64,000 nt of DNA from the NCBI GenBank assembly GCA_945863115.1, contig CAMAYZ010000002.1, positions 1-64,000 on the forward strand, read 5' to 3'. Position 1 is the first letter of the stretch. Each line of letters begins with the position of its first letter. The position numbers and the translations under genes are program-made. Source of the DNA: Bifidobacterium breve. Lineage in GTDB: Bacteria > Actinomycetota > Actinomycetes > Nanopelagicales > Nanopelagicaceae. Below are positions 1 to 64,000 of this stretch, piece after piece. Below the pieces are notes generated by a model. That model saw nothing but the letters and a program-made list of their open reading frames with translations. It searched no databases and had not been told where the DNA came from.

Positions 1-181
1 TCCAAGCCGAGAGCACTCTTGGGTTAACGGATTCACTTACCGCTTATGCAGCGATAGCGAAATCAGTGCGATTTGCATCTGCACTTATGTGTTGCACGGG
101 TTTCATGGTTTACGAGATCATCCCGGCTTCCTCGGCCCGCTTCACCTGAATCAACCGCTAAAGTCGAGACCGTTCACCCCC
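1..181 (-). ncRNA. ssrA: tmRNA (ssrA), 5' part; 3' end lies outside the window
   Basis: Transfer-messenger RNA that rescues stalled ribosomes together with SmpB. On the minus strand the RNA begins near 181 with GGGGGTGAACGGTCTCGAC, the usual tmRNA 5' acceptor segment. A tag reading frame runs from the GCA resume codon at 82 to the TAA at 46-44 and encodes ADANRTDFAIAA, with the hydrophobic AxAA-type end recognised by ClpXP-class proteases. The pseudoknot and tRNA-like 3' half are cut off by the window edge. smpB lies directly upstream on the same strand. The 5' end is set by homology of the motif, so the mature end could differ by a base or two. Confidence 0.9.
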
Positions 182-318
182 ATGATGGTTGTGGAACATG
201 AAGCTATTACTTTTCTATATTTAGTTTTTTCCAATCCAGATGAAAATCTCGATAGAGAAAAGCATCGGAAGGATAATTGTAAGGCGTGACTCTGTTTAAA
301 GATAATTGCCGCTTAAAA

Positions 319-795
319 CTAGGATTTACCTGAAGACCGTCTCGAAAGTTCACGGCTAATTTCGCGATTAGCCTGCTTTTCCATAAGTGTCGCCCGCTTA
401 TCGTGTGCCTTTTTACCTTTGGCAAGGGCTAATTCAATTTTTGCGATTCCATCCTTGAAATAAATAGAAAGTGGCACAAGTGTGAGACCGCCTTGTTTTG
501 TATCGGCAGTCAATCTTTCAATCTCCTTCTTGTGAAGAAGCAATTTACGTTCTCGTCTTGGTGTGTGATTGTTCCAAGTTCCTTCGGTGTATTCCGGAAT
601 ATGAACGCCACTTAACCAAAGTTCACCATTGTTAACCATCGCAAAACCATCAACAAGTGAAGCCCTACCGGCCCGAAGTGATTTAACTTCAGTTCCGCTA
701 AGAACTATCCCGCACTCAAAAACTTCCTCAATGAAGTAGTCATGGCGAGCACTCTTGTTCTGCGCAACTAACTTCTTGCCTAGTTCTTTAACCAT
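319..795 (-). CDS. smpB: SsrA-binding protein SmpB
   Basis: Binds the tRNA-like domain of tmRNA and carries it to stalled ribosomes. The 158-residue product has the SmpB hallmarks: N-terminal [12 protein letters not shown], then [13 protein letters not shown], and the basic C-terminal tail ([11 protein letters not shown]... ending in an RRSSGKS segment) that reads the empty mRNA channel. An in-frame GTG at 804 could add three residues, but ATG at 795 has GAGGTGG at good Shine-Dalgarno distance and is preferred. It sits between the broken S41 peptidase gene and ssrA on one strand, the usual actinobacterial order, so SmpB and its RNA partner are probably made together. Confidence 0.96.
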
Positions 796-923
796 TTCGA
801 CCACCTCATTTCCTTATCATTAATCAAATATTTCAAAATGGATTGATTTGCATTGCTAAGGATACGCGCAAAACATGGCCAACCCTGACTTAATAGGGCG
901 CCTTACTTCTTTATTGGGTTGTG

Positions 924-2072
924 TTATTCGTTGCCGATCGCGGATAACCCGCTGAGGACAAGCAGGGCCTTTTCAATTACTTGATTATCAGGAACGAGAA
1001 GATCGGGTGCAATTCCATCTTGATCAATAATTCGACCATTCGGTGTTCGGTATTTTCCAATAGTGATTTCAAGTTTAGAGCCATCTACCAAATCAATTAT
1101 TTCTTGAACCGTTCCCTTGCCGTAACTTTTCTCACCAAGAATTACTGCACGATTGCGGTCTTAAAGTGCTCCAGCAATTACTTCAGCTGCACTTGCTGTG
1201 GACCGGTTAATTAAAACTGTCATCGGGGCAGAATCAAGCTTCTTATTAGTTGATTCCAGAATTACTTCTGAATCATTTTTTCTAGAGTAGGAAACTACTG
1301 TGCCTTGTGAAAGGAATTGGGAGGCAATATCAACTGCAACGCTAAGCAATCCGCCAGGGTTATCCCGCAGATCTAAAACAATTCCATTTGTGTGTGGGAA
1401 TTTTGCCAACGCAATAGCGACATCACTTGATACCTGGCTTGAGATTGAGGAGATCTGAATATAAACAATCTTGCTTGCTAATTGATAGGCAACAACATCA
1501 CCATTCAAAATTGATGCGCGAGTAATTTCAAGTCTGATTGGATCTTGATTACGCTCTAGGCCAATTTGCAGTTTTGTATTTGGTGCGCCTCTAAGTGCCG
1601 CGATTGCCGTAGCAACCGAAGCTCCTTCTATCCCAACACCATTTATGTCAATTAGCGAATCTAAAACTTTGATTCCTGCTTTTGCTGCTGGTGAATTTAC
1701 TTGAACACTCGCTACTTCTAAAACACCAGATTTATTCTTTCGAAGCCAGATACCAATACCGCTGTATCGCCCATCAAGTGTTTGAGTTAAATTCTGAACG
1801 CTCTCTTGCGGAAAGTAGTTTGCCCACTGATCACCGGAAGCTTTTAGCACCGCTTCGATGGCAGCACGTTCCAACGTATCTCGTTTTAAAGGTGTTGGAT
1901 TCTTTGTTAATATTTTTGAAATTGATTGCTCAACTGGTGATTTATTTCTCGATTGACCAACGTAATCTCCAAGGGCAAAAGCCAAAATGATTGCAAAAGA
2001 AGCAATCGCTGCTGTTGCGCTAAATCCCGCGCTTCGAACACGCGAAACAATTGATTGCCATGGGGAAAGCAT
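924..2072 (-). pseudogene. S41-family carboxyl-terminal processing peptidase, interrupted by an in-frame TAA
   Basis: CtpA-like periplasmic/secreted protease. The intact part (303 codons) has an N-terminal membrane anchor (about residues 15-35), a PDZ domain (about 95-175) and the start of the S41 core, including the nucleophile region NRSTASAAEVIAGAL. The next codon is TAA at 1163-1161. The same frame then continues uninterrupted for 79 codons with typical family sequence: DRNRAVILGEKSYGKGTVQE, containing the catalytic Lys of the Ser/Lys dyad, down to a natural TAA at 926-924. Homologues usually have Gln here (AGALQD), so a single CAA to TAA change explains the break. The truncated product would lack the catalytic Lys. 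It has an AGGAG ribosome site. A base-call error or strain polymorphism is the alternative to true loss. Confidence 0.85.
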
Positions 2073-2129
2073 CCGTGAATTCTCCTAGCAAAGCCTGAAA
2101 TTGGCAAAGATAGCGAGAGTTATGCGTAG

Positions 2130-3032
2130 TTAGACCTTAAGGTATTTACGCAAAGTGGCGATTGAAGCCACTGTTGAAACCACAAATCCTGTAATCAAAA
2201 GAATTCCCGAAGCAACCCAAACATCGGACCAGGTAAAGAATTTTGTGAAACTCAGAAGCGGCGCAATTCTTGAATCAACTAGCAATTTAAATCCTGCTAA
2301 CAAGCCTGTTGAAAATACCCAACCGACAAGGGCAGAGAATATTCCTTCGAGCAAAAATGGTAATTGGATCGAGAACGAGGATGCGCCAACTAGTTTCATT
2401 ACACCGGTTTCACGACGTCGATTGAAGGCAGCAATTCGAAGAGTGTTACTAATAAGCAGGGCGGCAGTCAAAATACTTGCAAGACCAATTGCTAATGCAC
2501 CGTCGCGGAGAACAGATAATAGTTTGAAGAATTTTTCTAAAATACTTCGTTGATCTTGAACTGAATCAATACCTGGTCTTCCGGCAAATGCACTTTGCAT
2601 AACTGCAAACTTTGTTGGATCTTTTAACTTAACCCGATAAGACTCTGGTAATTGATCTTGGGTTACATTCTGCGCGATTGCAGATCCTTTAAATCTTTCT
2701 TGGAAGAGCACATACGCTTGAGATTGAGATTCGTAGTAAACAATATCTACAACTGGAAGTGCTTCGATATCAAGCTTGATTTGATCCCGTTGTTCTTGTG
2801 AGACCGGACCACTTGCGCAAGAAGGTGATTCAGAAAGTGAGCCACATAGAAATACTGAAACTTCGATCTTGTCGTACCAATAATCTTTCATTACCTTAAC
2901 TTGCGAATTAGCAAGAAGACCAATACCTAGAAGTGATAGAGAGATTGCAACAGTAATTACCACTGCGAATGTCATAGTTAAATTACGGCGAAGACCAATT
3001 CTTACTTCACTAAATAGAAATCCGGCTCTCAT
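2130..3032 (-). CDS. ftsX: Cell-division protein FtsX
   Basis: Membrane partner of FtsE; the complex signals from the divisome to peptidoglycan hydrolases. The 300-residue protein has one N-terminal membrane segment (about 20-45), an extracellular domain (about 50-165) and three more membrane segments toward the C-terminus, as in FtsX and other MacB-like permeases. The extracellular loop contains two cysteines (LCGSLSESPSCASG). It follows ftsE by 9 nt and surely shares its transcript. It lies upstream of the broken S41 peptidase and smpB. Confidence 0.95.
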   Translation of the reverse strand: MRAGFLFSEVRIGLRRNLTMTFAVVITVAISLSLLGIGLLANSQVKVMKDYWYDKIEVSVFLCGSLSESPSCASGPVSQEQRDQIKLDIEALPVVDIVYYESQSQAYVLFQERFKGSAIAQNVTQDQLPESYRVKLKDPTKFAVMQSAFAGRPGIDSVQDQRSILEKFFKLLSVLRDGALAIGLASILTAALLISNTLRIAAFNRRRETGVMKLVGASSFSIQLPFLLEGIFSALVGWVFSTGLLAGFKLLVDSRIAPLLSFTKFFTWSDVWVASGILLITGFVVSTVASIATLRKYLKV

Positions 3033-3041
3033 GCTCTGCCC

Positions 3042-3731
3042 CTATCCCGCGTATCCATATACGCCACGAACCTGATCACGAATAACTTGTCCACCTTCGA
3101 GCTCAATAACGCGTTTGCGCATTGAATCTACAATCTTTGAATCATGGGTTGCCATAACAACAGTTGTTCCTTCGCGATTAATCCGATCAAGTAATTTCAT
3201 AATTCCAACACTTGTGGCGGGATCCAAGTTTCCAGTTGGTTCATCAGCAATCAAAATTGCTGGCTGGCTGACATAAGCTCTTGCAATAGCAACACGTTGC
3301 TGCTCGCCACCTGAAAGTTCGGAAGGCTTGCGATCAGCTTTTTCTTCAAGTCCAACTAGTTCTAGCACTTCAGGAATTTCTCTATTAATTTCTTTCTGTG
3401 AATAGCCAAGCACATGCAGAGTGAAAGCAACGTTCTCTGTGACAGTTTTATTTGGCAGTAACCGGAAATCTTGAAATACGGTTCCAACTTGTCTGCGAAG
3501 TTCTGGAATCTTGTGGGCCGACAACGTATTCAAATCTTTTCCGGCAACGATTATTTGGCCAGATGTTGGGCGTTCTTCTCTAAGAACTAAGCGTAGGAAG
3601 GTTGATTTTCCAGAACCAGAGAGCCCAACTAAGAAAACGAATTCGCCTTTTTGAATATCAATATTCACAGAATCAAGCGCAGCACGATCTTGCTTTGGAT
3701 AAATCTTCGAAACGTTTTCAAAACGAATCAT
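3042..3731 (-). CDS. ftsE: Cell-division ATP-binding protein FtsE
   Basis: Cytoplasmic ABC ATPase that drives FtsX. All ABC motifs are present: Walker [10 protein letters not shown] (about 36-44), signature [14 protein letters not shown] (about 139-152), Walker [13 protein letters not shown] (about 159-170) and the switch His in MATHDSK. At 229 residues it has the expected family length. A strong AGGAGG site lies just upstream of the ATG. It heads the ftsE-ftsX pair; the 219-nt spacer from prfB presumably holds its promoter. Confidence 0.97.
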
Positions 3732-3786
3732 TAGCGCCTCCTTATTACTTCCAACTCAAAACAAATTCTTGTTTGGTTCCTCAGGT

Positions 3787-3804
3787 AAGTGCGATGACGC
3801 ACTT
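3787..3804. other. Small inverted repeat in the prfB-ftsE spacer
   Basis: AAGTGCG (3787-3793) and CGCACTT (3798-3804) form a 7-bp stem with a four-base loop, about 55 nt upstream of the ftsE start. On the minus strand no T-run follows, so it does not look like an intrinsic terminator. It could be an operator or an untranslated-leader hairpin. I see nothing else recognisable in 3732-3950. Confidence 0.4.
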
Positions 3805-3950
3805 TGCCTACATGGGAAGTTTAGGCAGGAATCGCCGTTCAGGCCCGGAAATACGCGCGAAAAAGGCTGAGAGATTTCTTCTGATTACGCGTAAATCGGT
3901 GTGATATTTATTTAGTTCCTATTATTTTCTAGGGTTTCAAAGATCCAGCA

Positions 3951-5054
3951 CTAATCCGTGCTTTTCCGCCATTTAATTCCAGCTTCGATAAAGCCATCGA
4001 TTTCGCCATCTAAGACTGCTGATGGATTTCCAACTTCGAAATCTGTTCGCAAATCTTTAACCATTTGATAAGGAGCCAGAACATAAGAACGCATTTGATT
4101 TCCCCAAGAACCAGAGTTATCGCCTTTAAGTGCATCTAATCTTGCACGCTCTTCTTGGCGACGTCGATCTAATAACTTGGATTGGAGAACTGCCATTGCT
4201 GTTGCCTTATTTTGAATTTGTGAGCGTTCGTTCTGGCATGAAACAACAATTCCGGTGGGCAGGTGAGTTATTCGAACTGCTGAGTCAGTTGTGTTAACGC
4301 CTTGTCCACCAGGGCCTGAAGAGCGATAAACATCGACTCTAAGTTCTTTTTCATCGATAACAATGTGATCGCTCTGTTCAACAACAGGAACAACTTCTAC
4401 CCCAGCAAATGATGTGTGGCGGCGAGATTGGGAATCAAATGGCGAAATGCGAACTAAGCGGTGCGTTCCTTGTTCTACTGAAAGTGTTCCATAAGCATAA
4501 GGTGCATAAACTCTAAATGTTGTTGATTTAATTCCGGCTTCTTCAGCGTAAGACGTTTCAAGAACATCAACTTTAAAGTTATGGCGCTCGCAATATCTTA
4601 AATACATACGCATCAACATTTGTGCCCAGTCTGCAGCTTCAACGCCACCTGCTTCAGAGCGAATAGTTATAAGACAATCGCGATCATCGTATTCGCCACT
4701 TAAAAGAGTTTGAACTTCTAATTCACGAATCGCGCGAGTTACATCATCTAGCTCATTTCCAGCATCAGCAATTGCACTGGCATCTTTTTCACCTTGGGCA
4801 AGTTCTAGGAGTAGAGGAATATCTTCTAATCTGCGTCGAATTGTGTTTGATTTATTCAATGTTGCTTGAACTCTAGAAAGTTTACTTGTGACGACTTGAG
4901 CTTTCTCCGGATCATCCCAAAGATTTGGTTCGCTAGCTTCTGCTTCCAGCGTTTTAAAATCAGCTTCTAGTTTTGGCAGATTCAAAACCTGTTCAATCGC
5001 TGAAAGGGTTACGCGTAAAGCGTTAACCTCTTCCAGATATTCACGGGCTGCCAT
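3951..5054 (-). CDS. prfB: Peptide chain release factor 2
   Basis: Terminates translation at UGA and UAA. The 367-residue protein has the RF2 anticodon-like SPF tripeptide in [11 protein letters not shown] and the catalytic GGQ loop in [16 protein letters not shown]. The reading frame is continuous, with no in-frame TGA near codon 25, so the autoregulatory +1 frameshift of many bacterial prfB genes is absent, as is usual in actinobacteria. The ATG has no clear Shine-Dalgarno; a TACGCT hexamer ends six nt before it (5061-5066), which fits a leaderless transcript. Confidence 0.97.
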
Positions 5055-5103
5055 GGGTTAAGCGTAATGGCTAGTAATGGCAAGTAATGTTTCTCCAGGC
5101 ATC

Positions 5104-5604
5104 TCAGGTGTTGTCAGAGAGCTCTGAGGTGGCACCAATTACTGCATCGATGGTGATATGGCCATTATTCATGTTTGAAAGAATTGGAAAATTTACAAGT
5201 GCTTGAATTTTCGCTCTAATACCCGCAGTTATTTGATCACCTGAACAGCTCCAACCAGAGACAACTATTTCGTTATTTCGCAGATTTCTCAGGGTTAATT
5301 CCGAATTAAATTTAATCTCTGCTAGAGCACAATCAATTGGTACTCTGCCGTTTGTTGCATTCAAGCCCGCTACATCAGAATAATATAGATTTTCGTTTAA
5401 AGAATGTGACGCAACTAGAATTGCATCTTCTCCGATTTGGATTAGTTCACGTTTGGCAAGATAGGAATCAGTTACGTCAATTATCCCTATAGAAAGTATG
5501 AAGACAAGCAGAAAAAGACTAGTAATCAGAACTGAAATAGATCCTTCTTCACCGTGCGCCAGCACCTTAAATCGCATAAATACTCTAAATCGTATTTCAG
5601 GCAT
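5104..5604 (-). CDS. TadG-like pseudopilin/pilus assembly protein
   Basis: Probable minor component of the tad pilus encoded upstream. The 166-residue product begins with a basic stretch, then GEEGSISVLITSLFLLVFILS, the short type IV-pilin-like segment with one membrane helix (about 20-45) common in TadE/TadG-like proteins, followed by an extracytoplasmic domain with a likely disulfide pair (Cys in IDCALA and in WSCSGD). It overlaps the preceding TadE-like gene by one base and ends the locus. Sequence similarity beyond the N-terminal motif is not something I can recognise, so the family call rests on the motif and context. Confidence 0.75.
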   Translation of the reverse strand: MPEIRFRVFMRFKVLAHGEEGSISVLITSLFLLVFILSIGIIDVTDSYLAKRELIQIGEDAILVASHSLNENLYYSDVAGLNATNGRVPIDCALAEIKFNSELTLRNLRNNEIVVSGWSCSGDQITAGIRAKIQALVNFPILSNMNNGHITIDAVIGATSELSDNT

Positions 5605-6029
5605 CAGCTGCTACGCCATGCATCAACCGTTTGAATAGCGGTCGCACTTGCAGAAGTTCCAGAAAAAATTGACGTCAGGTTAACTGTTACGGATACTTTT
5701 CCGGTAGGAGTTAAGCATGGGCTAAGAGAGCAGTAAATTTCAATCTTAGGATTTGGATCAATTCTATTTGTAGCAAAACTTTTAGTCATAAACACTTCTT
5801 TGACGGCCAAAATTCTAGCTCCAGTAAATTCCTGACTTGGGCTCGTCACATAGGCTCGTGCTATCTGCCGGGCAAAATTTCGTGCTTCATATTGGATTTG
5901 AGCACTCTGGTTTATGGACGTTAAATAGATTATCAGGGGCACGAATAGCGGTAGCGCATAGATTACAAACTCAATTATCGCGCTTCCCTCTTCCCCTCTA
6001 AGCAATTTACTTAATTTGTTAGTTTTCAT
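5604..6029 (-). CDS. TadE-like pilus assembly protein (second copy)
   Basis: A 141-residue protein with the TadE hallmark: a short basic N-terminus, then GEEGSAIIEFVIYALPLFVP, with the conserved Glu five residues into the hydrophobic helix, single membrane segment, and a small extracytoplasmic domain containing two cysteines (IYCSLSPCLT). TadE-family pseudopilins are needed for Flp pilus assembly or anchoring. Its start overlaps the end of the upstream TadE-like gene by 11 nt, pointing to translational coupling. Confidence 0.8.
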   Translation of the reverse strand: MKTNKLSKLLRGEEGSAIIEFVIYALPLFVPLIIYLTSINQSAQIQYEARNFARQIARAYVTSPSQEFTGARILAVKEVFMTKSFATNRIDPNPKIEIYCSLSPCLTPTGKVSVTVNLTSIFSGTSASATAIQTVDAWRSS

Positions 6030-6438
6030 CTATTGCAATTCCTTTTACTAAAAATTGATCCTGAAGAATTAACAATGGGGTTAGCTTTGCAACTGCTACT
6101 TTCTTGCTTCCTACAATAATTTCGCCACCGCCGGGCAGTGATAATCGTTCTATTTCTAGCCCTGGAAATTGATCGCTTGAAATTAATGAATTTGATCCGA
6201 GCAATGCCTCCCGGCTTACGTTTCCCTGTATTTCATTAACCGCGATGCCTCTTCCAAGAACGGAGGCCGCGATTTGAAGAACGCTTAGAAAAAGCAGAAT
6301 TGTAGGAATCAGAACTAAGGCGCTCTCCACAGTTCCTGCTTGGGATTGTGGTGATGCGAAAAACCGAATCGCCTTCTTCGCGAGCTTGCTCGTGATTTGC
6401 TTCGCGAGATTTGCCTTCTCCGTTGTAATCAGTTTCAA
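6019..6438 (-). CDS. TadE-like pilus assembly protein (first copy)
   Basis: A 139-residue pseudopilin-like protein. After a 30-residue basic N-terminus comes SQAGTVESALVLIPTILLFL, the TadE-type segment with the conserved Glu, then one membrane helix and a short extracytoplasmic part. It begins right at the stop codon of the pilin-like gene (overlap of a few nt) and overlaps the next TadE-like gene. Two dissimilar TadE-like genes plus a TadG-like gene are common in actinobacterial tad loci. Confidence 0.8.
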   Translation of the reverse strand: MKLITTEKANLAKQITSKLAKKAIRFFASPQSQAGTVESALVLIPTILLFLSVLQIAASVLGRGIAVNEIQGNVSREALLGSNSLISSDQFPGLEIERLSLPGGGEIIVGSKKVAVAKLTPLLILQDQFLVKGIAIDEN

Positions 6439-6440
6439 AA

Positions 6441-6842
6441 TTAACGAATGCTATTCATGTTATCAAGTGAGTTTTTTAGAATACTTGAGAGCCGAGGTTG
6501 TGCGACGGTCCAAATTCCAGTAACTAATCCAGTGGTCATTAGAACTACTAAAACCCAACCTGGAACATCTCCACGCTCAGACTTTGCAGCAATCGCAAAA
6601 TCGTTCTGTATTTTCCTTAGGCCGGCAGGCGTTTTCAAGATAGACCTATGGAGAGTATTTCTCGTAGCAAATACTAATTTGGTAGATATTGTGTTTAAAA
6701 GTAAAACACATACATCATTTAAAACAGTTAGTTTTAGGCCCAATACTCTTGCTAAAATTCTGATGCTTGATTGCCATGGATTTGATACCTTAATATTGCC
6801 AGTGTCTTCAAAATTGTCGGTTAACATATTTTCTATTTTCAT
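6441..6842 (-). CDS. Flp-pilin-like protein with an unusually long N-terminal region
   Basis: The C-terminal 45 residues carry ERGDVPGWVLVVLMTTGLV followed by a second short hydrophobic stretch, resembling the small pilin-like proteins found after tadC in actinobacterial tad loci. I infer it is the major pilin or a pilin-like subunit; processing would occur near the RGD. Unlike the usual 50-70 residue pilins, about 85 residues precede the motif, including a hydrophobic stretch (about 28-55). The ATG has GGAG seven nt upstream, supporting the long form. The nearest prepilin peptidase is not in this window. The 145-nt upstream spacer holds a palindrome shared with the tadA promoter region. Confidence 0.6.
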   Translation of the reverse strand: MKIENMLTDNFEDTGNIKVSNPWQSSIRILARVLGLKLTVLNDVCVLLLNTISTKLVFATRNTLHRSILKTPAGLRKIQNDFAIAAKSERGDVPGWVLVVLMTTGLVTGIWTVAQPRLSSILKNSLDNMNSIR

Positions 6843-6952
6843 ATTGCTCCAATTGATTTATTGAATCATTTAAAATGATCCTGCTTTTATTGAGTTGCAC
6901 TAGTTTTCTTTGTTGCTTGGGTTTCCTGCTCCAGGATCGAAGGCGATGTGAA

Positions 6953-6979
6953 TAGATATCTACTTGTTGATAACTGATT
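6953..6979 (-). promoter_or_regulatory. Palindrome plus GTTGAT repeat upstream of the pilin-like gene
   Basis: TAGATATCTA (6953-6962), a perfect 10-bp palindrome, followed by GTTGATAACTGATT (6966-6979). A matching pair lies upstream of tadA (9568-9598). Both sit just after an upstream stop codon and 65-135 nt before the next start. Inferred to be a shared regulator site of the tad locus. Confidence 0.45.
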
Positions 6980-6987
6980 GCTGATTG

Positions 6988-7752
6988 CTACATCACGCTT
7001 TGCCCTAGCGATACATATGAAGGCCAAAGCGCAAACAGAACTGATATTGGAAGAATTAGGAAAATCACCGGAATCATTAAAGAAATTTCAGCTTTACCTG
7101 CTGCGGCCAAAAGGGAGGCATGTTGTCCGGCTCTTACCTCTTCAACTTGCCTATTTAGAACATCAGATAATGAGGAACCGCGCTCTATTGCCAAAATTAT
7201 CGTGTCGCAAAACCGCCGAATAGTAGGAGAACTAACCCGCGCTCCTAAAAATTCTAAGGATTGGGAGAGACTTTTTCCGTTCTTAAGGTCCATAAGTGCG
7301 CCAGCAAATTCTCTAGCCATTTCGCCACTCGCTCGCTCTGATACTCGTAACATCGCAGTTGAAGGACTCTCGCCAGCTGAGACTAGAACTGCAAATAGTT
7401 CCACAACCGAAGGGAACTCTGCTTCAGCCGTTTCAGAACGTTTCTTTTGGAGTCTGGAAGTTAATCCTTTTTCCCAATATCGAAAAATCGCTAATGAAAT
7501 GACTAACAAGAAAATTGTCACAAAAGAAGCTCCTATTAAAAAGAGAATTCCGATTGCAAATCCAAATGAGATATATAGGACGCTATTTCTTTTATTAGTT
7601 TTATCAGTAATGATTTTTTCACTCGCATTTTGGAATAGCAAGAAATCGTCATGAAAACCTTTTAATGGATCTCTGTTCTCATTAAGTAGAAGGTAGGTCG
7701 CATATGCAATTACTGGGGACATTAGCAATAAAGAAAGCGAGAATATGCTCAT
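6988..7752 (-). CDS. TadC-like inner-membrane platform protein (T2SS F domain)
   Basis: Membrane platform subunit of the tad pilus machine. The 254-residue protein has hydrophobic segments near the N-terminus (about 3-20) and at 55-90, a cytoplasmic T2SSF domain (VVELFAVLVSAGESPSTAML ... GSSLSDVLNRQVEEVRAGQ) and a C-terminal membrane segment (about 225-245). Its start overlaps the tadB stop by 4 nt, so the two are coupled and likely form a hetero-oligomeric platform. Confidence 0.85.
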   Translation of the reverse strand: MSIFSLSLLLMSPVIAYATYLLLNENRDPLKGFHDDFLLFQNASEKIITDKTNKRNSVLYISFGFAIGILFLIGASFVTIFLLVISLAIFRYWEKGLTSRLQKKRSETAEAEFPSVVELFAVLVSAGESPSTAMLRVSERASGEMAREFAGALMDLKNGKSLSQSLEFLGARVSSPTIRRFCDTIILAIERGSSLSDVLNRQVEEVRAGQHASLLAAAGKAEISLMIPVIFLILPISVLFALWPSYVSLGQSVM

Positions 7753-8459
7753 GAGAAAATCCGTGGAGTTTCACTAAGCTTGCCAACTTTTTCCATCCAA
7801 AAATATGCAACAACTGTTAAGACTGCCCCAGTGATTAGAATTGCGAAACCGGGACCACTTGTATAGGCACGTAAAGTATTAGGTTGAGCTGCTAGCAATA
7901 ACAATAGAATCCAAGGAGCTATTGCAGCTAGCGCCGCAGAATTTTTAACCCAACTGTGTTTGGCCTGGATTTCTGCCCGCAGTGCCAAGTCTCTACGAAT
8001 AAAATTAGAGAGAGTTCTTAGGGTTAGCGACGTGTCTCTACTTCCTGAGACTCGAGCAAAATCTAGAACTTCACATACTTGATCAGTGGTCCCATCATTA
8101 AAGGTTTGTTTAAGTTCTTTTAACGCATAACCAAAATCCATGCCACTACGCAAATTCTCGGAAAAAATCACGAATATGGAGCGAGATTTGACCGGTCCTC
8201 TACTTCCGAGTGCAACTATTGTCTCTGCTAAAGATAATCCTGACTGCAATCCAGAAATTATGTGATCCAATATCTCTGGCCATAAATGTTGTAAGCGCGC
8301 TCTTTCTAATGCCTCTTTCCGCCTAATGATTACAACAGGAATAGCTGTGGTAATTACTGCAAACGGGATACCGATTAATGGAGAAGTCGTGATGAGGGTC
8401 GCGACTAGAAATCCTGCGAATGAACTCCCCAAGTAGATCAGAATTTTTCTTACTTCCAT
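7749..8459 (-). CDS. TadB-like inner-membrane platform protein (T2SS F domain)
   Basis: Partner of the TadC-like protein. The 236-residue product has two N-terminal membrane segments (about 5-45), a cytoplasmic T2SSF domain (LDHIISGLQSGLSLAETIVA ... ARVSGSRDTSLTLRTLSNF) and two C-terminal membrane segments. The gene overlaps tadA by 10 nt and tadC by 4 nt, which fixes the order ATPase-TadB-TadC typical of tad loci. Confidence 0.87.
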   Translation of the reverse strand: MEVRKILIYLGSSFAGFLVATLITTSPLIGIPFAVITTAIPVVIIRRKEALERARLQHLWPEILDHIISGLQSGLSLAETIVALGSRGPVKSRSIFVIFSENLRSGMDFGYALKELKQTFNDGTTDQVCEVLDFARVSGSRDTSLTLRTLSNFIRRDLALRAEIQAKHSWVKNSAALAAIAPWILLLLLAAQPNTLRAYTSGPGFAILITGAVLTVVAYFWMEKVGKLSETPRIFS

Positions 8460-9502
8460 TGTTCTGCTGATTCTGGAATTCCGAAAATATGATTCGGATC
8501 AATTAATCCCTTTTCATAGGTTAGATCTCCGAGCCCGGAATACCTATAAAGCATCTCTGTTTCTACTCGGTCTAATTCAATTCGTCCCGTTACATGCGCA
8601 ACTTCCATAATCCGACGCACACCGTCGGGCGCAATAGAAAGATGTATGACCAGATCGATAGCAGCGGCAACTACAGGCGCTATGAATTTATGGGAAATAT
8701 TCTCGCCAGCTAGCAATGGCAGAGTTTGAAGTTTGCTTATGGCATCTTTTGCGGAATTAGCATGAATCGTTGCCATACCTGGCAGCCCAGAGTTAAGTGC
8801 AATAAGTAAATCTAGCGATTCAGCTTCTCGGATTTCACCTACAACTATTTGAGAGGGGCGCATTCGCAGCGCTTCTTTAATCAATTTACGAAGAGGCACT
8901 TCTCCCTCTCCTTGCAAATTTGCTGGCTTTGTTTGTAACGCAACACAATCTGGCAATCGTGGCCTTAATTCAAAAACTTCTTCAATTGTTATGACCCGGC
9001 TTTTAAGTGGCACCGCGCTCACTAATGCATTTAGTAACGTTGTTTTACCAGCTTGCGTCGAACCGCTTACTAAAATATTCAATCCAGCTTCAACGCAGGT
9101 TATTAGAAATTGGCAAACTTCATCGGACATCACATTTAGCTTTGCTAATTCTTCCAATGATTTTCCACGAATTAAATGTTTGCGAATATTTACAGCCCAA
9201 TATTGCGCAGTTATTTCTGGAATAGCCACATGCAATCTACTTCCATCAGGAAGTCTTGCGTCAACGAATGGGTGGGACAGATCAAGGCGGCGACCACCCC
9301 ACATCAATAATCTTTCGACGAGATTTCTGACCTCATCAAATGTCAGAGTTAAATTAGTTAATTCACTAATACCGCGCCTAGCTACAAAAATACGATTGGG
9401 AGAATTAATCCAAACTTCCTCTATTTCTGGATCTTCCATCAAGTGTTGCAAAGGACCAAAGGTTTCAAAAGTATTTGGAGATTCATTAGATTTTGAAGGC
9501 AC
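8450..9502 (-). CDS. TadA/CpaF-family pilus assembly ATPase
   Basis: Secretion ATPase that powers Flp pilus assembly. The 350-residue protein has Walker A SGSTQAGKTTLLNAL (about 145-159), the Asp-box Glu in VITIEEVFEL, Walker B-like LRMRPSQIVVGEIREAES and the His-box GLPGMATIHANSA, all in CpaF order. It starts with GTG at 9502; no upstream in-frame ATG is available and no clear Shine-Dalgarno is seen. A TadZ/CpaE-type partner, normally next to it, is absent; a degenerate GGDEF-like gene occupies that place. Confidence 0.93.
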   Translation of the reverse strand: MPSKSNESPNTFETFGPLQHLMEDPEIEEVWINSPNRIFVARRGISELTNLTLTFDEVRNLVERLLMWGGRRLDLSHPFVDARLPDGSRLHVAIPEITAQYWAVNIRKHLIRGKSLEELAKLNVMSDEVCQFLITCVEAGLNILVSGSTQAGKTTLLNALVSAVPLKSRVITIEEVFELRPRLPDCVALQTKPANLQGEGEVPLRKLIKEALRMRPSQIVVGEIREAESLDLLIALNSGLPGMATIHANSAKDAISKLQTLPLLAGENISHKFIAPVVAAAIDLVIHLSIAPDGVRRIMEVAHVTGRIELDRVETEMLYRYSGLGDLTYEKGLIDPNHIFGIPESAEQWK

Positions 9503-9541
9503 TAGGGCATCAAAATGTATTAAAAAGGGTTGCTTTAGTTC

Positions 9542-9598
9542 TTATCAACAAATTTTTGTTAATCCAGTAGATATCTATCTGGGCGTTGATTATTGATT
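9542..9598 (-). promoter_or_regulatory. Upstream element of the tad operon, matching the one before the pilin gene
   Basis: The spacer between the GGDEF-like gene and tadA holds TTATCAACA (9542-9550), the palindrome TAGATATCTA (9568-9577) and GTTGATTATTGATT (9585-9598). The last two recur in the same order and orientation at 6953-6979, with spacers of 7 and 3 nt between them. AACAAATTTTTGTT (9547-9560) is also a small inverted repeat. Confidence 0.45.
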
Positions 9599-9617
9599 AC
9601 TTTCTGCGACTACTTAA

Positions 9618-10163
9618 CTATTTCGAGGCTTTTCCAACTGACTCAAAGAAAAATTGAGTGTCAACTACCTTAATCCAATTGTTTATATCGCAATTCCTTG
9701 CCCATTCACTGAAGGTGAATTCAATTCGTGAGTCACCACTTAAATTCTTTAATCTTTCTGTAATTTTTACATCGATTCTATTGGCGGCTTTCGTAGCTTC
9801 TTCTAAGTTTCCTTGAATGCAGAGCCAGAAGCCATTTTCAGCAAGACGTGAATAAAAATCACCACCTCGCATATTTGATTTTATGCAGTTACTTGTAATT
9901 GACAAATCTTTTTCAAATTCCAAATTACTTTGATCGGAGTATTTCGGGAGAGTAATCTTTAGCTTTTTAGCATCTCTATATTTTGGCAGAAGCTTCATAG
10001 TCACAATTGAAATCGTCTGCGAGTTACGTTGGGATTGAGAAATTTCTCTAGCTAAGTTATCAAAAAATGTTTTAGGAGCTGGGGCACCTGTCAGCGAATC
10101 TGAAACTCCATTATTAGAGAATTCGATGGCCCTTGGGAGACTATTGCCATTCATAGTTTTCAT
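9618..10163 (-). CDS. Degenerate GGDEF-like protein at the head of the tad locus
   Basis: Function unknown. The 181-residue product resembles a diguanylate cyclase fold: DSLTGAPAPKTFFDNLARE matches the D-x-L-T-G-(x)-N-(x)-F start of GGDEF domains, and MRGGDFYSRLAENGFWL aligns with the R-x-x-D-x-x-x-R-x-G-G-D-E-F region. The signature itself reads AENGF, so cyclase activity is unlikely; it may bind a nucleotide or act as a scaffold. ATG at 10163 has GGGAGCGG at good distance and is preferred over ATG 10175. Its position where TadZ-like genes usually sit suggests a role in pilus regulation or placement. Confidence 0.55.
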   Translation of the reverse strand: MKTMNGNSLPRAIEFSNNGVSDSLTGAPAPKTFFDNLAREISQSQRNSQTISIVTMKLLPKYRDAKKLKITLPKYSDQSNLEFEKDLSITSNCIKSNMRGGDFYSRLAENGFWLCIQGNLEEATKAANRIDVKITERLKNLSGDSRIEFTFSEWARNCDINNWIKVVDTQFFFESVGKASK

Positions 10164-10289
10164 GTCCGCTCCCATGTCAGCAACTGTTAAATACAGAGTA
10201 GCTGTTGTTGAAACTATCGCTACAATTTGTCGCGACTAACTTGTTCGTTAATGCCAGGTTTATGGTTATGTAACCTTTAAGGAGCCCAG

Positions 10290-10661
10290 ATGAAGATCAC
10301 CGATTCTTTCTATGAGAATTCTAGAAAGGCCGCGGTCTGGCTGCTGCGCATTGAATCGTTGATTTTGGTTGGCCTAGTTCTTTACTTGCTGCTGGCATCT
10401 GTCTTTTCAACTGCAACTTGGCCATCTGCCTTGATTGGTGAAATTGTCTTTGGCCTCATTGGTGCCACTGGCCTCTTTTTTGCATCAATGGGATTTGCTC
10501 GCAAGCGTTCATATGGAAGGGCGCCTGCAGTTCTAGCAAATGCAATTGCCGTTGGGGTTTCTTACTACATGATCACTGGTGGTTTGTTAGCTGTTGGAAT
10601 TCCACTTGCCTTACTTGGTGCAGCCACATTCATTGCAGCGCTCTTTGGTTATCACGAATAA
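10290..10661 (+). CDS. Small integral membrane protein, function unknown
   Basis: A 123-residue protein with four predicted membrane helices (about 20-40, 47-70, 80-98, 101-120) and a short basic loop GFARKRSYGRAP between the second and third. AAGGAG lies eight nt before the ATG. It stands alone, divergent from the tad locus and convergent with the SDR gene. I do not recognise a named family. Confidence 0.75.
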   Translation: MKITDSFYENSRKAAVWLLRIESLILVGLVLYLLLASVFSTATWPSALIGEIVFGLIGATGLFFASMGFARKRSYGRAPAVLANAIAVGVSYYMITGGLLAVGIPLALLGAATFIAALFGYHE

Positions 10662-10683
10662 CTTTATAAATATTGCTAAACAG

Positions 10684-11385
10684 CTACCAAGGAATAACTT
10701 CCTGATCTTCCCAGAATAATCCGGTTAAATCTTTACCGGCTTCAAACTCTCTTGTTGCTAACCAGATTGCAGTTGCTGCACCTTCTTCTGCGGATCTTGG
10801 TGCATCAGGACCGCCCATATCTGTTCTGCTGTGATTAGGGCAGATTGCATCGACTAAGAATCCGCGAGCGCCTTGACCAGTTTCGTGTGAAAGATTTCTT
10901 ACTAACGCATTAACTCCCGATTTGCTGATTCGATATGGTGCAAGTCCTCCGGTATTTCCAGGACCAGACATTCGACCCAAGCAAGCCGAAAAAATAATTA
11001 CCCGACCATTGCGAGCTTCGGCCATTGATGGGGCCAGAGTGTTTACTGCAATAAATGTTGAATCTAAATTAATTGCCATTACCCGGCGCCACTCTTCTGT
11101 TGTGGTGCGCAGAGTTTTCGACATCTTTTCACTCATTACGCCATGGGCTAATACTAAAATCGAAGGTGTTCCATATTTCTCGCGAATCTCTTCAAATTTA
11201 GTTTGAGTTGCTGCAAGATCTTCGAAATCAACAGTTTCAAATTCGAAGTTATTTTCTGCCGCACTTTTTGCTGCGCGCTCTGGATCTTTACTTAGGATTA
11301 AGACGCGATTGCCCGCAGCCTTAAGGGCCTTTGCCACAACAAATCCCAGGCCACGCGATCCACCGGTAACAACTGCAAAACCCAT
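10684..11385 (-). CDS. Short-chain dehydrogenase/reductase
   Basis: NAD(P)-dependent oxidoreductase of unknown substrate. The 233-residue protein has the Rossmann motif TGGSRGLG (about 7-14), the LAHGVMS segment in place of NNAG, a Ser in IIFSACLGRMS and the catalytic YRISK (YxxxK). The lineage-typical NNAG motif is altered. No partner gene is adjacent, so no pathway can be assigned. Confidence 0.85.
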   Translation of the reverse strand: MGFAVVTGGSRGLGFVVAKALKAAGNRVLILSKDPERAAKSAAENNFEFETVDFEDLAATQTKFEEIREKYGTPSILVLAHGVMSEKMSKTLRTTTEEWRRVMAINLDSTFIAVNTLAPSMAEARNGRVIIFSACLGRMSGPGNTGGLAPYRISKSGVNALVRNLSHETGQGARGFLVDAICPNHSRTDMGGPDAPRSAEEGAATAIWLATREFEAGKDLTGLFWEDQEVIPW

Positions 11386-11452
11386 GACCGAACTCTGCCG
11401 AATTTTGAAAGAGATTGCCTCCTGAATATCGTGAGATGGGCAGATTCTTGCT

Positions 11453-11548
11453 GGGATATCGAAGGGATATCTCAGGTATTAGGAGGAATGCCGAGGGAAC
11501 ACCTAGGGAATACCTAGGGAATATCGAAGGAATATCGAAGGGATATGG
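11453..11548 (+). repeat. Degenerate 11-bp tandem repeat upstream of kgd
   Basis: About eight units with consensus GGGAATATCGA: GGGATATCGAA (11453), GGGATATCTCA (11464), a short unit (11475), a 13-nt unit (11482), GGGAACACCTA (11495), GGGAATACCTA (11506), GGGAATATCGAA (11517), GGAATATCGAA (11529), GGGATATGG (11540). The 290-nt spacer 11386-11675 between the SDR gene and kgd holds this array and, presumably, both promoters. Confidence 0.85.
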
Positions 11549-11675
11549 CGCGTGAAGCGGGATGTGAGCAATCTAATTATTGTCATTTCTCGATATATGC
11601 CAGAGAAAATAGTGCCCTGCCCTTGGCCTCTATTAGACTTAAGCGAGACTTAAATTAAATTTAGGAGCATCGAAA

Positions 11676-14600
11676 GTGTCGGCAACTGGATCTAATACAC
11701 CCGCTAATCATTTTGGTGGATCTTTTGGGCCAAATGAATGGCTTGTCGATGAAATGTTCGAAAAATACTTAGCTGATCCAAGTTCAGTAGATACAGCTTG
11801 GGCAGAATTTTTTGCAGATTACAAACCAAATGCGAATGGCACTGGCACTGGCAATGGCAATGGCACTGGCAAAGTAATTCCAACTTTGGATAATGCGCCA
11901 AAGGGTGGAACTCCTCCGCTTCCTAAAAAAATTGTGGATCCATCTGCGCTACAAATTCCGGTGGCCGCGACACAAGTTTCTGCTGCGCCAGTTGCGCAAG
12001 CAACACAGGTTGCACCCGTTGCGCAAGCAACACCTGTTGCTCAAGTTGCGCCAGTTAAATCTGCAACTCCTGCGGATCCAATTAAGAAACCAATTCCGAC
12101 TTTAGTAAGTCCCGGTGCATCAACTCTCGAACCAATTCGCGGCGTAAGCGCTCGCGTTGTTCAGAGTATGGAAGCTTCGCTATCGGTTCCAACAGCAACC
12201 AGTGTTCGTGCAATACCTGCAAAATTAATGATTGATAATCGCACAGTTATAAATAATCACTTAAGACGTAGTCGCGGTGGAAAAGTTTCATTTACTCACT
12301 TAATTGGTTACGCAATGATTTGCGCAATTCGTCAGATGCCGGAAATGAATGCCTTCTTCGGCGAATTAGATGGTAAGCCTGCGGTTGGAAAGCCAGAACA
12401 TATAAATCTTGGAATTGCGATTGACTTGGCAAAGCCAGATGGTTCGCGACAATTGTTGGTTCCTTCTATTAAGGGTTGTGAAGAACTTGATTTCGCACAG
12501 TTCTGGGCTTCATATGAAGAGACCGTTCGCAAAGCCCGCGGTGGTTCGCTAACTGTTGAAGATTTTGCTGGAACAACTGTTTCACTAACAAACCCAGGCA
12601 CTATTGGCACTGTTCATTCAGTTCCACGTTTAGTGCAAGGTCAGGGCTTAATTCTTGGCGTTGGCGCAATGGATTACCCAGCAGAGTTTCATGGCGCGAA
12701 TGAAGATACTTTGGCTGAATTAGCAATCAGCAAAATCGTAACTTTAACTAGCACCTACGATCACCGAATCATTCAAGGCGCCCAATCAGGAGATTTCTTA
12801 AAGCGAATTCATGAATTATTGCTCGGCGAAAACGGTTTCTATGATGAGATCTTCGCAGCGCTTCGAATCCCATACGTTCCAATTCGCTGGGTTGTCGATA
12901 TGCGCTTTAGCAAGGAAGATCAAGTTGGTAAGACAGCTCGCGTTCAAGAGCTAATTAATGCTTACCGCACAACTGGTCACTTGATGGCAGACATTGATCC
13001 ACTTAAATATATTCAGCGTTCACACCCAGATTTAGATGTCGTTACTCATGGACTTTCACTCTGGGATCTAGATCGCGAATTTGCAACAGGTGGCTTCGGT
13101 GGCAAGCCAGTAATGAAACTGCGCAAGATTTTGGGAACACTACGTGATTCATATTGCCGCACCATCGGTGTTGAATATATGTATATCGAAAACCCATTAG
13201 AGCGGGCTTGGATTCAAGAATATGTTGAAGTTGGATACCCAAGAACTCCACGCGAAGAACAACTAAGAATTTTGCGAAAATTAAATAGCGCAGAAGCATT
13301 TGAAGCTTTCTTGCAGACAAAATACGTTGGGCAGAAGCGCTTCTCACTTGAAGGTGGCGAAACTTTAATACCGCTACTTGATGCAATTATTTCGTCAGCC
13401 GCAGATCGTGGTTTAGATGAAGTTTGCGTTGGAATGCCACACCGCGGTCGTTTGAATGTTCTTGCAAATATCGGTGGCAAGTCATATGGCCAAATCTTCC
13501 AGGAGTTCGAAGGACATTACGCCGAGAATCAGGTTCACGGTTCGGGCGATGTTAAGTATCACCTTGGAACTGCGGGAACTTTTACTGCCGAATCAGGTGC
13601 AACAACCAAGATTTATCTCGCAGCAAACCCATCACACCTAGAGGCCGTAAACCCAGTATTAGAAGGTATTACGCGCGCCAAGCAAGACAAGCTAAATGTG
13701 AAAGACATCTATAGCGTTCTACCAATCTTGATGCACGGCGACGCGGCATTTGCTGGTCAAGGCGTGGTTTCTGAAACACTAAGCCTTTCACAACTAAAGG
13801 GCTATCGCGTTGGTGGAACGATTCACGTTGTTGTAAATAACCAAGTTGGTTTCACAACTTCACCACATGCAGCGCGTTCATCAACTTACTCAACAGATAT
13901 TGCAAAGATGATTCAAGCACCGGTCTTCCATGTGAATGCAGATGATCCAGAGAGCGTAGTTCGAGTTGCACGAATCGCATTCGAATATCGCCAAGCATTT
14001 AATAAAGATGTTGTAATCGACATGGTTTGCTACCGACGCCGCGGTCACAACGAAGGTGACGAACCAAGTTTCACACAGCCATTGATGTATAAATTGATTG
14101 AAGCAAAGCGTTCAACTCGAAAGCTTTACACAGAAGCGCTAATTGGTCGCGGTGATATCACTGTCGAAGAGGCCGAAGAAGTATTGCAAGATTATCAATC
14201 ACAACTTGATGCAGTTTATAACGCAGTTCATAATATTGAACCTGAACATGATGCCAACATTGTTGTTCCTGTTGCGCCCGCACCAGAAACCGTTGATACC
14301 TCAGTTGATGAAGCAACGCTTCGAAAGATTGTTGCAACCCAGAACGCAATTCCAGATGGATTTACTCCACACGTAAAGCTTGCGCCACAACTTGCAAAGC
14401 GCGTTGAGATGCTAGATGAAGGAACTGTTGACTGGTCAACTGGTGAATTACTAGCGATGGGTTCTTTGTTATTAGAAGGTCACCCAATTCGACTTGCCGG
14501 ACAGGATGTAAAGCGCGGAACTTTCAGCAATCGTCATGCAGTTGTAGTTGATCAAAACAACGGTTCGGATTGGACTCCACTTCGTTCCCTAATCTCAGAT

Positions 14601-15440
14601 GAGAATCAATTCTTCGTCTTTGATTCGCTGCTTTCGGAATATGCCGCAATGGGATTTGAATATGGCTATTCAGTAGAGCGCGAGAATGCCCTTGTAATGT
14701 GGGAAGCGCAATTTGGAGACTTTGCTAATGGCGCCCAAACAATTATTGATGAATTTATCTCTTCAGCGCTGCAAAAGTGGGGCGAGCGTTCTTCACTAGT
14801 TCTATTACTTCCACACGGTTATGAAGGCCAAGGCCCAGATCATTCATCTGGTCGAATCGAACGCTATCTCGCACTTTGCGCAGAATTAAATATGACTGTT
14901 GCACAACCTTCATCACCAGCTTCATATTTCCACTTACTACGTTGGCACATGAAGAATCCAGCGCGACGCCCGCTAATTGTTTTTGAACCAAAATCAATGT
15001 TGCGTCTAAAAGCCGCTGCATCTGGACTACAAGATTTCACAACTGGAACATTTAGACCGCTGATTGATGATCCAACAGTTGTTAATGCAACCCGCGTTAT
15101 CTTCTGTTCTGGAAAGGTTTATCACGACCTAGTTGCCGAGCGCGCAAAGTTAGGCGAAAGCTCAACTGCAATAATTCGACTAGAACAACTTTATCCATTC
15201 CCTGCTAAAGAATTTGCTGAAGTTGCAGCTAAACATCCAAATGCGAATTTACTTTGGGTTCAAGATGAACCAGCAAACCAAGGTCCATGGCCATTTGTTG
15301 CACTTACAACAAGTGAATTCCTTGAAGGTCGAACACTTCGTCGAGTTTCTCGTCGCGCCACTGCAAGTCCAGCAACAGGTTCGCATCATCTGCATGAAGA
15401 AGAGCAGAAGGCGCTGTTGATGGAAGCCTTCTCGCGCTAA
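11676..15440 (+). CDS. kgd: Multifunctional 2-oxoglutarate dehydrogenase E1/E2o (Kgd)
   Basis: TCA-cycle enzyme that decarboxylates 2-oxoglutarate with thiamine diphosphate and passes the succinyl group on. The 1254-residue protein shows the actinobacterial fusion: an N-terminal helix (GPNEWLVDEMFEKYLADP), a low-complexity Gly/Asn then Ala/Pro/Val/Gln linker (about 50-140), an E2-type succinyltransferase domain ending with STYDHRIIQGAQSGDFL (about 358-374), then a complete E1 with HRGRLNVLAN, GDAAFAGQG (about 687) and NNQVGFTT. There is no lipoyl domain, as expected for this fusion. It starts at GTG 11676 with TTAGGAG upstream. The linker is encoded by short imperfect DNA repeats (from 11836). 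The stop overlaps the convergent sodX stop by 4 nt. Confidence 0.97.
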   Translation: MSATGSNTPANHFGGSFGPNEWLVDEMFEKYLADPSSVDTAWAEFFADYKPNANGTGTGNGNGTGKVIPTLDNAPKGGTPPLPKKIVDPSALQIPVAATQVSAAPVAQATQVAPVAQATPVAQVAPVKSATPADPIKKPIPTLVSPGASTLEPIRGVSARVVQSMEASLSVPTATSVRAIPAKLMIDNRTVINNHLRRSRGGKVSFTHLIGYAMICAIRQMPEMNAFFGELDGKPAVGKPEHINLGIAIDLAKPDGSRQLLVPSIKGCEELDFAQFWASYEETVRKARGGSLTVEDFAGTTVSLTNPGTIGTVHSVPRLVQGQGLILGVGAMDYPAEFHGANEDTLAELAISKIVTLTSTYDHRIIQGAQSGDFLKRIHELLLGENGFYDEIFAALRIPYVPIRWVVDMRFSKEDQVGKTARVQELINAYRTTGHLMADIDPLKYIQRSHPDLDVVTHGLSLWDLDREFATGGFGGKPVMKLRKILGTLRDSYCRTIGVEYMYIENPLERAWIQEYVEVGYPRTPREEQLRILRKLNSAEAFEAFLQTKYVGQKRFSLEGGETLIPLLDAIISSAADRGLDEVCVGMPHRGRLNVLANIGGKSYGQIFQEFEGHYAENQVHGSGDVKYHLGTAGTFTAESGATTKIYLAANPSHLEAVNPVLEGITRAKQDKLNVKDIYSVLPILMHGDAAFAGQGVVSETLSLSQLKGYRVGGTIHVVVNNQVGFTTSPHAARSSTYSTDIAKMIQAPVFHVNADDPESVVRVARIAFEYRQAFNKDVVIDMVCYRRRGHNEGDEPSFTQPLMYKLIEAKRSTRKLYTEALIGRGDITVEEAEEVLQDYQSQLDAVYNAVHNIEPEHDANIVVPVAPAPETVDTSVDEATLRKIVATQNAIPDGFTPHVKLAPQLAKRVEMLDEGTVDWSTGELLAMGSLLLEGHPIRLAGQDVKRGTFSNRHAVVVDQNNGSDWTPLRSLISDENQFFVFDSLLSEYAAMGFEYGYSVERENALVMWEAQFGDFANGAQTIIDEFISSALQKWGERSSLVLLLPHGYEGQGPDHSSGRIERYLALCAELNMTVAQPSSPASYFHLLRWHMKNPARRPLIVFEPKSMLRLKAAASGLQDFTTGTFRPLIDDPTVVNATRVIFCSGKVYHDLVAERAKLGESSTAIIRLEQLYPFPAKEFAEVAAKHPNANLLWVQDEPANQGPWPFVALTTSEFLEGRTLRRVSRRATASPATGSHHLHEEEQKALLMEAFSR

Positions 15441-15805
15441 CTCTTTTTATAACGAAAGATAAGTTTTCCTAAAACTTCATTTGCGTCAAGTGCGCCCCAA
15501 CTTCTCGAATCAGTTGAATTTGCTTTGTTATCGCCTTCGACCCAAAACTTTGTTTCATTAGATTCATCAACCCTGATTACGCGCTTCACCTGTAAGAAGT
15601 CTGTGCCAACTTGGGATTGGCGCTGAATCAAAACGACTTTGCCAACCAATTTGCCAACCAATTTGCCAACCAATTTGCCGGACTTGGACTTTGCTGGGAG
15701 CAACCGGAAAAGTAGCCAGTCTCCGTCGTTGTAGTTGGGCGACATCGAATCCCCGCGGACCTCTACCGCCTTGAATTTCGCAACGCTAAAATGCAAGCTA
15801 CTCAT
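15437..15805 (-). CDS. sodX: Nickel-SOD maturation protease (S26 signal-peptidase family)
   Basis: Removes the N-terminal extension of nickel superoxide dismutase so that His1 can bind nickel. The 122-residue protein has the S26 serine box VRGDSMSPNYNDGDWLL (about 17-33), the lysine box LQVKRVIRV (about 70-78) and the late motif FWVEGDNKANSTDSRSWG. Between Ser and Lys boxes is GKLVGKLVGKLVGKVV, a four-residue repeat generated by a 12-bp DNA repeat. The divergent neighbour is sodN, which supports the substrate assignment. Confidence 0.92.
   Translation of the reverse strand: MSSLHFSVAKFKAVEVRGDSMSPNYNDGDWLLFRLLPAKSKSGKLVGKLVGKLVGKVVLIQRQSQVGTDFLQVKRVIRVDESNETKFWVEGDNKANSTDSRSWGALDANEVLGKLIFRYKKS
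15639..15679. repeat. 12-bp tandem repeat inside sodX
   Basis: TTGCCAACCAAT is repeated three times without mismatch (15639-15650, 15651-15662, 15663-15674) plus a five-base partial unit. Each unit is a whole number of codons and encodes KLVG in sodX, so copy-number change would keep frame. Confidence 0.95.
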
Positions 15806-15877
15806 AGGCGTAGTAGTGTCGCACCATAAATCCGGTAAATCCAGATGGACCCATTATCAAGATAGGAAATGGAAGCT

Positions 15878-16294
15878 ATGAACTTAGTATCAAAAAACTT
15901 AAAGAATATTTTCAAGCCAGAAGCGATTGCGCATGCACATTGCGATCTACCTTGCGGTGTTTATGACCCTGCTCAAGCCAAGATCGAAGCACTTTCAGTT
16001 AAGGCAACAATGGAGAAGTATGCGGCTTCATCAGATGCAGATTTCAAATCTCGCGCAGTAGCAATTAAAGAAGAGCGCTCAGAATTGGTAAAGCACCACC
16101 TCTGGGTTCTATGGACTGACTACTTCAAGCCAAATCACTTTGAGGCTTACCCACAACTTCATGTCCTATTTAATGAAGCAACCAAGCTTGCTGGTGCAGG
16201 TGGAACTAAGGGTTCAAATGATGTTGCAGTAGCTGAAAAGTTAATTGGCAAGATTGATGAAATTGCAGAAATCTTCTGGGCAACTAAGAAGTAA
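15878..16294 (+). CDS. sodN: Nickel superoxide dismutase
   Basis: Dismutates superoxide using an N-terminal nickel hook. The motif HCDLPCGVYDP follows an extension of about 20 residues ending in AHA; cleavage there exposes His1, Cys2 and Cys6. The remainder matches the four-helix bundle of NiSOD. Two in-frame ATGs exist; AGGAA is nine nt before ATG 15878 but only two before ATG 15869, so the later start is preferred (138 residues). It is divergent from sodX and is followed by a strong terminator, so it is a single-gene unit. Confidence 0.96.
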   Translation: MNLVSKNLKNIFKPEAIAHAHCDLPCGVYDPAQAKIEALSVKATMEKYAASSDADFKSRAVAIKEERSELVKHHLWVLWTDYFKPNHFEAYPQLHVLFNEATKLAGAGGTKGSNDVAVAEKLIGKIDEIAEIFWATKK

Positions 16295-16318
16295 TTTCTT
16301 TTAAACCTAGTAATTAAT

Positions 16319-16352
16319 AAATGAGCTCGCCTTCGGGCGGGCTCATTTTTTT
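16319..16352 (+). terminator. Intrinsic terminator after sodN
   Basis: ATGAGCTCGCC, TTCG loop, GGCGGGCTCAT (11 bp, one G-T pair), then seven T residues. It lies 26 nt after the sodN stop and just before the convergent thioesterase gene. Confidence 0.95.
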
Positions 16353-16356
16353 GTTG

Positions 16357-16767
16357 CTAGATTGCTTCTCGCGATATGGATTCCGCTGCAATCCGCGCCG
16401 CAAATGAAACTCGATCTACTATTTTTCTATCGATAATTCCAGATGCAATCAGTCGTGTCCCTTGATGGACTTCAATGCTGAATTTACAGATTGAACCTTC
16501 AATTTCAACACAAGTTGCATTTGCTCGAATTTCAATCCCAACTCCAACTGATGCATGCGAAGTGACTGCAAAATTCGAAGTGATTGATGTTTCACCTGGA
16601 TCTAAATGTTCGGCCAAAGCTGCGGTGCAAGCACCTTCAAAAATATTTATCAGGGTTGGCGTTGCCAAGATTGGTAAATCATTTAGCGCTTGAGCCACCG
16701 ATGTATCTGCAGGACGAACCGTAAGCGAGGCCATTCCAATGGCGCCAAATACTGCTTCCGAATTCAT
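16357..16767 (-). CDS. FlK-like hotdog-fold thioesterase
   Basis: Probable acyl-CoA thioesterase. The 136-residue protein fits the FlK-type hotdog family: LATPTLINIFEGACTAALAE (about 33-52), ETSITSNFAVTSHASVGVG with the conserved Thr/His region, and a strand-rich C-terminus ending near DRKIVDRVSF. The substrate cannot be read from sequence. It starts six nt after the rsrA stop; a TAAGTT hexamer seven nt before its ATG (16775-16780) suggests it may also be transcribed alone as a leaderless message. Confidence 0.8.
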   Translation of the reverse strand: MNSEAVFGAIGMASLTVRPADTSVAQALNDLPILATPTLINIFEGACTAALAEHLDPGETSITSNFAVTSHASVGVGIEIRANATCVEIEGSICKFSIEVHQGTRLIASGIIDRKIVDRVSFAARIAAESISREAI

Positions 16768-16772
16768 AACCG

Positions 16773-17135
16773 CTAACTTAGTGGGAAATCTCTTCTAATC
16801 TCGTGAGTAGTTTCAATTTCGATGTGTGTCTCGCCATTTATTGTGGTTTCGGTGCGACGGTATTCGGTAATAACTTGAGTCGGGCTAAACATTTGTGAAG
16901 CAAGTAGTGCGGTCTGTTGCGCGATTCGAATCTGTAAATCCTCTGGCGCTTGCTCGCAGCATTCATCTGACAACAAAGATTTCATTCGAGTCAACACTTG
17001 GCGCTCGTGCTCCATCTCGGTCAGACATTGCAAACAAACTTCAAAGTGGCTCTGGAAATTTTGGACTTGGATTGCATCGTGAATCTCGTTATCTATAAAG
17101 AGAATCAAGGCATGCATTACTTCATTACATTCCAT
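16773..17135 (-). CDS. rsrA: Zinc-binding anti-sigma factor RsrA
   Basis: Redox-sensing anti-sigma factor that holds SigR until thiol stress. The 120-residue form starting [10 protein letters not shown] has the ZAS motif HFEVCLQC (HxxxCxxC) and further cysteines (C3 and the CC in LSDECCEQ) available for disulfide formation. GGAGG is five nt before ATG 17135, so that start is preferred over a longer frame from 17174. It overlaps the sigR stop by 11 nt, as expected for a coupled sigma/anti-sigma pair. The last 45 residues, rich in Thr/Glu/Ile, are an unusual tail. Confidence 0.88.
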
Positions 17136-17766
17136 CTGATCCTCCAAACCCACGATTTTTTGCGTAATCCGCAAGAAGGACGCGCAATAATTTGCGGCCG
17201 CGATGAAGTCGCGACATAACGGTTCCGGCAGGAATTCCTAAAATGTCAGCTACCTCTTTATAGGAATAACCTTCAACATCAGCATAGAAAACAGCGAGGC
17301 GAAACTCTTCTGGAATCTCGTGAAGTGCGCGCTTTACATCGCCGTCAGGTAAATTTTCTAGAACTTCATCTTCAGCAGATTTTCCTTGATCGCTAGTATG
17401 GCTTGCCGAAGCAGCTAGTTGCCAATCTTCGATTTCGCCATCGGAGATTAGAGGTCGACGTTGATCTTTGCGATATGTGTTGATGAAAGTTGTTGTAAGA
17501 ATTCGATACAACCAAGCCTTTAAATTTGTTCCCGGCTCGAATTGATGAAATGAAGTGAAAGCTTTTGCATAAGTATCTTGAACTAAATCTTGGGCATTAT
17601 GTGGATCTTTTGTGTAGCGAAGGGCAGCGGCATACAACTGATTTGTATATTGCATTGCATCGCGCTCGAATCTTGCGGTGCGCTCGACAATAGTCTCCGT
17701 GGCCAGAAGTTGGGCCGGAGTTTTAATCTCTAATTCCGAGTTCATCGGGAATAAGGCTACTGCCAA
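17125..17766 (-). CDS. sigR: RNA polymerase sigma factor SigR (SigH-type, ECF group)
   Basis: Directs transcription of thiol-oxidative stress genes. The 213-residue protein has region 2 ([20 protein letters not shown] ... [16 protein letters not shown]) and region 4 ([20 protein letters not shown] ... [14 protein letters not shown]). The TTG at 17766 has AAGGGTG about seven nt upstream and is taken as start; ATG 17745 is an alternative. A sigma-R type promoter (GGAAT, 18 nt, GTT) precedes it, indicating autoregulation. rsrA is coupled downstream. Confidence 0.94.
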
Positions 17767-17808
17767 GAGCTGTCACCCTTCTTCTTAAATAAAACCATTA
17801 AACGGTAG

Positions 17809-17834
17809 AACTCTGGAGAACCTAGATTTATTCC
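17809..17834 (-). promoter_or_regulatory. Sigma-R type promoter of sigR
   Basis: On the minus strand GGAAT (17834-17830; preceded by G), an 18-nt spacer, and GTT (17811-17809), the exact architecture described for SigR/SigH promoters. Located 43 nt upstream of the sigR start. Confidence 0.75.
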
Positions 17835-17851
17835 CATTAACTTGTTCCGAA

Positions 17852-18583
17852 CTAGAAAAGGGTATTGGGCTCGCTCACATCGATCTCAGAAATTAACTCG
17901 GCCCCGTTGTTTCGGGTGGCATTTACCTTGGTTGAAACTGGGTGCGCCCGCAAGCCGGTTGCCGGATCGGAAAGCTCCATAAGTTTGCGAATCTCTTCGA
18001 CCTCATTTAACTTCGGATCTAGCCAGGCATCCCAGCGATCAGTTGGCAGAAATGTTGGCATGCGATTGTGAATTGTTGCTAAGAAATCTACGGCTGGTCT
18101 TGTAATGATTGAAGCGCTTTCAAATGTTTCACCACTTGGATCTATCCAGCGATCAAAGATTCCAGCGAAAGCTAGCGACTTTCCTTCTGTTTCAGATTGG
18201 ATAAAGAATGGTTGTTTGCTCTCATACTTTCCAAGTTCGGTTGCCCATTCGTAATAACCAGAAGCTGGAATCAAACAACGGCGAGATTTAAATGCGCTGC
18301 GAAATGTTGGCTTCTCGTGAACACTTTCACTTCGAGCATTAATTGCTTGTGATTGCGAGCGAACCGCTTCACTTCGATCCTTGCTCCAAGGTGCGATCAT
18401 TCCCCAAGAAAGCGTTGCTAATTCCGGATGATTATTACTTGCATTATTTCTAATTACATAGATTTCGCGGGTTGGTGCAATATTCCAATCTGCAGGAAGT
18501 GCTGCTGGAATCCGATTAGTTGTGATTTCAAATTCTTCAATTAACTCGCCAGCAGATTTTACGAGGGCATATCTTCCGCACAT
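17852..18583 (-). CDS. SOS response-associated peptidase (YedK/HMCES family)
   Basis: Protects abasic sites by forming a thiazolidine DNA-protein link through Cys2. The 243-residue protein begins MCGRYALV, with the catalytic Cys2, and keeps the family motifs LSWGMIAPW, INARSESVHEKPTFRSAF, CLIPASGYYEW (catalytic Glu) and the late HNRMP. A TATTCT hexamer seven nt before the ATG (18591-18596) fits a leaderless start; no actinobacterial LexA box was seen upstream. Divergent from aroA. Confidence 0.94.
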   Translation of the reverse strand: MCGRYALVKSAGELIEEFEITTNRIPAALPADWNIAPTREIYVIRNNASNNHPELATLSWGMIAPWSKDRSEAVRSQSQAINARSESVHEKPTFRSAFKSRRCLIPASGYYEWATELGKYESKQPFFIQSETEGKSLAFAGIFDRWIDPSGETFESASIITRPAVDFLATIHNRMPTFLPTDRWDAWLDPKLNEVEEIRKLMELSDPATGLRAHPVSTKVNATRNNGAELISEIDVSEPNTLF

Positions 18584-18618
18584 AACGGCAAGAATACCTG
18601 CTGAGGTAGGCTTGCGCG

Positions 18619-19947
18619 GTGAGCGAAAAAATTGGATCTAGCGCCAAAGATTTATGGCGTGCGCCGTTTCGCGGCAATAATCCAATCACCGCTTCAATAA
18701 CTATTCCGGGTTCAAAATCCGCAACAAATCGTGCACTTATTCTGGCTGCTCTTGCAAAAACTCCATCAACTCTGCGCAAGCCGCTGCATTCTCGCGATAG
18801 TGCGCTGATGATTGCTGGACTCAAAGCAATTGGTTGTGACATCGCCCAGGAATCAAATCGCGACTTAAAAGTTACTCCAGCAAAATTCTTTGGTCCAGCA
18901 AGTGTTGATGTTGGAAATGCCGGAACCGTTATGCGTTTCTTGCCACCGGTTGCTGCACTTGCTAATGGCTTAATTCATTTCGATGGCGATGCCAGATCGC
19001 ACGAGCGACCAGTTGGTCCAGTAATTAGCGCACTCGAAGAACTTGGTGTGACGATTGAACATGGAAATAGATATTCATTACCGTTAACTATTAATGGAAG
19101 TGGCCAAATAAAAGGTGGAGATTTAGAAATTGATGCTTCAGCTTCTAGCCAATTTATTTCTGCGCTGCTTCTTATCGGTCCTGCGACGCAAATTGGAATA
19201 ACGATAAAAGATATTGGGGTCTCACTGCCATCATTGCCGCACATTGAAATGACGATAGAGATGCTAAAGAAATTTGGTGCCAGAGTTGAGAGCAAAATAA
19301 CTGCAGATGGCAGACGAGAATGGCGAGTAGAGCCAGGTGAATTAATTGGCCAAGATTTAATTATCGAGCCAGATCTATCAAATGCTGCACCATTTATGGC
19401 AGCGGCAATGATTTCGGGTGGCGAAGTTGTAATTGCAGATTGGCCTAAGAGCACAGCGCAACCGGGTGATCAATTGCGAAAAATCTTCACAGAGATGGGC
19501 GCGAGAATTGAGTTTGTTGGAAGTGGCTTAAAAATATCTGGAACCGGAAAAATCCTCGGTATCGATATTGATTTACATGATGTTGGTGAATTAACTCCTT
19601 CGATTGCTGCTGTTGCAGCCCTTGCTGATTCGCCATCTTCGTTACGTGGAATTGGCCATCTTCGTCTTCATGAGACTGATCGACTAGCGGCACTTGCCAC
19701 CGAATTAAATGCACTTGGTGGCGACGTTGATGAAGAAGAGGCTGCGCTTCATATCTCCCCCGCACCATTGCATAGCGGAATTTTCCATACTTATGATGAT
19801 CACCGACTTGCAACAGCTGGCGCAATGATTGGTCTTGCAATCGATGGCATTCAAGTTGAAAACATTGCAACAACACAGAAAACACTTCCAGATTTTCCTG
19901 GAACCTGGCATGCCATGCTGGATTCTAAAAGTTTAGGGTCGCTTTAA
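18619..19947 (+). CDS. aroA: 3-phosphoshikimate 1-carboxyvinyltransferase (EPSP synthase)
   Basis: Sixth step of the shikimate pathway. The 442-residue protein has the N-terminal PGSKSATNRALILAAL, GNAGTVMRFLPPVAAL and LRLHETDRLAAL motifs and the DDHRLATAGAMIGLA end segment. It starts at GTG 18619; TAGGCT lies six nt upstream, consistent with a leaderless message. Its TAA overlaps the ATG of rsgA by one base, so the two are coupled. The position next to sigR/rsrA is conserved in actinobacteria. Confidence 0.97.
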   Translation: MSEKIGSSAKDLWRAPFRGNNPITASITIPGSKSATNRALILAALAKTPSTLRKPLHSRDSALMIAGLKAIGCDIAQESNRDLKVTPAKFFGPASVDVGNAGTVMRFLPPVAALANGLIHFDGDARSHERPVGPVISALEELGVTIEHGNRYSLPLTINGSGQIKGGDLEIDASASSQFISALLLIGPATQIGITIKDIGVSLPSLPHIEMTIEMLKKFGARVESKITADGRREWRVEPGELIGQDLIIEPDLSNAAPFMAAAMISGGEVVIADWPKSTAQPGDQLRKIFTEMGARIEFVGSGLKISGTGKILGIDIDLHDVGELTPSIAAVAALADSPSSLRGIGHLRLHETDRLAALATELNALGGDVDEEEAALHISPAPLHSGIFHTYDDHRLATAGAMIGLAIDGIQVENIATTQKTLPDFPGTWHAMLDSKSLGSL

Positions 19948-20945
19948 TGGTTGAACCACGTAACTTCAGCGAGTTTGATGAAGATGACGTTCGTTCCAGA
20001 CCGGCGAGAAGCACTAGACCACGCACGAAAGATCGGCCAGATTATTCGAAAGCAGCAACAGCTTTTGTGGTTGCAGTTGATCGTGGGCGCGTGACTTGTT
20101 TGCTCGAATCGGCAACAGAATTGAATTCGGATGGACTTATAACAGCGATGAAATCTCGTGAGATCGGGAAAACGTCTGTCGTAGTTGGTGACACGGTTGG
20201 GTTGGTTGGTGACATCACTGGCGGCGAAGGAACTCTGGCTCGAATTGTTACGGTAACTGAACGTAAAAATGCTCTGACTCGCACTGTCGATGATGATGCT
20301 GAAATTGAACGCATGATTGTTGCAAATGTTGATCAGATGGCAATAGTTATTGCATCAGAGAATCCAGAACCTCGTCATGGGTTCGTTGACCGAGCCCTAG
20401 TAGTTGCTTTTGACCAAGGTATAACTCCAATAATCATTATGACTAAGTGCGATTTATCTGATGGTCGCGAATTCTTAGAAGCCTATAAAGATCTGGACAT
20501 TAGAATTATTAAAACCCAAGTTAAGAAACAGAAAGGCAGCGAGCTCGATGAAATTCGAGAGATACTGACTGGAAAGATTACGGTTCTACTCGGCCATTCC
20601 GGTGTTGGAAAATCAACGCTTGTAAATGCTTTAGTAGAAAGCGCTGATCGCGCCACTGGTTCGGTAAATGATGCGACCGGTCGTGGCCGCCACACTTCTT
20701 CATCAGCAATTGCACTCGAATTAAATCCAGGTTGGATTATTGATACTCCCGGAGTCCGATCATTCGGTGTTGCTCATGTTGATAGCAAACGCGTAATTTC
20801 TGCGTTCGGTGAATTTAGTGAGGCTATTGAACATTGCCCAAAGAATTGTTCACATAACGAGGAGAGTTGCGCGCTAAACTCTTGGAACTTAGATGATGTA
20901 AGTAAATCAAGGCTAGAGAGTTTGCGTCGCCTACTTAAAGCCTAG
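19947..20945 (+). CDS. rsgA: Ribosome small-subunit biogenesis GTPase RsgA
   Basis: Circularly permuted GTPase that acts late in 30S maturation. In order, the 332-residue protein has an OB-fold (about 35-110), the G4 motif MTKCDLSD, G1 GHSGVGKST (about 216-224), the switch segment GRGRHTSS, G3 DTPGVRSFG, and the C-terminal zinc cluster HCPKNCSHNEESC. Coupled to aroA and followed 34 nt later by hisN. Confidence 0.96.
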   Translation: MVEPRNFSEFDEDDVRSRPARSTRPRTKDRPDYSKAATAFVVAVDRGRVTCLLESATELNSDGLITAMKSREIGKTSVVVGDTVGLVGDITGGEGTLARIVTVTERKNALTRTVDDDAEIERMIVANVDQMAIVIASENPEPRHGFVDRALVVAFDQGITPIIIMTKCDLSDGREFLEAYKDLDIRIIKTQVKKQKGSELDEIREILTGKITVLLGHSGVGKSTLVNALVESADRATGSVNDATGRGRHTSSSAIALELNPGWIIDTPGVRSFGVAHVDSKRVISAFGEFSEAIEHCPKNCSHNEESCALNSWNLDDVSKSRLESLRRLLKA

Positions 20946-20979
20946 GCCCGTGGCAGAAGTGGTGGAGTAGGATTCCCGC

Positions 20980-21786
20980 ATGTCTTTGCGCGCTCATGAT
21001 TTGAAATCTGATTTAGTCCTTGCAATTCGTCTTGCAGATATTGCTGATGAGATTTCATTAAAGCGCTACCAAGCACTGGATTTAGTAGTTGAAACTAAAC
21101 CTGACTTATCCCCTGTGACGGATGCAGATAAAGCAGTTGAAAGCGCAATTAGAAACGAGATTTCAAAAGTTCGGGCTGATGATTTAGTTGTCGGTGAAGA
21201 ATTTGGGAGTCCAGATTCGCTCGCTGGAAAGTATTACTGGGTAATTGATCCGATTGATGGAACTAAGAATTATTTACGTGGTGTTCCAACTTGGGCCACT
21301 CTTATTGGACTTATTGACCCTACCGGTGAAGTAGTTGTCGGAGTTGTAAGTGCGCCAGCGTTAGCAAGACGTTGGTGGGCAGCAAAAGATTTAGGCGCAA
21401 AGACCCAGTTTAAATCTGGCGTTGGCATTGGTGAAATTTCTGAACTTAAGGTTTCGAAGGTTTCAAAACTTAATGATGCATCGATCTCATATTCTGACCT
21501 TGTTGGTTGGGGCAGTCGCAAAGATAAATTTGTTGCGCTGCAAGAGAAGGTTTGGCGAACCCGTGGGCATGGCGATTTCTGGTCACATATGTTGGTCGCA
21601 GAAGGCGCAGTTGATATCGCTGTCGAACCATCACTCTCGCTCTGGGATATGGCGGCGCTCGATGTAATTGTTCGCGAAGCTGGCGGAAAATTTACAAATC
21701 TTGATGGCAAAGATGGACCACATGGGGCAAGTGCAATTTCAAGTAATGGTCTGCTTCACGATGCATTCATCGGGGAAATAAAGTAA
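20980..21786 (+). CDS. hisN: Histidinol-phosphatase, inositol-monophosphatase type
   Basis: Dephosphorylates histidinol phosphate in histidine synthesis. The 268-residue protein has the IMPase metal motifs VVGEEFG (about 69), WVIDPIDGTKNYLRGVP (about 88-104) and SLWDMAALDVIVREAGG (about 220). HisN rather than a general inositol phosphatase is chosen from the FIDGTKNY-like motif and the aroA-rsgA-hisN neighbourhood. TAGGAT sits six nt before the ATG, so it may also have its own leaderless transcript. Confidence 0.88.
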   Translation: MSLRAHDLKSDLVLAIRLADIADEISLKRYQALDLVVETKPDLSPVTDADKAVESAIRNEISKVRADDLVVGEEFGSPDSLAGKYYWVIDPIDGTKNYLRGVPTWATLIGLIDPTGEVVVGVVSAPALARRWWAAKDLGAKTQFKSGVGIGEISELKVSKVSKLNDASISYSDLVGWGSRKDKFVALQEKVWRTRGHGDFWSHMLVAEGAVDIAVEPSLSLWDMAALDVIVREAGGKFTNLDGKDGPHGASAISSNGLLHDAFIGEIK

Positions 21787-22458
21787 ATGAGCGATTTCCA
21801 AATAGCCAACGTTGAATTAACTGCTTCCCAAGTTCAGCAAACCTTATTTGTTCTACTTGGCTTTGCCGTATTTGTTCTAATCGTCTTAATAATTAATTAT
21901 TTATCAAAGAAACGTAATCCAAGCGTTGGCAAGAAATCAGCTAAGAAAGAGCCACAATACGAAGAGATTTTTGAAGTTGAGAATGAACTCTTCGAATCTA
22001 ATCCTTATAAAAATGATCCTGATAGTTTCTTGGAACATTCAGCTCTGCGAACTGTTTCGTTGACTTTAATTATTGGGCTGCGCGAACATTTAGCGAAAAT
22101 GGCAGAGAATCCATCTGACCAACATAAAGCGATATTGGCTGTTGCTAAATTTTTGGAAGCAATAGATTCGGAGGGCAAAAAAGTTACGCCAATTGCCTTT
22201 ACGCAGTGGAATCAATCTGCGATTCAAGGAGTTGCGGCTCGAATTATTCTCAATGGAAAATCTAGAACCGCGCTATTTGGGCCCAGTGTTGCAATGGCAA
22301 AGGCGACCGCTAAATTCCCAAGTGAAATATCTGCACAAGTAGAGAGTGCACATGCCGCTGGCCAAAGTGTTTTTGTTTTAGCTATTGATGGTCTGGCCTA
22401 CGGTGTGTTCTCCGTAAGCCATCGACTGGTATTGATTGGTAGCGGGGACAGGATTTGA
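21787..22458 (+). CDS. Membrane-anchored protein of unknown function
   Basis: A 223-residue protein with a short extracytoplasmic N-terminus, one membrane helix (about 18-40: LFVLLGFAVFVLIVLIINYL), a basic/acidic linker and a cytoplasmic domain of about 140 residues that I do not recognise. It begins immediately after the hisN stop (TAA then ATG), so it belongs to that operon. Its last seven codons overlap the 3' end of the convergent tRNA-fMet gene by 22 bp; an earlier stop is not available in frame. Confidence 0.65.
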   Translation: MSDFQIANVELTASQVQQTLFVLLGFAVFVLIVLIINYLSKKRNPSVGKKSAKKEPQYEEIFEVENELFESNPYKNDPDSFLEHSALRTVSLTLIIGLREHLAKMAENPSDQHKAILAVAKFLEAIDSEGKKVTPIAFTQWNQSAIQGVAARIILNGKSRTALFGPSVAMAKATAKFPSEISAQVESAHAAGQSVFVLAIDGLAYGVFSVSHRLVLIGSGDRI

Positions 22459-22513
22459 ACCTATGACCTCTGGGTTATGAGCCCAGCGAGCTACCGAGCT
22501 GCTCCACCCCGCG
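22437..22513 (-). tRNA. Initiator tRNA-fMet (CAT)
   Basis: The 77-nt cloverleaf includes an encoded CCA. The anticodon loop is CTCATAA with three consecutive G-C pairs in the anticodon stem (GGG/CCC), and position 1-72 is a C-U mismatch; both are initiator hallmarks. T-arm loop TTCAAAT. A hairpin (22518-22537, TTCGGCA/TGCCGAA) lies just upstream of the 5' end. Confidence 0.95.
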
Positions 22514-22568
22514 TCGGTTCGGCAATCTTATGCCGAAAGGTTTAATTACCCAAATTACTTTTAGGTAA

Positions 22569-25445
22569 TTACTTTTGTGCAGAGATTGCAGCAGCAATTG
22601 CTGCTTTCAAGCGATCCTGCGCCTTGCCATATGCAGTGAAATCGCCTCGTTTAAGAGCTGCTTGTGAATCTGCCAGCGCTGCTTGTGCGCTTGCAAGTGC
22701 AGACTTTAATGAACTGCTAACAGTTGTTGTGGTTCCATCTGAATTTGATTGTGAAGTGTTATTCAAAACAGTTCCAGAGTTTCCACCAAATACTTGATCT
22801 AGCGCACCCTTTAGTGTGTTATCAAATCCGATTACATCACCGAATGAGACGAGAACTTTCTGTAACAGTGGATACGCAGAATTGTTTGCAGTTGCGCGAA
22901 CATAAACCGGTTGCACATAAAGCAATCCACCACCGACTGGAAGTGTTAGAAGGTTTCCAAGAACTACATCAGAGCCACCTTGGCGAAGTAATGAAAGTGC
23001 TTGAGCAACCTCTGGTTTTGCTTCAAAGTTAGATGCAACTTGTGAAGGACCAGAAATATTTGTTGAACGTGGGAGTTGTAGCACTGAGATTTTTCCGTAA
23101 TCCGGACCGTTATCAGAATTTACAACTGCGAATGAAGTTAAGTTCTGACGATTTCCACGTGGAACAAATGAAGTCGTAAGTGAGAAAGCGGCTTTCTCTT
23201 GACCAGGTAATTTAAGAGTCATGTAATAAGGCGGTTGAACTCCAGCATTTGCGCCCAATGAAGATGGGTCAGTAGGAACACGCCAGAAATCTTGCCCACC
23301 ATAAAAGGCGTCGGCAGTTTTAACGTGATACGTGCTCAATACATCGCGTTGAACGCCGAATAAATCTTCTGGGTAGCGAATGTGTTCAAGCAGAGACTTC
23401 GACATCCCGCTCTTTGGTGTCACAGTTCCTGGGAAAGACTTGCTCCAAGTCGCAAGGATTGGATCCTTGGTGTCCCACTGATAAAGCTTTACGGTGCCGT
23501 CATATGCATCAACCGTTGCCTTAACTGAGTTTCGCATATAGCTGATATTTCTACTTGCTAAAGCAGCAACCGCTGTTGTGTTTGTAGTGATGGAGTTTGT
23601 TGTTGCGGTAGCTAGGTTCGTCTTCTTTGAATATGGGTAACCATTGCTAGTTGTATATCCATCAACTATCCACAAAATACGACCATCAATTACTGCTGGA
23701 TAAATATTTCCGTCAAGTGTCAACCATGGCGCAACTTTTGCAACGCGCTCACTTGGGTTTCGGTTGAAAAGAATTTTAGAATCTGAGTTAATCAAGTTTG
23801 AAAGAACAATACGCTGTTCTTGATATTTAATCGCAAAGAGCAAACGAGTAAATAGGGATCCCATTGGGACGCCACCTTTACCGGTGTATGTGTAGTTTTT
23901 CTGACCATTCGCAGATTTGTCATCTGGATAATCAAGCTCGGTTGCATCTCCACCTTTAGCTCCACCAATGATTGAATAATCTGGAACGTTCTCGCCAAAG
24001 TAAATTCGTGGTTGGAATTCACCAAGACCAGATGTAGGTGGAATATCGCCAACGCTAAATGTTGGTTTTCCATCTGCGTCAATTGTGTTTCCGAGAGCAG
24101 ATACAAAGCCAAAGCCGTGGGTATAAACCAAGTGGTCGTTAATCCAATTTCGAGCCGGATTGCCTTCAATATTTAGCTCGCGGACTGCAACAACTGAATC
24201 TCGCTTCGCACCGTTAATTGTGTAACGATCGACATCTAGTGAATCAGCAAAGCTGTAATAAGGCTTTATCTGTTGTAGCTGACGAAATGTTGCTGGAACA
24301 ACACTTGGGTCTAAGAGTCGAATGTTTGAAATCGTAGCTTCATCATTTTTTAACTGCCCCGCTGACGTTTCAATCGTTGCTTGATAATCACTTACGTTGA
24401 CATCACTCAATCCATAAGCAGCACGAGTTGCTTCAATATTGCGCTGAATATATGGCGCTTCCTTTGAAGATTCACTTGGTTTTACTTGGAATTGTTGAAT
24501 CGCGGCTGGATATACGCCAGCGATTAGAACTGAAGAAATTACCAAAAGACTTACGCCGGCTGCAGGTAGAACCCAAGAGCGACGGATGATATTTGCGAAG
24601 AAGAGAAGAGCACAGATTAGAGAAATTCCAGCCAAGATCGCTTTCGCAGGCAGAAGTGCATTCACATCTGTGTAAGAAAGACCGGTGATAAGTCTTCCCT
24701 CTTTTAGTGCAAGGGCGTAGCGATCAAACCAATATGCAACGGCCTTGATCAAAACTAAAATTCCAAGCAATACTGAAAGTTGAACCCGAGCTGCAACTGT
24801 TGTCTTATCTTCGGCAACTTGCAATCTGATTCCGCTGTAGAGGTAATGAACCGCAGCACTGGCAATAATTGTTAAAACTAAGGTTGAAATTGCCCAAGCA
24901 ATAAGTGCTTCGTAAAATGGTAACCTAAATACGAAGAATGAAATATCTAAACCAAATTGTGAATCCTTAACACCGAAGCTAGTTGCATTTCTAAATTGCA
25001 GCCATTTTTCCCAGAGCGCAATTCCTGAAGTTCCGGAGAAATAGAAGAAGCCAAGTGCAATTGCAAGCAAGACCCAGCGACGAATTGGTTCTAGTTGTCC
25101 GCGATATCTCTCTAAATTATCTGCCTCGATTGAAACCGGCGCATAAAGTGGGCGGCTTCGATAAGCCAAGTAAACGTTTGTTGTTATGAAAAGTGAAGTT
25201 ATGAGTCCGAAGAAAACAAAGAGCGAGGCCTTGGTTACAAGAACGGTGCTCCAGACGGTTTGAAAATCAACAGAGCGAAACCAGAGTAAGTCAGCGTAGA
25301 AACCACTTAGACCGACGAGGACTGATCCAAGAATTACCAGAGCAATTGCAGTGAGAGCAAGAGGTCCCGGACGCTTTGGTCGCATTGGATTTTGGGGTCT
25401 TGAAGAACCAGAGAATGGATTGCCAGGAAATTGAAATGAACTCAT
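22569..25445 (-). CDS. UPF0182-family large membrane protein
   Basis: Function unknown; conserved in nearly all actinobacteria. The product has seven membrane helices in the first 320 residues, including FYADLLWFRSVDFQTVWSTV, and a large extracytoplasmic domain ending in an Ala/Gln-rich helical tail, all as in UPF0182 members. The longest frame starts at 25451, but ATG 25445 lies six nt after TAGAGT, a leaderless arrangement seen at many starts here, so it is preferred (958 residues). Neighbours on the same strand are the Lon-like protease and the small membrane protein. Confidence 0.93.
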   Translation of the reverse strand: MSSFQFPGNPFSGSSRPQNPMRPKRPGPLALTAIALVILGSVLVGLSGFYADLLWFRSVDFQTVWSTVLVTKASLFVFFGLITSLFITTNVYLAYRSRPLYAPVSIEADNLERYRGQLEPIRRWVLLAIALGFFYFSGTSGIALWEKWLQFRNATSFGVKDSQFGLDISFFVFRLPFYEALIAWAISTLVLTIIASAAVHYLYSGIRLQVAEDKTTVAARVQLSVLLGILVLIKAVAYWFDRYALALKEGRLITGLSYTDVNALLPAKAILAGISLICALLFFANIIRRSWVLPAAGVSLLVISSVLIAGVYPAAIQQFQVKPSESSKEAPYIQRNIEATRAAYGLSDVNVSDYQATIETSAGQLKNDEATISNIRLLDPSVVPATFRQLQQIKPYYSFADSLDVDRYTINGAKRDSVVAVRELNIEGNPARNWINDHLVYTHGFGFVSALGNTIDADGKPTFSVGDIPPTSGLGEFQPRIYFGENVPDYSIIGGAKGGDATELDYPDDKSANGQKNYTYTGKGGVPMGSLFTRLLFAIKYQEQRIVLSNLINSDSKILFNRNPSERVAKVAPWLTLDGNIYPAVIDGRILWIVDGYTTSNGYPYSKKTNLATATTNSITTNTTAVAALASRNISYMRNSVKATVDAYDGTVKLYQWDTKDPILATWSKSFPGTVTPKSGMSKSLLEHIRYPEDLFGVQRDVLSTYHVKTADAFYGGQDFWRVPTDPSSLGANAGVQPPYYMTLKLPGQEKAAFSLTTSFVPRGNRQNLTSFAVVNSDNGPDYGKISVLQLPRSTNISGPSQVASNFEAKPEVAQALSLLRQGGSDVVLGNLLTLPVGGGLLYVQPVYVRATANNSAYPLLQKVLVSFGDVIGFDNTLKGALDQVFGGNSGTVLNNTSQSNSDGTTTTVSSSLKSALASAQAALADSQAALKRGDFTAYGKAQDRLKAAIAAAISAQK

Positions 25446-25505
25446 GTCCATACTCTACCTAGTGCGAAATATCGGGCAAACCCACTTTTACAAATGTTTC
25501 GAAAA

Positions 25506-26303
25506 TCAGGCGGGACATTTCAAACTTTGAGCGATTTTTGGGTCAATTAATCCGTGAAACGCTTCACTCAGGTTGTTTACCGCGATTACCTGCAATTCAT
25601 TCCCAGCAAACGTTATATCTTGGCAATTGGCTTTTGGAATAACCGCAATCGTTGCACCAGCATCCCTCGCGGCAACCAACTTTTGATCGATTCCCCCAAT
25701 GCTTCCGACTCGGCCATTTTCGTTTATGGAGCCAGTAACGGCAATGCTTCTTCCAGAAATTAATTCGGGATTCGAAAGCTTAGAAATAAGAGCGAGTGAA
25801 AAGGCGAGGCCCGCACTTGGCCCACCAACTCGTTTCATGACAAATTTAATATCCGAGACTTTCCAATTTAGTGGTTTATCTGGCTGCATGCTTTTGAGAA
25901 AATTTGCGGCAGCAATTGCAGCTGCCTCCTCTGATTTAAGCATTTCTTTCTTGCCTTGTGCATTCGCAGATTTAGTTGTTTCGCCTTCTTCATAAACAAC
26001 TTCACTTGGCAGCACAACCGATTCGCCATTTATCCACGCCTCTAAAATCATGATTCCTGGCGGCCTGGTATCTGGATTAGAAACATAAACTGAGAGCGAA
26101 TAAAGCTTTCCAGTCGGAGAAGATATTTGATCGCTATTTACATCGCCACTGATTTTGATGCTTTTGCCCAAGAGGTTTGTAACTGGGCCCGGTGAGATAA
26201 TCGCAAAGGGCATCGGAGCAATTAGCGCAAAGAGAAATACCAGTGAGAGAAAAAGGAGAGATGGTTTTGAAAGGTATTTAGGTATTGGGTGTGGTGTCAT
26301 CAC
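25506..26303 (-). CDS. Membrane-anchored Lon-type (S16) protease, YlbL/Rv3194c-like, without a PDZ domain
   Basis: The 265-residue protein has an N-terminal membrane anchor (about 13-35), the conserved MPFAIISPGPVTNLLG segment, an SEEAAAIAA helix and a Lon catalytic domain with the nucleophile in VGGPSAGLAFSLAL and the catalytic Lys in IDQKLVAARDAG. In relatives of about 340 residues a PDZ domain lies between the SEEAAAIAA-like helix and the catalytic domain; here only a short linker (NFLKSMQPDKPLNW...) joins them. Starts at GTG 26303 or the adjacent ATG 26300, overlapping the upstream small gene by about 25 nt. Confidence 0.88.
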   Translation of the reverse strand: MMTPHPIPKYLSKPSLLFLSLVFLFALIAPMPFAIISPGPVTNLLGKSIKISGDVNSDQISSPTGKLYSLSVYVSNPDTRPPGIMILEAWINGESVVLPSEVVYEEGETTKSANAQGKKEMLKSEEAAAIAAANFLKSMQPDKPLNWKVSDIKFVMKRVGGPSAGLAFSLALISKLSNPELISGRSIAVTGSINENGRVGSIGGIDQKLVAARDAGATIAVIPKANCQDITFAGNELQVIAVNNLSEAFHGLIDPKIAQSLKCPA

Positions 26304-26493
26304 GAAAACTGTCTTGGAAACTTTGGAATTTAGTTACCGAACGGTTCGTCTCGTTTGCATATTTATCTTTGAATTTTGCGACCCAAGTGACATAAATGAT
26401 TGCGCCTAGGACTGCAAAGAAGGGCACCAGCCACCAGATAAGTGCGGCAAATGCGGAGCTGCTAGTAGCTGCTGCCGCGTAAATCTCCTGCAC
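26278..26493 (-). CDS. Small single-helix membrane protein
   Basis: A 71-residue protein: short N-terminus, one membrane helix (about 16-40: ALIWWLVPFFAVLGAIIYVTW), then a charged cytoplasmic tail ending FQSFQDSFRDDTTPNT. Small proteins of this shape precede the Lon-like gene in many actinobacteria. The overlap with that gene indicates translational coupling, perhaps as an accessory subunit. Function unknown. Confidence 0.75.
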   Translation of the reverse strand: MQEIYAAAATSSSAFAALIWWLVPFFAVLGAIIYVTWVAKFKDKYANETNRSVTKFQSFQDSFRDDTTPNT

Positions 26494-26750
26494 TTGTTTT
26501 ACCCCCAGATTTTACGTCGATAACTGCTGCATTGAAAAGGCTACTTTAACAACTTACTCCGACAATTTCGCTATTTGGGCCTACGGGCCAGCTTGCGCTT
26601 ATCAGGAAAAATTAAGCAAAATTCCACAATGTTTCTACGATAATTCCGAGTAATCGGGAAGAAACTTTAACTAGCCTTGGTTACCTTAGATGCTAATTAA
26701 AAGTTTTGGATTACGAGTGATTACGAGTGAATTGACAGGAAGGAGAGAAA
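26494..26750. other. Divergent spacer between the small membrane protein and the Zincin_2 gene
   Basis: 257 nt without a gene. It should hold both divergent promoters, but I could not fix either. It contains two adjacent copies of GATTACGAGT (26710-26729) and an AGGAAGGAGAGAAA ribosome site for the downstream gene. Confidence 0.6.
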
Positions 26751-28052
26751 TTGACTAACAACTTCGGTTTTGGGCCATCAGATCCTGATGATCCTAATAA
26801 TCCCAATGATTCGAATTCAAATGAAAATAACCTTCCGGATTTCAACGAGCTCTTTGCTCAGTTATCAAGCTTTGGTTTAAATCCACAAACTCTTTTTGCG
26901 GCGGCAAATAGCGCTGGTTCTGTTGGTCCACTAATTTCACCAGATGTTCTGCGAGATGTTGCTCGTAAATTTATTTCAAGTCAGGGCGACCGCCCAGTCG
27001 GTTCGCAGGATGTTACAGATTCTCAAGTTGCTTTAGATATTGCAAATACCTGGCTAGATGATGCAACAAATTTTCCGGCACTTTCAAGATCAAATCTTCC
27101 AGCATGGAGTCGACGTGATTGGTTGGATTCATCAGTTGCTAATTGGGCGAAGATGATTGAACCGCTTGCTGATGGAATGGCGAACGCCCTAACAAATGTT
27201 TTGAAGCACGAGAACGGAGTAGATGCCGAACAAGGGCTAGCAGCCGTTGCCCCAATCATGCGGGCATTTATGGGTTCACTAATCGCCAACCAGCTTGGAA
27301 CTTCAGTTGGGCAATTAGCGGTATCAATTACCGGCGCTAATGACGTTGCGATTCCACTCTTTGGAGCCAGTGAAGCCAGATTGATTCCAGAGAATGTAAG
27401 CAAATGGGCGCAGGGGTTAGATATCCCAATCGATGAAGTGCGTATTTTTCTAGCGGTCCGCGAAGCCGCAGCATCACGGTTATTTTCACATTCCCCTTGG
27501 TTATCTGAATATATCCAAGCTGCAATTACTGCTTATGGCGCTGGCATAAAGATTGATATTGATTCAATTCAAGAACAGGCAGAGCGTGCTTTAGAAACCG
27601 GTGAATTAGATATAAATAATCCAGAATCAATTTCGGTTGCAATTTCTTCCGGGTTGTTTAAGCCAGAGCAGAGTCCTTCACAAGATGCAGCACTTGAAAA
27701 GTTAGAGATGATTTTGGCTCTCATCGAAGGTTGGATTGATTATGTTGCAACAAAAGCTGTTGGAGATCGACTTCCTTCGTATCCCGCACTTAGTGAAACT
27801 TTGCGTCGAGGCCGAGCAACAAAATCACCTACTCAACAATTATTTGCAACCCTGCTTGGCTTAGAAGTTTCACCAAGAAAAATGCGTGAATGTTCGCACT
27901 TCTGGTTTGAAGTTGAGAGTGAGATTGGGCTAGCCGGACGAGATCAACGCTGGGAAGATCCTGCGCTCCTGCCGAGATCCGAAGATCTTGCAGATGTAAC
28001 TAAATTCCTGAGTAGCACCATCGTTCCGGATGATCTCTCCGGGCTGCTTTAA
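26751..28052 (+). CDS. Zincin_2 (DUF2342)-family protein, probably lacking the metal site
   Basis: Belongs to the actinobacterial zinc-dependent metalloprotease-like family found next to the Lon-like gene. After an Asp/Asn-rich N-terminus (1-30) the 433-residue protein has the helical body typical of the family, with WLD..TNFPAL near 85 and FLAVREAAASRLFSHSPWL at about 225-243. From memory of the family, members carry an HExxH-like or xEAAHxRLF helix here; this one reads REAAASRLF, without either His, so catalysis is doubtful. Starts at TTG 26751, set by a strong AGGAAGGAG site. Confidence 0.78.
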   Translation: MTNNFGFGPSDPDDPNNPNDSNSNENNLPDFNELFAQLSSFGLNPQTLFAAANSAGSVGPLISPDVLRDVARKFISSQGDRPVGSQDVTDSQVALDIANTWLDDATNFPALSRSNLPAWSRRDWLDSSVANWAKMIEPLADGMANALTNVLKHENGVDAEQGLAAVAPIMRAFMGSLIANQLGTSVGQLAVSITGANDVAIPLFGASEARLIPENVSKWAQGLDIPIDEVRIFLAVREAAASRLFSHSPWLSEYIQAAITAYGAGIKIDIDSIQEQAERALETGELDINNPESISVAISSGLFKPEQSPSQDAALEKLEMILALIEGWIDYVATKAVGDRLPSYPALSETLRRGRATKSPTQQLFATLLGLEVSPRKMRECSHFWFEVESEIGLAGRDQRWEDPALLPRSEDLADVTKFLSSTIVPDDLSGLL

Positions 28053-28438
28053 CCAAACCAGAAAAAGCCAGAAAAAAGCGAAGTCCCCGGGCGCACAATT
28101 CTTTGTTTGCCTTCCCCTTGCAAACAATGAACGGTTATCCGAGAACTTCGTGCCTGAAACTTAAAGTAATTAGTAGCCATAATCAACTTGTTATGGCTTA
28201 GCAACGCCAAGTATTTACGCCAATTTCTAAAGTGATTCTTGAGGGTTTGGGCTAATTGAGAATTAAACAATTTAATTTTGCTAATTCCTGAAGAATTTTG
28301 ATAATTCCTGACGAAATATTGAAAAAGATAGCTCTTTAATTAAAGTAACTCGAGAGATTATGCGGTGGCTGTTGATAAACTTGTGCATAAGCAGTTGATA
28401 ACTCTATGAGTTCTGGGGATAACGGAGGCGGGCCAACT
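28053..28438. other. AT-rich spacer with a hairpin and three DnaA-box-like sites
   Basis: 386 nt without a gene. 28103-28127 is a hairpin (TTGTTTGC/GCAAACAA, 9-nt loop) with no T-run. At 28370-28401 lie TGTTGATAA, TGTGCATAA and AGTTGATAA in one orientation, with starts 12 and 11 nt apart; the middle one is a perfect inverse of the DnaA consensus TTATNCACA. Nothing else recognised. Confidence 0.6.
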
Positions 28439-29140
28439 ATGGCAGATATTCCGGACTCTGAAGCAGGCCAGAGGAATACCGAAAGTAATAATTTTGCAGG
28501 GTCCGTGGAAAACTTTATTCAAGGTGAAATTTTTGCCGATATCTTCCCCAATATGCCTGCTCTCAAGACTAAGAAATCTCTCAAAAAAGAACATGAAGAA
28601 TTACTTTCAAGGCTTCCCGAATTTAGGGTGATAAGAAGTTCAAGGCGGAAGCGAACACTTCATGCCTATCGCCAAAATGGTGTGATTGAAATCCATATTC
28701 CTGATCGATTGAGTCGGCGCCAAGAGTTTGAAGTGATTCCAGAGATGATTGATCTGGTCTTGAAGCGAGAGAATCGACTGCGCAAGAGCGACAACGCCTT
28801 GTTGGAGTTAAGTGATTTGCTTTTGGCCGAGTTCTTGCCAGAATTTAATGAGCGACCGATTTCAGTTACCTGGCGCGTAATGCGCGAGCGCTGGGGTTCG
28901 TGCACAACAGTTGATAAAACGATTCGAATTTCCGAACGACTAAACACTGCGCCCGACTATGCACTTCGTTATGTCTTATTTCATGAATTGATTCATCTTC
29001 GGATTGCCGGACATGGAGATGACTTCCATGAGCTACTTGCCAGATATCCAGATAAAGATCGGGCTGAGGCCTTTTTGGAGGGATATGAGGCTGGATCTGC
29101 TGGTTCACCCGAGGAAATACTGGAGTTACCCACAATTTAG
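28439..29140 (+). CDS. YgjP/DUF45-type metallopeptidase-like protein
   Basis: The C-terminal 150 residues match the YgjP-like (DUF45/M48-like) family: SRRKRTLHAYRQNGVIEIHI, then VMRERWGSCTTVDKTIRIS and the zinc motif LFHELIHLRIAGHGDDFHELL (HExxH plus the third ligand His). The N-terminal 60 residues are variable. ATG 28439 has GGAGG about ten nt upstream and is preferred to ATG 28406 (233 residues). The gene sits in the same order relative to the Zincin_2 gene in many actinobacteria. Substrate unknown. Confidence 0.82.
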   Translation: MADIPDSEAGQRNTESNNFAGSVENFIQGEIFADIFPNMPALKTKKSLKKEHEELLSRLPEFRVIRSSRRKRTLHAYRQNGVIEIHIPDRLSRRQEFEVIPEMIDLVLKRENRLRKSDNALLELSDLLLAEFLPEFNERPISVTWRVMRERWGSCTTVDKTIRISERLNTAPDYALRYVLFHELIHLRIAGHGDDFHELLARYPDKDRAEAFLEGYEAGSAGSPEEILELPTI

Positions 29141-29248
29141 GCTTGAAATCCCTGTTTGTGAGCGTGTTCGGGGGTATGGTGAGCGCATACGCACGCAGGG
29201 TTTGGGATGTCCCCGAGCTTTTGAGAGTGCGGCGATTGGAGGGTCATA

Positions 29249-29407
29249 ATGGCTGAAGAATATAAGGGTGAGGCCTACTGCGTTAAGTGCAAAGAGAAGC
29301 GTGCTTTTGAAGGCCACGTTAAAGTCTCTGAGTCTGGTCGTCGTATGGCGCAAGGCATCTGCCCAGTATGCGGAACAAAAGTTAACCGTATCCTTGGTAA
29401 GGCTTAA
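29249..29407 (+). CDS. DUF5679-type zinc-ribbon mini-protein
   Basis: A 52-residue protein starting MAEEYKGEAYCVKCKEKRAF and ending near GICPVCGTKVNRILGKA. Two CxxC pairs (CVKC and CPVC) make a treble-clef or ribbon zinc site. GGAGGG precedes the ATG. A perfect terminator follows 33 nt after the stop, so it ends a transcript. Small proteins of this type are conserved in actinobacteria; their role is unknown. Confidence 0.85.
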   Translation: MAEEYKGEAYCVKCKEKRAFEGHVKVSESGRRMAQGICPVCGTKVNRILGKA

Positions 29408-29440
29408 TTCACTAAGGTTTAGATAACACCAAATAATTTA

Positions 29441-29475
29441 AACGCCCCTGCGCGAAAGTGTGGGGGCGTTTTCTA
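29441..29475 (+). terminator. Intrinsic terminator after the zinc-ribbon gene
   Basis: AACGCCCC... CGC, GAAA tetraloop, GTG... GGGGCGTT followed by TTTTCT. With G-T pairs the stem extends to about 14 bp. Confidence 0.93.
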
Positions 29476-29520
29476 TGCCACGTGTCTCAATGCCACGTAT
29501 CTCAATGCCACGTATCTCAA
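29476..29520. repeat. 15-bp tandem repeat, three copies
   Basis: TGCCACGTATCTCAA three times in tandem (the first copy has G for A at position 9), followed by TGCGATAA. It lies directly after the terminator, in the 216-nt spacer before the E1-like gene. No gene is seen in 29408-29623. Confidence 0.95.
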
Positions 29521-29623
29521 TGCGATAAGCCCGGCGCTACTGACAGGTGAAATTTTAGGACTGTCTCCACATAGTAAGTCCGAGCAAAAGCGCTGCAATC
29601 TCAAGTGCTAAATACTCGCGGGC

Positions 29624-30829
29624 ATGGACTCAAAATTTCCCACATTGCGGCCCGGAGTAAATTTCTTCAAAATAGCTGGCCAGAGCTGTAGTGACATTTA
29701 CGTCGGATTTAGTAACCGTGGGATTGAGTTGAAATTCGAAATTGCCGAACAGCTCTTGCGGTTATTTGATGGGAGCAGATCTCTAGCGAATATAACTTCG
29801 ATAATTGAAGCCGACCAAGTCCAGGCTACTAAATCATCGAAGGTTTGTGAAAATCAGATCTCCCAAATATTACAAATATTGCAAATATTAAGTGAAGAGC
29901 GATTAATTGAATTTCGAACCTCGCCACTACCCAACCAATTACCTAAAAAGGAATTGCCTGCGGCTAACTTAGTTAATTCTCTTAATCGGATGCGGGCCGA
30001 AGAAAATCTATATAGCTGGCATCCACAAGCAGATACTGGAATAAGTGCAGAAACTTTAATTGGCAAGCGTCGCAATTTTTCAATAATGATTTATGGCCGA
30101 AATCGTTTAGCGCTCTCGCTATTCGCAGTCTTGCAAGCAAGTGGCTTTACCCAAGTCAAACTAACCGATCGAACTAATTCGGCTGGCAACGATTCCATTG
30201 CTCAAATAGAGCCGTCGGACGTATGTGGGCTCGCGATACGTGGAAGTGATGTTGGGCTTCGAAAACCCTTGGTTCTCGCTGACTTAGCGCGAAATTCTCA
30301 ATTATTTCCCACAGGAGATTTGGCACTTCCAGCATTCCCGGTTATCCCGGATTTAATTATTTCAACGCAATCGGTCCCCCAAGAAACGATGCAAAACTGG
30401 TTGAGCGAAAATATTGTGCACCTACCTATTTCAAATCTAATTGAAAACAAAATTGTTATTGGCCCAATTGTTATCCCTGGAAAAACTCCCTGCCTTAATT
30501 GCTTGAACCTCTGGCGCGCTGAGCGATTTCCACATCACAATTCATTTGAAATTTTAGTGGCGCTAGATTGCGGCGAGGGCAAAGGTTTAGAACTTCCTTC
30601 GGCCCAGGTTGCGCTCTTGACGGGTTTGATAACTACGCAAGTAATTCAATATTGCTCCTTGCTAGATTCTGAAGAAACTCAGGTTTCTAAAAATTTGATA
30701 AAGCTCGTTGGTGCCACCTTGGCCATAAATCTCTTTGATCCACTTGGCTCAATCTCTTCGGAAGATGAAACCTTAGGATATAGATACTGGCAACCACATA
30801 TTTCTTGTGGCTGCCAGCGTCTTATCTGA
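29624..30829 (+). CDS. Orphan TOMM-cyclodehydratase/E1-like protein
   Basis: The 401-residue protein resembles the ThiF/E1-like, leader-peptide-binding subunit of azole-forming (TOMM) cyclodehydratases. Residues 1-95 look like a winged-helix recognition domain, followed by a Rossmann-like part (about 140-260) and a zinc knuckle formed by TPCLNCLNLWR (about 289) and the C-terminal SCGCQRLI. No YcaO partner or dehydrogenase is nearby. Homologues occupy the same spot in other actinobacteria (the Rv3196 region), so it is probably a housekeeping relative with a different, unknown role. Confidence 0.65.
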   Translation: MDSKFPTLRPGVNFFKIAGQSCSDIYVGFSNRGIELKFEIAEQLLRLFDGSRSLANITSIIEADQVQATKSSKVCENQISQILQILQILSEERLIEFRTSPLPNQLPKKELPAANLVNSLNRMRAEENLYSWHPQADTGISAETLIGKRRNFSIMIYGRNRLALSLFAVLQASGFTQVKLTDRTNSAGNDSIAQIEPSDVCGLAIRGSDVGLRKPLVLADLARNSQLFPTGDLALPAFPVIPDLIISTQSVPQETMQNWLSENIVHLPISNLIENKIVIGPIVIPGKTPCLNCLNLWRAERFPHHNSFEILVALDCGEGKGLELPSAQVALLTGLITTQVIQYCSLLDSEETQVSKNLIKLVGATLAINLFDPLGSISSEDETLGYRYWQPHISCGCQRLI

Positions 30830-31156
30830 TTAGCTAGCTAGTTGAATAAGTCGTGGTCGACCTGCAGTTCGCTTTGCTTGGATGACCTTGCCATCTTCAA
30901 ACAATTCACCGCCCCAAATTCCACATGGCTCGGCACGAGATAAAGCGCCTTCTAGGCACTTTGCTCGCATCGGACATTCACCACAGAGCGCCTTGGCATA
31001 CGAAATTTCGGCTTGGCTTTCTGCGAAGAAGGTCTCTGGATCTGCCTGATGGCAGGGAAGCTTCGTTGCGCTATCTGCGAAAGCAGTTACGCCAATCTTT
31101 GCATCTGGGCCTTCGGCCCATCCTGGTACTAATAGTTCGCTGAAGAGAACAGTCAC
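30830..31156 (-). CDS. whiB7: Iron-sulfur transcription factor WhiB7
   Basis: Activates intrinsic antibiotic-resistance genes with the main sigma factor. The four cluster cysteines are C in LPCHQAD and those of ALCGECPMRAKCL; then comes the turn GIWGGELFEDG and a C-terminal AT-hook-like AGRPR, which distinguishes WhiB7 from other Wbl proteins. GTG 31156 has GGAGGTGA at proper distance, so it is preferred to GTG 31165 (108 residues). The place beside a UvrD2-like gene is that of whiB7 in mycobacteria. A 330-nt leader with a uORF and terminator controls it. Confidence 0.93.
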   Translation of the reverse strand: MTVLFSELLVPGWAEGPDAKIGVTAFADSATKLPCHQADPETFFAESQAEISYAKALCGECPMRAKCLEGALSRAEPCGIWGGELFEDGKVIQAKRTAGRPRLIQLAS

Positions 31157-31260
31157 TGTTCTCACCTCCGTTTTTTCTAGTTTGGCTTTCTCTTGTTTGG
31201 GTTAGGTTGGTTGGTTGGGTTATCCGGATGGATAAATTCCTTGGGCTTCTGGCGGCTGGT

Positions 31261-31306
31261 AGAAAAGCAAAAGGGCCGCGAATCCTTTGAAAGGATTTGC
31301 GGCCCT
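31261..31306 (-). terminator. Intrinsic terminator in the whiB7 leader
   Basis: Arms at 31306-31291 and 31287-31272 (AGGGCCGCAAATCCTT paired with AAGGATTCGCGGCCCT, one mismatched base) followed on the minus strand by TTTTGCTTTT. It lies about 105 nt before the whiB7 start, so full-length whiB7 mRNA requires read-through. Confidence 0.92.
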
Positions 31307-31344
31307 GGGGCTTTTGACTATCGGTTAGCCGATAGAGCTCCAGG
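31304..31344 (-). promoter_or_regulatory. Stop-codon hairpin and candidate antiterminator of whiB7
   Basis: CTATCGG/CCGATAG (31335-31329 and 31324-31318) forms a 7-bp stem with the uORF stop codon in its loop. Flanking segments CCTGGAGCT (31344-31336) and AGCCCCAGG (31312-31304) can pair with one mismatch and would take up the first bases of the terminator 5' arm. Confidence 0.7.
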
Positions 31345-31486
31345 ATCCGCGCTTTGCATAGGCTGCATAGGTAGCAGCGAAGGCAAAATGCTTATGTGTT
31401 GATGGCTTATTTGTCGCTGATGCCACAACAAAAGACGCAGCCGAATTACGGCGTGCGCTCGAAGTTAGTGCGAGTTGTAGTGACAT
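31325..31486 (-). CDS. Upstream ORF (53 codons) in the whiB7 leader
   Basis: Leader peptide starting MSLQLALTSSARRN and ending KRGSWSSIG, stop TAA at 31327-31325. Its ATG lies seven nt after a TACCCT hexamer, so the message probably starts at the ATG with no ribosome-binding site. The stop codon sits in a hairpin 18 nt before the terminator stem. This layout matches the known ribosome-mediated attenuation of whiB7/wblC in actinobacteria, where slow or stalled translation of the uORF permits read-through. The peptide sequence itself need not be conserved. Confidence 0.8.
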   Translation of the reverse strand: MSLQLALTSSARRNSAASFVVASATNKPSTHKHFAFAATYAAYAKRGSWSSIG

Positions 31487-31493
31487 GTAGAGA

Positions 31494-31534
31494 AGGGTAA
31501 CTCACGCCACATCGATGGCGCAAGTTGATTAATT
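31494..31534 (-). promoter_or_regulatory. whiB7 promoter with AT-rich activator site
   Basis: Minus-strand TTGCGC (31523-31518), 18-nt spacer, TACCCT (31499-31494). An AT-rich stretch (AATTAATCA, 31534-31526) lies just upstream of the -35 element, where the WhiB7 AT-hook is known to contact its own promoter. Inferred autoregulated start at about 31486. Confidence 0.65.
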
Positions 31535-31556
31535 GAGGTTGATTATCTCGAGGCGA

Positions 31557-33218
31557 TTAGAGAATGCCGCTGAGAAACGGGCTGGGGCTTCCGGAATAGG
31601 AAAGATGCAATTCGCTCTTTGCGCGAGTGAGGCCCACGTAGAAAAGCCTGCGCTCCTCTTCAATGTCGTTGCCCATCGGCAATATTCCATCGCTGACCCC
31701 AGCCAAGAAAACATGGTCCCATTCCAGGCCTTTTGCAGCGTGCAAAGTTGAGAGCACCACGCCAGGCAGCGATGGCGGATTGTTCTGCTCGGCTCGATCT
31801 TCCAGTTCGCGCAGGTAAGTTCGCAGCGTTATTGCGCTCCCCGCCGAAGCCGCATCCTCTTGCATGGTTTTTGCCAAAGCTAAAAATGCGTGGACATAAT
31901 CGGTGTCACCAAATGGGCGCAAAACTGCAACTAAATCGTCATACCAATTTCCACCTTCAGTTGGCAGAACTGATGCACTTCTAATTACTCGCATTGCATC
32001 TCTAACATCTACCCGCTCGAAGAACTTTTCTGAACTTTTTATTTGCGACTCGATTCCAGCGCTTCGAAGTTCGCGTTCGAAGATATCTAATTGCGCATTA
32101 GTTCTTGTAAGGATTGCGACTTCAACATGTTCGCCAGCTTTAGCACGGAGCTCTGCAATCTTTTTCGCAATGAAATTTGCTTCACCCGCATTTGATTCAA
32201 ATTTTGCAATCTCTGGTTTAGCACCGTGTTCATTCATCGATGCAAGTTCGTGGCCGTGCTCGCCGATCATTCCGCCTTGACGCAAGATTGCATTTGCAGT
32301 TCCAATGATTTCTGGGGTCGAGCGGTAGCCGCGGGATAATCTAATTACTTGAGCGGTTGGAAAGCGCTTTGTGAAGCCCAGGAGAAACGATGAGCTTGCG
32401 CCGGCAAATGAGTAAATAGTCTGGGCCGCATCTCCAACTACACAAATGTCATCACGGTTACCAAGCCATAAATTCAATAATCGTTGCTGCAGTGGTGAAA
32501 CATCTTGATATTCATCAACGGTGAAATAACGATATTGATCACGGACCCGTTCGCGAACATCGCGATCTTCCTCCAACATTCCAACGGTCAATAAGAGAAC
32601 ATCTTCGAAATCAATTGCGCGCTCTTGTTGTTTCAAAGTTTCATAGGATTGGTAAACCTTGGAGATATCTTCAAAATTTGCTTTGTCAGGTTTGTTATTT
32701 GGAATTCGAAGTGTCCGCCCCGCACCAAGCGCCGATTCAACATATTCATCTGGTGAAATCTCTAAGACCTTTGCCCATTCAATTTCGCTGGCAATCTCCC
32801 GCAACGTTGATGTTTGCGGAGTCAACGAGGAATCTGTGCGATTTAACGCTTCGGCAATAGCACCAGATTTCATAGTTAGTAGCGATGGGAAAGAGCCACC
32901 AAAGGCATAGGGCCAGAAATACATTAATTGCTTAATTGCAGCAGAGTGAAATGTTCGAGCACTCGCATTTGGAATTCCAAGACCGCGCAATCTTGCTCGC
33001 ATCTCACCTGCTGCACGTGCAGTGAAAGTTAGTGCAAGAGTTTTACTTGAATCAGTAACACCTATTGCAATTGCATATGCGATTCGATGTGTGATTACAC
33101 GAGTCTTTCCAGTTCCTGCGCCAGCAATTACGCAAACTGGACCACGGACTGCAGTAACAACTTCTCGCTGCTCAGGATCTAGGGCTTCAAGTATCTGATC
33201 AACGCTGGCTGCCGGCAT
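31557..33218 (-). CDS. UvrD2-like superfamily 1 DNA helicase, short form
   Basis: 3'-5' DNA helicase of the UvrD/PcrA family. The 553-residue protein has Walker A VIAGAGTGKTRVI (about 31-43), motif Ia TLALTFTARAAGEM, motif II FTVDEYQDVSPLQQRL, motif III VVGDAAQTIYSFAGA, motif IV LSRGYRSTPEI and motif VI FYVGLTRAKSELHLS. It ends soon after motif VI; mycobacterial UvrD2 (about 700 residues) adds a tetracysteine region and an HRDC domain that are missing here. It abuts nudC (one nt between stop and start codons) as in other actinobacteria. Confidence 0.92.
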   Translation of the reverse strand: MPAASVDQILEALDPEQREVVTAVRGPVCVIAGAGTGKTRVITHRIAYAIAIGVTDSSKTLALTFTARAAGEMRARLRGLGIPNASARTFHSAAIKQLMYFWPYAFGGSFPSLLTMKSGAIAEALNRTDSSLTPQTSTLREIASEIEWAKVLEISPDEYVESALGAGRTLRIPNNKPDKANFEDISKVYQSYETLKQQERAIDFEDVLLLTVGMLEEDRDVRERVRDQYRYFTVDEYQDVSPLQQRLLNLWLGNRDDICVVGDAAQTIYSFAGASSSFLLGFTKRFPTAQVIRLSRGYRSTPEIIGTANAILRQGGMIGEHGHELASMNEHGAKPEIAKFESNAGEANFIAKKIAELRAKAGEHVEVAILTRTNAQLDIFERELRSAGIESQIKSSEKFFERVDVRDAMRVIRSASVLPTEGGNWYDDLVAVLRPFGDTDYVHAFLALAKTMQEDAASAGSAITLRTYLRELEDRAEQNNPPSLPGVVLSTLHAAKGLEWDHVFLAGVSDGILPMGNDIEEERRLFYVGLTRAKSELHLSYSGSPSPFLSGIL

Positions 33219-34154
33219 TTACTTGCCTAACAAATCACGAACATCTGCGCCGTTTTTCTCATACCAAAACTCAATCATCTTGCGAGCAACGCTCATACTC
33301 GGTGGCAAGGTAAGAGATTTATCCGCAATTTCCGCACGCATTTGCTCTCGCGTCAGCCAACGGATTTCTTCTATCTCTTCGCCATCAGCTTTTGCTTCAT
33401 CCGGATTGGTTGCTAAAGCCGAAAATGAAATCATGATTGATGCTGGAAATGGCCAAGGTTGAGATCCCAGATAAGTAATTGAATCTGCACGAATAGCCGA
33501 CTCTTCAAAGACTTCGCGCAAAACTGTCTGTTCGAAAGATTCACCAGGTTCAACGAAGCCGGCAAAACAAGAGAAGCGTTTTTCTGGCCAGATTTTCTGG
33601 CGACCAAGTAAAACGCGATCATTTTCATCTTTTACTAAAACAATTACTGCGCCATCTGTTCTTGGATAATGTTCAGACCCATCTGATGAACATTTACGAA
33701 GTGATCCACCATTTGCACTTAACGTTGGCGCGCCGCATCTAGAACAGAACTGATGCGAGTGATGCCAATTAGCAATCGCCTGCGTATGAATAGCAAGACC
33801 CATTTCAAGTTGCGATAAGAAATCACCGAGGGTTCTAAGGGTTTGATAATTTTCTAGGGTCTCAAAACTTTCAAAATCTGCTGCATCACTGCACCATGCA
33901 AAATATGAAATCCCTTTATCTATTCCAAGAAATAACTCTTCGCCATGTGCAAATTTTTCATCTGTGCGAAGTTGGGCGATTTGATCTGCGCTCTGAAAAT
34001 CCAATTCATGACTTGGTTTGACTCGAAATTTTCCGGAAGCGAAGTGCAGAATCCGTGCACTCTTCCAAAGCTTTGCCAATTCATCTGGCTTAAGTCGAAG
34101 CTCACCAGAGCGATCAACTGCCTCGCTGGCCAATGGGAGCTTCAAAACATTCAC
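33219..34154 (-). CDS. nudC: NAD(+) diphosphatase / RNA NAD-decapping NudC
   Basis: Hydrolyses NADH and removes NAD caps from RNA. The 311-residue protein has a zinc ribbon (CSRCGAPT ... KCSSDGSEHYPR, with His replacing the fourth Cys as in other actinobacteria), the Nudix box GFVEPGESFEQTVLREVFEE (about 203-222) and the NudC signature SQPWPFPASIM. It starts at GTG 34154; TAGGGT lies six nt before it, fitting a leaderless transcript that continues into the uvrD2-like gene. Confidence 0.95.
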   Translation of the reverse strand: MNVLKLPLASEAVDRSGELRLKPDELAKLWKSARILHFASGKFRVKPSHELDFQSADQIAQLRTDEKFAHGEELFLGIDKGISYFAWCSDAADFESFETLENYQTLRTLGDFLSQLEMGLAIHTQAIANWHHSHQFCSRCGAPTLSANGGSLRKCSSDGSEHYPRTDGAVIVLVKDENDRVLLGRQKIWPEKRFSCFAGFVEPGESFEQTVLREVFEESAIRADSITYLGSQPWPFPASIMISFSALATNPDEAKADGEEIEEIRWLTREQMRAEIADKSLTLPPSMSVARKMIEFWYEKNGADVRDLLGK

Positions 34155-34222
34155 CCGCAGACCCTACTAGGGCAGGCAAATCGGGGCGAGAAATGCTTTT
34201 GGAATGCTTATAAGGTGCGCAA

Positions 34223-35062
34223 ATGCGAATAACTTCCTGGAACTTGCTACATGGTCAAGGGGCTGCAAATTTTCGGGCTATCGCAAATACCTTAGATGTT
34301 GGTAATTCTGATTTTGTTATTGGTGTTCAAGAAGTAGATGCCTATCAAGATCGATCAGATCAAGTTTTTCAAGTCTCAGAATTGGCAAGTGAATTAGGCG
34401 CAAAGTATTTCGCTTTTGTGCGCTGTGTTATTGGGACCCCAGGATTTAAGTGGCGCAGGGTAAGAAAAGATGAGGCCGTTCTGATTACCAATTCTGGATC
34501 AACTAATTCCGGTGAAGCTGGTGGGAACTCTGATAATCCGCCTTCCTATGGGATTGGCCTCATTACAAATATTCCAGTTACAAAATGGGGGGTTCTAGCA
34601 CTTGGTAAATCTGTAATTGGCCTGCCTCTTGTTTTTCCCAGCGGTGAAGCAGATTCCGACATAAAACCAAAATTGCGGTTTATTTATGTTAAGGATGAAC
34701 CAAGATATGCGGTTGCAGCACAATTAGAAAATGGTTATACCGTTGTGAATATGCATCTCTCTTTTGTTCCTTTTGTAAATCTTTTCCAGTTGTGGCGAGT
34801 TAAGCGTTGGTTAGCAAAAATGCCAGGAAAACATATTTTGCTCGGAGACTTTAATTTGCCATTTGATTTGCCAGTTAAGTTCTCTAAGTGGAAGTCTCTG
34901 GTTTCGATGGCGAGTTATCCAACTTGGCAACCTAAGATTCAGTTTGATTACATTCTTAGCGATAACTTTGGAGCGGATAAATCAAGTCAAGAATCAATTC
35001 GGCCAATATTTTTACGAAGTGATATCAGTGATCACTTGCCAGTAACTATCGAAATTAACTGA
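34223..35062 (+). CDS. Endonuclease/exonuclease/phosphatase (EEP) family protein
   Basis: Metal-dependent phosphoesterase of unknown substrate. The 279-residue protein has the EEP motifs RITSWNLLHGQG (about 2-13), IGVQEVDAYQDR (about 33), VVNMHLSF, LLGDFNLPFD and the C-terminal SDHLPVTIEI. It has no signal peptide, so it acts in the cytoplasm. TAAGGT lies six nt before the ATG. It is divergent from nudC and its last 31 nt overlap the convergent end of adnB. Confidence 0.9.
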   Translation: MRITSWNLLHGQGAANFRAIANTLDVGNSDFVIGVQEVDAYQDRSDQVFQVSELASELGAKYFAFVRCVIGTPGFKWRRVRKDEAVLITNSGSTNSGEAGGNSDNPPSYGIGLITNIPVTKWGVLALGKSVIGLPLVFPSGEADSDIKPKLRFIYVKDEPRYAVAAQLENGYTVVNMHLSFVPFVNLFQLWRVKRWLAKMPGKHILLGDFNLPFDLPVKFSKWKSLVSMASYPTWQPKIQFDYILSDNFGADKSSQESIRPIFLRSDISDHLPVTIEIN

Positions 35063-38000
35063 TCTTCATTTAGTAAGTCAGCTGGGCGCACCGTTTCATT
35101 TGAGCCAACATAATGAAATGCGGCACTGATGTTCTCAATCTTGATTCCAAATAATTTTGAGTAAGCCAAGCGATACATCGCTAATTGAATAGCTGCGGCT
35201 GCTAAGTCAGCTCCGCTCTTGGTTTTACCAGTCTTCCAATCAACTACTTCGTAGCGCCCATCCTTCTCATAGACCGCATCAATACGGCCACGGAGCAGAA
35301 CGCCACCCAGAACAGTTTCAAATGGCACTTCAATTCCACCGGGGGCCGGATCGCGTTTAGCCCAATCACTTTCAAGCCATTTAGCTTTCAAATCTTCGAA
35401 TGGAATTTCATCCGCATCCGCTTGTGCCTTATCTGTTCCATAAAGATCATCATCATCCAAAACTTGTGGATCTTTGTATTGCGCTTCAATCCAGAGATGG
35501 AAGGCCGTTCCTCGTCTTGCATATTTATCAATGTGATTAGGCATTGGACGTCGAATATTTAAGGCCAGTGCATCTGGGTCTTCGGCGAGGTTCACTAAAG
35601 TCGAAACTGACATCCGAGTCGGAAGCTTCACTTGTAAGCCGGCTGCGCGTTCGCCTACTTCAATAATTAGAGCAATTGCATCGTTAGCTAAACTAATTTC
35701 TTCAGGCGTTTTTGCCGCATCAAGTAATTCCTGGGGTGATGCAAATGCTGAAGTTTTTAAAACAAAATCTATGGATTCGCGAACCAGATCGGAGCGAGCA
35801 GATTTGACGGGCCAAGTTCCAGTTCTAGGTTTTGTCCGGGTCGGATTCTCCGAAGTTGGTTTTTCCATTTCAAAGATTTTATTCTTGGAATTAACTGAAT
35901 CCACGACTGATTCAACTAAGTTATAAAGTGAGCTGGCATCGACACTCTCTAAGCCATTTCCGAACCAAGAAGCAGTAGCTAATAAATTAATTTTCGCACG
36001 GGTAAATGCAACATAAGCCAGGCGCCACTCTTCCTCTTCGCGTCGCTTCTTCCATGATTCTTTAACAACATCAAGTGCCTTGCGAACTTCCACATGCTTT
36101 GGCGAATTTGAAGGAAATACAAAGTCATCAAATTGTGAGGCATCGCCGCGAAGTGAAATAGGTAGCGCGGCTGAATTTGAAGTCCAGAGATCTAAACCCT
36201 TGCCCGAACTTGGGAAGTTCTCGCTCACCAGACCAGGCACGGCAACAAAATCCCATTCCGAACCCTTTGCTGCATGAATTGTAAGAATCTGAACTGCATG
36301 CTTATTAGCGGCAACTGATACTGGTTTTAGGCCACCCTCTTCTGAATCAGCAATTTTTAGCCATTCCAAGAAGGTGGAAATTGTTCCACCATTTCGGGAA
36401 AACTTTGCGGCTTCATCTAAAAATGCATCTAGATGCTTTCTGCCTTGAGCAAAGCCATCGCGAACCATAACTTCAGTATCCAAAAATAGGAAGCGCTCAG
36501 CTTCCATGATTGCATCAGTAATTGATCCAGTTAAATATCTTCGTAATTCCCGTACTTCTTTAGAGAATTTCAATAACCTTTCATAGCCAATTTCCGAGAA
36601 GTTTTCCTTTGGCGCTTTTTCAAATACTTCAAGTGCCTCAATCGCACTTCCCATCGCAAATTCTTCGGCTTCCATTACATCAGCATTTGGCGTCTCCATA
36701 ATCTTGCCAACAGTTTTGCTAAGTGACTGATCAAAGTTTGCGATTAGAGATCTAGAGAATTTTCCTAGAGCTGATAAATCTTTTGGTCCAATCGCAAGCC
36801 TTGGGCCAGTCAATAGGCGCATCAACGAACTTCCGTTGTCTGGAAAAGTTAATACCCGAAGTAAAGCCAGAATGTCAGCAACTTCTGGAACATGAATCAA
36901 GCCACCAAGTCCCACAACTTCTACTGGAATATTTCTTGCTCGAAGAGCCTGTTCAATCTCACTTATGTATTTGCGAGAACGAACCAGGATTGCGAATGTT
37001 TGTGGTGATTCAGCATCTGCCAACCGCTCAGGAGCAAACCAATGTTTCTCAAAATGTTCAGCTATGCCATTAGCTTCCATTGCAAGAGTTTCATATTGCC
37101 CACACAGCAAGTCGCCCCGACCGGCACCTTCTCGAAGTTTTAACCGCTTAACACTTGCAGCTTTGCCACCTCTTGCAACAATTAATTCACCAATTTTATC
37201 GACAGTCTGATTTGCGATTTCTAAGATATTTTCATCATTACGCCAAGTTGTGAGCAAGTTATGTTCAATACATTTACTTGAAGAATTCCCGACAAAGTGC
37301 CTACCGAAAGTATCGAGAGTCTGCGCGCTAGCGCTACGCCACCCGTAAATCGCTTGGTTTGGGTCCCCTACGGCGGTGACCGCATGGCCATTTCCGAAGA
37401 GAGCAGATAGGAATTTAACTTGGCTTACGGATGTATCTTGATACTCATCTAATAGAACAATCTTAAATTTTGCGCGTTCAGCATCGATTATCTCTTGACC
37501 GAATTCACCATTCACAAGTTTCGCTACAAGTGACATCTGATCATTAAACGTTAACAAGCCGCGCTCAAAGCGATATCTCTCATATTCATCAACCATCGGT
37601 AGAATTGCTAAACGCTCCTTAAGCGATGACTGCAAGTCGCGAACTGGGTCATTTGATTGGCTATCTGAAATCGTTGCAAACTTATCAAGTATTGATTCAC
37701 AGAATTCCCGAACTTCGGCCGTTGTCTTTCCATGTTCACCAAGTGCTGCAGAAAGTGACATAACTTTATCTACGATTGTTTTTGCAGAGTGCGAGATATC
37801 GCTGCCATTTGTGGCTTCACTCGCAAAATTATTTACAATGTTGTTTGCAATCTGCCAAGCCGCAGCCTCGCCAATTGGATCAGAAGATGCATCGACTCCG
37901 ATACGGATTGCGTGTTCTGATAAAACTCGTCCAGCATAGGAATGATAAGTAGAAACCGTAACCGCAATATCAATCTCATTTTTACTTATGGGATCTTTTG

Positions 38001-38328
38001 GAAGCAGGCCAATGGTGCGAAGTTGACGCAAGCGCTTACGAACTCTTGATGAAAGTTCACCAGCAGCTTTTCTGGTGAAAGTTAGTCCGAGTATTTCTTC
38101 AGGTTTTACAATTCCATTTGCAACTAACCAGAGAACGCGCGCACTCATGGTCTCGGTCTTTCCAGAACCAGCACCTGCGATTACAACTGTTGGCCCAAGA
38201 TGTAGAGATTCGATAATTGGAATCTGCTCATCACTTGGTCCCTTAAATTTTGGATCAATCGTGCGAAGTGCATTACCGATATCTTTCGCGGAATATTTGA
38301 TTAACTCTTTGTTTATGGAATTGCTCAT
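35032..38328 (-). CDS. adnB: AdnB-like helicase-nuclease subunit
   Basis: Half of the AdnAB double-strand-break resecting motor of actinobacteria. The 1098-residue protein carries a UvrD-type motor, Walker A VIAGAGSGKTETM (about 50-62), motif II VLLDEYQDTSVSQVKFL, motif III AVGDPNQAIYGWRSA and motif VI LAYVAFTRAKINLLA, and a C-terminal RecB-like nuclease with GRIDAVYEKDGRYEVVDWKT (about 1012-1031). Its ATG overlaps the adnA stop by 4 nt. In mycobacteria AdnB supplies the main motor. Confidence 0.93.
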   Translation of the reverse strand: MSNSINKELIKYSAKDIGNALRTIDPKFKGPSDEQIPIIESLHLGPTVVIAGAGSGKTETMSARVLWLVANGIVKPEEILGLTFTRKAAGELSSRVRKRLRQLRTIGLLPKDPISKNEIDIAVTVSTYHSYAGRVLSEHAIRIGVDASSDPIGEAAAWQIANNIVNNFASEATNGSDISHSAKTIVDKVMSLSAALGEHGKTTAEVREFCESILDKFATISDSQSNDPVRDLQSSLKERLAILPMVDEYERYRFERGLLTFNDQMSLVAKLVNGEFGQEIIDAERAKFKIVLLDEYQDTSVSQVKFLSALFGNGHAVTAVGDPNQAIYGWRSASAQTLDTFGRHFVGNSSSKCIEHNLLTTWRNDENILEIANQTVDKIGELIVARGGKAASVKRLKLREGAGRGDLLCGQYETLAMEANGIAEHFEKHWFAPERLADAESPQTFAILVRSRKYISEIEQALRARNIPVEVVGLGGLIHVPEVADILALLRVLTFPDNGSSLMRLLTGPRLAIGPKDLSALGKFSRSLIANFDQSLSKTVGKIMETPNADVMEAEEFAMGSAIEALEVFEKAPKENFSEIGYERLLKFSKEVRELRRYLTGSITDAIMEAERFLFLDTEVMVRDGFAQGRKHLDAFLDEAAKFSRNGGTISTFLEWLKIADSEEGGLKPVSVAANKHAVQILTIHAAKGSEWDFVAVPGLVSENFPSSGKGLDLWTSNSAALPISLRGDASQFDDFVFPSNSPKHVEVRKALDVVKESWKKRREEEEWRLAYVAFTRAKINLLATASWFGNGLESVDASSLYNLVESVVDSVNSKNKIFEMEKPTSENPTRTKPRTGTWPVKSARSDLVRESIDFVLKTSAFASPQELLDAAKTPEEISLANDAIALIIEVGERAAGLQVKLPTRMSVSTLVNLAEDPDALALNIRRPMPNHIDKYARRGTAFHLWIEAQYKDPQVLDDDDLYGTDKAQADADEIPFEDLKAKWLESDWAKRDPAPGGIEVPFETVLGGVLLRGRIDAVYEKDGRYEVVDWKTGKTKSGADLAAAAIQLAMYRLAYSKLFGIKIENISAAFHYVGSNETVRPADLLNEDQLISIVTGK

Positions 38329-41300
38329 TTATCAATCACCGTCCGCCCTTGTGGCTGAATGGGGCAAAGTCCTTTAACGGCGCACATTCGGCAGCGATCA
38401 TTGACGGTTGCGGTGAATTCATTGGCCGACATTGCATCTGCGGCCGCGATTACTTCAGCTTTAATTGTTTCGTGCTCTTTAACAAGTTGTGGTTTCGCCG
38501 CAGCCGATTTTCCATCTGTTCCCAAGAATAATAATTCGGCGCCAGCACTCTCTGTGCCTGGTGATTCACCACTAAAAGCTTCTTCATAAACTGCAAGTTG
38601 ATATCCGGCTAACTGCTTATGATCTTCGGCTTTCTTCTTCGAAATATCTGGAGCGCCAGTCTTCAAATCTACGATGTAGACCCGACCTTCGCTATCTACT
38701 TCAACACGGTCAACACTGCCGTTGAAAAGCGCCCGACCAATCACTTTTTCAAATTCGGCTTCAACCGCAAATAAGGTGCGCTTAGATTTATTATCTGAAT
38801 GCCACTTATAGAATTTTTCTAACTTTTCTAGGGCGAGGCTAAATTGGTAATCCCGAACCCAACCTTTATTGCCATCAATTAACTGCCAGCCATTTTCTAG
38901 ACGAGTAGCAAGTTCGTCAAAAGTTAGCCCTGGTTCGCCTTTCAACATTGCGGCTAATGAGTGGATTGCAATTCCAAGAAGTTGCGCGGTGGAATCACCA
39001 TCACGCCCACCACTCTTTTCAATAAACCATTTAAGGCCGCACTCTGAAAAAGATTGTAAGTTGCTTGGTGATACTGATACCTGGGCATCAGGAGGAAGAA
39101 TTGGTTCAGTCGTGCTTAGTTGCAATCCACCTAACCAATTTTCAACTTTAGCGCTCTGAATTTCTCTAGCAGCCAAAGTTTGCAATAACTTGGCCGAGAA
39201 CTCACTATTTTTTGAATCAGAGGCTTCAAGATTTTGACGCAACGTTGAAACCAAAGCCTGCGGTGTTAGTGATCTTGGAAGATCAACTACATCTGCTTCG
39301 ATTGAAGAAATTCCGTGGACTGCTTCGTATATCTCTTCGAAGTATTGTGAAGGTTCCGAATCATCTTCTTTGGAATACGCCGTAATAACTAAAGCTGCTT
39401 TCGCCCTGGAAATAGCCACTTTTAAGAGTCGGCGTTCATCTTCAACCAGTGCATTTGCGGCACTTACTTCAATTTCACGGCGGGCGGTTGCTTGAGTGCG
39501 TTCTGATTCAACAAGTCGCTCGCTACCAAGAAGTGAGCCGCGGGCCTTTAGATTTGGCCAGATTTCTTCTTGCAAACCAGTGATTGCAACTAAATCCCAT
39601 TCCAATCCCTTTGCGCTGTGCACAGTCATAACACTTACGACTTCACCACGTTGACCGCGGGCCGCAATTGCATCGCTCTGAATTGATTCACTAAGAATTT
39701 GATCTAAGAATAATTGTGGATCTGAACCAGGCATACGTTCGGCAAATCGTCGTGCTGATTCAAACAAAGTTGTTACGGCATCTAAATCTCGATCTGCTGC
39801 AGCCCCACGCATTCCCCCTTTTAGGGCGCGGGCACGCCAGGTATTTGCAAGTGAGTCACCTTCATAATTCTTTGCAGTGCTCCATATAGCCCAAATTAAA
39901 TCTGCAATATCAACTTTGCTTGCGCTCTTAGAGTTCATGCGAACAACTTTGCGAGCCTCGGCAATTACATCAGCGATTCGTTTCAATGAGAGGAGTTGTT
40001 CCCATGGCAGTGGCGCATCATTATTATCAATAATTTCTAAAATTATTTGGGTAGAAGATTTTGCATCATCGCCGGGCTCGCGCAGTTTTCCAATATCGAT
40101 TCGCATCTGTCGAAGTGATAGCGCATCTGATCCACCAAACTCTGAAAACAATAGCTCTTCAACTAAATCCCAATTGCTGGGAACTAATTTGATTTTCCCA
40201 AGTGCAATCTGAGCAATTGTTAAAATCGGTTTAATCGCCGGATTTTCACCAAGTGCCTGGGAATCCGAATCAATTTGGATTGGAATGTTGTTTAGAGCAA
40301 ATGCTCTTGATATTGCTGAAATTCCGGCACCCGGTGAACGCAAAATAACTGCCATTTGTGACCAGGCAATTCCATCCCGCAAATGCGCGGTTCTAAAGGC
40401 GTGGGCTATGTAATTAGCGCAATCGGATTGGCTAGCAAGCTTTGCTACGTCGATTTTGCCAACGTTGACACTAGAAGTAGCGTCTTTCGCACCTTCTAGC
40501 GCTTTGCCCGGGTTTCTAAATTTTGCAGAGATGGCATTACTTAATTCGGTAATCGCAGCAGGTGTTCGAATCGCAGTGGTTAATTCTAGAGTTTCAAAGT
40601 TGTTATTTGCGGCATATTTCCGAACGCCTTCTGGGTCCGCACCTCTAAATTGGCCAATCGCGGATTGTGGATCGGCGAACAAAATTACTCGATCACTTGC
40701 CAGCAAATCTAGAAGTTCGCGCTGAGAATTATCGCTCTCCTGAAACTCATCAATAACAATTACTTTAAATTTATTCTGGAAGGATTCCCGAATCTTCGCC
40801 TTTTTATTTAGATCCGAAATCGCCTGCGATATAATGGAACTTGAGTCAATTCGCTTCGCAGCCCCTGAAATAAAGCCATAACGGATTCCAAGAATCTCGT
40901 CATAAATTTTCCAGAAATTTGCTGCTGGTTCCCACCATGGCTCGTTTAATAAATGACCTCTTTCAATCAACTTCTTATAAGTAAAATTTCGCTCACTTGC
41001 ACGAAGGATTAAATCGCGAAGTTCCCTTGCAAAACCCTTGGTTGAAAGTGCTGGTTCTAAAACCTTTGGCCATTTAACTTGTGGTGAATGTTCTGGATTC
41101 GCAAGAAGTTCGCGGATAAATGAATCTTGCTCGGCACCAGAGATTAAAACGTATTTAGGATCATCGGCATCGATTTGGGTATTGATAATTGAAAATGCAA
41201 GAGAGTGAAATGTTCGAACAATTGGTTCAAAGGCATTCGCACCAGATTGAATAACTATCTGGTCGCGAAGTTCTGATGCCCGTTCGCGGCCGTAGGTTAA

Positions 41301-41537
41301 AACCAAAATAGAATTTGGATCGATACCAGATTTAATCTGTGACACTACGGTTTCAATTAAAGTTGAAGTTTTGCCAGTCCCTGGACCACCAAAAACAATT
41401 AACCGCGGGGCAGCAGAATCAATTACTAATTTCTGTTCAGCCGTTGCTACAAAGTTCGAGGGTTCGACGACAGGACGAAGCAGCTCTATCTTGCTTGTGC
41501 TTCTTTCACTTCGCACTTTTTGCTCAAATCGGGCCAT
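38325..41537 (-). CDS. adnA: AdnA-like helicase-nuclease subunit
   Basis: Partner of AdnB. The 1070-residue protein has Walker A VFGGPGTGKTSTLIE (about 48-62), motif II VIDEFQESDNSQRELL and motif VI LLKVAISRAKAALVITAY, then a RecB/AddB-like nuclease with VYIVDLKTGAPD (about 950-961). Four cysteines, one in SFSECGLKW (about 830) and three in CRMCAVKGLCP (about 1050), fit the iron-sulfur staple of this nuclease class. The order adnA then adnB, overlapping, is as in mycobacteria. Confidence 0.93.
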   Translation of the reverse strand: MARFEQKVRSERSTSKIELLRPVVEPSNFVATAEQKLVIDSAAPRLIVFGGPGTGKTSTLIETVVSQIKSGIDPNSILVLTYGRERASELRDQIVIQSGANAFEPIVRTFHSLAFSIINTQIDADDPKYVLISGAEQDSFIRELLANPEHSPQVKWPKVLEPALSTKGFARELRDLILRASERNFTYKKLIERGHLLNEPWWEPAANFWKIYDEILGIRYGFISGAAKRIDSSSIISQAISDLNKKAKIRESFQNKFKVIVIDEFQESDNSQRELLDLLASDRVILFADPQSAIGQFRGADPEGVRKYAANNNFETLELTTAIRTPAAITELSNAISAKFRNPGKALEGAKDATSSVNVGKIDVAKLASQSDCANYIAHAFRTAHLRDGIAWSQMAVILRSPGAGISAISRAFALNNIPIQIDSDSQALGENPAIKPILTIAQIALGKIKLVPSNWDLVEELLFSEFGGSDALSLRQMRIDIGKLREPGDDAKSSTQIILEIIDNNDAPLPWEQLLSLKRIADVIAEARKVVRMNSKSASKVDIADLIWAIWSTAKNYEGDSLANTWRARALKGGMRGAAADRDLDAVTTLFESARRFAERMPGSDPQLFLDQILSESIQSDAIAARGQRGEVVSVMTVHSAKGLEWDLVAITGLQEEIWPNLKARGSLLGSERLVESERTQATARREIEVSAANALVEDERRLLKVAISRAKAALVITAYSKEDDSEPSQYFEEIYEAVHGISSIEADVVDLPRSLTPQALVSTLRQNLEASDSKNSEFSAKLLQTLAAREIQSAKVENWLGGLQLSTTEPILPPDAQVSVSPSNLQSFSECGLKWFIEKSGGRDGDSTAQLLGIAIHSLAAMLKGEPGLTFDELATRLENGWQLIDGNKGWVRDYQFSLALEKLEKFYKWHSDNKSKRTLFAVEAEFEKVIGRALFNGSVDRVEVDSEGRVYIVDLKTGAPDISKKKAEDHKQLAGYQLAVYEEAFSGESPGTESAGAELLFLGTDGKSAAAKPQLVKEHETIKAEVIAAADAMSANEFTATVNDRCRMCAVKGLCPIQPQGRTVIDK

Positions 41538-41573
41538 GGGGCTATCTAACCCAAGGCCGCCGACAAATCCGGG

Positions 41574-43484
41574 TTATTCGGCGTTCAGGTTAACTTTTTT
41601 AGCGCGACCGACGTTACGGGCTCGCTCGTTCTGATCAAGAATTGTCTTGCGGACGCGGACGTGTTTTGGAGTTACCTCAACACATTCGTCTTCACGACAG
41701 AACTCGAGAGCTTGCTCAAGGTTTAACAATCTTGGCGGAATAATTCGGTTTGCATCATCTGCACCTGAAGAACGCATATTTGTTAGCTTCTTTTCGCGAA
41801 CAATATTTACATCCATATCTTCAGTTCGAGAATTCTCGCCAACAATCATTCCTTCATAAACTTCGGTTCCAACTTCAAGGAAAATAACGCCGCGCTCTTG
41901 CACGCCATCAACTGCGTATGCAGTAACTGTTCCGCGTCGGTCAGCAACAAGTGAACCGCTTAGACGGGTGCGAATTTCACCGTTCCAGTTTTCGTAACCA
42001 TCGAATACGTGGTGGAGTAAACCAGTTCCACGAGTTTCAGTTAAGAATTCAGTACGGAAACCTATTAGGCCACGTGATGGGACTTTGTAATCCATGCGGA
42101 TCCATCCAGTTCCGTGGTTAACCATTTGTTCCATACGGCCCTTGCGAAGCGCCATAAGTTGAGTAACAACTCCAAGATAATCATCTGGAATATCAATGCT
42201 CAAACGTTCCATTGGTTCTTGAAGTTTTCCATCAACAGTCTTCACAACTACTTGTGGCTTTCCAACAGTTAATTCGAAACCTTCACGACGCATGATTTCA
42301 ACAAGCACTGCAAGTTGTAATTCACCACGGCCTTGAACTTCCCAAGTATCTGGGCGTTCGGTATTTAGAACACGAAGTGAAACGTTACCGATTAGCTCGG
42401 CATCAAGACGGTTCTTTACTTGGCGAGCAGTTAGAAGCTTTCCTTCTTGTCCTGCAATAGGCGAGGTATTGATACCAATTGTCATCGAAATTGATGGCTC
42501 ATCAACGATGATTAAAGGCAGCGCGTGTGGCTTTTCAAGATCGGCCAAGGTTTCGCCCAAGGTAATGGTTTCAATTCCGGCAATCGCCACAATGTCACCA
42601 GGACCAGCTTCTTGCGCAGGAACACGTTCTAAACCATCGGTTATAAGCAGTTCTGAAATTTTTACTCGCTCACTAGTTCCGTCGGTCTTCATCCACATTA
42701 CGTTCTCGCCTTTTTTAATTACACCTTCGCGAATTCGGCAAAGTGCAAGACGACCAAGATAAGGAGATGAGTCAAGGTTTGTAACGTGTGCTTGTAGTGG
42801 TGCACCTTCGTGATAAACCGGAGCCGGAATCGTATTGAAGATAACTTCGAATAACGCATCCAAGTTTTCGCGATCAGGCATCACGCCGTTTTCAGGGCGA
42901 TTCATTGATGCACGACCAGCTTTTGCTGATGCATAAACAACTGGAAATTCAATTTGATCATCGTTTGCATCAAGATCCATGAACAGGCCGTAAGCCTCGT
43001 CAACAACTTCTGGAATACGTGAATCGGGACGATCGACTTTGTTGATTACCAAAATTACTGGAAGGTTTTTCTCAAGTGCTTTACGGAGCACGAAACGGGT
43101 TTGTGGAAGTGGTCCTTCAGATGCATCGACGAGAAGAATTACACCGTCAACCATTTCTAGTCCACGTTCTACTTCACCACCGAAATCTGCGTGACCTGGG
43201 GTGTCAATAATGTTTACAGTCTGGGCGCCGCGGCGAATTGAAGTGTTCTTCGCGAGAATTGTGATTCCCTTTTCGCGTTCAAGATCCATCGAGTCCATAA
43301 CACGGTCGCGGTTCTCGCCCTCTTTCTGGTGCTCGGAAAATGCACCGGATTGAGTCAACATCGCATCGACCAATGTGGTCTTGCCATGGTCTACGTGAGC
43401 AATGATTGCAACGTTACGAAGTTCATCGCGCTTCTTGAGTTCGCCAGTTATATATGGGCTTTTCTCGTATCTTATTTTTGTCAT
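41574..43484 (-). CDS. typA: Ribosome-associated GTPase TypA/BipA
   Basis: Translational GTPase involved in ribosome assembly and stress. The 636-residue protein has G1 [10 protein letters not shown] (about 30-39), the [12 protein letters not shown] switch, G3 [21 protein letters not shown]4 NKVDRPD, and the C-terminal BipA-specific domain ([17 protein letters not shown] ... [19 protein letters not shown]). Its ATG overlaps the ychF stop by one base, suggesting a ychF-typA operon. Confidence 0.97.
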
Positions 43485-44569
43485 TAGTTATTAAACCTAA
43501 ATTCCACTACATCGCCATCGGACATTACATATTCCTTGCCTTCCATCCGGACCTTACCGCGGGCCTTGGCTTCCGCCATGGAACCTGCATCTACTAAATC
43601 GTTAAATGCAACGATTTCGGCCTTAATGAAACCTTTTTGGAAATCGGTGTGAATTACACCGGCTGCGACTGGCGCAGTATCTCCCTTATGAATTGTCCAA
43701 GCGCGTGTTTCTTTTGGACCCGCAGTTAAATAAGTTTGCAAACCTAAAGTGTTAAATCCGATTCGTGCAAGAGTTGAAAGTCCTGGCTCTTCTAATCCAA
43801 TTGCACCTAATAATTCCATTGCATCTGCATCATCGAGTTCAGCAAGTTCGGCCTCAGTCTTTGCATCTAAGAAAATTGCTTCAGATGGCGCAACCATTGC
43901 CGCTAATTTCTTGCGAAGTTCGGCATCAGAAAGTTCTGCCGCATCAACATTGAAAACGTATAAGAATGGCTTGGCAGTCATAAGATGCAGATCAGCAATT
44001 AAAGTTAAATCAACCTTCGAGCCGTAAAGTAATTTTCCAGAGTTTAAAACTTCTTGGGCTTCTTTTACCGCTTCAAGAATTGGCGCAACTTCTTTCTTAA
44101 TGCGCACTTCTTTCTCTAAACGAGGCAGCGCCTTTTCAATTGTCTGTAAATCTGCAAGGCCAAGTTCGGTATTGATAACTTCAATGTCAGAGGCTGGATC
44201 AACAAATGCTGCGGCACGTTCACCTTCGCGCATTACATTTTCGTCATTGAAAACTCGGATGACCTGACAGATTGCATCGGTTTCGCGGATGTTTGCTAAG
44301 AATTTATTTCCAAGTCCGGCACCTTCAGATGCACCCTTAACGATTCCGGCGATGTCTACGAATGAGACAACAGCTGGCAAAATCTTTTCAGAGGTAAAAA
44401 TCTCGGCAAGCTTTGGAAGCCGGGCATCTGGAACGCCAACCATTCCAACATTGGGTTCGATTGTGGCGAAGGGGTAATTTGCGGCTAGAACGTTGTTCTT
44501 GGTCAGAGCGTTAAAAAGGGTCGATTTGCCCACATTTGGCAGTCCGACGATTCCGATAGAGAGGCTCAC
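43484..44569 (-). CDS. ychF: Redox-regulated ATPase YchF
   Basis: OBG-family P-loop protein that prefers ATP (here G4 reads NVDAAE rather than NKxD). The 361-residue protein has G1 [15 protein letters not shown] (about 8-22), [20 protein letters not shown] and the C-terminal TGS domain ([20 protein letters not shown] ... [17 protein letters not shown]). Starts at GTG 44569 and is divergent from rmuC. Confidence 0.97.
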
Positions 44570-44620
44570 AAGGAGTAGAGCCTACGGGGGTTTGTCAGTG
44601 CTTCCTGCCACGATACGGGC

Positions 44621-45775
44621 ATGGATGTAATTTTGGGCGTAATAATCGGGCTGGCTGTTGGCATTCTCATTGGATTTCTCGTAAAAAGTGGCAGATCTAA
44701 TTCTGATTCTACCGATAATCCACTTATCAAAGATCTCAAAGAGCAGTTAGATCGCGAGAAGAATTCAACTGCTGCAGCAACGAAATTAACTGATGAATTA
44801 GAGACCATGAAAAAGACCGTTGAGAAATTAACTGAAGCTGCCGGAGCAGCAGATTTACGTCGTGTCCGTGCAGAAACTGAGATTACTGAACAAGTTAAAT
44901 CCATGGCAAGTCATAATGAGAATTTAGTTAAGCAGACTCGTGCAATTGCTGGGGCGCTCGCAAGTTCGCAGACCCGTGGAAAATTTGGTGAAGCTCATCT
45001 AGAGAAATTATTAGAGAGCGCTGGCCTAATTGAGAACGAACATTTCACTAGACAATCAGCTTCTGAAAAAATTGGTGACTCTGGTGCAATCCCGGATGTA
45101 ACAATAAATATGCCTGGTGGCAGCGTTATTTATATTGACTCAAAGTTTCCATTCCAAAGATTCTATGAAGCATTTGAAACTGAAGATGATGTGCTCCGCA
45201 AGCAATTGCTGGTTGAACATTCAAAGGATTTGCTTGCACATATCCAAGCTCTCTCGAAACGAAATTATGCCGATCGTGGGCCATCTCCGGATTTTGTAAT
45301 TCTTTACGCACCGATTGACGCCATCTTTATTGAGGCCGTCAAAGCAATCCCAGATTTCCTAGAAACTTCATTTCGCCTCGGTGTAACAATTGCAACACCA
45401 ACTTCAATGATGGCCCTACTTCGCACAGTAGGTTATTTGTTTAGTCGAAACCGGGTTGCGGCAAATGCCGAAGAAATTCAAACTTTGGCAGTTAAATTCT
45501 TGCGAGATGTCTCTTCGCTCCACGACAAGATTGTCACGGTTGGCGATCGTTTGAAGAGCACTCTCAAGGCTTACAACGAAATGATTCCAACTGCCGAAAC
45601 CACAGTTCTAAGTGCGGCGAAGAAGATGAAGTCTCTCGATGTTTCCGGAAAGCCGCTTAAAGCTTTTCCAGAAGTATCCGAAAATTTGCGAATCCTCGAG
45701 AGTAAATTAGCCTTAGATGCCCCAGAAGATTTTATTGAAGTTGAAGAGATTTCAGATGAGGATGACGAGAAATGA
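44621..45775 (+). CDS. rmuC: DNA recombination protein RmuC
   Basis: Limits recombination between inverted repeats; predicted endonuclease-fold core. The 384-residue protein has an N-terminal membrane anchor (about 3-22), a coiled-coil (about 35-110) and the RmuC domain with GALASSQTRGKFGEAHLEKLLE, DSKFPFQRFYEAFE and SPDFVILYAPIDAIF, followed by TPTSMMALLRTVGYLF. The ATG is 51 nt from the divergent ychF start. Followed 10 nt later by a small membrane-protein gene. Confidence 0.95.
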   Translation: MDVILGVIIGLAVGILIGFLVKSGRSNSDSTDNPLIKDLKEQLDREKNSTAAATKLTDELETMKKTVEKLTEAAGAADLRRVRAETEITEQVKSMASHNENLVKQTRAIAGALASSQTRGKFGEAHLEKLLESAGLIENEHFTRQSASEKIGDSGAIPDVTINMPGGSVIYIDSKFPFQRFYEAFETEDDVLRKQLLVEHSKDLLAHIQALSKRNYADRGPSPDFVILYAPIDAIFIEAVKAIPDFLETSFRLGVTIATPTSMMALLRTVGYLFSRNRVAANAEEIQTLAVKFLRDVSSLHDKIVTVGDRLKSTLKAYNEMIPTAETTVLSAAKKMKSLDVSGKPLKAFPEVSENLRILESKLALDAPEDFIEVEEISDEDDEK

Positions 45776-45785
45776 GTAACGCTAA

Positions 45786-46196
45786 ATGAGCAATACGATG
45801 GATGCAGTTAGATCTAAGGCAGTCAAAGGTCCCGGGTTAAAGGTCCCTGGCGTAGTTATTCTGCAGTTTCTACTTATCTTTATCTTTGAAGCGTTGGAAT
45901 ACACATTTACAAAAGTTGGTTTCTTTACCGGCCTAGCAATTTTGGTCTCATTTCTTGGCGGTCTTTACTTAGGACGCCCAGGAACATCATTTACCAATGC
46001 GGTTAATCCACCGATAGCTTTCTTGATTTCCACGCTATTTATAATCGCAACAATTGGTGGAACCGGTTTTTCATTTGGGAAAATTGGCCTGGAACTAATT
46101 ACTACGCTCTCTTCAGTTGCGCCATGGCTAATTACTGGAGCAGTAATTGCTTGGGCCGCGCACTTCGCACTTTTGCGCAAACATTCACGTAAGTAA
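45786..46196 (+). CDS. DUF6542-like four-helix membrane protein
   Basis: A 136-residue protein with four predicted membrane helices (about 22-38, 43-62, 72-92, 108-130) and basic ends. Small membrane proteins of this form lie between ychF/rmuC and ispH/xseA in other actinobacteria and are grouped as DUF6542; the domain call is from context and topology. Probably in the rmuC transcript. Function unknown. Confidence 0.65.
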   Translation: MSNTMDAVRSKAVKGPGLKVPGVVILQFLLIFIFEALEYTFTKVGFFTGLAILVSFLGGLYLGRPGTSFTNAVNPPIAFLISTLFIIATIGGTGFSFGKIGLELITTLSSVAPWLITGAVIAWAAHFALLRKHSRK

Positions 46197-46204
46197 AACA
46201 AACT

Positions 46205-47179
46205 TTAAAGCTTTCCAGCCGCCTTTAAATCTTTGCGAAGCTCTGGTGGCACTGAGAACAGTAAGTGCTCTTCCATCGCCGTAACAGTTTCAACATCGCC
46301 GTAACCGCGTCTAGCCAAATCTTTAAGTAAATCTGTTACCAAAATTTCTGGAACTGAAGCACCGCTGGAAACTCCAATAACTTCAACGCCTTCAAACCAC
46401 TCATCTTGGGCTTCAGCTGCGAAGTCAATTAGATAAGCCGCCTTGGCTCCGTATTCGAGGGCAACCTCAACTAAGCGAACTGAGTTCGATGAGTTCTTTG
46501 AACCAACTACCAGAACTAAATCGGCTTTGGGAGCAATCTCTTTTATAGCAACTTGGCGGTTCTGGGTTGCGTAGCAAATGTCATCACTTGGTGGATCAAT
46601 CAAATTTGGAAAGCGCTTCTTTAGCGCCGCGACAGTTGTCAGAGTTTCATCAACACTTAAAGTTGTTTGTGATAGCCAGGCAACTTTATTTTCATCTGGA
46701 ACCTTTATATCTGCGATGCCATCTACGCCATCGACCAAAATAATGTGATCTGGTGCTTCGCCAGCGGTGCCCTCAACCTCTTCATGGCCTTCGTGGCCAA
46801 TTAACAAAATAGTTAAATCTTCAGCAGCAAAGCGCTTAACTTCATGGTGAACTTTTGTAACAAGCGGACAGGTTGCATCAATAGTTTTTAGGTTGCGAGA
46901 TGCGGCACTTGCATGAACTGCGGGCGATACGCCATGTGCCGAGAAAATAACGGTCTGACCCTCTGGGACTTCATCATTTTCAGAGACAAATATTGCGCCA
47001 CGAGCCTCAAGTGTGGCCACCACATGTTTGTTGTGGACGATTTCTTTACGAACATAAACCGGTGCACCATAAAGATCTAAAGCTTTTTCGACCGTTACAA
47101 CTGCGCGGTCAACCCCAGCGCAATAGCCACGAGGCGCGGCTAATAAAACCCGCTTATTTCCCAAAGTCCCTAAAGTCAT
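46205..47179 (-). CDS. ispH: 4-hydroxy-3-methylbut-2-enyl diphosphate reductase IspH
   Basis: Last step of the MEP isoprenoid pathway, a 4Fe-4S enzyme. The 324-residue protein has the three cluster cysteines in [13 protein letters not shown] (about 14-26), [14 protein letters not shown] and [11 protein letters not shown], and HNKHVV and SAHGVSP active-site segments. TAGACT lies six nt before the ATG, consistent with a leaderless transcript. Divergent from xseA with 38 nt between starts, so the two promoters overlap closely. Confidence 0.97.
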
Positions 47180-47217
47180 TTGCGAAGTCTAATTGGTATC
47201 CCGATTAGTATCGACCC

Positions 47218-48441
47218 GTGTCGGACCTTTCTAATCAACTAGAGCAACTAGGGCAGCCAGAGAAACCATTTACCGTTCGCGCTATTTCCGAACGGATTGG
47301 AACCATCATTGATGGCTTGAGCGAGGTTTGGATAGAGGGCGAGCTATCTGAGATAAATGTAAGACCTGGATCACCGACAATCTTTATGCGGCTTCGCGAT
47401 ACCAGTGCAGATATGAGTATCTCGGTCCGCTGCTTTAAAAATGTTTTTGATTCGATTGCGCCACTTGAAACTAATGCCCGTGTTGTTATTCGCTCGAAGC
47501 CAACTTGGTGGACTAAGAATGGTTCACTCTCGTTTAATATTTCCGAGATTCGCCAGGTCGGCGTTGGCGAATTAATGGCCCGACTTGAAGCGTTAAAGAA
47601 TTTATTAGCGGCAGAGGGTCTCTTCGATTTGGAACGGAAGAAAGCTTTGCCCTTCCTGCCAAATGTTGTTGGATTAATCTGTGGTCGAAATAGCGACGCT
47701 GGAAAAGATGTAGTTGAAAATGCCAAGCGACGTTGGCCAAGTGTTAAGTTTGAAATTCGTGAAGTTGCAGTTGCAAATGCTGCAGCCGTCTCTGAAGTAA
47801 GTGCAGCGCTGGCCGAACTAGAAGCTAATCCAGATGTTGATGTAATTATTATTACCAGAGGTGGTGGCTCCTTCGAGGACTTACTTCCATTCTCTGATGA
47901 ATCCTTACTTCGCTTAGTCGCAGATTGTAAAACTCCAATCATTAGCGCAATTGGCCATGAGAAAGATTCACCGCTTCTCGATCTGGTTGCAGATTGGCGA
48001 GCATCAACACCTACAGATGCCGGAAAGCGAGTAGTTCCGGATATGGACGAGGAGCTTGCAAATATTGCGAATCTGCAAGATCGCACAAATCGCTATCTGC
48101 AAAACTTGATAACTTTTGAAATCTCAAAGATCAAAGGCTTTATGGATCGCCAGATAATGCGTGAACCAATTACTATCGTTAACGTCCAGCTCGAAATAAT
48201 TAAAGGTTTGATTGCCAGATCTCACAGGAGCATGAGCAGTGCAGTTGCAATCGCGGCTGAAGAAATCAGCGGCCTGCGAACTCAAGTGCGCACCCTCTCG
48301 CCACAAGCCACTTTGGATCGCGGCTATTCGGTCGTGCAGAAATCTGATGGGTCAGTTCTTCGCAAAGCGAGCGAGGTTAAGTCCGGGGAAAAACTTCGAT
48401 TGCGTTTGGCGCAAGGCGAAGTTGGCGCAATTACGGAGTAG
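47218..48441 (+). CDS. xseA: Exodeoxyribonuclease VII large subunit
   Basis: Single-strand-specific exonuclease subunit. The 407-residue protein has an N-terminal OB-fold (VWIEGELSEINVRPGSPTIF) and the catalytic domain with GLICGRNSDAGKDVVENAKR, DVIIITRGGGSFEDLLPFSD and ISAIGHEKDSPLLDLVADWR. Starts at GTG 47218, six nt after TAGTAT, with no Shine-Dalgarno. The xseB start follows 10 nt after the stop, and fum directly after that. Confidence 0.96.
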   Translation: MSDLSNQLEQLGQPEKPFTVRAISERIGTIIDGLSEVWIEGELSEINVRPGSPTIFMRLRDTSADMSISVRCFKNVFDSIAPLETNARVVIRSKPTWWTKNGSLSFNISEIRQVGVGELMARLEALKNLLAAEGLFDLERKKALPFLPNVVGLICGRNSDAGKDVVENAKRRWPSVKFEIREVAVANAAAVSEVSAALAELEANPDVDVIIITRGGGSFEDLLPFSDESLLRLVADCKTPIISAIGHEKDSPLLDLVADWRASTPTDAGKRVVPDMDEELANIANLQDRTNRYLQNLITFEISKIKGFMDRQIMREPITIVNVQLEIIKGLIARSHRSMSSAVAIAAEEISGLRTQVRTLSPQATLDRGYSVVQKSDGSVLRKASEVKSGEKLRLRLAQGEVGAITE

Positions 48442-48450
48442 ATTACGAAT

Positions 48451-48675
48451 ATGGCCGCCACAAAACCTTCTGAGAAAGACCCAGCTAAATTAAGTTACGA
48501 AGAAGCTCGTGATGAATTGGCAAAGGTAGTTTCAACACTGGAATCTGGTCAGGCCACACTTGAACAATCGTTAGCCCTCTGGGAGCGCGGCGAGGAACTT
48601 GCAAAGATTTGTCAGCAATGGCTTGATGGTGCAAAAGCAAAATTAGCAAAAGCAAAACCAGAGTCGGATAAGTAA
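48451..48675 (+). CDS. xseB: Exodeoxyribonuclease VII small subunit
   Basis: A 74-residue helical-hairpin protein with the XseB pattern SYEEARDELAKVVSTLESGQ and LEQSLALWERGEELAKICQ. It wraps the XseA C-terminal helices in the holoenzyme. The stop codon abuts the ATG of fum without a gap. Confidence 0.96.
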   Translation: MAATKPSEKDPAKLSYEEARDELAKVVSTLESGQATLEQSLALWERGEELAKICQQWLDGAKAKLAKAKPESDK

Positions 48676-50325
48676 ATGCCAGAGTTTAATTACAGCGATC
48701 TCTTGCCAATAGGGCCCGATAAAACTGAGTATCGCCTCGTTACGACTGAAGGTGTTTCAACATTTACCGCTGAAGGAATGGAATTTCTCAAGGTCACACC
48801 AGAAGCGCTAGAAAAGTTAACTGCTGAAGCGATTCACGATATAAATCATTATTTACGTGAAGATCATTTAATCCAACTCGCTTCAATTTTGAAGGATTCA
48901 GAAGCTTCGCCAAATGATCGCTTTGTTGCGCTCGATCTTTTAAAGAATGCAAACATTTCTGCTGGTGGAGTTCTGCCAATGTGTCAGGACACCGGCACTG
49001 CGTTAATTATGGGAAAGAAGGGGCAGCGTGTTCTGACTTCCAAGAACGATGCCGAATCAATTTCGCAAGGTGTTTATGATGCTTACACTTCACTAAATCT
49101 TCGTTATTCCCAGCTCGCTCCTGTTACTACCTGGGAAGAGAAAAACACTGGAAACAATCTGCCAGCCCAAGTTGAAATTTATTCAGATACTGAGCATGCT
49201 GATGAATATAACTTCCTATTTATTGCAAAGGGCGGCGGCAGCGCAAACAAGTCATTCCTTTATCAAGAGACCAAAGCAGTTTTAAATCCCGCATCATTCA
49301 TGAGTTGGTTAGATGAAAAATTGCGCTCACTCGGAACTGCAGCTTGCCCGCCGTATCACTTGGCAATTGTCATCGGTGGAACTAGCGCCGAACACACAGT
49401 TAAAACTGCAAAACTTGCCAGCACGCATTACCTAGATGAATTACCTAGAAGCGGCGATGCTAAAACCGGACATGGCTTCCGTGACGTTGAATTAGAAGCG
49501 AAAGTATTAGAACTAACTAGAACACTTGGTATCGGAGCCCAATTCGGAGGCAAGTATTTCTGTCACGATGTCCGTGTTGTTCGCTTGCCTCGTCATGGCG
49601 CATCACTTCCGATTGCGATTGCAGTTTCATGTTCGGCAGATCGCCAAGCAAAGGCGAAGATCACTAAAGAAGGCGTATTCCTTGAAGTTTTAGAGCGCGA
49701 CCCAGCCCATTTCTTGCCAGATACAACTGATGAACATCTCGATGAGAATGTAGTGAAGATTGATTTAAACCAACCTATGGCTGAGGTCTTGAAAACACTT
49801 TCAAAATATCCAATCAAAACTCGGCTGTCGCTAAATGGAACCCTGATTGTTGCTCGTGATTTAGCCCATGCCAAAATTAAAGAGTTAATTGATTCCGGAA
49901 AAGAGCTTCCACAGTATTTTAAGGATCACGCTGTTTACTATGCGGGGCCCGCAAAGACGCCTGAAGGTTATGCATCCGGGTCATTTGGTCCAACAACTGC
50001 AGGTCGGATGGATTCATATGTGGATCAATTCCAAAAAGCTGGCGGTTCAATGATTATGTTGGCGAAGGGAAATCGTTCTAAAGCGGTAACCGATGCCTGT
50101 AAAAATCATGGCGGCTTCTACCTTGGTTCGATTGGTGGACCAGCGGCCCGACTTGCGCAAGATTGCATCATAAAAGTTGAAACTTTGGATTATCCCGAAT
50201 TAGGAATGGAAGCTATCTGGAAGATCGAAGTTAAGGACTTTCCGGCATTCATTGTTGTTGACGATAAAGGAAATGATTTTTTTGCTGAGACCTCTAAGCC
50301 GATAACTATCGGGAAAAGAATTTAG
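48676..50325 (+). CDS. fum: Class I (iron-sulfur) fumarate hydratase
   Basis: Interconverts fumarate and malate in the TCA cycle. The 549-residue single-chain form has an alpha part with cluster-ligand cysteines in [33 protein letters not shown] and the [16 protein letters not shown] segment, and a beta part with [20 protein letters not shown] and [17 protein letters not shown]. Directly after xseB with no spacer, so it belongs to the xseAB transcript. Its stop overlaps the convergent transglycosylase-like gene by 4 nt. Confidence 0.96.
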
Positions 50326-50903
50326 TACCAGTTAGAACGCTTCTTCTTCCAAAGTGCATTACATGGGGTGTCGTATCTGGCCTTGATATATGAAAGTCCC
50401 CATTTAATCTGGGTGACTGGGTTGGTCCGCCAATCGGTAGAAATGATCTCCATCTTTATCGCCGGCAGGGCTTGAGGAATTCCATGGGCGCCACTTCGGT
50501 AATTATGGGCCTGGTAATTCCAATGGCTCTCGCCATTCCAAAGGTCGGTAAGGCATTGGACTTGCCTCTTCTTATCCCACTTTGGATACTTCTCTTCAAT
50601 AATCGCCTTGGCCACACTTTGTGCGCCTTTTGGTTTCTTGGCAATCTCGACCTGGCGGGCAGCCAGAGAAACTAAGGCAATCGCATTTGCATCGACCGAA
50701 GCAACGCCACTCAAATCTAAAGTAATTCCATTTTCAGTTTCCGTCGGGTTCTCTGGGGCGACAGTCAGGGCTGGCAAGTTGTTAGGCACCGAGACGAATT
50801 GGTCAAAATTTCCTTGGGCATAGGTCGTATCGACACTGCCAATGAAGACAATAAAGAAAGCGGCGCTAAGAACCAGCTTCGTCGATCTAAAAATCTTGTT
50901 CAT
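50322..50903 (-). CDS. Secreted lytic-transglycosylase-like protein
   Basis: The 193-residue protein starts with a signal peptide ([20 protein letters not shown], cleavage likely after TYAQG), a low-complexity middle part and a C-terminal lysozyme-like domain with [14 protein letters not shown] (candidate catalytic Glu) and [17 protein letters not shown]. Such domains in actinobacteria are annotated as lytic transglycosylase or aggregation-promoting-factor-like. GGAAGGGTGAG precedes ATG 50903; the frame extends to 50999 but without an N-terminal signal, so the later start is chosen. Confidence 0.8.
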
Positions 50904-51131
50904 CTCACCCTTCCTCTCTAACCTTTTGCGAAAATTCCAGACAAGCGACATCCGCCCAAAATGGGCTAATGACTTGGGGGAAGGACAAAACCTTCGCATC
51001 CGAGGCGGCCATGGGCAAATTTAAAGGCGTGTGAGTCGCAAAAAAGATAATAATCACAGGAAAGTGGGTATCTAAAAGTGCAGGTCAGATACCGCAATGT
51101 CCGATTTGACCGATTTGACCGATACTGGGTT

Positions 51132-52439
51132 TTACTGGCTGAAGTTGACTGGTTCTTCCAACATTTCGGTTACTAGAGCTGCAATTGGCGAACGCTCTGA
51201 CCTGGTCAAAGTGATGTGGGCGAAGAGTGGATGTCCTTTTAGGGACTCAACCACGGCGACGACACCGTCATGACGGCCGACTCGCAGGTTATCTCGCTGA
51301 GCAACGTCGTGAGTCAGGATCACTCTCGAGTTCTGTCCGATTCTAGAGAGCACCGTTAGCAAAACTCCGCGTTCAAGTGACTGGGCTTCATCAACAATGA
51401 CATAAGAATCGTGGAGCGAGCGCCCGCGGATGTGAGTCAGGGGCAGAACTTCGATAAGTCCGCGATCAATAATCTCATCGATGACTTGCTGACTAACCAA
51501 CGCACCCAAAGTATCAAAGACGGCCTGGGCCCAAGGCGACATCTTCTCGTTCTCGCTCCCCGGAAGGTAACCAAGTTCCTGGCCACCAACTGCATAGAGC
51601 GGCCGGAAGATTACAACTTTTTTGTGGTGACGCTTTTCTAGAACTGCCTCTAACCCGGCGCTCAGTGCAAGTGCGCTCTTTCCGGTTCCGGCCCGGCCGC
51701 CTAGAGAGACGATGCCAACTTCATTATCCAAAAGTAAATCCAAGGCGACTCGTTGTTCGGCGCTTCGACCGTGAAGGCCAAATGCGGTGCGATCGCCACG
51801 AACTAATTGAAGCTGTTTGTCTGGCATAACTCGGGCTAGGGCGCTTCCCTTATCCGAGTGCAGAACGATTCCGGTGTGGCATGGATGGATCTTGCCTAAT
51901 TCATCGGCAACCCTGCCGCTTTCATATAAAGCATCAATTACATTTCCGCCAACGGTTGCCTCAACCATTCCGGTCCAGCCACTAGTCAATGCAAGTTCGG
52001 CGCGATACTCCTCGGATTTAACTCCGACCGAAGAAGCCTTAACGCGAAGCGGTAAATCCTTGGTTACTAGAACTACATCTCTGGATTCAGCCATCATGTT
52101 TCTGGCTATTGAAAGAATTCTTGAATCATTTGAGCCATCGCGCAAGAATCCAGATGGCAGAGATGAGGAATCAGAGTGGTTTAGCTCAACCCGAAGTGTT
52201 CCGCCTTCAGTATTTAACTTAATATCTTCATCAAGTCGGCCATGTTCAATTCGCAGGTCATCAAGGGTGCGAAGCGCGGCCCGGGCAAAATAGCCAAGTT
52301 CGGGATGATCGCGTTTGGTTTCAAGTTCACCAATTACTGTGATTGGAATAATGACTTCATGTTCGGCAAATCTTGTTAGTGCCACTGGATCCGCTAGCAA
52401 AACGCTGGTATCTAGAACATAGGTCATTCTTTTGGCCAA
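51132..52439 (-). CDS. PIN-PhoH ATPase (PhoH2 type)
   Basis: Predicted RNA helicase/ribonuclease. The 435-residue protein joins a PIN domain ([19 protein letters not shown], with acidic residues at about 10, 44 and later) to a PhoH ATPase with Walker [14 protein letters not shown] (about 249-261) and Walker [19 protein letters not shown] 52439 is taken as start; ATG 52427 is possible. The 228-nt downstream spacer (50904-51131) holds two tandem GATTTGACC units (51103-51120) and no gene. Confidence 0.93.
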
Positions 52440-52599
52440 TTGGCACTCGCATTCTTTTTTAGTTTTATCTTGGCGGTTATTCCTGATGTCTAACCTGGTG
52501 GATAAAAGGTAAAACCAATATGAGAGCCAAGCCCTCCGACACGCTTATTTCAATAGTAAATTTATAACTAACTTTTAAACTAATTCTTACTTGTATTCG
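52440..52599. other. Spacer between uppS and phoH
   Basis: 160 nt, AT-rich, on the 3' side of uppS and 5' side of phoH. It presumably holds the phoH promoter; I see no convincing promoter or terminator. Confidence 0.5.
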
Positions 52600-53394
52600 T
52601 TACTTGCCGAAGCGCCGGTTGCGTTGTGAATATGCCCGAATTGCCCGCAAGAAATCAACCCTTCGAAAGTCCGGCCAATAGGCTTCACAGAAATAGAACT
52701 CAGAATGCGCGCTCTGCCAGAGTAAGAAGCCACCGAGGCGTTGCTCCCCTGAAGTTCGGATAACTAAATCCGGATCTGGGAGGCCAGCGGTATAGAGGTG
52801 GCGACCAATTTCATCAACGCTGATTAAGCCAGCGATTTCAGCGGCATTCTTATCAGCATTTGCTGGTGCAGTAATTATTGATTTAACTGCGTCCGCAATT
52901 TCGCTGCGTCCGCCATATCCAATTGCCACATTGATTAAGACGCCCTTAATTCCCTTGGTCTTGCTGGCCACATCATTTAATTGATCAACCATTTTTTTTG
53001 GCAGCAGCTCCATGGATCCAACTGGTCGGATCTCCCAACGTCTGCGACTTGCTAAATCATTAACGGTATCCGAGATGATTTCGAGCAGCGGCTCAAGTTC
53101 GGCAGGTGGCCTAGATAGATTCTGATTTGATAGCAGCCAGATTGTTAAGACTTCAACCTTAGATTCTTCACACCAATCTAGTAAATCAATTATCTTTTCC
53201 GCCCCCGCTTTATGTCCGCGAGCTGTTGAAGTATCTCCATCAGCGGCTGGATTTGCCTTTGACCATCTGCGATTTCCATCGAGAATTACTCCGACGTGGT
53301 GTGGGGTCTGACTGAAATCTAAATTTGCAAATATCCGGCGCTCATAGAGCGGATACAAAATCGATTTGATTGCCGGCTTTAGATAGGACTTCAT
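52600..53394 (-). CDS. uppS: cis-Prenyltransferase (isoprenyl diphosphate synthase)
   Basis: Makes Z-prenyl diphosphates for the undecaprenyl carrier pathway. The 264-residue protein has VGVILDGNRRWSKANP (about 34-49, catalytic Asp), LTIWLLSNQNLSRP, NVAIGYGGRSEI, and the C-terminal PDLVIRTSGEQRLGGFLLWQ. Members near greA in mycobacteria make short Z,E-farnesyl diphosphate, others the long C55 chain; length cannot be told here. Last gene of a four-gene operon (stop/start overlap of one base with the DUF3817 gene). Confidence 0.95.
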   Translation of the reverse strand: MKSYLKPAIKSILYPLYERRIFANLDFSQTPHHVGVILDGNRRWSKANPAADGDTSTARGHKAGAEKIIDLLDWCEESKVEVLTIWLLSNQNLSRPPAELEPLLEIISDTVNDLASRRRWEIRPVGSMELLPKKMVDQLNDVASKTKGIKGVLINVAIGYGGRSEIADAVKSIITAPANADKNAAEIAGLISVDEIGRHLYTAGLPDPDLVIRTSGEQRLGGFLLWQSAHSEFYFCEAYWPDFRRVDFLRAIRAYSQRNRRFGK

Positions 53395-53729
53395 TACTTA
53401 AGTAAATTGAATTCTCGAAGGGCTCGGCGTTCGGCAACAAAGGATGCAACTGGCAGCGTTCCGGCAAGGATTAATAGGACCGTGCTTTTAAATGATTTGC
53501 CAGCTTTTAAGCAGTAATGGAATGCCGCAAAAACATAAATTGGATAAGTAAATCCATGAAGCAGAGAGATCCAACTTACATATTCATATGCATCTTTGAA
53601 GATCAGATAATGAATTGGAATGCTTACGAACCAGAGTAATAACGACATAACACCTGCGTAAATGGCCATAATTCGAAAGCGGATCATCGCTCCGTTAAGT
53701 GCAGCTTGGCGTGGATTCAATTCATTCAT
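53394..53729 (-). CDS. DUF3817 membrane protein
   Basis: A 111-residue protein with three predicted membrane helices (about 16-40, 48-68 and 75-98) and the family segment FRIMAIYAGVMSLLLW ... HGFTYPIYVFAAFHYCLKAG. DUF3817 proteins resemble part of the MFS/SURF1-neighbour group in actinobacteria; function unknown. Overlaps the SURF1 stop by 8 nt. Confidence 0.88.
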   Translation of the reverse strand: MNELNPRQAALNGAMIRFRIMAIYAGVMSLLLWFVSIPIHYLIFKDAYEYVSWISLLHGFTYPIYVFAAFHYCLKAGKSFKSTVLLILAGTLPVASFVAERRALREFNLLK

Positions 53730-54429
53730 GCTTTAACTTTACCGCCACTTCATTATAAAAAGGCGCAAACAATACGAGTATGGCCATAAGCCACCAGACG
53801 AAGACGTACGAGATGTGTTGCCAATAATAACCCGGCACTTTTGATTTAAGTTGTGGCGCCGGAATTCGAGTTGTCAGTATTTCTTGACCAAGGCTTGTCT
53901 CTTCAGCTGTTGCTACGACATAACCATCAAATAGCGAGAGCGAAGTTTCTCCGACAATTAGCGCTGGATCAATTCTCGAAATCTCGCCTTCTCTGGCTTT
54001 TGCTGAATCTGAAGTTTGTCTTGGATAAAGCCGACCATCTATTTTTACTTTTCCAATGATCTCTTGATTCTCTAAACTCTCAACTCCGCGCACAACTAAA
54101 ATTCCGCGTTTGCCAGAAAGTTCGAGCAATCTAACTTCTAAATCCGCAATTGATTTCTTGCCATCTGTTAACAACCCTTGATCTGGCGCAATAAATATCT
54201 CACGATAATTTCCACTAAATTCTACGAGACGATTTATTGCACTCGGTTCTAAGTTTGAAGTTGCCGATGCGATACTTTCTAAATCAACCCGCGGAATATC
54301 AGGAACAAATCGCTTAGCAACTTTGACATCATGTGCTCGATCTAATTGCCAATTGCCTAATCCGATAAATGTTACTGAAAGAATTATTGCCACAATAAGT
54401 TGGGCGATGAATCCTTTACTTCTCTTCAT
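53722..54429 (-). CDS. SURF1-family cytochrome oxidase assembly protein
   Basis: Assists assembly of heme-copper oxidase. The 235-residue protein has two terminal membrane helices (about 9-25 and 206-226) around a soluble domain, with the SURF1 segments IGLGNWQLDRA, FSGNYREIF (in place of the usual GxY/F), GILVVRG and YYWQHISYVFVWWLMAI. Its first 14 nt overlap the end of a 45-codon membrane-protein gene. Confidence 0.9.
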   Translation of the reverse strand: MKRSKGFIAQLIVAIILSVTFIGLGNWQLDRAHDVKVAKRFVPDIPRVDLESIASATSNLEPSAINRLVEFSGNYREIFIAPDQGLLTDGKKSIADLEVRLLELSGKRGILVVRGVESLENQEIIGKVKIDGRLYPRQTSDSAKAREGEISRIDPALIVGETSLSLFDGYVVATAEETSLGQEILTTRIPAPQLKSKVPGYYWQHISYVFVWWLMAILVLFAPFYNEVAVKLKHE

Positions 54430-54553
54430 TACGGTCTAATAATTTTTTGTTTCGGCGGTAAAAACTCCACAAAAGCAGAGAGACAGCAGAAACCAGGAAA
54501 ATCATAGTTAGTGAGCCTGCTACTCCCACGTCAATCGTTGTTCTACCGTTCAT
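54416..54553 (-). CDS. 45-residue single-helix membrane protein upstream of SURF1
   Basis: MNGRTTIDVGVAG, one membrane helix (SLTMIFLVSAVSLLLWSFY, about 14-32) and a basic/acidic tail RRNKKLLDRNEEK. TACAAT (54560-54565) lies six nt before the ATG, a leaderless start, and the stop overlaps the SURF1 start by 14 nt, so it is a real gene heading the operon. It may be an oxidase-assembly accessory protein by position; that is inference. Confidence 0.75.
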   Translation of the reverse strand: MNGRTTIDVGVAGSLTMIFLVSAVSLLLWSFYRRNKKLLDRNEEK

Positions 54554-54589
54554 ATGCAGATTGTAATGAGATTACGTAGACTTGCACCC

Positions 54590-55000
54590 ATGACCGAGCC
54601 GATTGAAAACGACCCATATCTGAGAGCAAGATATGGGATTTCTAAGGCCAGATTTTCTAGATTTCCTACGTGGCTAATTACCGCAATCCTAATTTCCGTA
54701 ATTGGCGGCGGTTGGTTGTTATGGACGGCAAACCATTACACCTATCCAGAGATCAAATCGACTCTGATTTCATTTCGTGAAGTTGATGCCAAGAATATTG
54801 AAATTCGATATTCGATAAAAATCAAAAATCCGAATTCACAAGTCATCTGCCGTCTGGCTGCGCGAGATTACGAGTTAAACATTGTTGGCCAGATAGATGA
54901 CGAAATCCCGCTCGGCACAAAAAGTGCCACAAGAATTGTTCAAATTCCTACTCGATTAGCAGCTGTTAACGCTCAGATAGAATCTTGCTCAACTCTTTAG
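54590..55000 (+). CDS. DUF4307 membrane protein
   Basis: The 136-residue protein starts MTEPIENDPYLRARYGISKA, with one membrane helix (about 27-47) and an extracytoplasmic beta-rich domain with two cysteines. DUF4307 genes precede greA in most actinobacteria. ATG 54590 is preferred to ATG 54554: TAGACT lies seven nt before it (leaderless), while 54554 would abut the opposite-strand start codon (CATATG). Confidence 0.88.
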   Translation: MTEPIENDPYLRARYGISKARFSRFPTWLITAILISVIGGGWLLWTANHYTYPEIKSTLISFREVDAKNIEIRYSIKIKNPNSQVICRLAARDYELNIVGQIDDEIPLGTKSATRIVQIPTRLAAVNAQIESCSTL

Positions 55001-55042
55001 GGCAACTCCCTAAATCAAAATTGCCTGTAAACTTCTCGTCTT

Positions 55043-55528
55043 ATGGCTATCGAACCTACTCAAACCTGGCTTACCCAAGAAGCTGCTGACCGCCTTGCTG
55101 CGGAATTAGCAGAACTTGAGGGACCTCGTCGCGCAGATATTGTGAAGAAGATTGAAGCTGCCCGCGCTGAAGGCGACTTGAAAGAGAACGGTGGTTATCA
55201 CGCCGCAAAAGATGAGCAGGGCAAGACTGAAGCCAGAATTCGCCAACTAAAACACATGCTAGAAAATGCACATATCGGAAATCCACCAGCTGGTGAATCC
55301 GGTTTTGTTGGTCTTGGAATGTTAGTCACTGTTGATATTGCTGGCGATGAAATGAAATTCCTTCTTGGATCACGCGAAATTGCAAGTGGCGATGTCGATG
55401 TTTACAGCGAAAAATCACCGCTTGGTGCCGCAGTTCTAGGTGCAAAAATCGGTGACACCGTTACATACACCGCGCCAAATGGTCGTGAAATTAGCGTTGC
55501 AGTTCTAGAAGCTCAGAACTTCTTCTAA
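55043..55528 (+). CDS. greA: Transcription elongation factor GreA
   Basis: Stimulates RNA cleavage by backtracked RNA polymerase. The 161-residue protein has the N-terminal coiled coil with the acidic tip GDLKENGGYHAAKDEQGKTE (about 49-68) and the C-terminal FKBP-like domain (SPLGAAVLGAKIGDTVTYTA). No clear Shine-Dalgarno; TAAACT ends nine nt before the ATG. Confidence 0.97.
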   Translation: MAIEPTQTWLTQEAADRLAAELAELEGPRRADIVKKIEAARAEGDLKENGGYHAAKDEQGKTEARIRQLKHMLENAHIGNPPAGESGFVGLGMLVTVDIAGDEMKFLLGSREIASGDVDVYSEKSPLGAAVLGAKIGDTVTYTAPNGREISVAVLEAQNFF

Positions 55529-55546
55529 GCATTTCTGCTATTTAGG

Positions 55547-56341
55547 TTACTTACTCACCCTTACATACTTGCGCACGCTTATTGGTGCGAAGATTGCAAC
55601 AAGTAAAATCATGTAAATAAGTGACATCAGAATTGGATTCTGGCTTGGCCAAGAGTTAGCAGTTGCACCAAAGATATTCTCGGTGCCAAATAGTTCACGG
55701 CAAGCAGCAACCATCGTAGATACCGGATTCCATTCGGCAAAATACTGCAAAACCTTTGGCATTCCAGTTGTTGGTGCAAAGGCATTAGATAAGAACGTAA
55801 GTGGAAATACCGTCATGAAAACTAAGTTCTGAGCTACCCGCTCTTCGCGGACAGATAAGCCAATTAAAACCCCGATCCATGACATGGAATAACCAAATGC
55901 CAACAAGAATAAGAAGCCAAGAAAAATCTTTACCGGTCCGCTACTTGGCCGCCAACCAACTAGAAAACCAACAAGTCCCATAACAACCAGTGTTACAACG
56001 TTCTGCAAGGTATCGCCAACAGTGCGCCCAATAACAACTGCAGATCTTGATATCGGCAGTGATCTAAAGCGATCAATCAAACCCTTCTGCATATCGGCAG
56101 CAAGTCCAACTGCGGTGGCAGCTAGCGTGAATGCAACGGTTTGCACAAAGATGCCAGGCATCAATAGTTGAACATATCCCCCATCAACACCGGAATCGAT
56201 TGCGCCACCAAAAACGTAGCGGAATAGCAGAACAAACATCGCTGGCTGAATCGTTGCAAAAATTAAGACTTCAGGAATCCGGATCATCTGAAGTAATTGA
56301 CGTTTAGTTATTACTAAGAAATCACTTACGCTTTGCAGCAT
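55547..56341 (-). CDS. ABC-2 type exporter permease (DrrB-like)
   Basis: Membrane subunit of a daunorubicin-type drug/lipid exporter. The 264-residue protein has six predicted membrane helices and family segments MIRIPEVLIFATIQPAMFVL and MTVFPLTFLSNAFAPTTGMP. ATG 56341 has GGAGG six nt upstream and is preferred to TTG/ATG positions further 5'; it lies within the end of the ATPase gene, with a 20-nt overlap. Substrate unknown. Confidence 0.9.
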   Translation of the reverse strand: MLQSVSDFLVITKRQLLQMIRIPEVLIFATIQPAMFVLLFRYVFGGAIDSGVDGGYVQLLMPGIFVQTVAFTLAATAVGLAADMQKGLIDRFRSLPISRSAVVIGRTVGDTLQNVVTLVVMGLVGFLVGWRPSSGPVKIFLGFLFLLAFGYSMSWIGVLIGLSVREERVAQNLVFMTVFPLTFLSNAFAPTTGMPKVLQYFAEWNPVSTMVAACRELFGTENIFGATANSWPSQNPILMSLIYMILLVAIFAPISVRKYVRVSK

Positions 56342-57311
56342 TTTTTCCTCCCACAACTTCTTCAGAAATTACCTCGGCAACATGGCCGGTCAAAGATATA
56401 AATACATCGTCTAGTGACGGCCGCTTCAATCCGATATCTAGTGGATGAATTTTGGCATCATCCAGTAAGCGAAGCACTTGAATTAGCGAAGCACTTCCAT
56501 TGCTTACCGGCGCAGATATTCTGCGGATTCCAGAATCAACTGTTGGTGTTGTCCCAGATACTAGTTCCACCAATTTTGTTGCAGCAGCAATCTGATCAAC
56601 TTCAACTGTAATTTCTAAACGTTCGCCGCCTACCTGATTCTTTAATTCATCGGCCGTGCCTCGAGCAATCACTTTTCCAGTATCAATTACCGCAATCGAA
56701 TCTGCAAGGTGATCAGCTTCCTCTAAATACTGTGTTGTTAAAAGCAGTGTCACGCCACCTTTAACAAGTTCGTCAATTACATCCCACATCTCCATACGAC
56801 CACGTGGATCTAGCCCAGTTGTTGGCTCATCTAGGAATAACACCTTTGGTTTAACAATCAAAGAAGCTGCTAAATCCAAACGTCTGCGCATGCCTCCGGA
56901 GTAAGTTCTAATCGGGCGCTTTGCAGCATCAGTAAGTGAGAATTTTTCAAGTAACTCTTCAGCTCGTTTTTTCGATGCGGCAGAATTCAAATGATACAAA
57001 CGCCCAAACATAGTTAAGTTATCCCAACCTGTTAGCGTTTCATCAAGCGCTGCATATTGACCAGATAATCCAATTATTTTTCGAACTTCATCCGGATGTT
57101 TTAAAACATCAATTCCTGCGACAGTTGCACTTCCGCTATCTGGTGTTAATAGCGTTGCAAGAACGCGAACTGTTGTTGTTTTTCCAGCACCATTTGGACC
57201 AAGTAGGCCAAGAACTGTTCCTTCTTCTACTTCAAGGCTTAGACCATCAAGAGCTTTTACTGCGCCCTTGTCATACGTTTTGACCAATTCCTGAGCGATG
57301 ATCGACTTCAT
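56322..57311 (-). CDS. ABC exporter ATPase (DrrA-like)
   Basis: The 329-residue protein has Walker A GLLGPNGAGKTTTVRVL (about 36-52), signature TYSGGMRRRLDLA, Walker B VLFLDEPTTGLDPRG and the DrrA-type C-terminal domain with GLKRPSLDDVFISLTGH, which is needed for activity in that family. TAAGGT lies six nt before the ATG; GAGG is also present just upstream. Divergent from an MFS drug exporter with 50 nt between starts. Confidence 0.93.
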   Translation of the reverse strand: MKSIIAQELVKTYDKGAVKALDGLSLEVEEGTVLGLLGPNGAGKTTTVRVLATLLTPDSGSATVAGIDVLKHPDEVRKIIGLSGQYAALDETLTGWDNLTMFGRLYHLNSAASKKRAEELLEKFSLTDAAKRPIRTYSGGMRRRLDLAASLIVKPKVLFLDEPTTGLDPRGRMEMWDVIDELVKGGVTLLLTTQYLEEADHLADSIAVIDTGKVIARGTADELKNQVGGERLEITVEVDQIAAATKLVELVSGTTPTVDSGIRRISAPVSNGSASLIQVLRLLDDAKIHPLDIGLKRPSLDDVFISLTGHVAEVISEEVVGGKNAAKRK

Positions 57312-57361
57312 AGCCTCACCTTATTGCTTGATTGCTTGTGTCGCATAGTAAACTCACAATT

Positions 57362-58993
57362 ATGTCCAACAAAATCCCCAAAAATAATTCTCAGAATAAT
57401 AATGTAGCCCCGAAAAGCCTCACCCATAAAGAGATTATGTTCGTTTTAAGCGGACTCATGGTTGGCCTGCTTCTTGCAGCACTTGATCAGACAATCGTTT
57501 CAACTGCACTTAAAAGTATTGTCGAAGATTTTGATGGTCTTACTCACTACACCTGGGTTGTTACTGCCTATCTTCTAACCTCAACCGCATCGACTCCGCT
57601 TTACGGAAAAATATCTGACCTTTATGGTCGCCGCCCGGTTTTCCAATTCGCAATCATTACCTTTTTAATTGGTTCATTCGCTGCAGGTGCTTCAACCAGC
57701 ATGGAACAACTCATTGCTTTTCGCGCTGTTCAAGGACTTGGTGCTGGTGGCTTAATGTCACTTACCTTCGTAATTATTGGAGACATTGTTTCTCCACGCG
57801 AACGTGGAAAGTATCAAGGCTACTTCGGTGGTGTTTGGGGACTTGCATCTGTTGCTGGCCCACTTCTAGGTGGTTATTTCTCAGACCATGCCCAGATTCT
57901 TGGTGTTACCGGTTGGCGTTGGATTTTTTATATAAATCTGCCATTCGGAATCGCTGCTCTGATCATCACATCAATCTCCTTGCACATTCCAAAAGTAAAA
58001 CGTGAACACAGTATTGATTACTTAGGTGCCTTACTTCTGGTCTCTGGAGTATCCGCGCTACTGCTTGGAATTTCAGTTTATGGTCCACAAGATGGTTGGC
58101 AAACCTCTAAAACTCTCATCACACTTGTTGGTGCACTAGCTTTGATTCTTCTATTTATTTTCCAAGAGAGCCGAGCAAAAGAACCAATTCTTCCGCTCGC
58201 ACTCTTCAAGAATCACACTTTCTCAGTTACTTCATTTATGGCATTTATTATCGGTGCCGGAATGTTTGGCGCAATCATTATGTTGCCGCTCTACCTTCAG
58301 ATAGTAAAAGGTGACTCCGCAACTTCAGCAGGTCTGAAGTTAATTCCATTCATGATCGGAATCGTTACGATGTCAATCGTAAGTGGAAAATTAATTACTA
58401 AGCACGGTCACTACAAACGCTTTCCAATAATCGGACTTGCTCTTATGACTGTTGGACTTGCCATGCTTTCAACGCTGACTGAAACCACAGCTTTTTGGAA
58501 GTTAGCAATCTATGCAATTTTAGTTGGTGCCGGACTTGGCTTATCAATGCAGACCATAGTTATTGCTTTACAAAATTCCGTTGAATTTAGAGACTTGGGA
58601 GTTGCAACAAGTGCGAACACCTTCTTTAGATCAATTGGTGCAACTATGGGAGTTGCGTTATTTGGAACGGTTTACGCCAGCCGATTGGCGCATAATTTGC
58701 CAATAGAAATTGAGAAAGTAAGAGCAAGTAATCCAGCAGCTTTAGTTGGTGCCACACCTGAAAAATTTGAAGCTCTAAAGGAAAATACTGCGGTGCTTCA
58801 ATCCTTCACTCCAGAACTACAAGCTGGCATTGTTCACGCCTTTGTAAATTCATTCCATGTTGTGTTCTTAACAGCGGTCCCAATAACCATTATTGGATTC
58901 TTTGTCGCATTCATACTCCGGGAAACTCCACTTCGCACAGGTGCTGGACACCAAGCGGCTAAAGAAGAAGCAGCGGGCGAAGCACTTGGCTAA
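57362..58993 (+). CDS. MFS multidrug exporter, DHA2 (EmrB/QacA) type
   Basis: Proton-driven exporter with 14 predicted helices; the 543-residue protein has LAALDQTIVSTAL in helix 1, the loop motif GKISDLYGRRPVFQFAI, and the drug-antiporter motif C region GLASVAGPLLGGYFSD. ATG 57362 is preferred to TTG 57332 because TAAACT lies seven nt before it (leaderless). Substrate not predictable. The next MFS gene begins inside its 3' end. Confidence 0.92.
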   Translation: MSNKIPKNNSQNNNVAPKSLTHKEIMFVLSGLMVGLLLAALDQTIVSTALKSIVEDFDGLTHYTWVVTAYLLTSTASTPLYGKISDLYGRRPVFQFAIITFLIGSFAAGASTSMEQLIAFRAVQGLGAGGLMSLTFVIIGDIVSPRERGKYQGYFGGVWGLASVAGPLLGGYFSDHAQILGVTGWRWIFYINLPFGIAALIITSISLHIPKVKREHSIDYLGALLLVSGVSALLLGISVYGPQDGWQTSKTLITLVGALALILLFIFQESRAKEPILPLALFKNHTFSVTSFMAFIIGAGMFGAIIMLPLYLQIVKGDSATSAGLKLIPFMIGIVTMSIVSGKLITKHGHYKRFPIIGLALMTVGLAMLSTLTETTAFWKLAIYAILVGAGLGLSMQTIVIALQNSVEFRDLGVATSANTFFRSIGATMGVALFGTVYASRLAHNLPIEIEKVRASNPAALVGATPEKFEALKENTAVLQSFTPELQAGIVHAFVNSFHVVFLTAVPITIIGFFVAFILRETPLRTGAGHQAAKEEAAGEALG

Positions 58994-60209
58994 AAAGAAA
59001 AAGGAGAGCGTTCTACCAAGAGAGGTTTATGTTCTCTCTTCAGTAGCATTCTTTGTTGCACTTGGCTACGGAATGGTTATTCCAGCAATTCCGCTCTTTG
59101 CTAAATCTTTTCAAGTAAACAATGCACAAATTGGTGCGATCATTTCAGCGTTCGCTCTTGCGAGATTTGCCATGGGACTTCCTGCTGGAAAGTTAATTGA
59201 TATTTTCGGAGAACGTCGTATTCAAACAACCGGCCTAGTTCTCGTTGCGGTTTCATCATTTGCATCCGGACTTGCTACAACCTATTGGCAATTACTTATT
59301 TTCCGCGCTCTTGGTGGAATTGGTTCAGTTATGTTCTCAGTATCAGCTAGTTCGTTATTGATGAGATCGGTTGATGACAGCATCAGAGGCCGGGCACAAT
59401 CAACATATAACGGTGGATTTCTAATTGGTGCAGTTGCTGGCCCAGCTTTTGGTGGCCTTCTCTCAGTAATCTCACTCCGAGTCCCATTCTTTGTTTATGC
59501 ATTCACCTTAGTCATTGGTGCCTTCGTTACATCCTTCTTCTTATCTGAGAAGCGTCTCGGTAAATCGATTAAGAATATTCAAGATCCTGAGGATCGAATT
59601 CTTATCAAAGATGCGCTTAAGAGTTATCCATTTTTGGCAGCGATGTCGATTTCATTCTTAGCAAACTGGGTTCTCTTTGGAATGCGAAATACAATTTTGC
59701 CACTTTTCGCCGAAGAAAAACTTGGCGCTTCAAATTCAACAATTGGACTTGGTTTTACGGTTGCCGCAATCGTTCAAGGAATTGCACTGGTTTATGTTGG
59801 AAAAATTGCAGATTTTCGTGGTCGTAAATTTGCACTAATGCTTGGCTCGTTTGCAATTCTCTCTGGCATTGCCACAGTAATTGTTTCTTCTAACTGGTGG
59901 TATTACTTCCTTGCAATGGCTCTCTTTGGAATCGGTGGTGCATTCGAGAGCACATCGGCTTCGTCAATAGTCGGAGATTTATTTGGCGGTAAAGGTGGCC
60001 GCATTATTGCGTTATTCCAAATGGCTGGAGACTTTGGACTCATCATCAGCCCGGTATTACTTGGTTGGTTGGTCGATGCGCATTCATATCGCACAGCATT
60101 TATAGCAACAGCAGCAGTGTTTTCATTAACACTGCTGCTGTCAGCAAAGATGCCCGAGACTAGAAAGTTAAATCAAGAAGCGACTAGAAAGCTAAATGAG
60201 GAAATCTAG
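58986..60209 (+). CDS. MFS transporter, 12-helix DHA1 type
   Basis: The 407-residue form has a basic N-terminus (AKKKKESVLPREVYVLSS), 12 predicted helices, the motif GKLIDIFGERRIQTTGLVL after helix 2 and VGKIADFRGRKFALML after helix 8. The frame extends upstream into the preceding gene; TTG 58986 overlaps that gene's stop and is the most reasonable start, but this is not certain. With the preceding gene it forms a two-exporter unit. Confidence 0.85.
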   Translation: MAKKKKESVLPREVYVLSSVAFFVALGYGMVIPAIPLFAKSFQVNNAQIGAIISAFALARFAMGLPAGKLIDIFGERRIQTTGLVLVAVSSFASGLATTYWQLLIFRALGGIGSVMFSVSASSLLMRSVDDSIRGRAQSTYNGGFLIGAVAGPAFGGLLSVISLRVPFFVYAFTLVIGAFVTSFFLSEKRLGKSIKNIQDPEDRILIKDALKSYPFLAAMSISFLANWVLFGMRNTILPLFAEEKLGASNSTIGLGFTVAAIVQGIALVYVGKIADFRGRKFALMLGSFAILSGIATVIVSSNWWYYFLAMALFGIGGAFESTSASSIVGDLFGGKGGRIIALFQMAGDFGLIISPVLLGWLVDAHSYRTAFIATAAVFSLTLLLSAKMPETRKLNQEATRKLNEEI

Positions 60210-60215
60210 CCTTTA

Positions 60216-61004
60216 TTAGTCACGACGAAGTATTGAGATCAAACGCAATACTTCAAGATATAACCAGATAACGGTAACCATGAGCGCAAAACCTGCACGC
60301 CATGATTGTTCTTGTGGTGCGCCACTAGCAATCATCTTTTCGATCTGATCGAAATCTAGAACGAGGAAGAATGTTGCAAGCAATACACCAGCAACTGCAA
60401 GCAGTGGACCGAATCCAGATAGACCATAAAGTCCCATTCCATTACCAAGTCCGAAGAATGATCCAATCAAAGATCCAACTGCAAGAATTAAGTAGCCAAA
60501 GAATGCAGCCATCATTACGCGAGTAAACTTAGGTGTTACGCGAACACGCTTGCTCTTGTATGCCCAAAGAACTCCGGCAATTGCAGCCATTGTTGCAACA
60601 AGTGCTTGACCAACAATTCCGTCATAAGCAGCTTCATACATCTGGCTAAGTGTTCCGAGTGCCAAACCTTGAAGAGCTGCGTAAGTGATTGTTAAACCTG
60701 GCTTAACTTTCTGCGAAAATGAAAGATACAAACCAAGTCCCATTGCGCCAAGGAAACCAATTAGAAGTGCGCCGCCACCAAGTTTCAGCGTCCATGCGAG
60801 GCTACCAACGCCTACTAACACGGCAAATAGAAGTGCGGTGCGAGCAACAACATCATCAATTGTCATACGTCCTGTGCGAATTGAAGAGGCAGCAGGTGAG
60901 TTGTAAAGATCATTTAATTCTTCTGTTGATGGTGCAACTGCGGTTCCGCCACGATTTTCGAGAGCGGCATATCCGCGTTTGAAAACTGGGTTCGAACTTT
61001 GCAT
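60216..61004 (-). CDS. Bax inhibitor-1/YccA-family membrane protein
   Basis: The 262-residue protein has a cytoplasmic N-terminus (FKRGYAALENRGGTA), seven predicted membrane helices and the family end segment LVLDFDQIEKMIASGAPQEQ with the paired Asp residues thought to sense pH and gate calcium leak in BsYetJ-like relatives. CAGGAG lies before the ATG. The 228-nt upstream spacer (61005-61232) shows no gene. Confidence 0.93.
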   Translation of the reverse strand: MQSSNPVFKRGYAALENRGGTAVAPSTEELNDLYNSPAASSIRTGRMTIDDVVARTALLFAVLVGVGSLAWTLKLGGGALLIGFLGAMGLGLYLSFSQKVKPGLTITYAALQGLALGTLSQMYEAAYDGIVGQALVATMAAIAGVLWAYKSKRVRVTPKFTRVMMAAFFGYLILAVGSLIGSFFGLGNGMGLYGLSGFGPLLAVAGVLLATFFLVLDFDQIEKMIASGAPQEQSWRAGFALMVTVIWLYLEVLRLISILRRD

Positions 61005-61232
61005 TATTTCTCCTGTTTGCTAGTTGGGTAATTTGGTATCGCCGGCATTTCTCTCAAAATACCTGCATTAAGGATAAACATAATTTAGGCCTTTGGTATT
61101 CCAAGCCCTAAAAATGTTGCGAAACTCCGCGCTCACAAACTGAAAGATTGCTTAAAATAAGCTTCGGAGGGTTTAGTTTGACCCAACTATGAACCTAGAA
61201 GGCCAAGCCTGGACCGGTCGAACTCGGGCGCA

Positions 61233-61700
61233 TTAATTCCTAGTTAAGTAGCCCCAAGCCAAGGAAGCTGCGATGGCAACCCAAATTTGATACGGGACAA
61301 GTAGAAGTCCCATTATCAGCGAAGCCTTGAAAGTCAGATAAAGAACGGGAATAGTAAAAAGCGTTGTTAACACCAATGCGATTGTGGCCAGTGTGAAATT
61401 ATGAGGAACATAGAACTGATAAGCCCAAGTAAGTGCTGCGGCAATACTTAGCCCAAAGAAAACCAGCCAGGTTATATTCTGTAATCGAGTTAAAGACTTT
61501 GATACTTGATATGAAGCAACACCTAAAACAATAAAGTTATAAGGCCAAATAATTCCAATAAAAGCGCTCGGTGGCTGCCACGGTGGTCTATTAAGAGTTG
61601 AATACCAACCAGGTGAAGAAGAAACCCAAATTCCTGAACCAAAGGCATAGATAAAAACAAAGAGAATTCCTATGGCCGCTGTGATCAATTTAAAATCCAC
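61233..61700 (-). CDS. tspO: TspO/MBR-family tryptophan-rich sensory protein
   Basis: Five-helix membrane protein binding porphyrins and related ligands. The 155-residue protein keeps the family pattern GWYSTLNRPPWQPPSAFIGI (about 32-51) and many Trp/Tyr in the helices (IIWPYNFIVLG, LTWAYQFYVP). Starts at GTG 61700; TAAAGT lies six nt before it, fitting a leaderless message. Confidence 0.92.
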   Translation of the reverse strand: MDFKLITAAIGILFVFIYAFGSGIWVSSSPGWYSTLNRPPWQPPSAFIGIIWPYNFIVLGVASYQVSKSLTRLQNITWLVFFGLSIAAALTWAYQFYVPHNFTLATIALVLTTLFTIPVLYLTFKASLIMGLLLVPYQIWVAIAASLAWGYLTRN

Positions 61701-61740
61701 GACAGGACTTTAGCGAAGAATGCGAATGTGTATTTAATTT

Positions 61741-61816
61741 TGGTGCCCCCGGTCGGACTCGAACCGACACTGGAAGGATTTTAAGTCCTCTGTCTCTGCC
61801 ATTGGACTACGGGGGC
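61741..61816 (-). tRNA. tRNA with UAA anticodon (Leu by codon) but a class I, short-variable-arm body
   Basis: The 76-nt gene includes encoded CCA. Acceptor GCCCCCG/CGGGGGC (7 bp), D-arm GTC/GAC, anticodon stem GAGGA/TCCTT with loop CTTAAAA (anticodon TAA), variable region of only five bases (CCAGT), T-arm GTCGG/CCGAC with loop TTCGAGT. Bacterial leucine tRNAs normally have a long variable arm and different D-arm, so the amino acid is uncertain. It lies between tspO and ppx. Confidence 0.85.
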
Positions 61817-61830
61817 CAATTAGGAAAGCG

Positions 61831-62742
61831 TCAGTCTAGTGCCCAAGCCATTCCATCCAAAATATCGGATTCTGATGCAACAAATTCGGTGGCACCTGTC
61901 GCCAGCATTACCCGGGCTAATACAAGTGATCCTGCTGCAATAACATCGACTCGACCTGGATGCATGTATCCAAGGGCTGCAATTTCTTCGCGTGACATAA
62001 GTGAAAACTTTTGGGCAATTTCAAAAACTTTTGCTGTTGGGATTCTTGATAAATGAATTGAGTGGCGGTCATATTCGTTAAGGCCAAGTGCCGCTGCTGC
62101 AACAGTTGTTGCGGTGCCTGCTACTGCAATTAAAGTTTTGGCTTCTTTAATTGGAACTATGTAAGCCGCTTCGGCAATTGCATCATCAATATCTTGAATC
62201 GCTCTCTGAACGGCTAATGGATCTTGTGGGGCCTTATTTAAGTGGCGCTCGGACATACGGACACAACCAATGTTTACAGACTTTGCATATTGAACTTCTG
62301 TTGTGCCGAGAACAAATTCGGTAGATCCGCCACCGATATCAACAACAAGATATGGGGATTCGGTGTGGACTAAAGCTTTTGTGGCTCCGATAAAAGATAG
62401 TTCTGCTTCTTCGGTCCCGGGAATTACTTCAGGTTCGATACCAAGAATCTCACGCACACCATCAATAAATAAATCGCGGTTGCTTGCATCTCTTGTTGCG
62501 GATGTTGCACAGAAGCGAATCTTTTCGACACCTTTGCTTGCAATGATTTCAGCATATTTTCTTGTTGCAGCGAGCGTGCGTTCAATTGCTTCAGGATCAA
62601 ATTTTCCAGTTGCATCAACACCTTGGCCAAGGCGAACGATTTCCATTTCACGAGTAATTTCTTGAAAGTTATCGCCAGTGATGTTGGCGATTAAAAGGCG
62701 GATGGAATTTGTTCCACAATCAATTGCTGCTACGCGACTCAT
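61831..62742 (-). CDS. ppx: Ppx/GppA-family exopolyphosphatase
   Basis: Hydrolyses polyphosphate or pppGpp. The 303-residue protein has the ASKHA motifs AIDCGTNSIRLLIA (about 6-19), FCATSATRDASNRDLF, the catalytic-Glu region GTEEAELSFIGA and VVDIGGGSTEFVLG. The length corresponds to the short two-domain actinobacterial type (Ppx1/Ppx2-like). Its start overlaps the DUF501 stop by 4 nt. Confidence 0.94.
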   Translation of the reverse strand: MSRVAAIDCGTNSIRLLIANITGDNFQEITREMEIVRLGQGVDATGKFDPEAIERTLAATRKYAEIIASKGVEKIRFCATSATRDASNRDLFIDGVREILGIEPEVIPGTEEAELSFIGATKALVHTESPYLVVDIGGGSTEFVLGTTEVQYAKSVNIGCVRMSERHLNKAPQDPLAVQRAIQDIDDAIAEAAYIVPIKEAKTLIAVAGTATTVAAAALGLNEYDRHSIHLSRIPTAKVFEIAQKFSLMSREEIAALGYMHPGRVDVIAAGSLVLARVMLATGATEFVASESDILDGMAWALD

Positions 62743-63251
62743 TTGTTTTCCTCTGTAGTTGCTTCACATGGATCACTTAGCCACCATTTTGGTAGCGCAG
62801 CTAAAGCTTCATCGCCAAGCGGATTTACTCCAGGACCAGCACTAAGTGAATGAGCCACGAGTGAGTGCAAACATTTAACTCGATCTGGCATACCACCTGC
62901 GGTAATTCCTTTTACTTCTGGAACATCTATTCCTAATTCATTTCGCGCTGTTTGGTATTGCTCGTGTGCACTTTGATATGCGGTGGCTAAATCTTTATCT
63001 GTGCCCAGGCGTTCCTGCATTTCAGCCATCATGCCCGTTGTTTCTAGAGTTGAAATCGCACCAGTCAACCGCGGGCAGGTTGCATAATAAAAAGTTGGAA
63101 ATGGTGTGCCATCTGAAAGTCTTGGTGGTGTCGCAACAACTGCTGGTTTTCCGCAAGGACAGCGATAAGCAATTGCGTGCACATCTCTTGGTGTGCGCCC
63201 GAGTTGAACTTGGATTACATCTAGATCTTCTTGCGTTGCCTTTTCGCTCAT
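62739..63251 (-). CDS. DUF501 protein
   Basis: A 170-residue protein with the DUF501 pattern VIQVQLGRTPRDVHAIAYRC, then PCGKPAVVATPPRL, FYATCPRL and GMPDRVKCLHSLVAHSLSAG. Conserved Cys and His residues suggest a metal site. It lies between ftsB and ppx with 4-nt overlaps on both sides, as in almost all actinobacteria. Function unknown. Confidence 0.92.
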   Translation of the reverse strand: MSEKATQEDLDVIQVQLGRTPRDVHAIAYRCPCGKPAVVATPPRLSDGTPFPTFYYATCPRLTGAISTLETTGMMAEMQERLGTDKDLATAYQSAHEQYQTARNELGIDVPEVKGITAGGMPDRVKCLHSLVAHSLSAGPGVNPLGDEALAALPKWWLSDPCEATTEENK

Positions 63252-63643
63252 TTATTCACATTCGTTGTTGTGATTGATGCGATTAATCGACCATACCAAG
63301 GAAGACCATTTGGAATAAGCGTTGAAATTGGAGCGGCTGGGCCATCTGCCTCTTCATCGCTTTTTGGTGCATCAAGAACTATGTATTGGCGTTCGCCAGG
63401 AAAAACGAAGTGCAATCTTTGGCGGGCTTGCGTTGCTACATATTCTGGATCGTTCCATTTAGCTAATTCTTCACGAGCTTTTTCTAACTCGTTGTTGCTG
63501 TCATTTACCTGGGCGCGCAGTGCATTAATTTGCGCGCGTTGTGCGAAGTAATGCTGAAGGGGTGGGGCAAGAGTTATGGCAAAAATAAATGCAACAGTTA
63601 CGACCGCTAACCAGCGGGCTGAAGTGTTACTTTTCTTGGCCAT
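63248..63643 (-). CDS. ftsB: Septum-formation initiator FtsB/DivIC
   Basis: Divisome protein with one membrane helix (about 12-32) and an extracytoplasmic coiled coil (INALRAQVNDSNNELEKARE), ending with the conserved YVATQARQRLHFVFPGE. At 131 residues it is the usual actinobacterial length. It starts 11 nt after the eno stop, so it is co-transcribed with eno. Confidence 0.93.
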   Translation of the reverse strand: MAKKSNTSARWLAVVTVAFIFAITLAPPLQHYFAQRAQINALRAQVNDSNNELEKAREELAKWNDPEYVATQARQRLHFVFPGERQYIVLDAPKSDEEADGPAAPISTLIPNGLPWYGRLIASITTTNVNK

Positions 63644-63654
63644 TTAGAACTTGA

Positions 63655-64000
<346 letters not shown>

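Follow-up and report, generated by a model that had tools for sequence, protein, structure and literature searches.

A probable uORF-dependent attenuator leader upstream of whiB7 in a small-genome actinobacterium and its relatives

The whiB7 locus

The DNA analysed (hereafter the window) is a stretch of 64,000 nucleotides. Its minus strand carries a leader that is flanked by a gene for a UvrD-family helicase (31557-33218) and by a WhiB7 gene (GTG at 31156) and has the following features, given from 5' to 3'.

31535-31524, minus strand: AT-rich block CAATTAATCAAC, directly 5' of the -35 element (from sequence); predicted contact of the WhiB7 AT-hook
31523-31518, minus strand: -35 element TTGCGC (from sequence and the located promoters of relatives)
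31499-31494, minus strand: -10 element TACCCT, separated from the -35 element by an 18-nt spacer
31325-31486, minus strand: uORF of 53 sense codons and TAA (31327-31325), with 12 Ala codons
31355-31384, minus strand: six Ala codons within uORF codons -19 to -10, just 5' of the antiterminator arm
31336-31350, minus strand: antiterminator 5' arm GCGG-A-UCCUGG-A-GCU, inside the uORF
31335-31318, minus strand: stop-codon hairpin CTATCGG-CTAA-CCGATAG, with the TAA in the CUAA loop (from folding)
31299-31312, minus strand: antiterminator 3' arm AGC-C-CCAGGGCCGC, which includes the whole basal 5' arm of the terminator
31263-31315, minus strand: intrinsic terminator, hairpin 31305-31273 followed by the T-rich tail TTTTGCTTTT; extendable by AAAAGC/GCTTTT
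31165-31169, minus strand: Shine-Dalgarno sequence GGAGG of whiB7 (from sequence)
30830-31156, minus strand: whiB7, GTG start; Fe-S cysteines, GIWGG, AT-hook RTAGRPR; Pfam Whib match

The best solved relative of the downstream protein is PDB entry 7kif (E = 1.3e-23), and the alignment includes the C-terminal AT-hook region; the entry names WhiB7, which we take to be the M. tuberculosis protein. No NCBIfam match to the downstream protein was obtained at E 0.001. Judged by its sequence, the gene is a WhiB7 orthologue with an AT-hook. The genome (1.32 Mb, 93.5% complete) carries four WhiB genes and one copy of the leader at E <= 0.001, a reverse-strand match being the same place read backwards.

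The spacer between the terminator and whiB7 (31262-31157) contains CCAACC/CCTAACC-like repeats, the number of which varies among relatives; other tandem repeats occur in this spacer in loci L018 and L021. The spacer was considered as a Rho site and found unconvincing (median C 0.22 versus G 0.19, with C exceeding G in 47 of 74). A convergent gene on the plus strand (29624-30829), the end of which adjoins the whiB7 stop codon, gave a weak match, below the cut-off, to the TOMM leader-peptide-binding protein TIGR03882.

Related loci, promoter and start of the uORF

Eighty of the 108 loci found in a search were used as relatives. The nearest are mostly MAGs, several of them labelled Ca. Nanopelagicales, Nanopelagicaceae or Planktophila, and `the order' is used below as a group name inferred from these labels. 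The position of L063 and the stop codons of L012, L014 and L015 were set by hand. With a uORF stop codon and a terminator at 77 of the 80 loci and an 18-nt promoter spacer in all 70 located promoters (window included), the attenuator proposed in the initial annotation is conserved among relatives. At the three other loci (L017, L026 and L061) the DNA ends inside or just past the leader. Ten records titled Bifidobacterium breve, Streptomyces griseus or Clavibacter (L006, L036, L044, L050, L066, L069, L080, L035, L040 and L042) carry a freshwater-type whiB7 locus, so these titles are probably wrong. The most divergent leader, L043 (record titled Streptomycetaceae AM_0118), has leaderless spacing, a TATCCT -10 element and a CUAG/CUAG antiterminator core.

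The AT-rich block, the TTGCGC-18-TACCCT promoter, the uORF, the stop hairpin and the terminator all lie on the minus strand where the initial annotation had put them. Within the order, promoters were scored for TTGC and AT-richness and not for the 18-nt spacer, and in the 70 located promoters TTGC has an AT-rich block on its 5' side. No promoter was located in eight rows, of which seven have <260 nt upstream of the match and one (L051) has no match to the pattern. In known WhiB7 systems the AT-hook contacts an AT-rich block at the -35 element, and this is the basis for the contact expected here; the WhiB7-type AT-rich -35 promoter is conserved in sequence and is predicted to be activated by WhiB7. 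A simple consensus scan recovered neither the promoter nor the terminator at the leader; it gave no promoter 3' of the terminator, and the same scan also missed the upstream promoter.

A search of the genome itself with the WhiB7 promoter motif gave one other exact match, which covers an ATG, with an equal count in the control (1 versus 1), and 92 matches versus 74 in the control at up to three mismatches. The ORFs at two of the four two-mismatch sites were unconvincing, and no WhiB7 regulon is claimed.

The uORF of the window starts with an ATG at 31486, 7 nt past the -10 element, and is probably leaderless. The leaderless start given in the initial annotation fits this spacing, on which it is based, but it applies to 33 of the 70 leaders and not to all: in these the ATG lies 6-9 nt past the -10 element, predicting roughly 0-3 nt of 5' leader. 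In the other 37 the ATG is farther away, often with a Shine-Dalgarno-like sequence, some of these longer distances being measured to an in-frame ATG 5' of the likely start. On a WhiB7+UvrD tree (67 rows) the leaderless or leadered state changes three times, and none of 500 shuffles gave as few changes. Outside the order, where the scoring favoured the 18-nt spacer, none of the 15 promoters with a score of >=13 is leaderless by the same measure; among the 55 leaders examined there, two lack a promoter pattern and L163, which scored low, lies at 9 nt. A predicted leaderless uORF may therefore set the leaders of the order apart from those of other families.

Leadered leaders of the Planktophila-like clade, defined below, have a hairpin that starts a few nucleotides past the -10 element, upstream of the uORF (L047, L055-L057, L060, L062, L063, L068, L069, L073, L074 and L076-L079). 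Its loop, AUGGC or UUGGC (CUGGC in L062), is kept and its stems vary; it is possibly a 5' stabiliser or a binding site.

Folding of the leader

The basal arms of the terminator, GGGCCGC (31305-31299) and GCGGCCC (31279-31273), are separated by an A.C mismatch from the apical arms AATCCTTT and AAAGGATT, so that the hairpin is not perfect as had first been described. The flanking pair (31344-31336 with 31312-31304) previously thought to compete with the 5' arm of the terminator shares only 2 nt with that arm; it is the inner part of a longer antiterminator helix. In the fuller antiterminator, GCGG(A)UCCUGG pairs with CCAGGGCCGC and occupies the whole 7-nt terminator arm. G31350-G31347 pair with C31302-C31299, A31346 is bulged, U31345-G31340 pair with C31308-G31303 (U31345 with G31303) and, on the inner side, G31338-U31336 pair with A31312-C31310, followed by the stop hairpin.

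For the 3' part of the leader (121 nt), none of 200 dinucleotide shuffles folded as well (z = -4.7). When the 36-nt end of the uORF was shuffled, a segment that pairs as strongly with the terminator arm arose in six of 3000 cases, so the pairing of these two segments is not due to chance. Stepwise folding of the growing RNA gave the antiterminator fold (-33.7 kcal/mol) once the 5' arm of the terminator is out. For the full leader, the terminator and stop hairpin together reach -45.8 kcal/mol versus -41.2 kcal/mol with the antiterminator forced; given this advantage of 4.6 kcal/mol for the terminator in the full-length RNA, read-through needs kinetics that favour the earlier fold. With a ribosome masked at the stop codon the terminator remains.

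Pairing tests among relatives

An antiterminator duplex was obtained for all 51 distinct arm pairs, with energies from -14.2 to -25.2 kcal/mol. The Planktophila type is GAGGCC(A)CUUGG with CCAAGGGCCUC (L072 and others), and many relatives pair less fully. Exchanging partners between species weakened the duplex from -20.2 (native) to -17.3 (swapped; standard deviation 0.38), and no permutation was as strong as the native set (0 of 10,000; 0 of 20,000 with 20 chosen diverse leaders). Controls with displaced segments gave z from -2.0 to +1.7 (six on the 5' side) and from -2.0 to +1.5 (three on the 3' side), compared with -4.6 at the true place. On synonymous recoding of the uORF end, the native sequence beat the recoded mean in 51 of 51 cases (mean z = -2.2), and fewer than 5% of the recodings reached the native value in 37 of the 51 (0.3% for the window).

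RNAalifold, run on a MAFFT alignment of 22 leaders, returned the terminator only, with little covariation, and did not recover the antiterminator. Rigid counting of antiterminator columns gave 76% paired versus 59% on permutation; because the bulge shifts by one base between clades, such counting mixes two registers, and the energy-based swap test was used instead. The clearest double change in the antiterminator (C-G to U-A) arose once on the tree, and the arms are nearly invariant within the window's own clade. For the antiterminator, the swap and recoding tests are in favour; the RNAalifold result and the single event are not.

One of the six control windows for the stop hairpin, 60 nt 5' of the stop codon, was itself positive (swap 0 of 20,000, z = -3.6), and the swap result for the stop hairpin therefore weighs less than that for the antiterminator. 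No common structure is evident in that control window (uORF codons of about -25 to -13, 76 to 38 nt before the stop codon).

Leaders of other families

A class-wide sample of 118 genomes gave 82 WhiB7-hit loci of other families (L125-L206); L118 and L120 (same family) were left out, as their AT-hook differs from the search pattern. At 55 of the 82 loci the detector placed a terminator close to WhiB7 and an ORF stop codon just 5' of that terminator; for 49 of these 55 the duplex between the end of the ORF and the terminator arm is below -14 kcal/mol. The remaining loci comprise 18 without a terminator, seven with a distant terminator only, one without the WhiB7 motif and one without a stop codon. 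As the detector missed leaders that were found by the covariance model described next, its counts are lower bounds.

The covariance model R1 was built from 22 leaders of the order with a short calibration, so that its E-values are rough. At E < 0.01 it matched 38 of the 82 loci (25 of the 49 searched first, which had been chosen from the 55, and 13 of the 33 others). All 38 matches lie 5' of WhiB7 on the same strand, and five of them are restricted to roughly the terminator half of the model. The control, 30 own-genome loci without this leader, gave one match at E < 0.01; this match, in L002, is >1 kb from any WhiB gene motif and looks like chance. In Rfam no match reached the gathering score, and a relaxed E-value gave only matches far below the gathering scores. 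On the strength of these sequence comparisons the leader of the window is a member of the known whiB7/wblC attenuators and is homologous to the leaders of other families. Other families of the class frequently have long uORFs and stop codons inside or beside a hairpin; neither feature is a distinction of this leader, contrary to the initial annotation.

Attenuation model and known systems

The leader is, with high confidence, a transcription attenuator of whiB7. The stems and the uORF are conserved and the alternative pairing is supported, and attenuation by way of the uORF, as first proposed, is the best reading. We infer the following course, from transcription start and translation of the window's uORF to stalling, termination, read-through and autoactivation, together with the inducing signals. 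RNA polymerase would start at the WhiB7-type promoter, and a ribosome would start to translate the uORF, probably from the extreme 5' end of the transcript. On reaching the stop codon it would cover the stop hairpin together with the 3' part of the uORF; with the antiterminator thus blocked, the terminator would form and transcription would end. If ribosomes were stalled or held upstream, possibly at codons -19 to -10, GCGG(A)UCCUGG would be free to pair with the emerging CCAGGGCCGC; this would remove the basal terminator arm and the polymerase would continue into whiB7. Slowed ribosomes thus probably let whiB7 be read, and WhiB7 would then boost its own promoter.

A uORF-based transcription attenuator of whiB7/wblC in mycobacteria and Streptomyces has reportedly been described by Lee in 2022 and by Burian in 2018. 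It resembles the leader analysed here in having WhiB7 downstream, a uORF, a Rho-independent terminator and an antiterminator formed from uORF and terminator sequence. It differs in that the window has a low-GC host with a small genome and a uORF rich in Ala, Tyr, Phe and His. Passages of PMC10727445 state that actinobacterial whiB7 genes typically have uORF leaders, with an antiterminator formed by overlapping uORF and terminator sequence, and the same mechanism is described in parts of PMC9618640 and PMC11550727. For M. marinum and M. bovis, an excerpt of PMC4128351 places the whiB7 uORF about 10 nt past a Shine-Dalgarno motif, in contrast to the predicted leaderless uORF of the window.

Two further systems are comparable in logic. 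In the ilvB1NC attenuator of M. tuberculosis, as outlined in sections of PMC13236596, a stalled ribosome likewise frees an antiterminator and a ribosome at the stop codon leads to the terminator, but the codons are those of branched-chain amino acids (BCAA) and an enzyme operon is controlled. The ARE-ABCF genes are5sc and tiaA of Streptomyces coelicolor also combine an antibiotic-stalled uORF with an antiterminator; their uORFs, as portrayed in portions of PMC12421871, are very short and stall the ribosome at the start codon.

A literature search for whiB7 together with Nanopelagicales found no paper. A switch known from soil and host-associated actinobacteria to sense antibiotics and starvation appears to have been retained in freshwater relatives with small genomes. 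This retention suggests that the stalling of ribosomes exerts real selection on them.

The uORF peptide and what it may sense

Coding selection was estimated as pN/pS from pairwise comparisons, the pairs not being independent. In a sister clade of the window's own, which we label Planktophila-like (14 distinct segments), codons -22 to -10 gave a pN/pS of 0.12 in frame versus 1.61 and 1.96 in the other frames, and peptides such as KPAFYAAFYAGYEA are kept through synonymous change. For the last eight codons the ratio was 1.0, which agrees with RNA pairing being the dominant constraint at that end. These ratios clearly indicate purifying selection on the uORF peptide in this clade. In group D the indication is fair (0.32), and group C showed ten nonsynonymous and no synonymous pairwise differences. 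Coding selection was not shown in the window's clade (0.73; other frames 0.58 and 0.48) or in group C. L024 and L025 retain CCTGGAGC in a different reading frame.

Enriched residues in the uORFs are His, Tyr, Ala, Thr, Trp and Phe; Glu, Leu, Cys, Gln, Asp and Ile are underrepresented. Over codons -45 to -9 of 63 distinct peptides Ala makes up 23.6%, versus 9.9% in long ORFs of the window (2.4-fold), and it is above background at all 71 loci with enough sequence. Over codons -22 to -9 the enrichment is 2.9-fold for Ala, 6.2-fold for Tyr and 2.6-fold for Phe. In the uORF of the window itself, 12 of the 53 codons are for Ala (binomial p = 0.005).

Two refinements of the attenuator model, neither of them its opposite, make use of this composition. 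According to one, in line with reports on whiB7 of mycobacteria, what the uORF chiefly senses is the supply of amino acids, above all alanine, and a shortage of Ala-tRNA stalls the ribosome just 5' of the antiterminator arm. The consistent excess of Ala argues for it, as does a link between alanine starvation and whiB7 in mycobacteria that is mentioned in passages of PMC10727445 and PMC13370626, but alanine by itself leaves the enrichment of His, Tyr, Thr, Trp and Phe unexplained; we regard it as a tentative and somewhat doubtful proposal. According to the other, the peptide is adapted to drugs that act at the peptidyl transferase centre. With phenicols and oxazolidinones, ribosomes stall at a penultimate Ala and less at Ser or Thr, linezolid responding to the amino acid and not the codon (from extracts of PMC8987054), so an Ala/Ser/Thr-rich uORF would be good bait. 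The combined content of Ala, Ser and Thr has a median of 43% in the 63 distinct peptides versus 24% in proteome windows and exceeds the 99th percentile in 31 of the 63; the aromatic and His enrichment is again unaccounted for, and outside the order this tuning is only partly matched, since Ser is depleted there (0.71), although Ala and Thr are up (1.6 each). This too is possible but rather unlikely. A constitutive terminator with an incidental ORF, the antiterminator being a by-product of sequence conservation, would agree with the terminator-only RNAalifold result and with the near-invariant arms and lack of demonstrable coding selection in the window's clade, but it is highly improbable in view of the swap and synonymous recoding tests, the recurrence of the pairing in other families and the retention of CCTGGAGC despite the altered frame in L024 and L025.

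Within the attenuator model, a more specific and on balance unlikely proposal for the order is that the sequence of the whiB7 uORF is selected, with an Ala/Ser/Thr bait placed just 5' of the antiterminator and a leaderless start in about half of the sampled leaders. If it were true, the leaderless switch would answer inhibitors of canonical initiation differently from the leadered version of its relatives. Neither the leaderless start nor the peptide-level selection was found described in the literature searched, though both may have been published. The leaderless and leadered uORFs, with one clade under apparent peptide-level selection, offer a natural experiment on what the whiB7 uORF senses. 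The uORF of L016 carries tandem repeats of Tyr-Ala-Asn/Lys codons just before the antiterminator arm, as if slippage had expanded the Ala codons.
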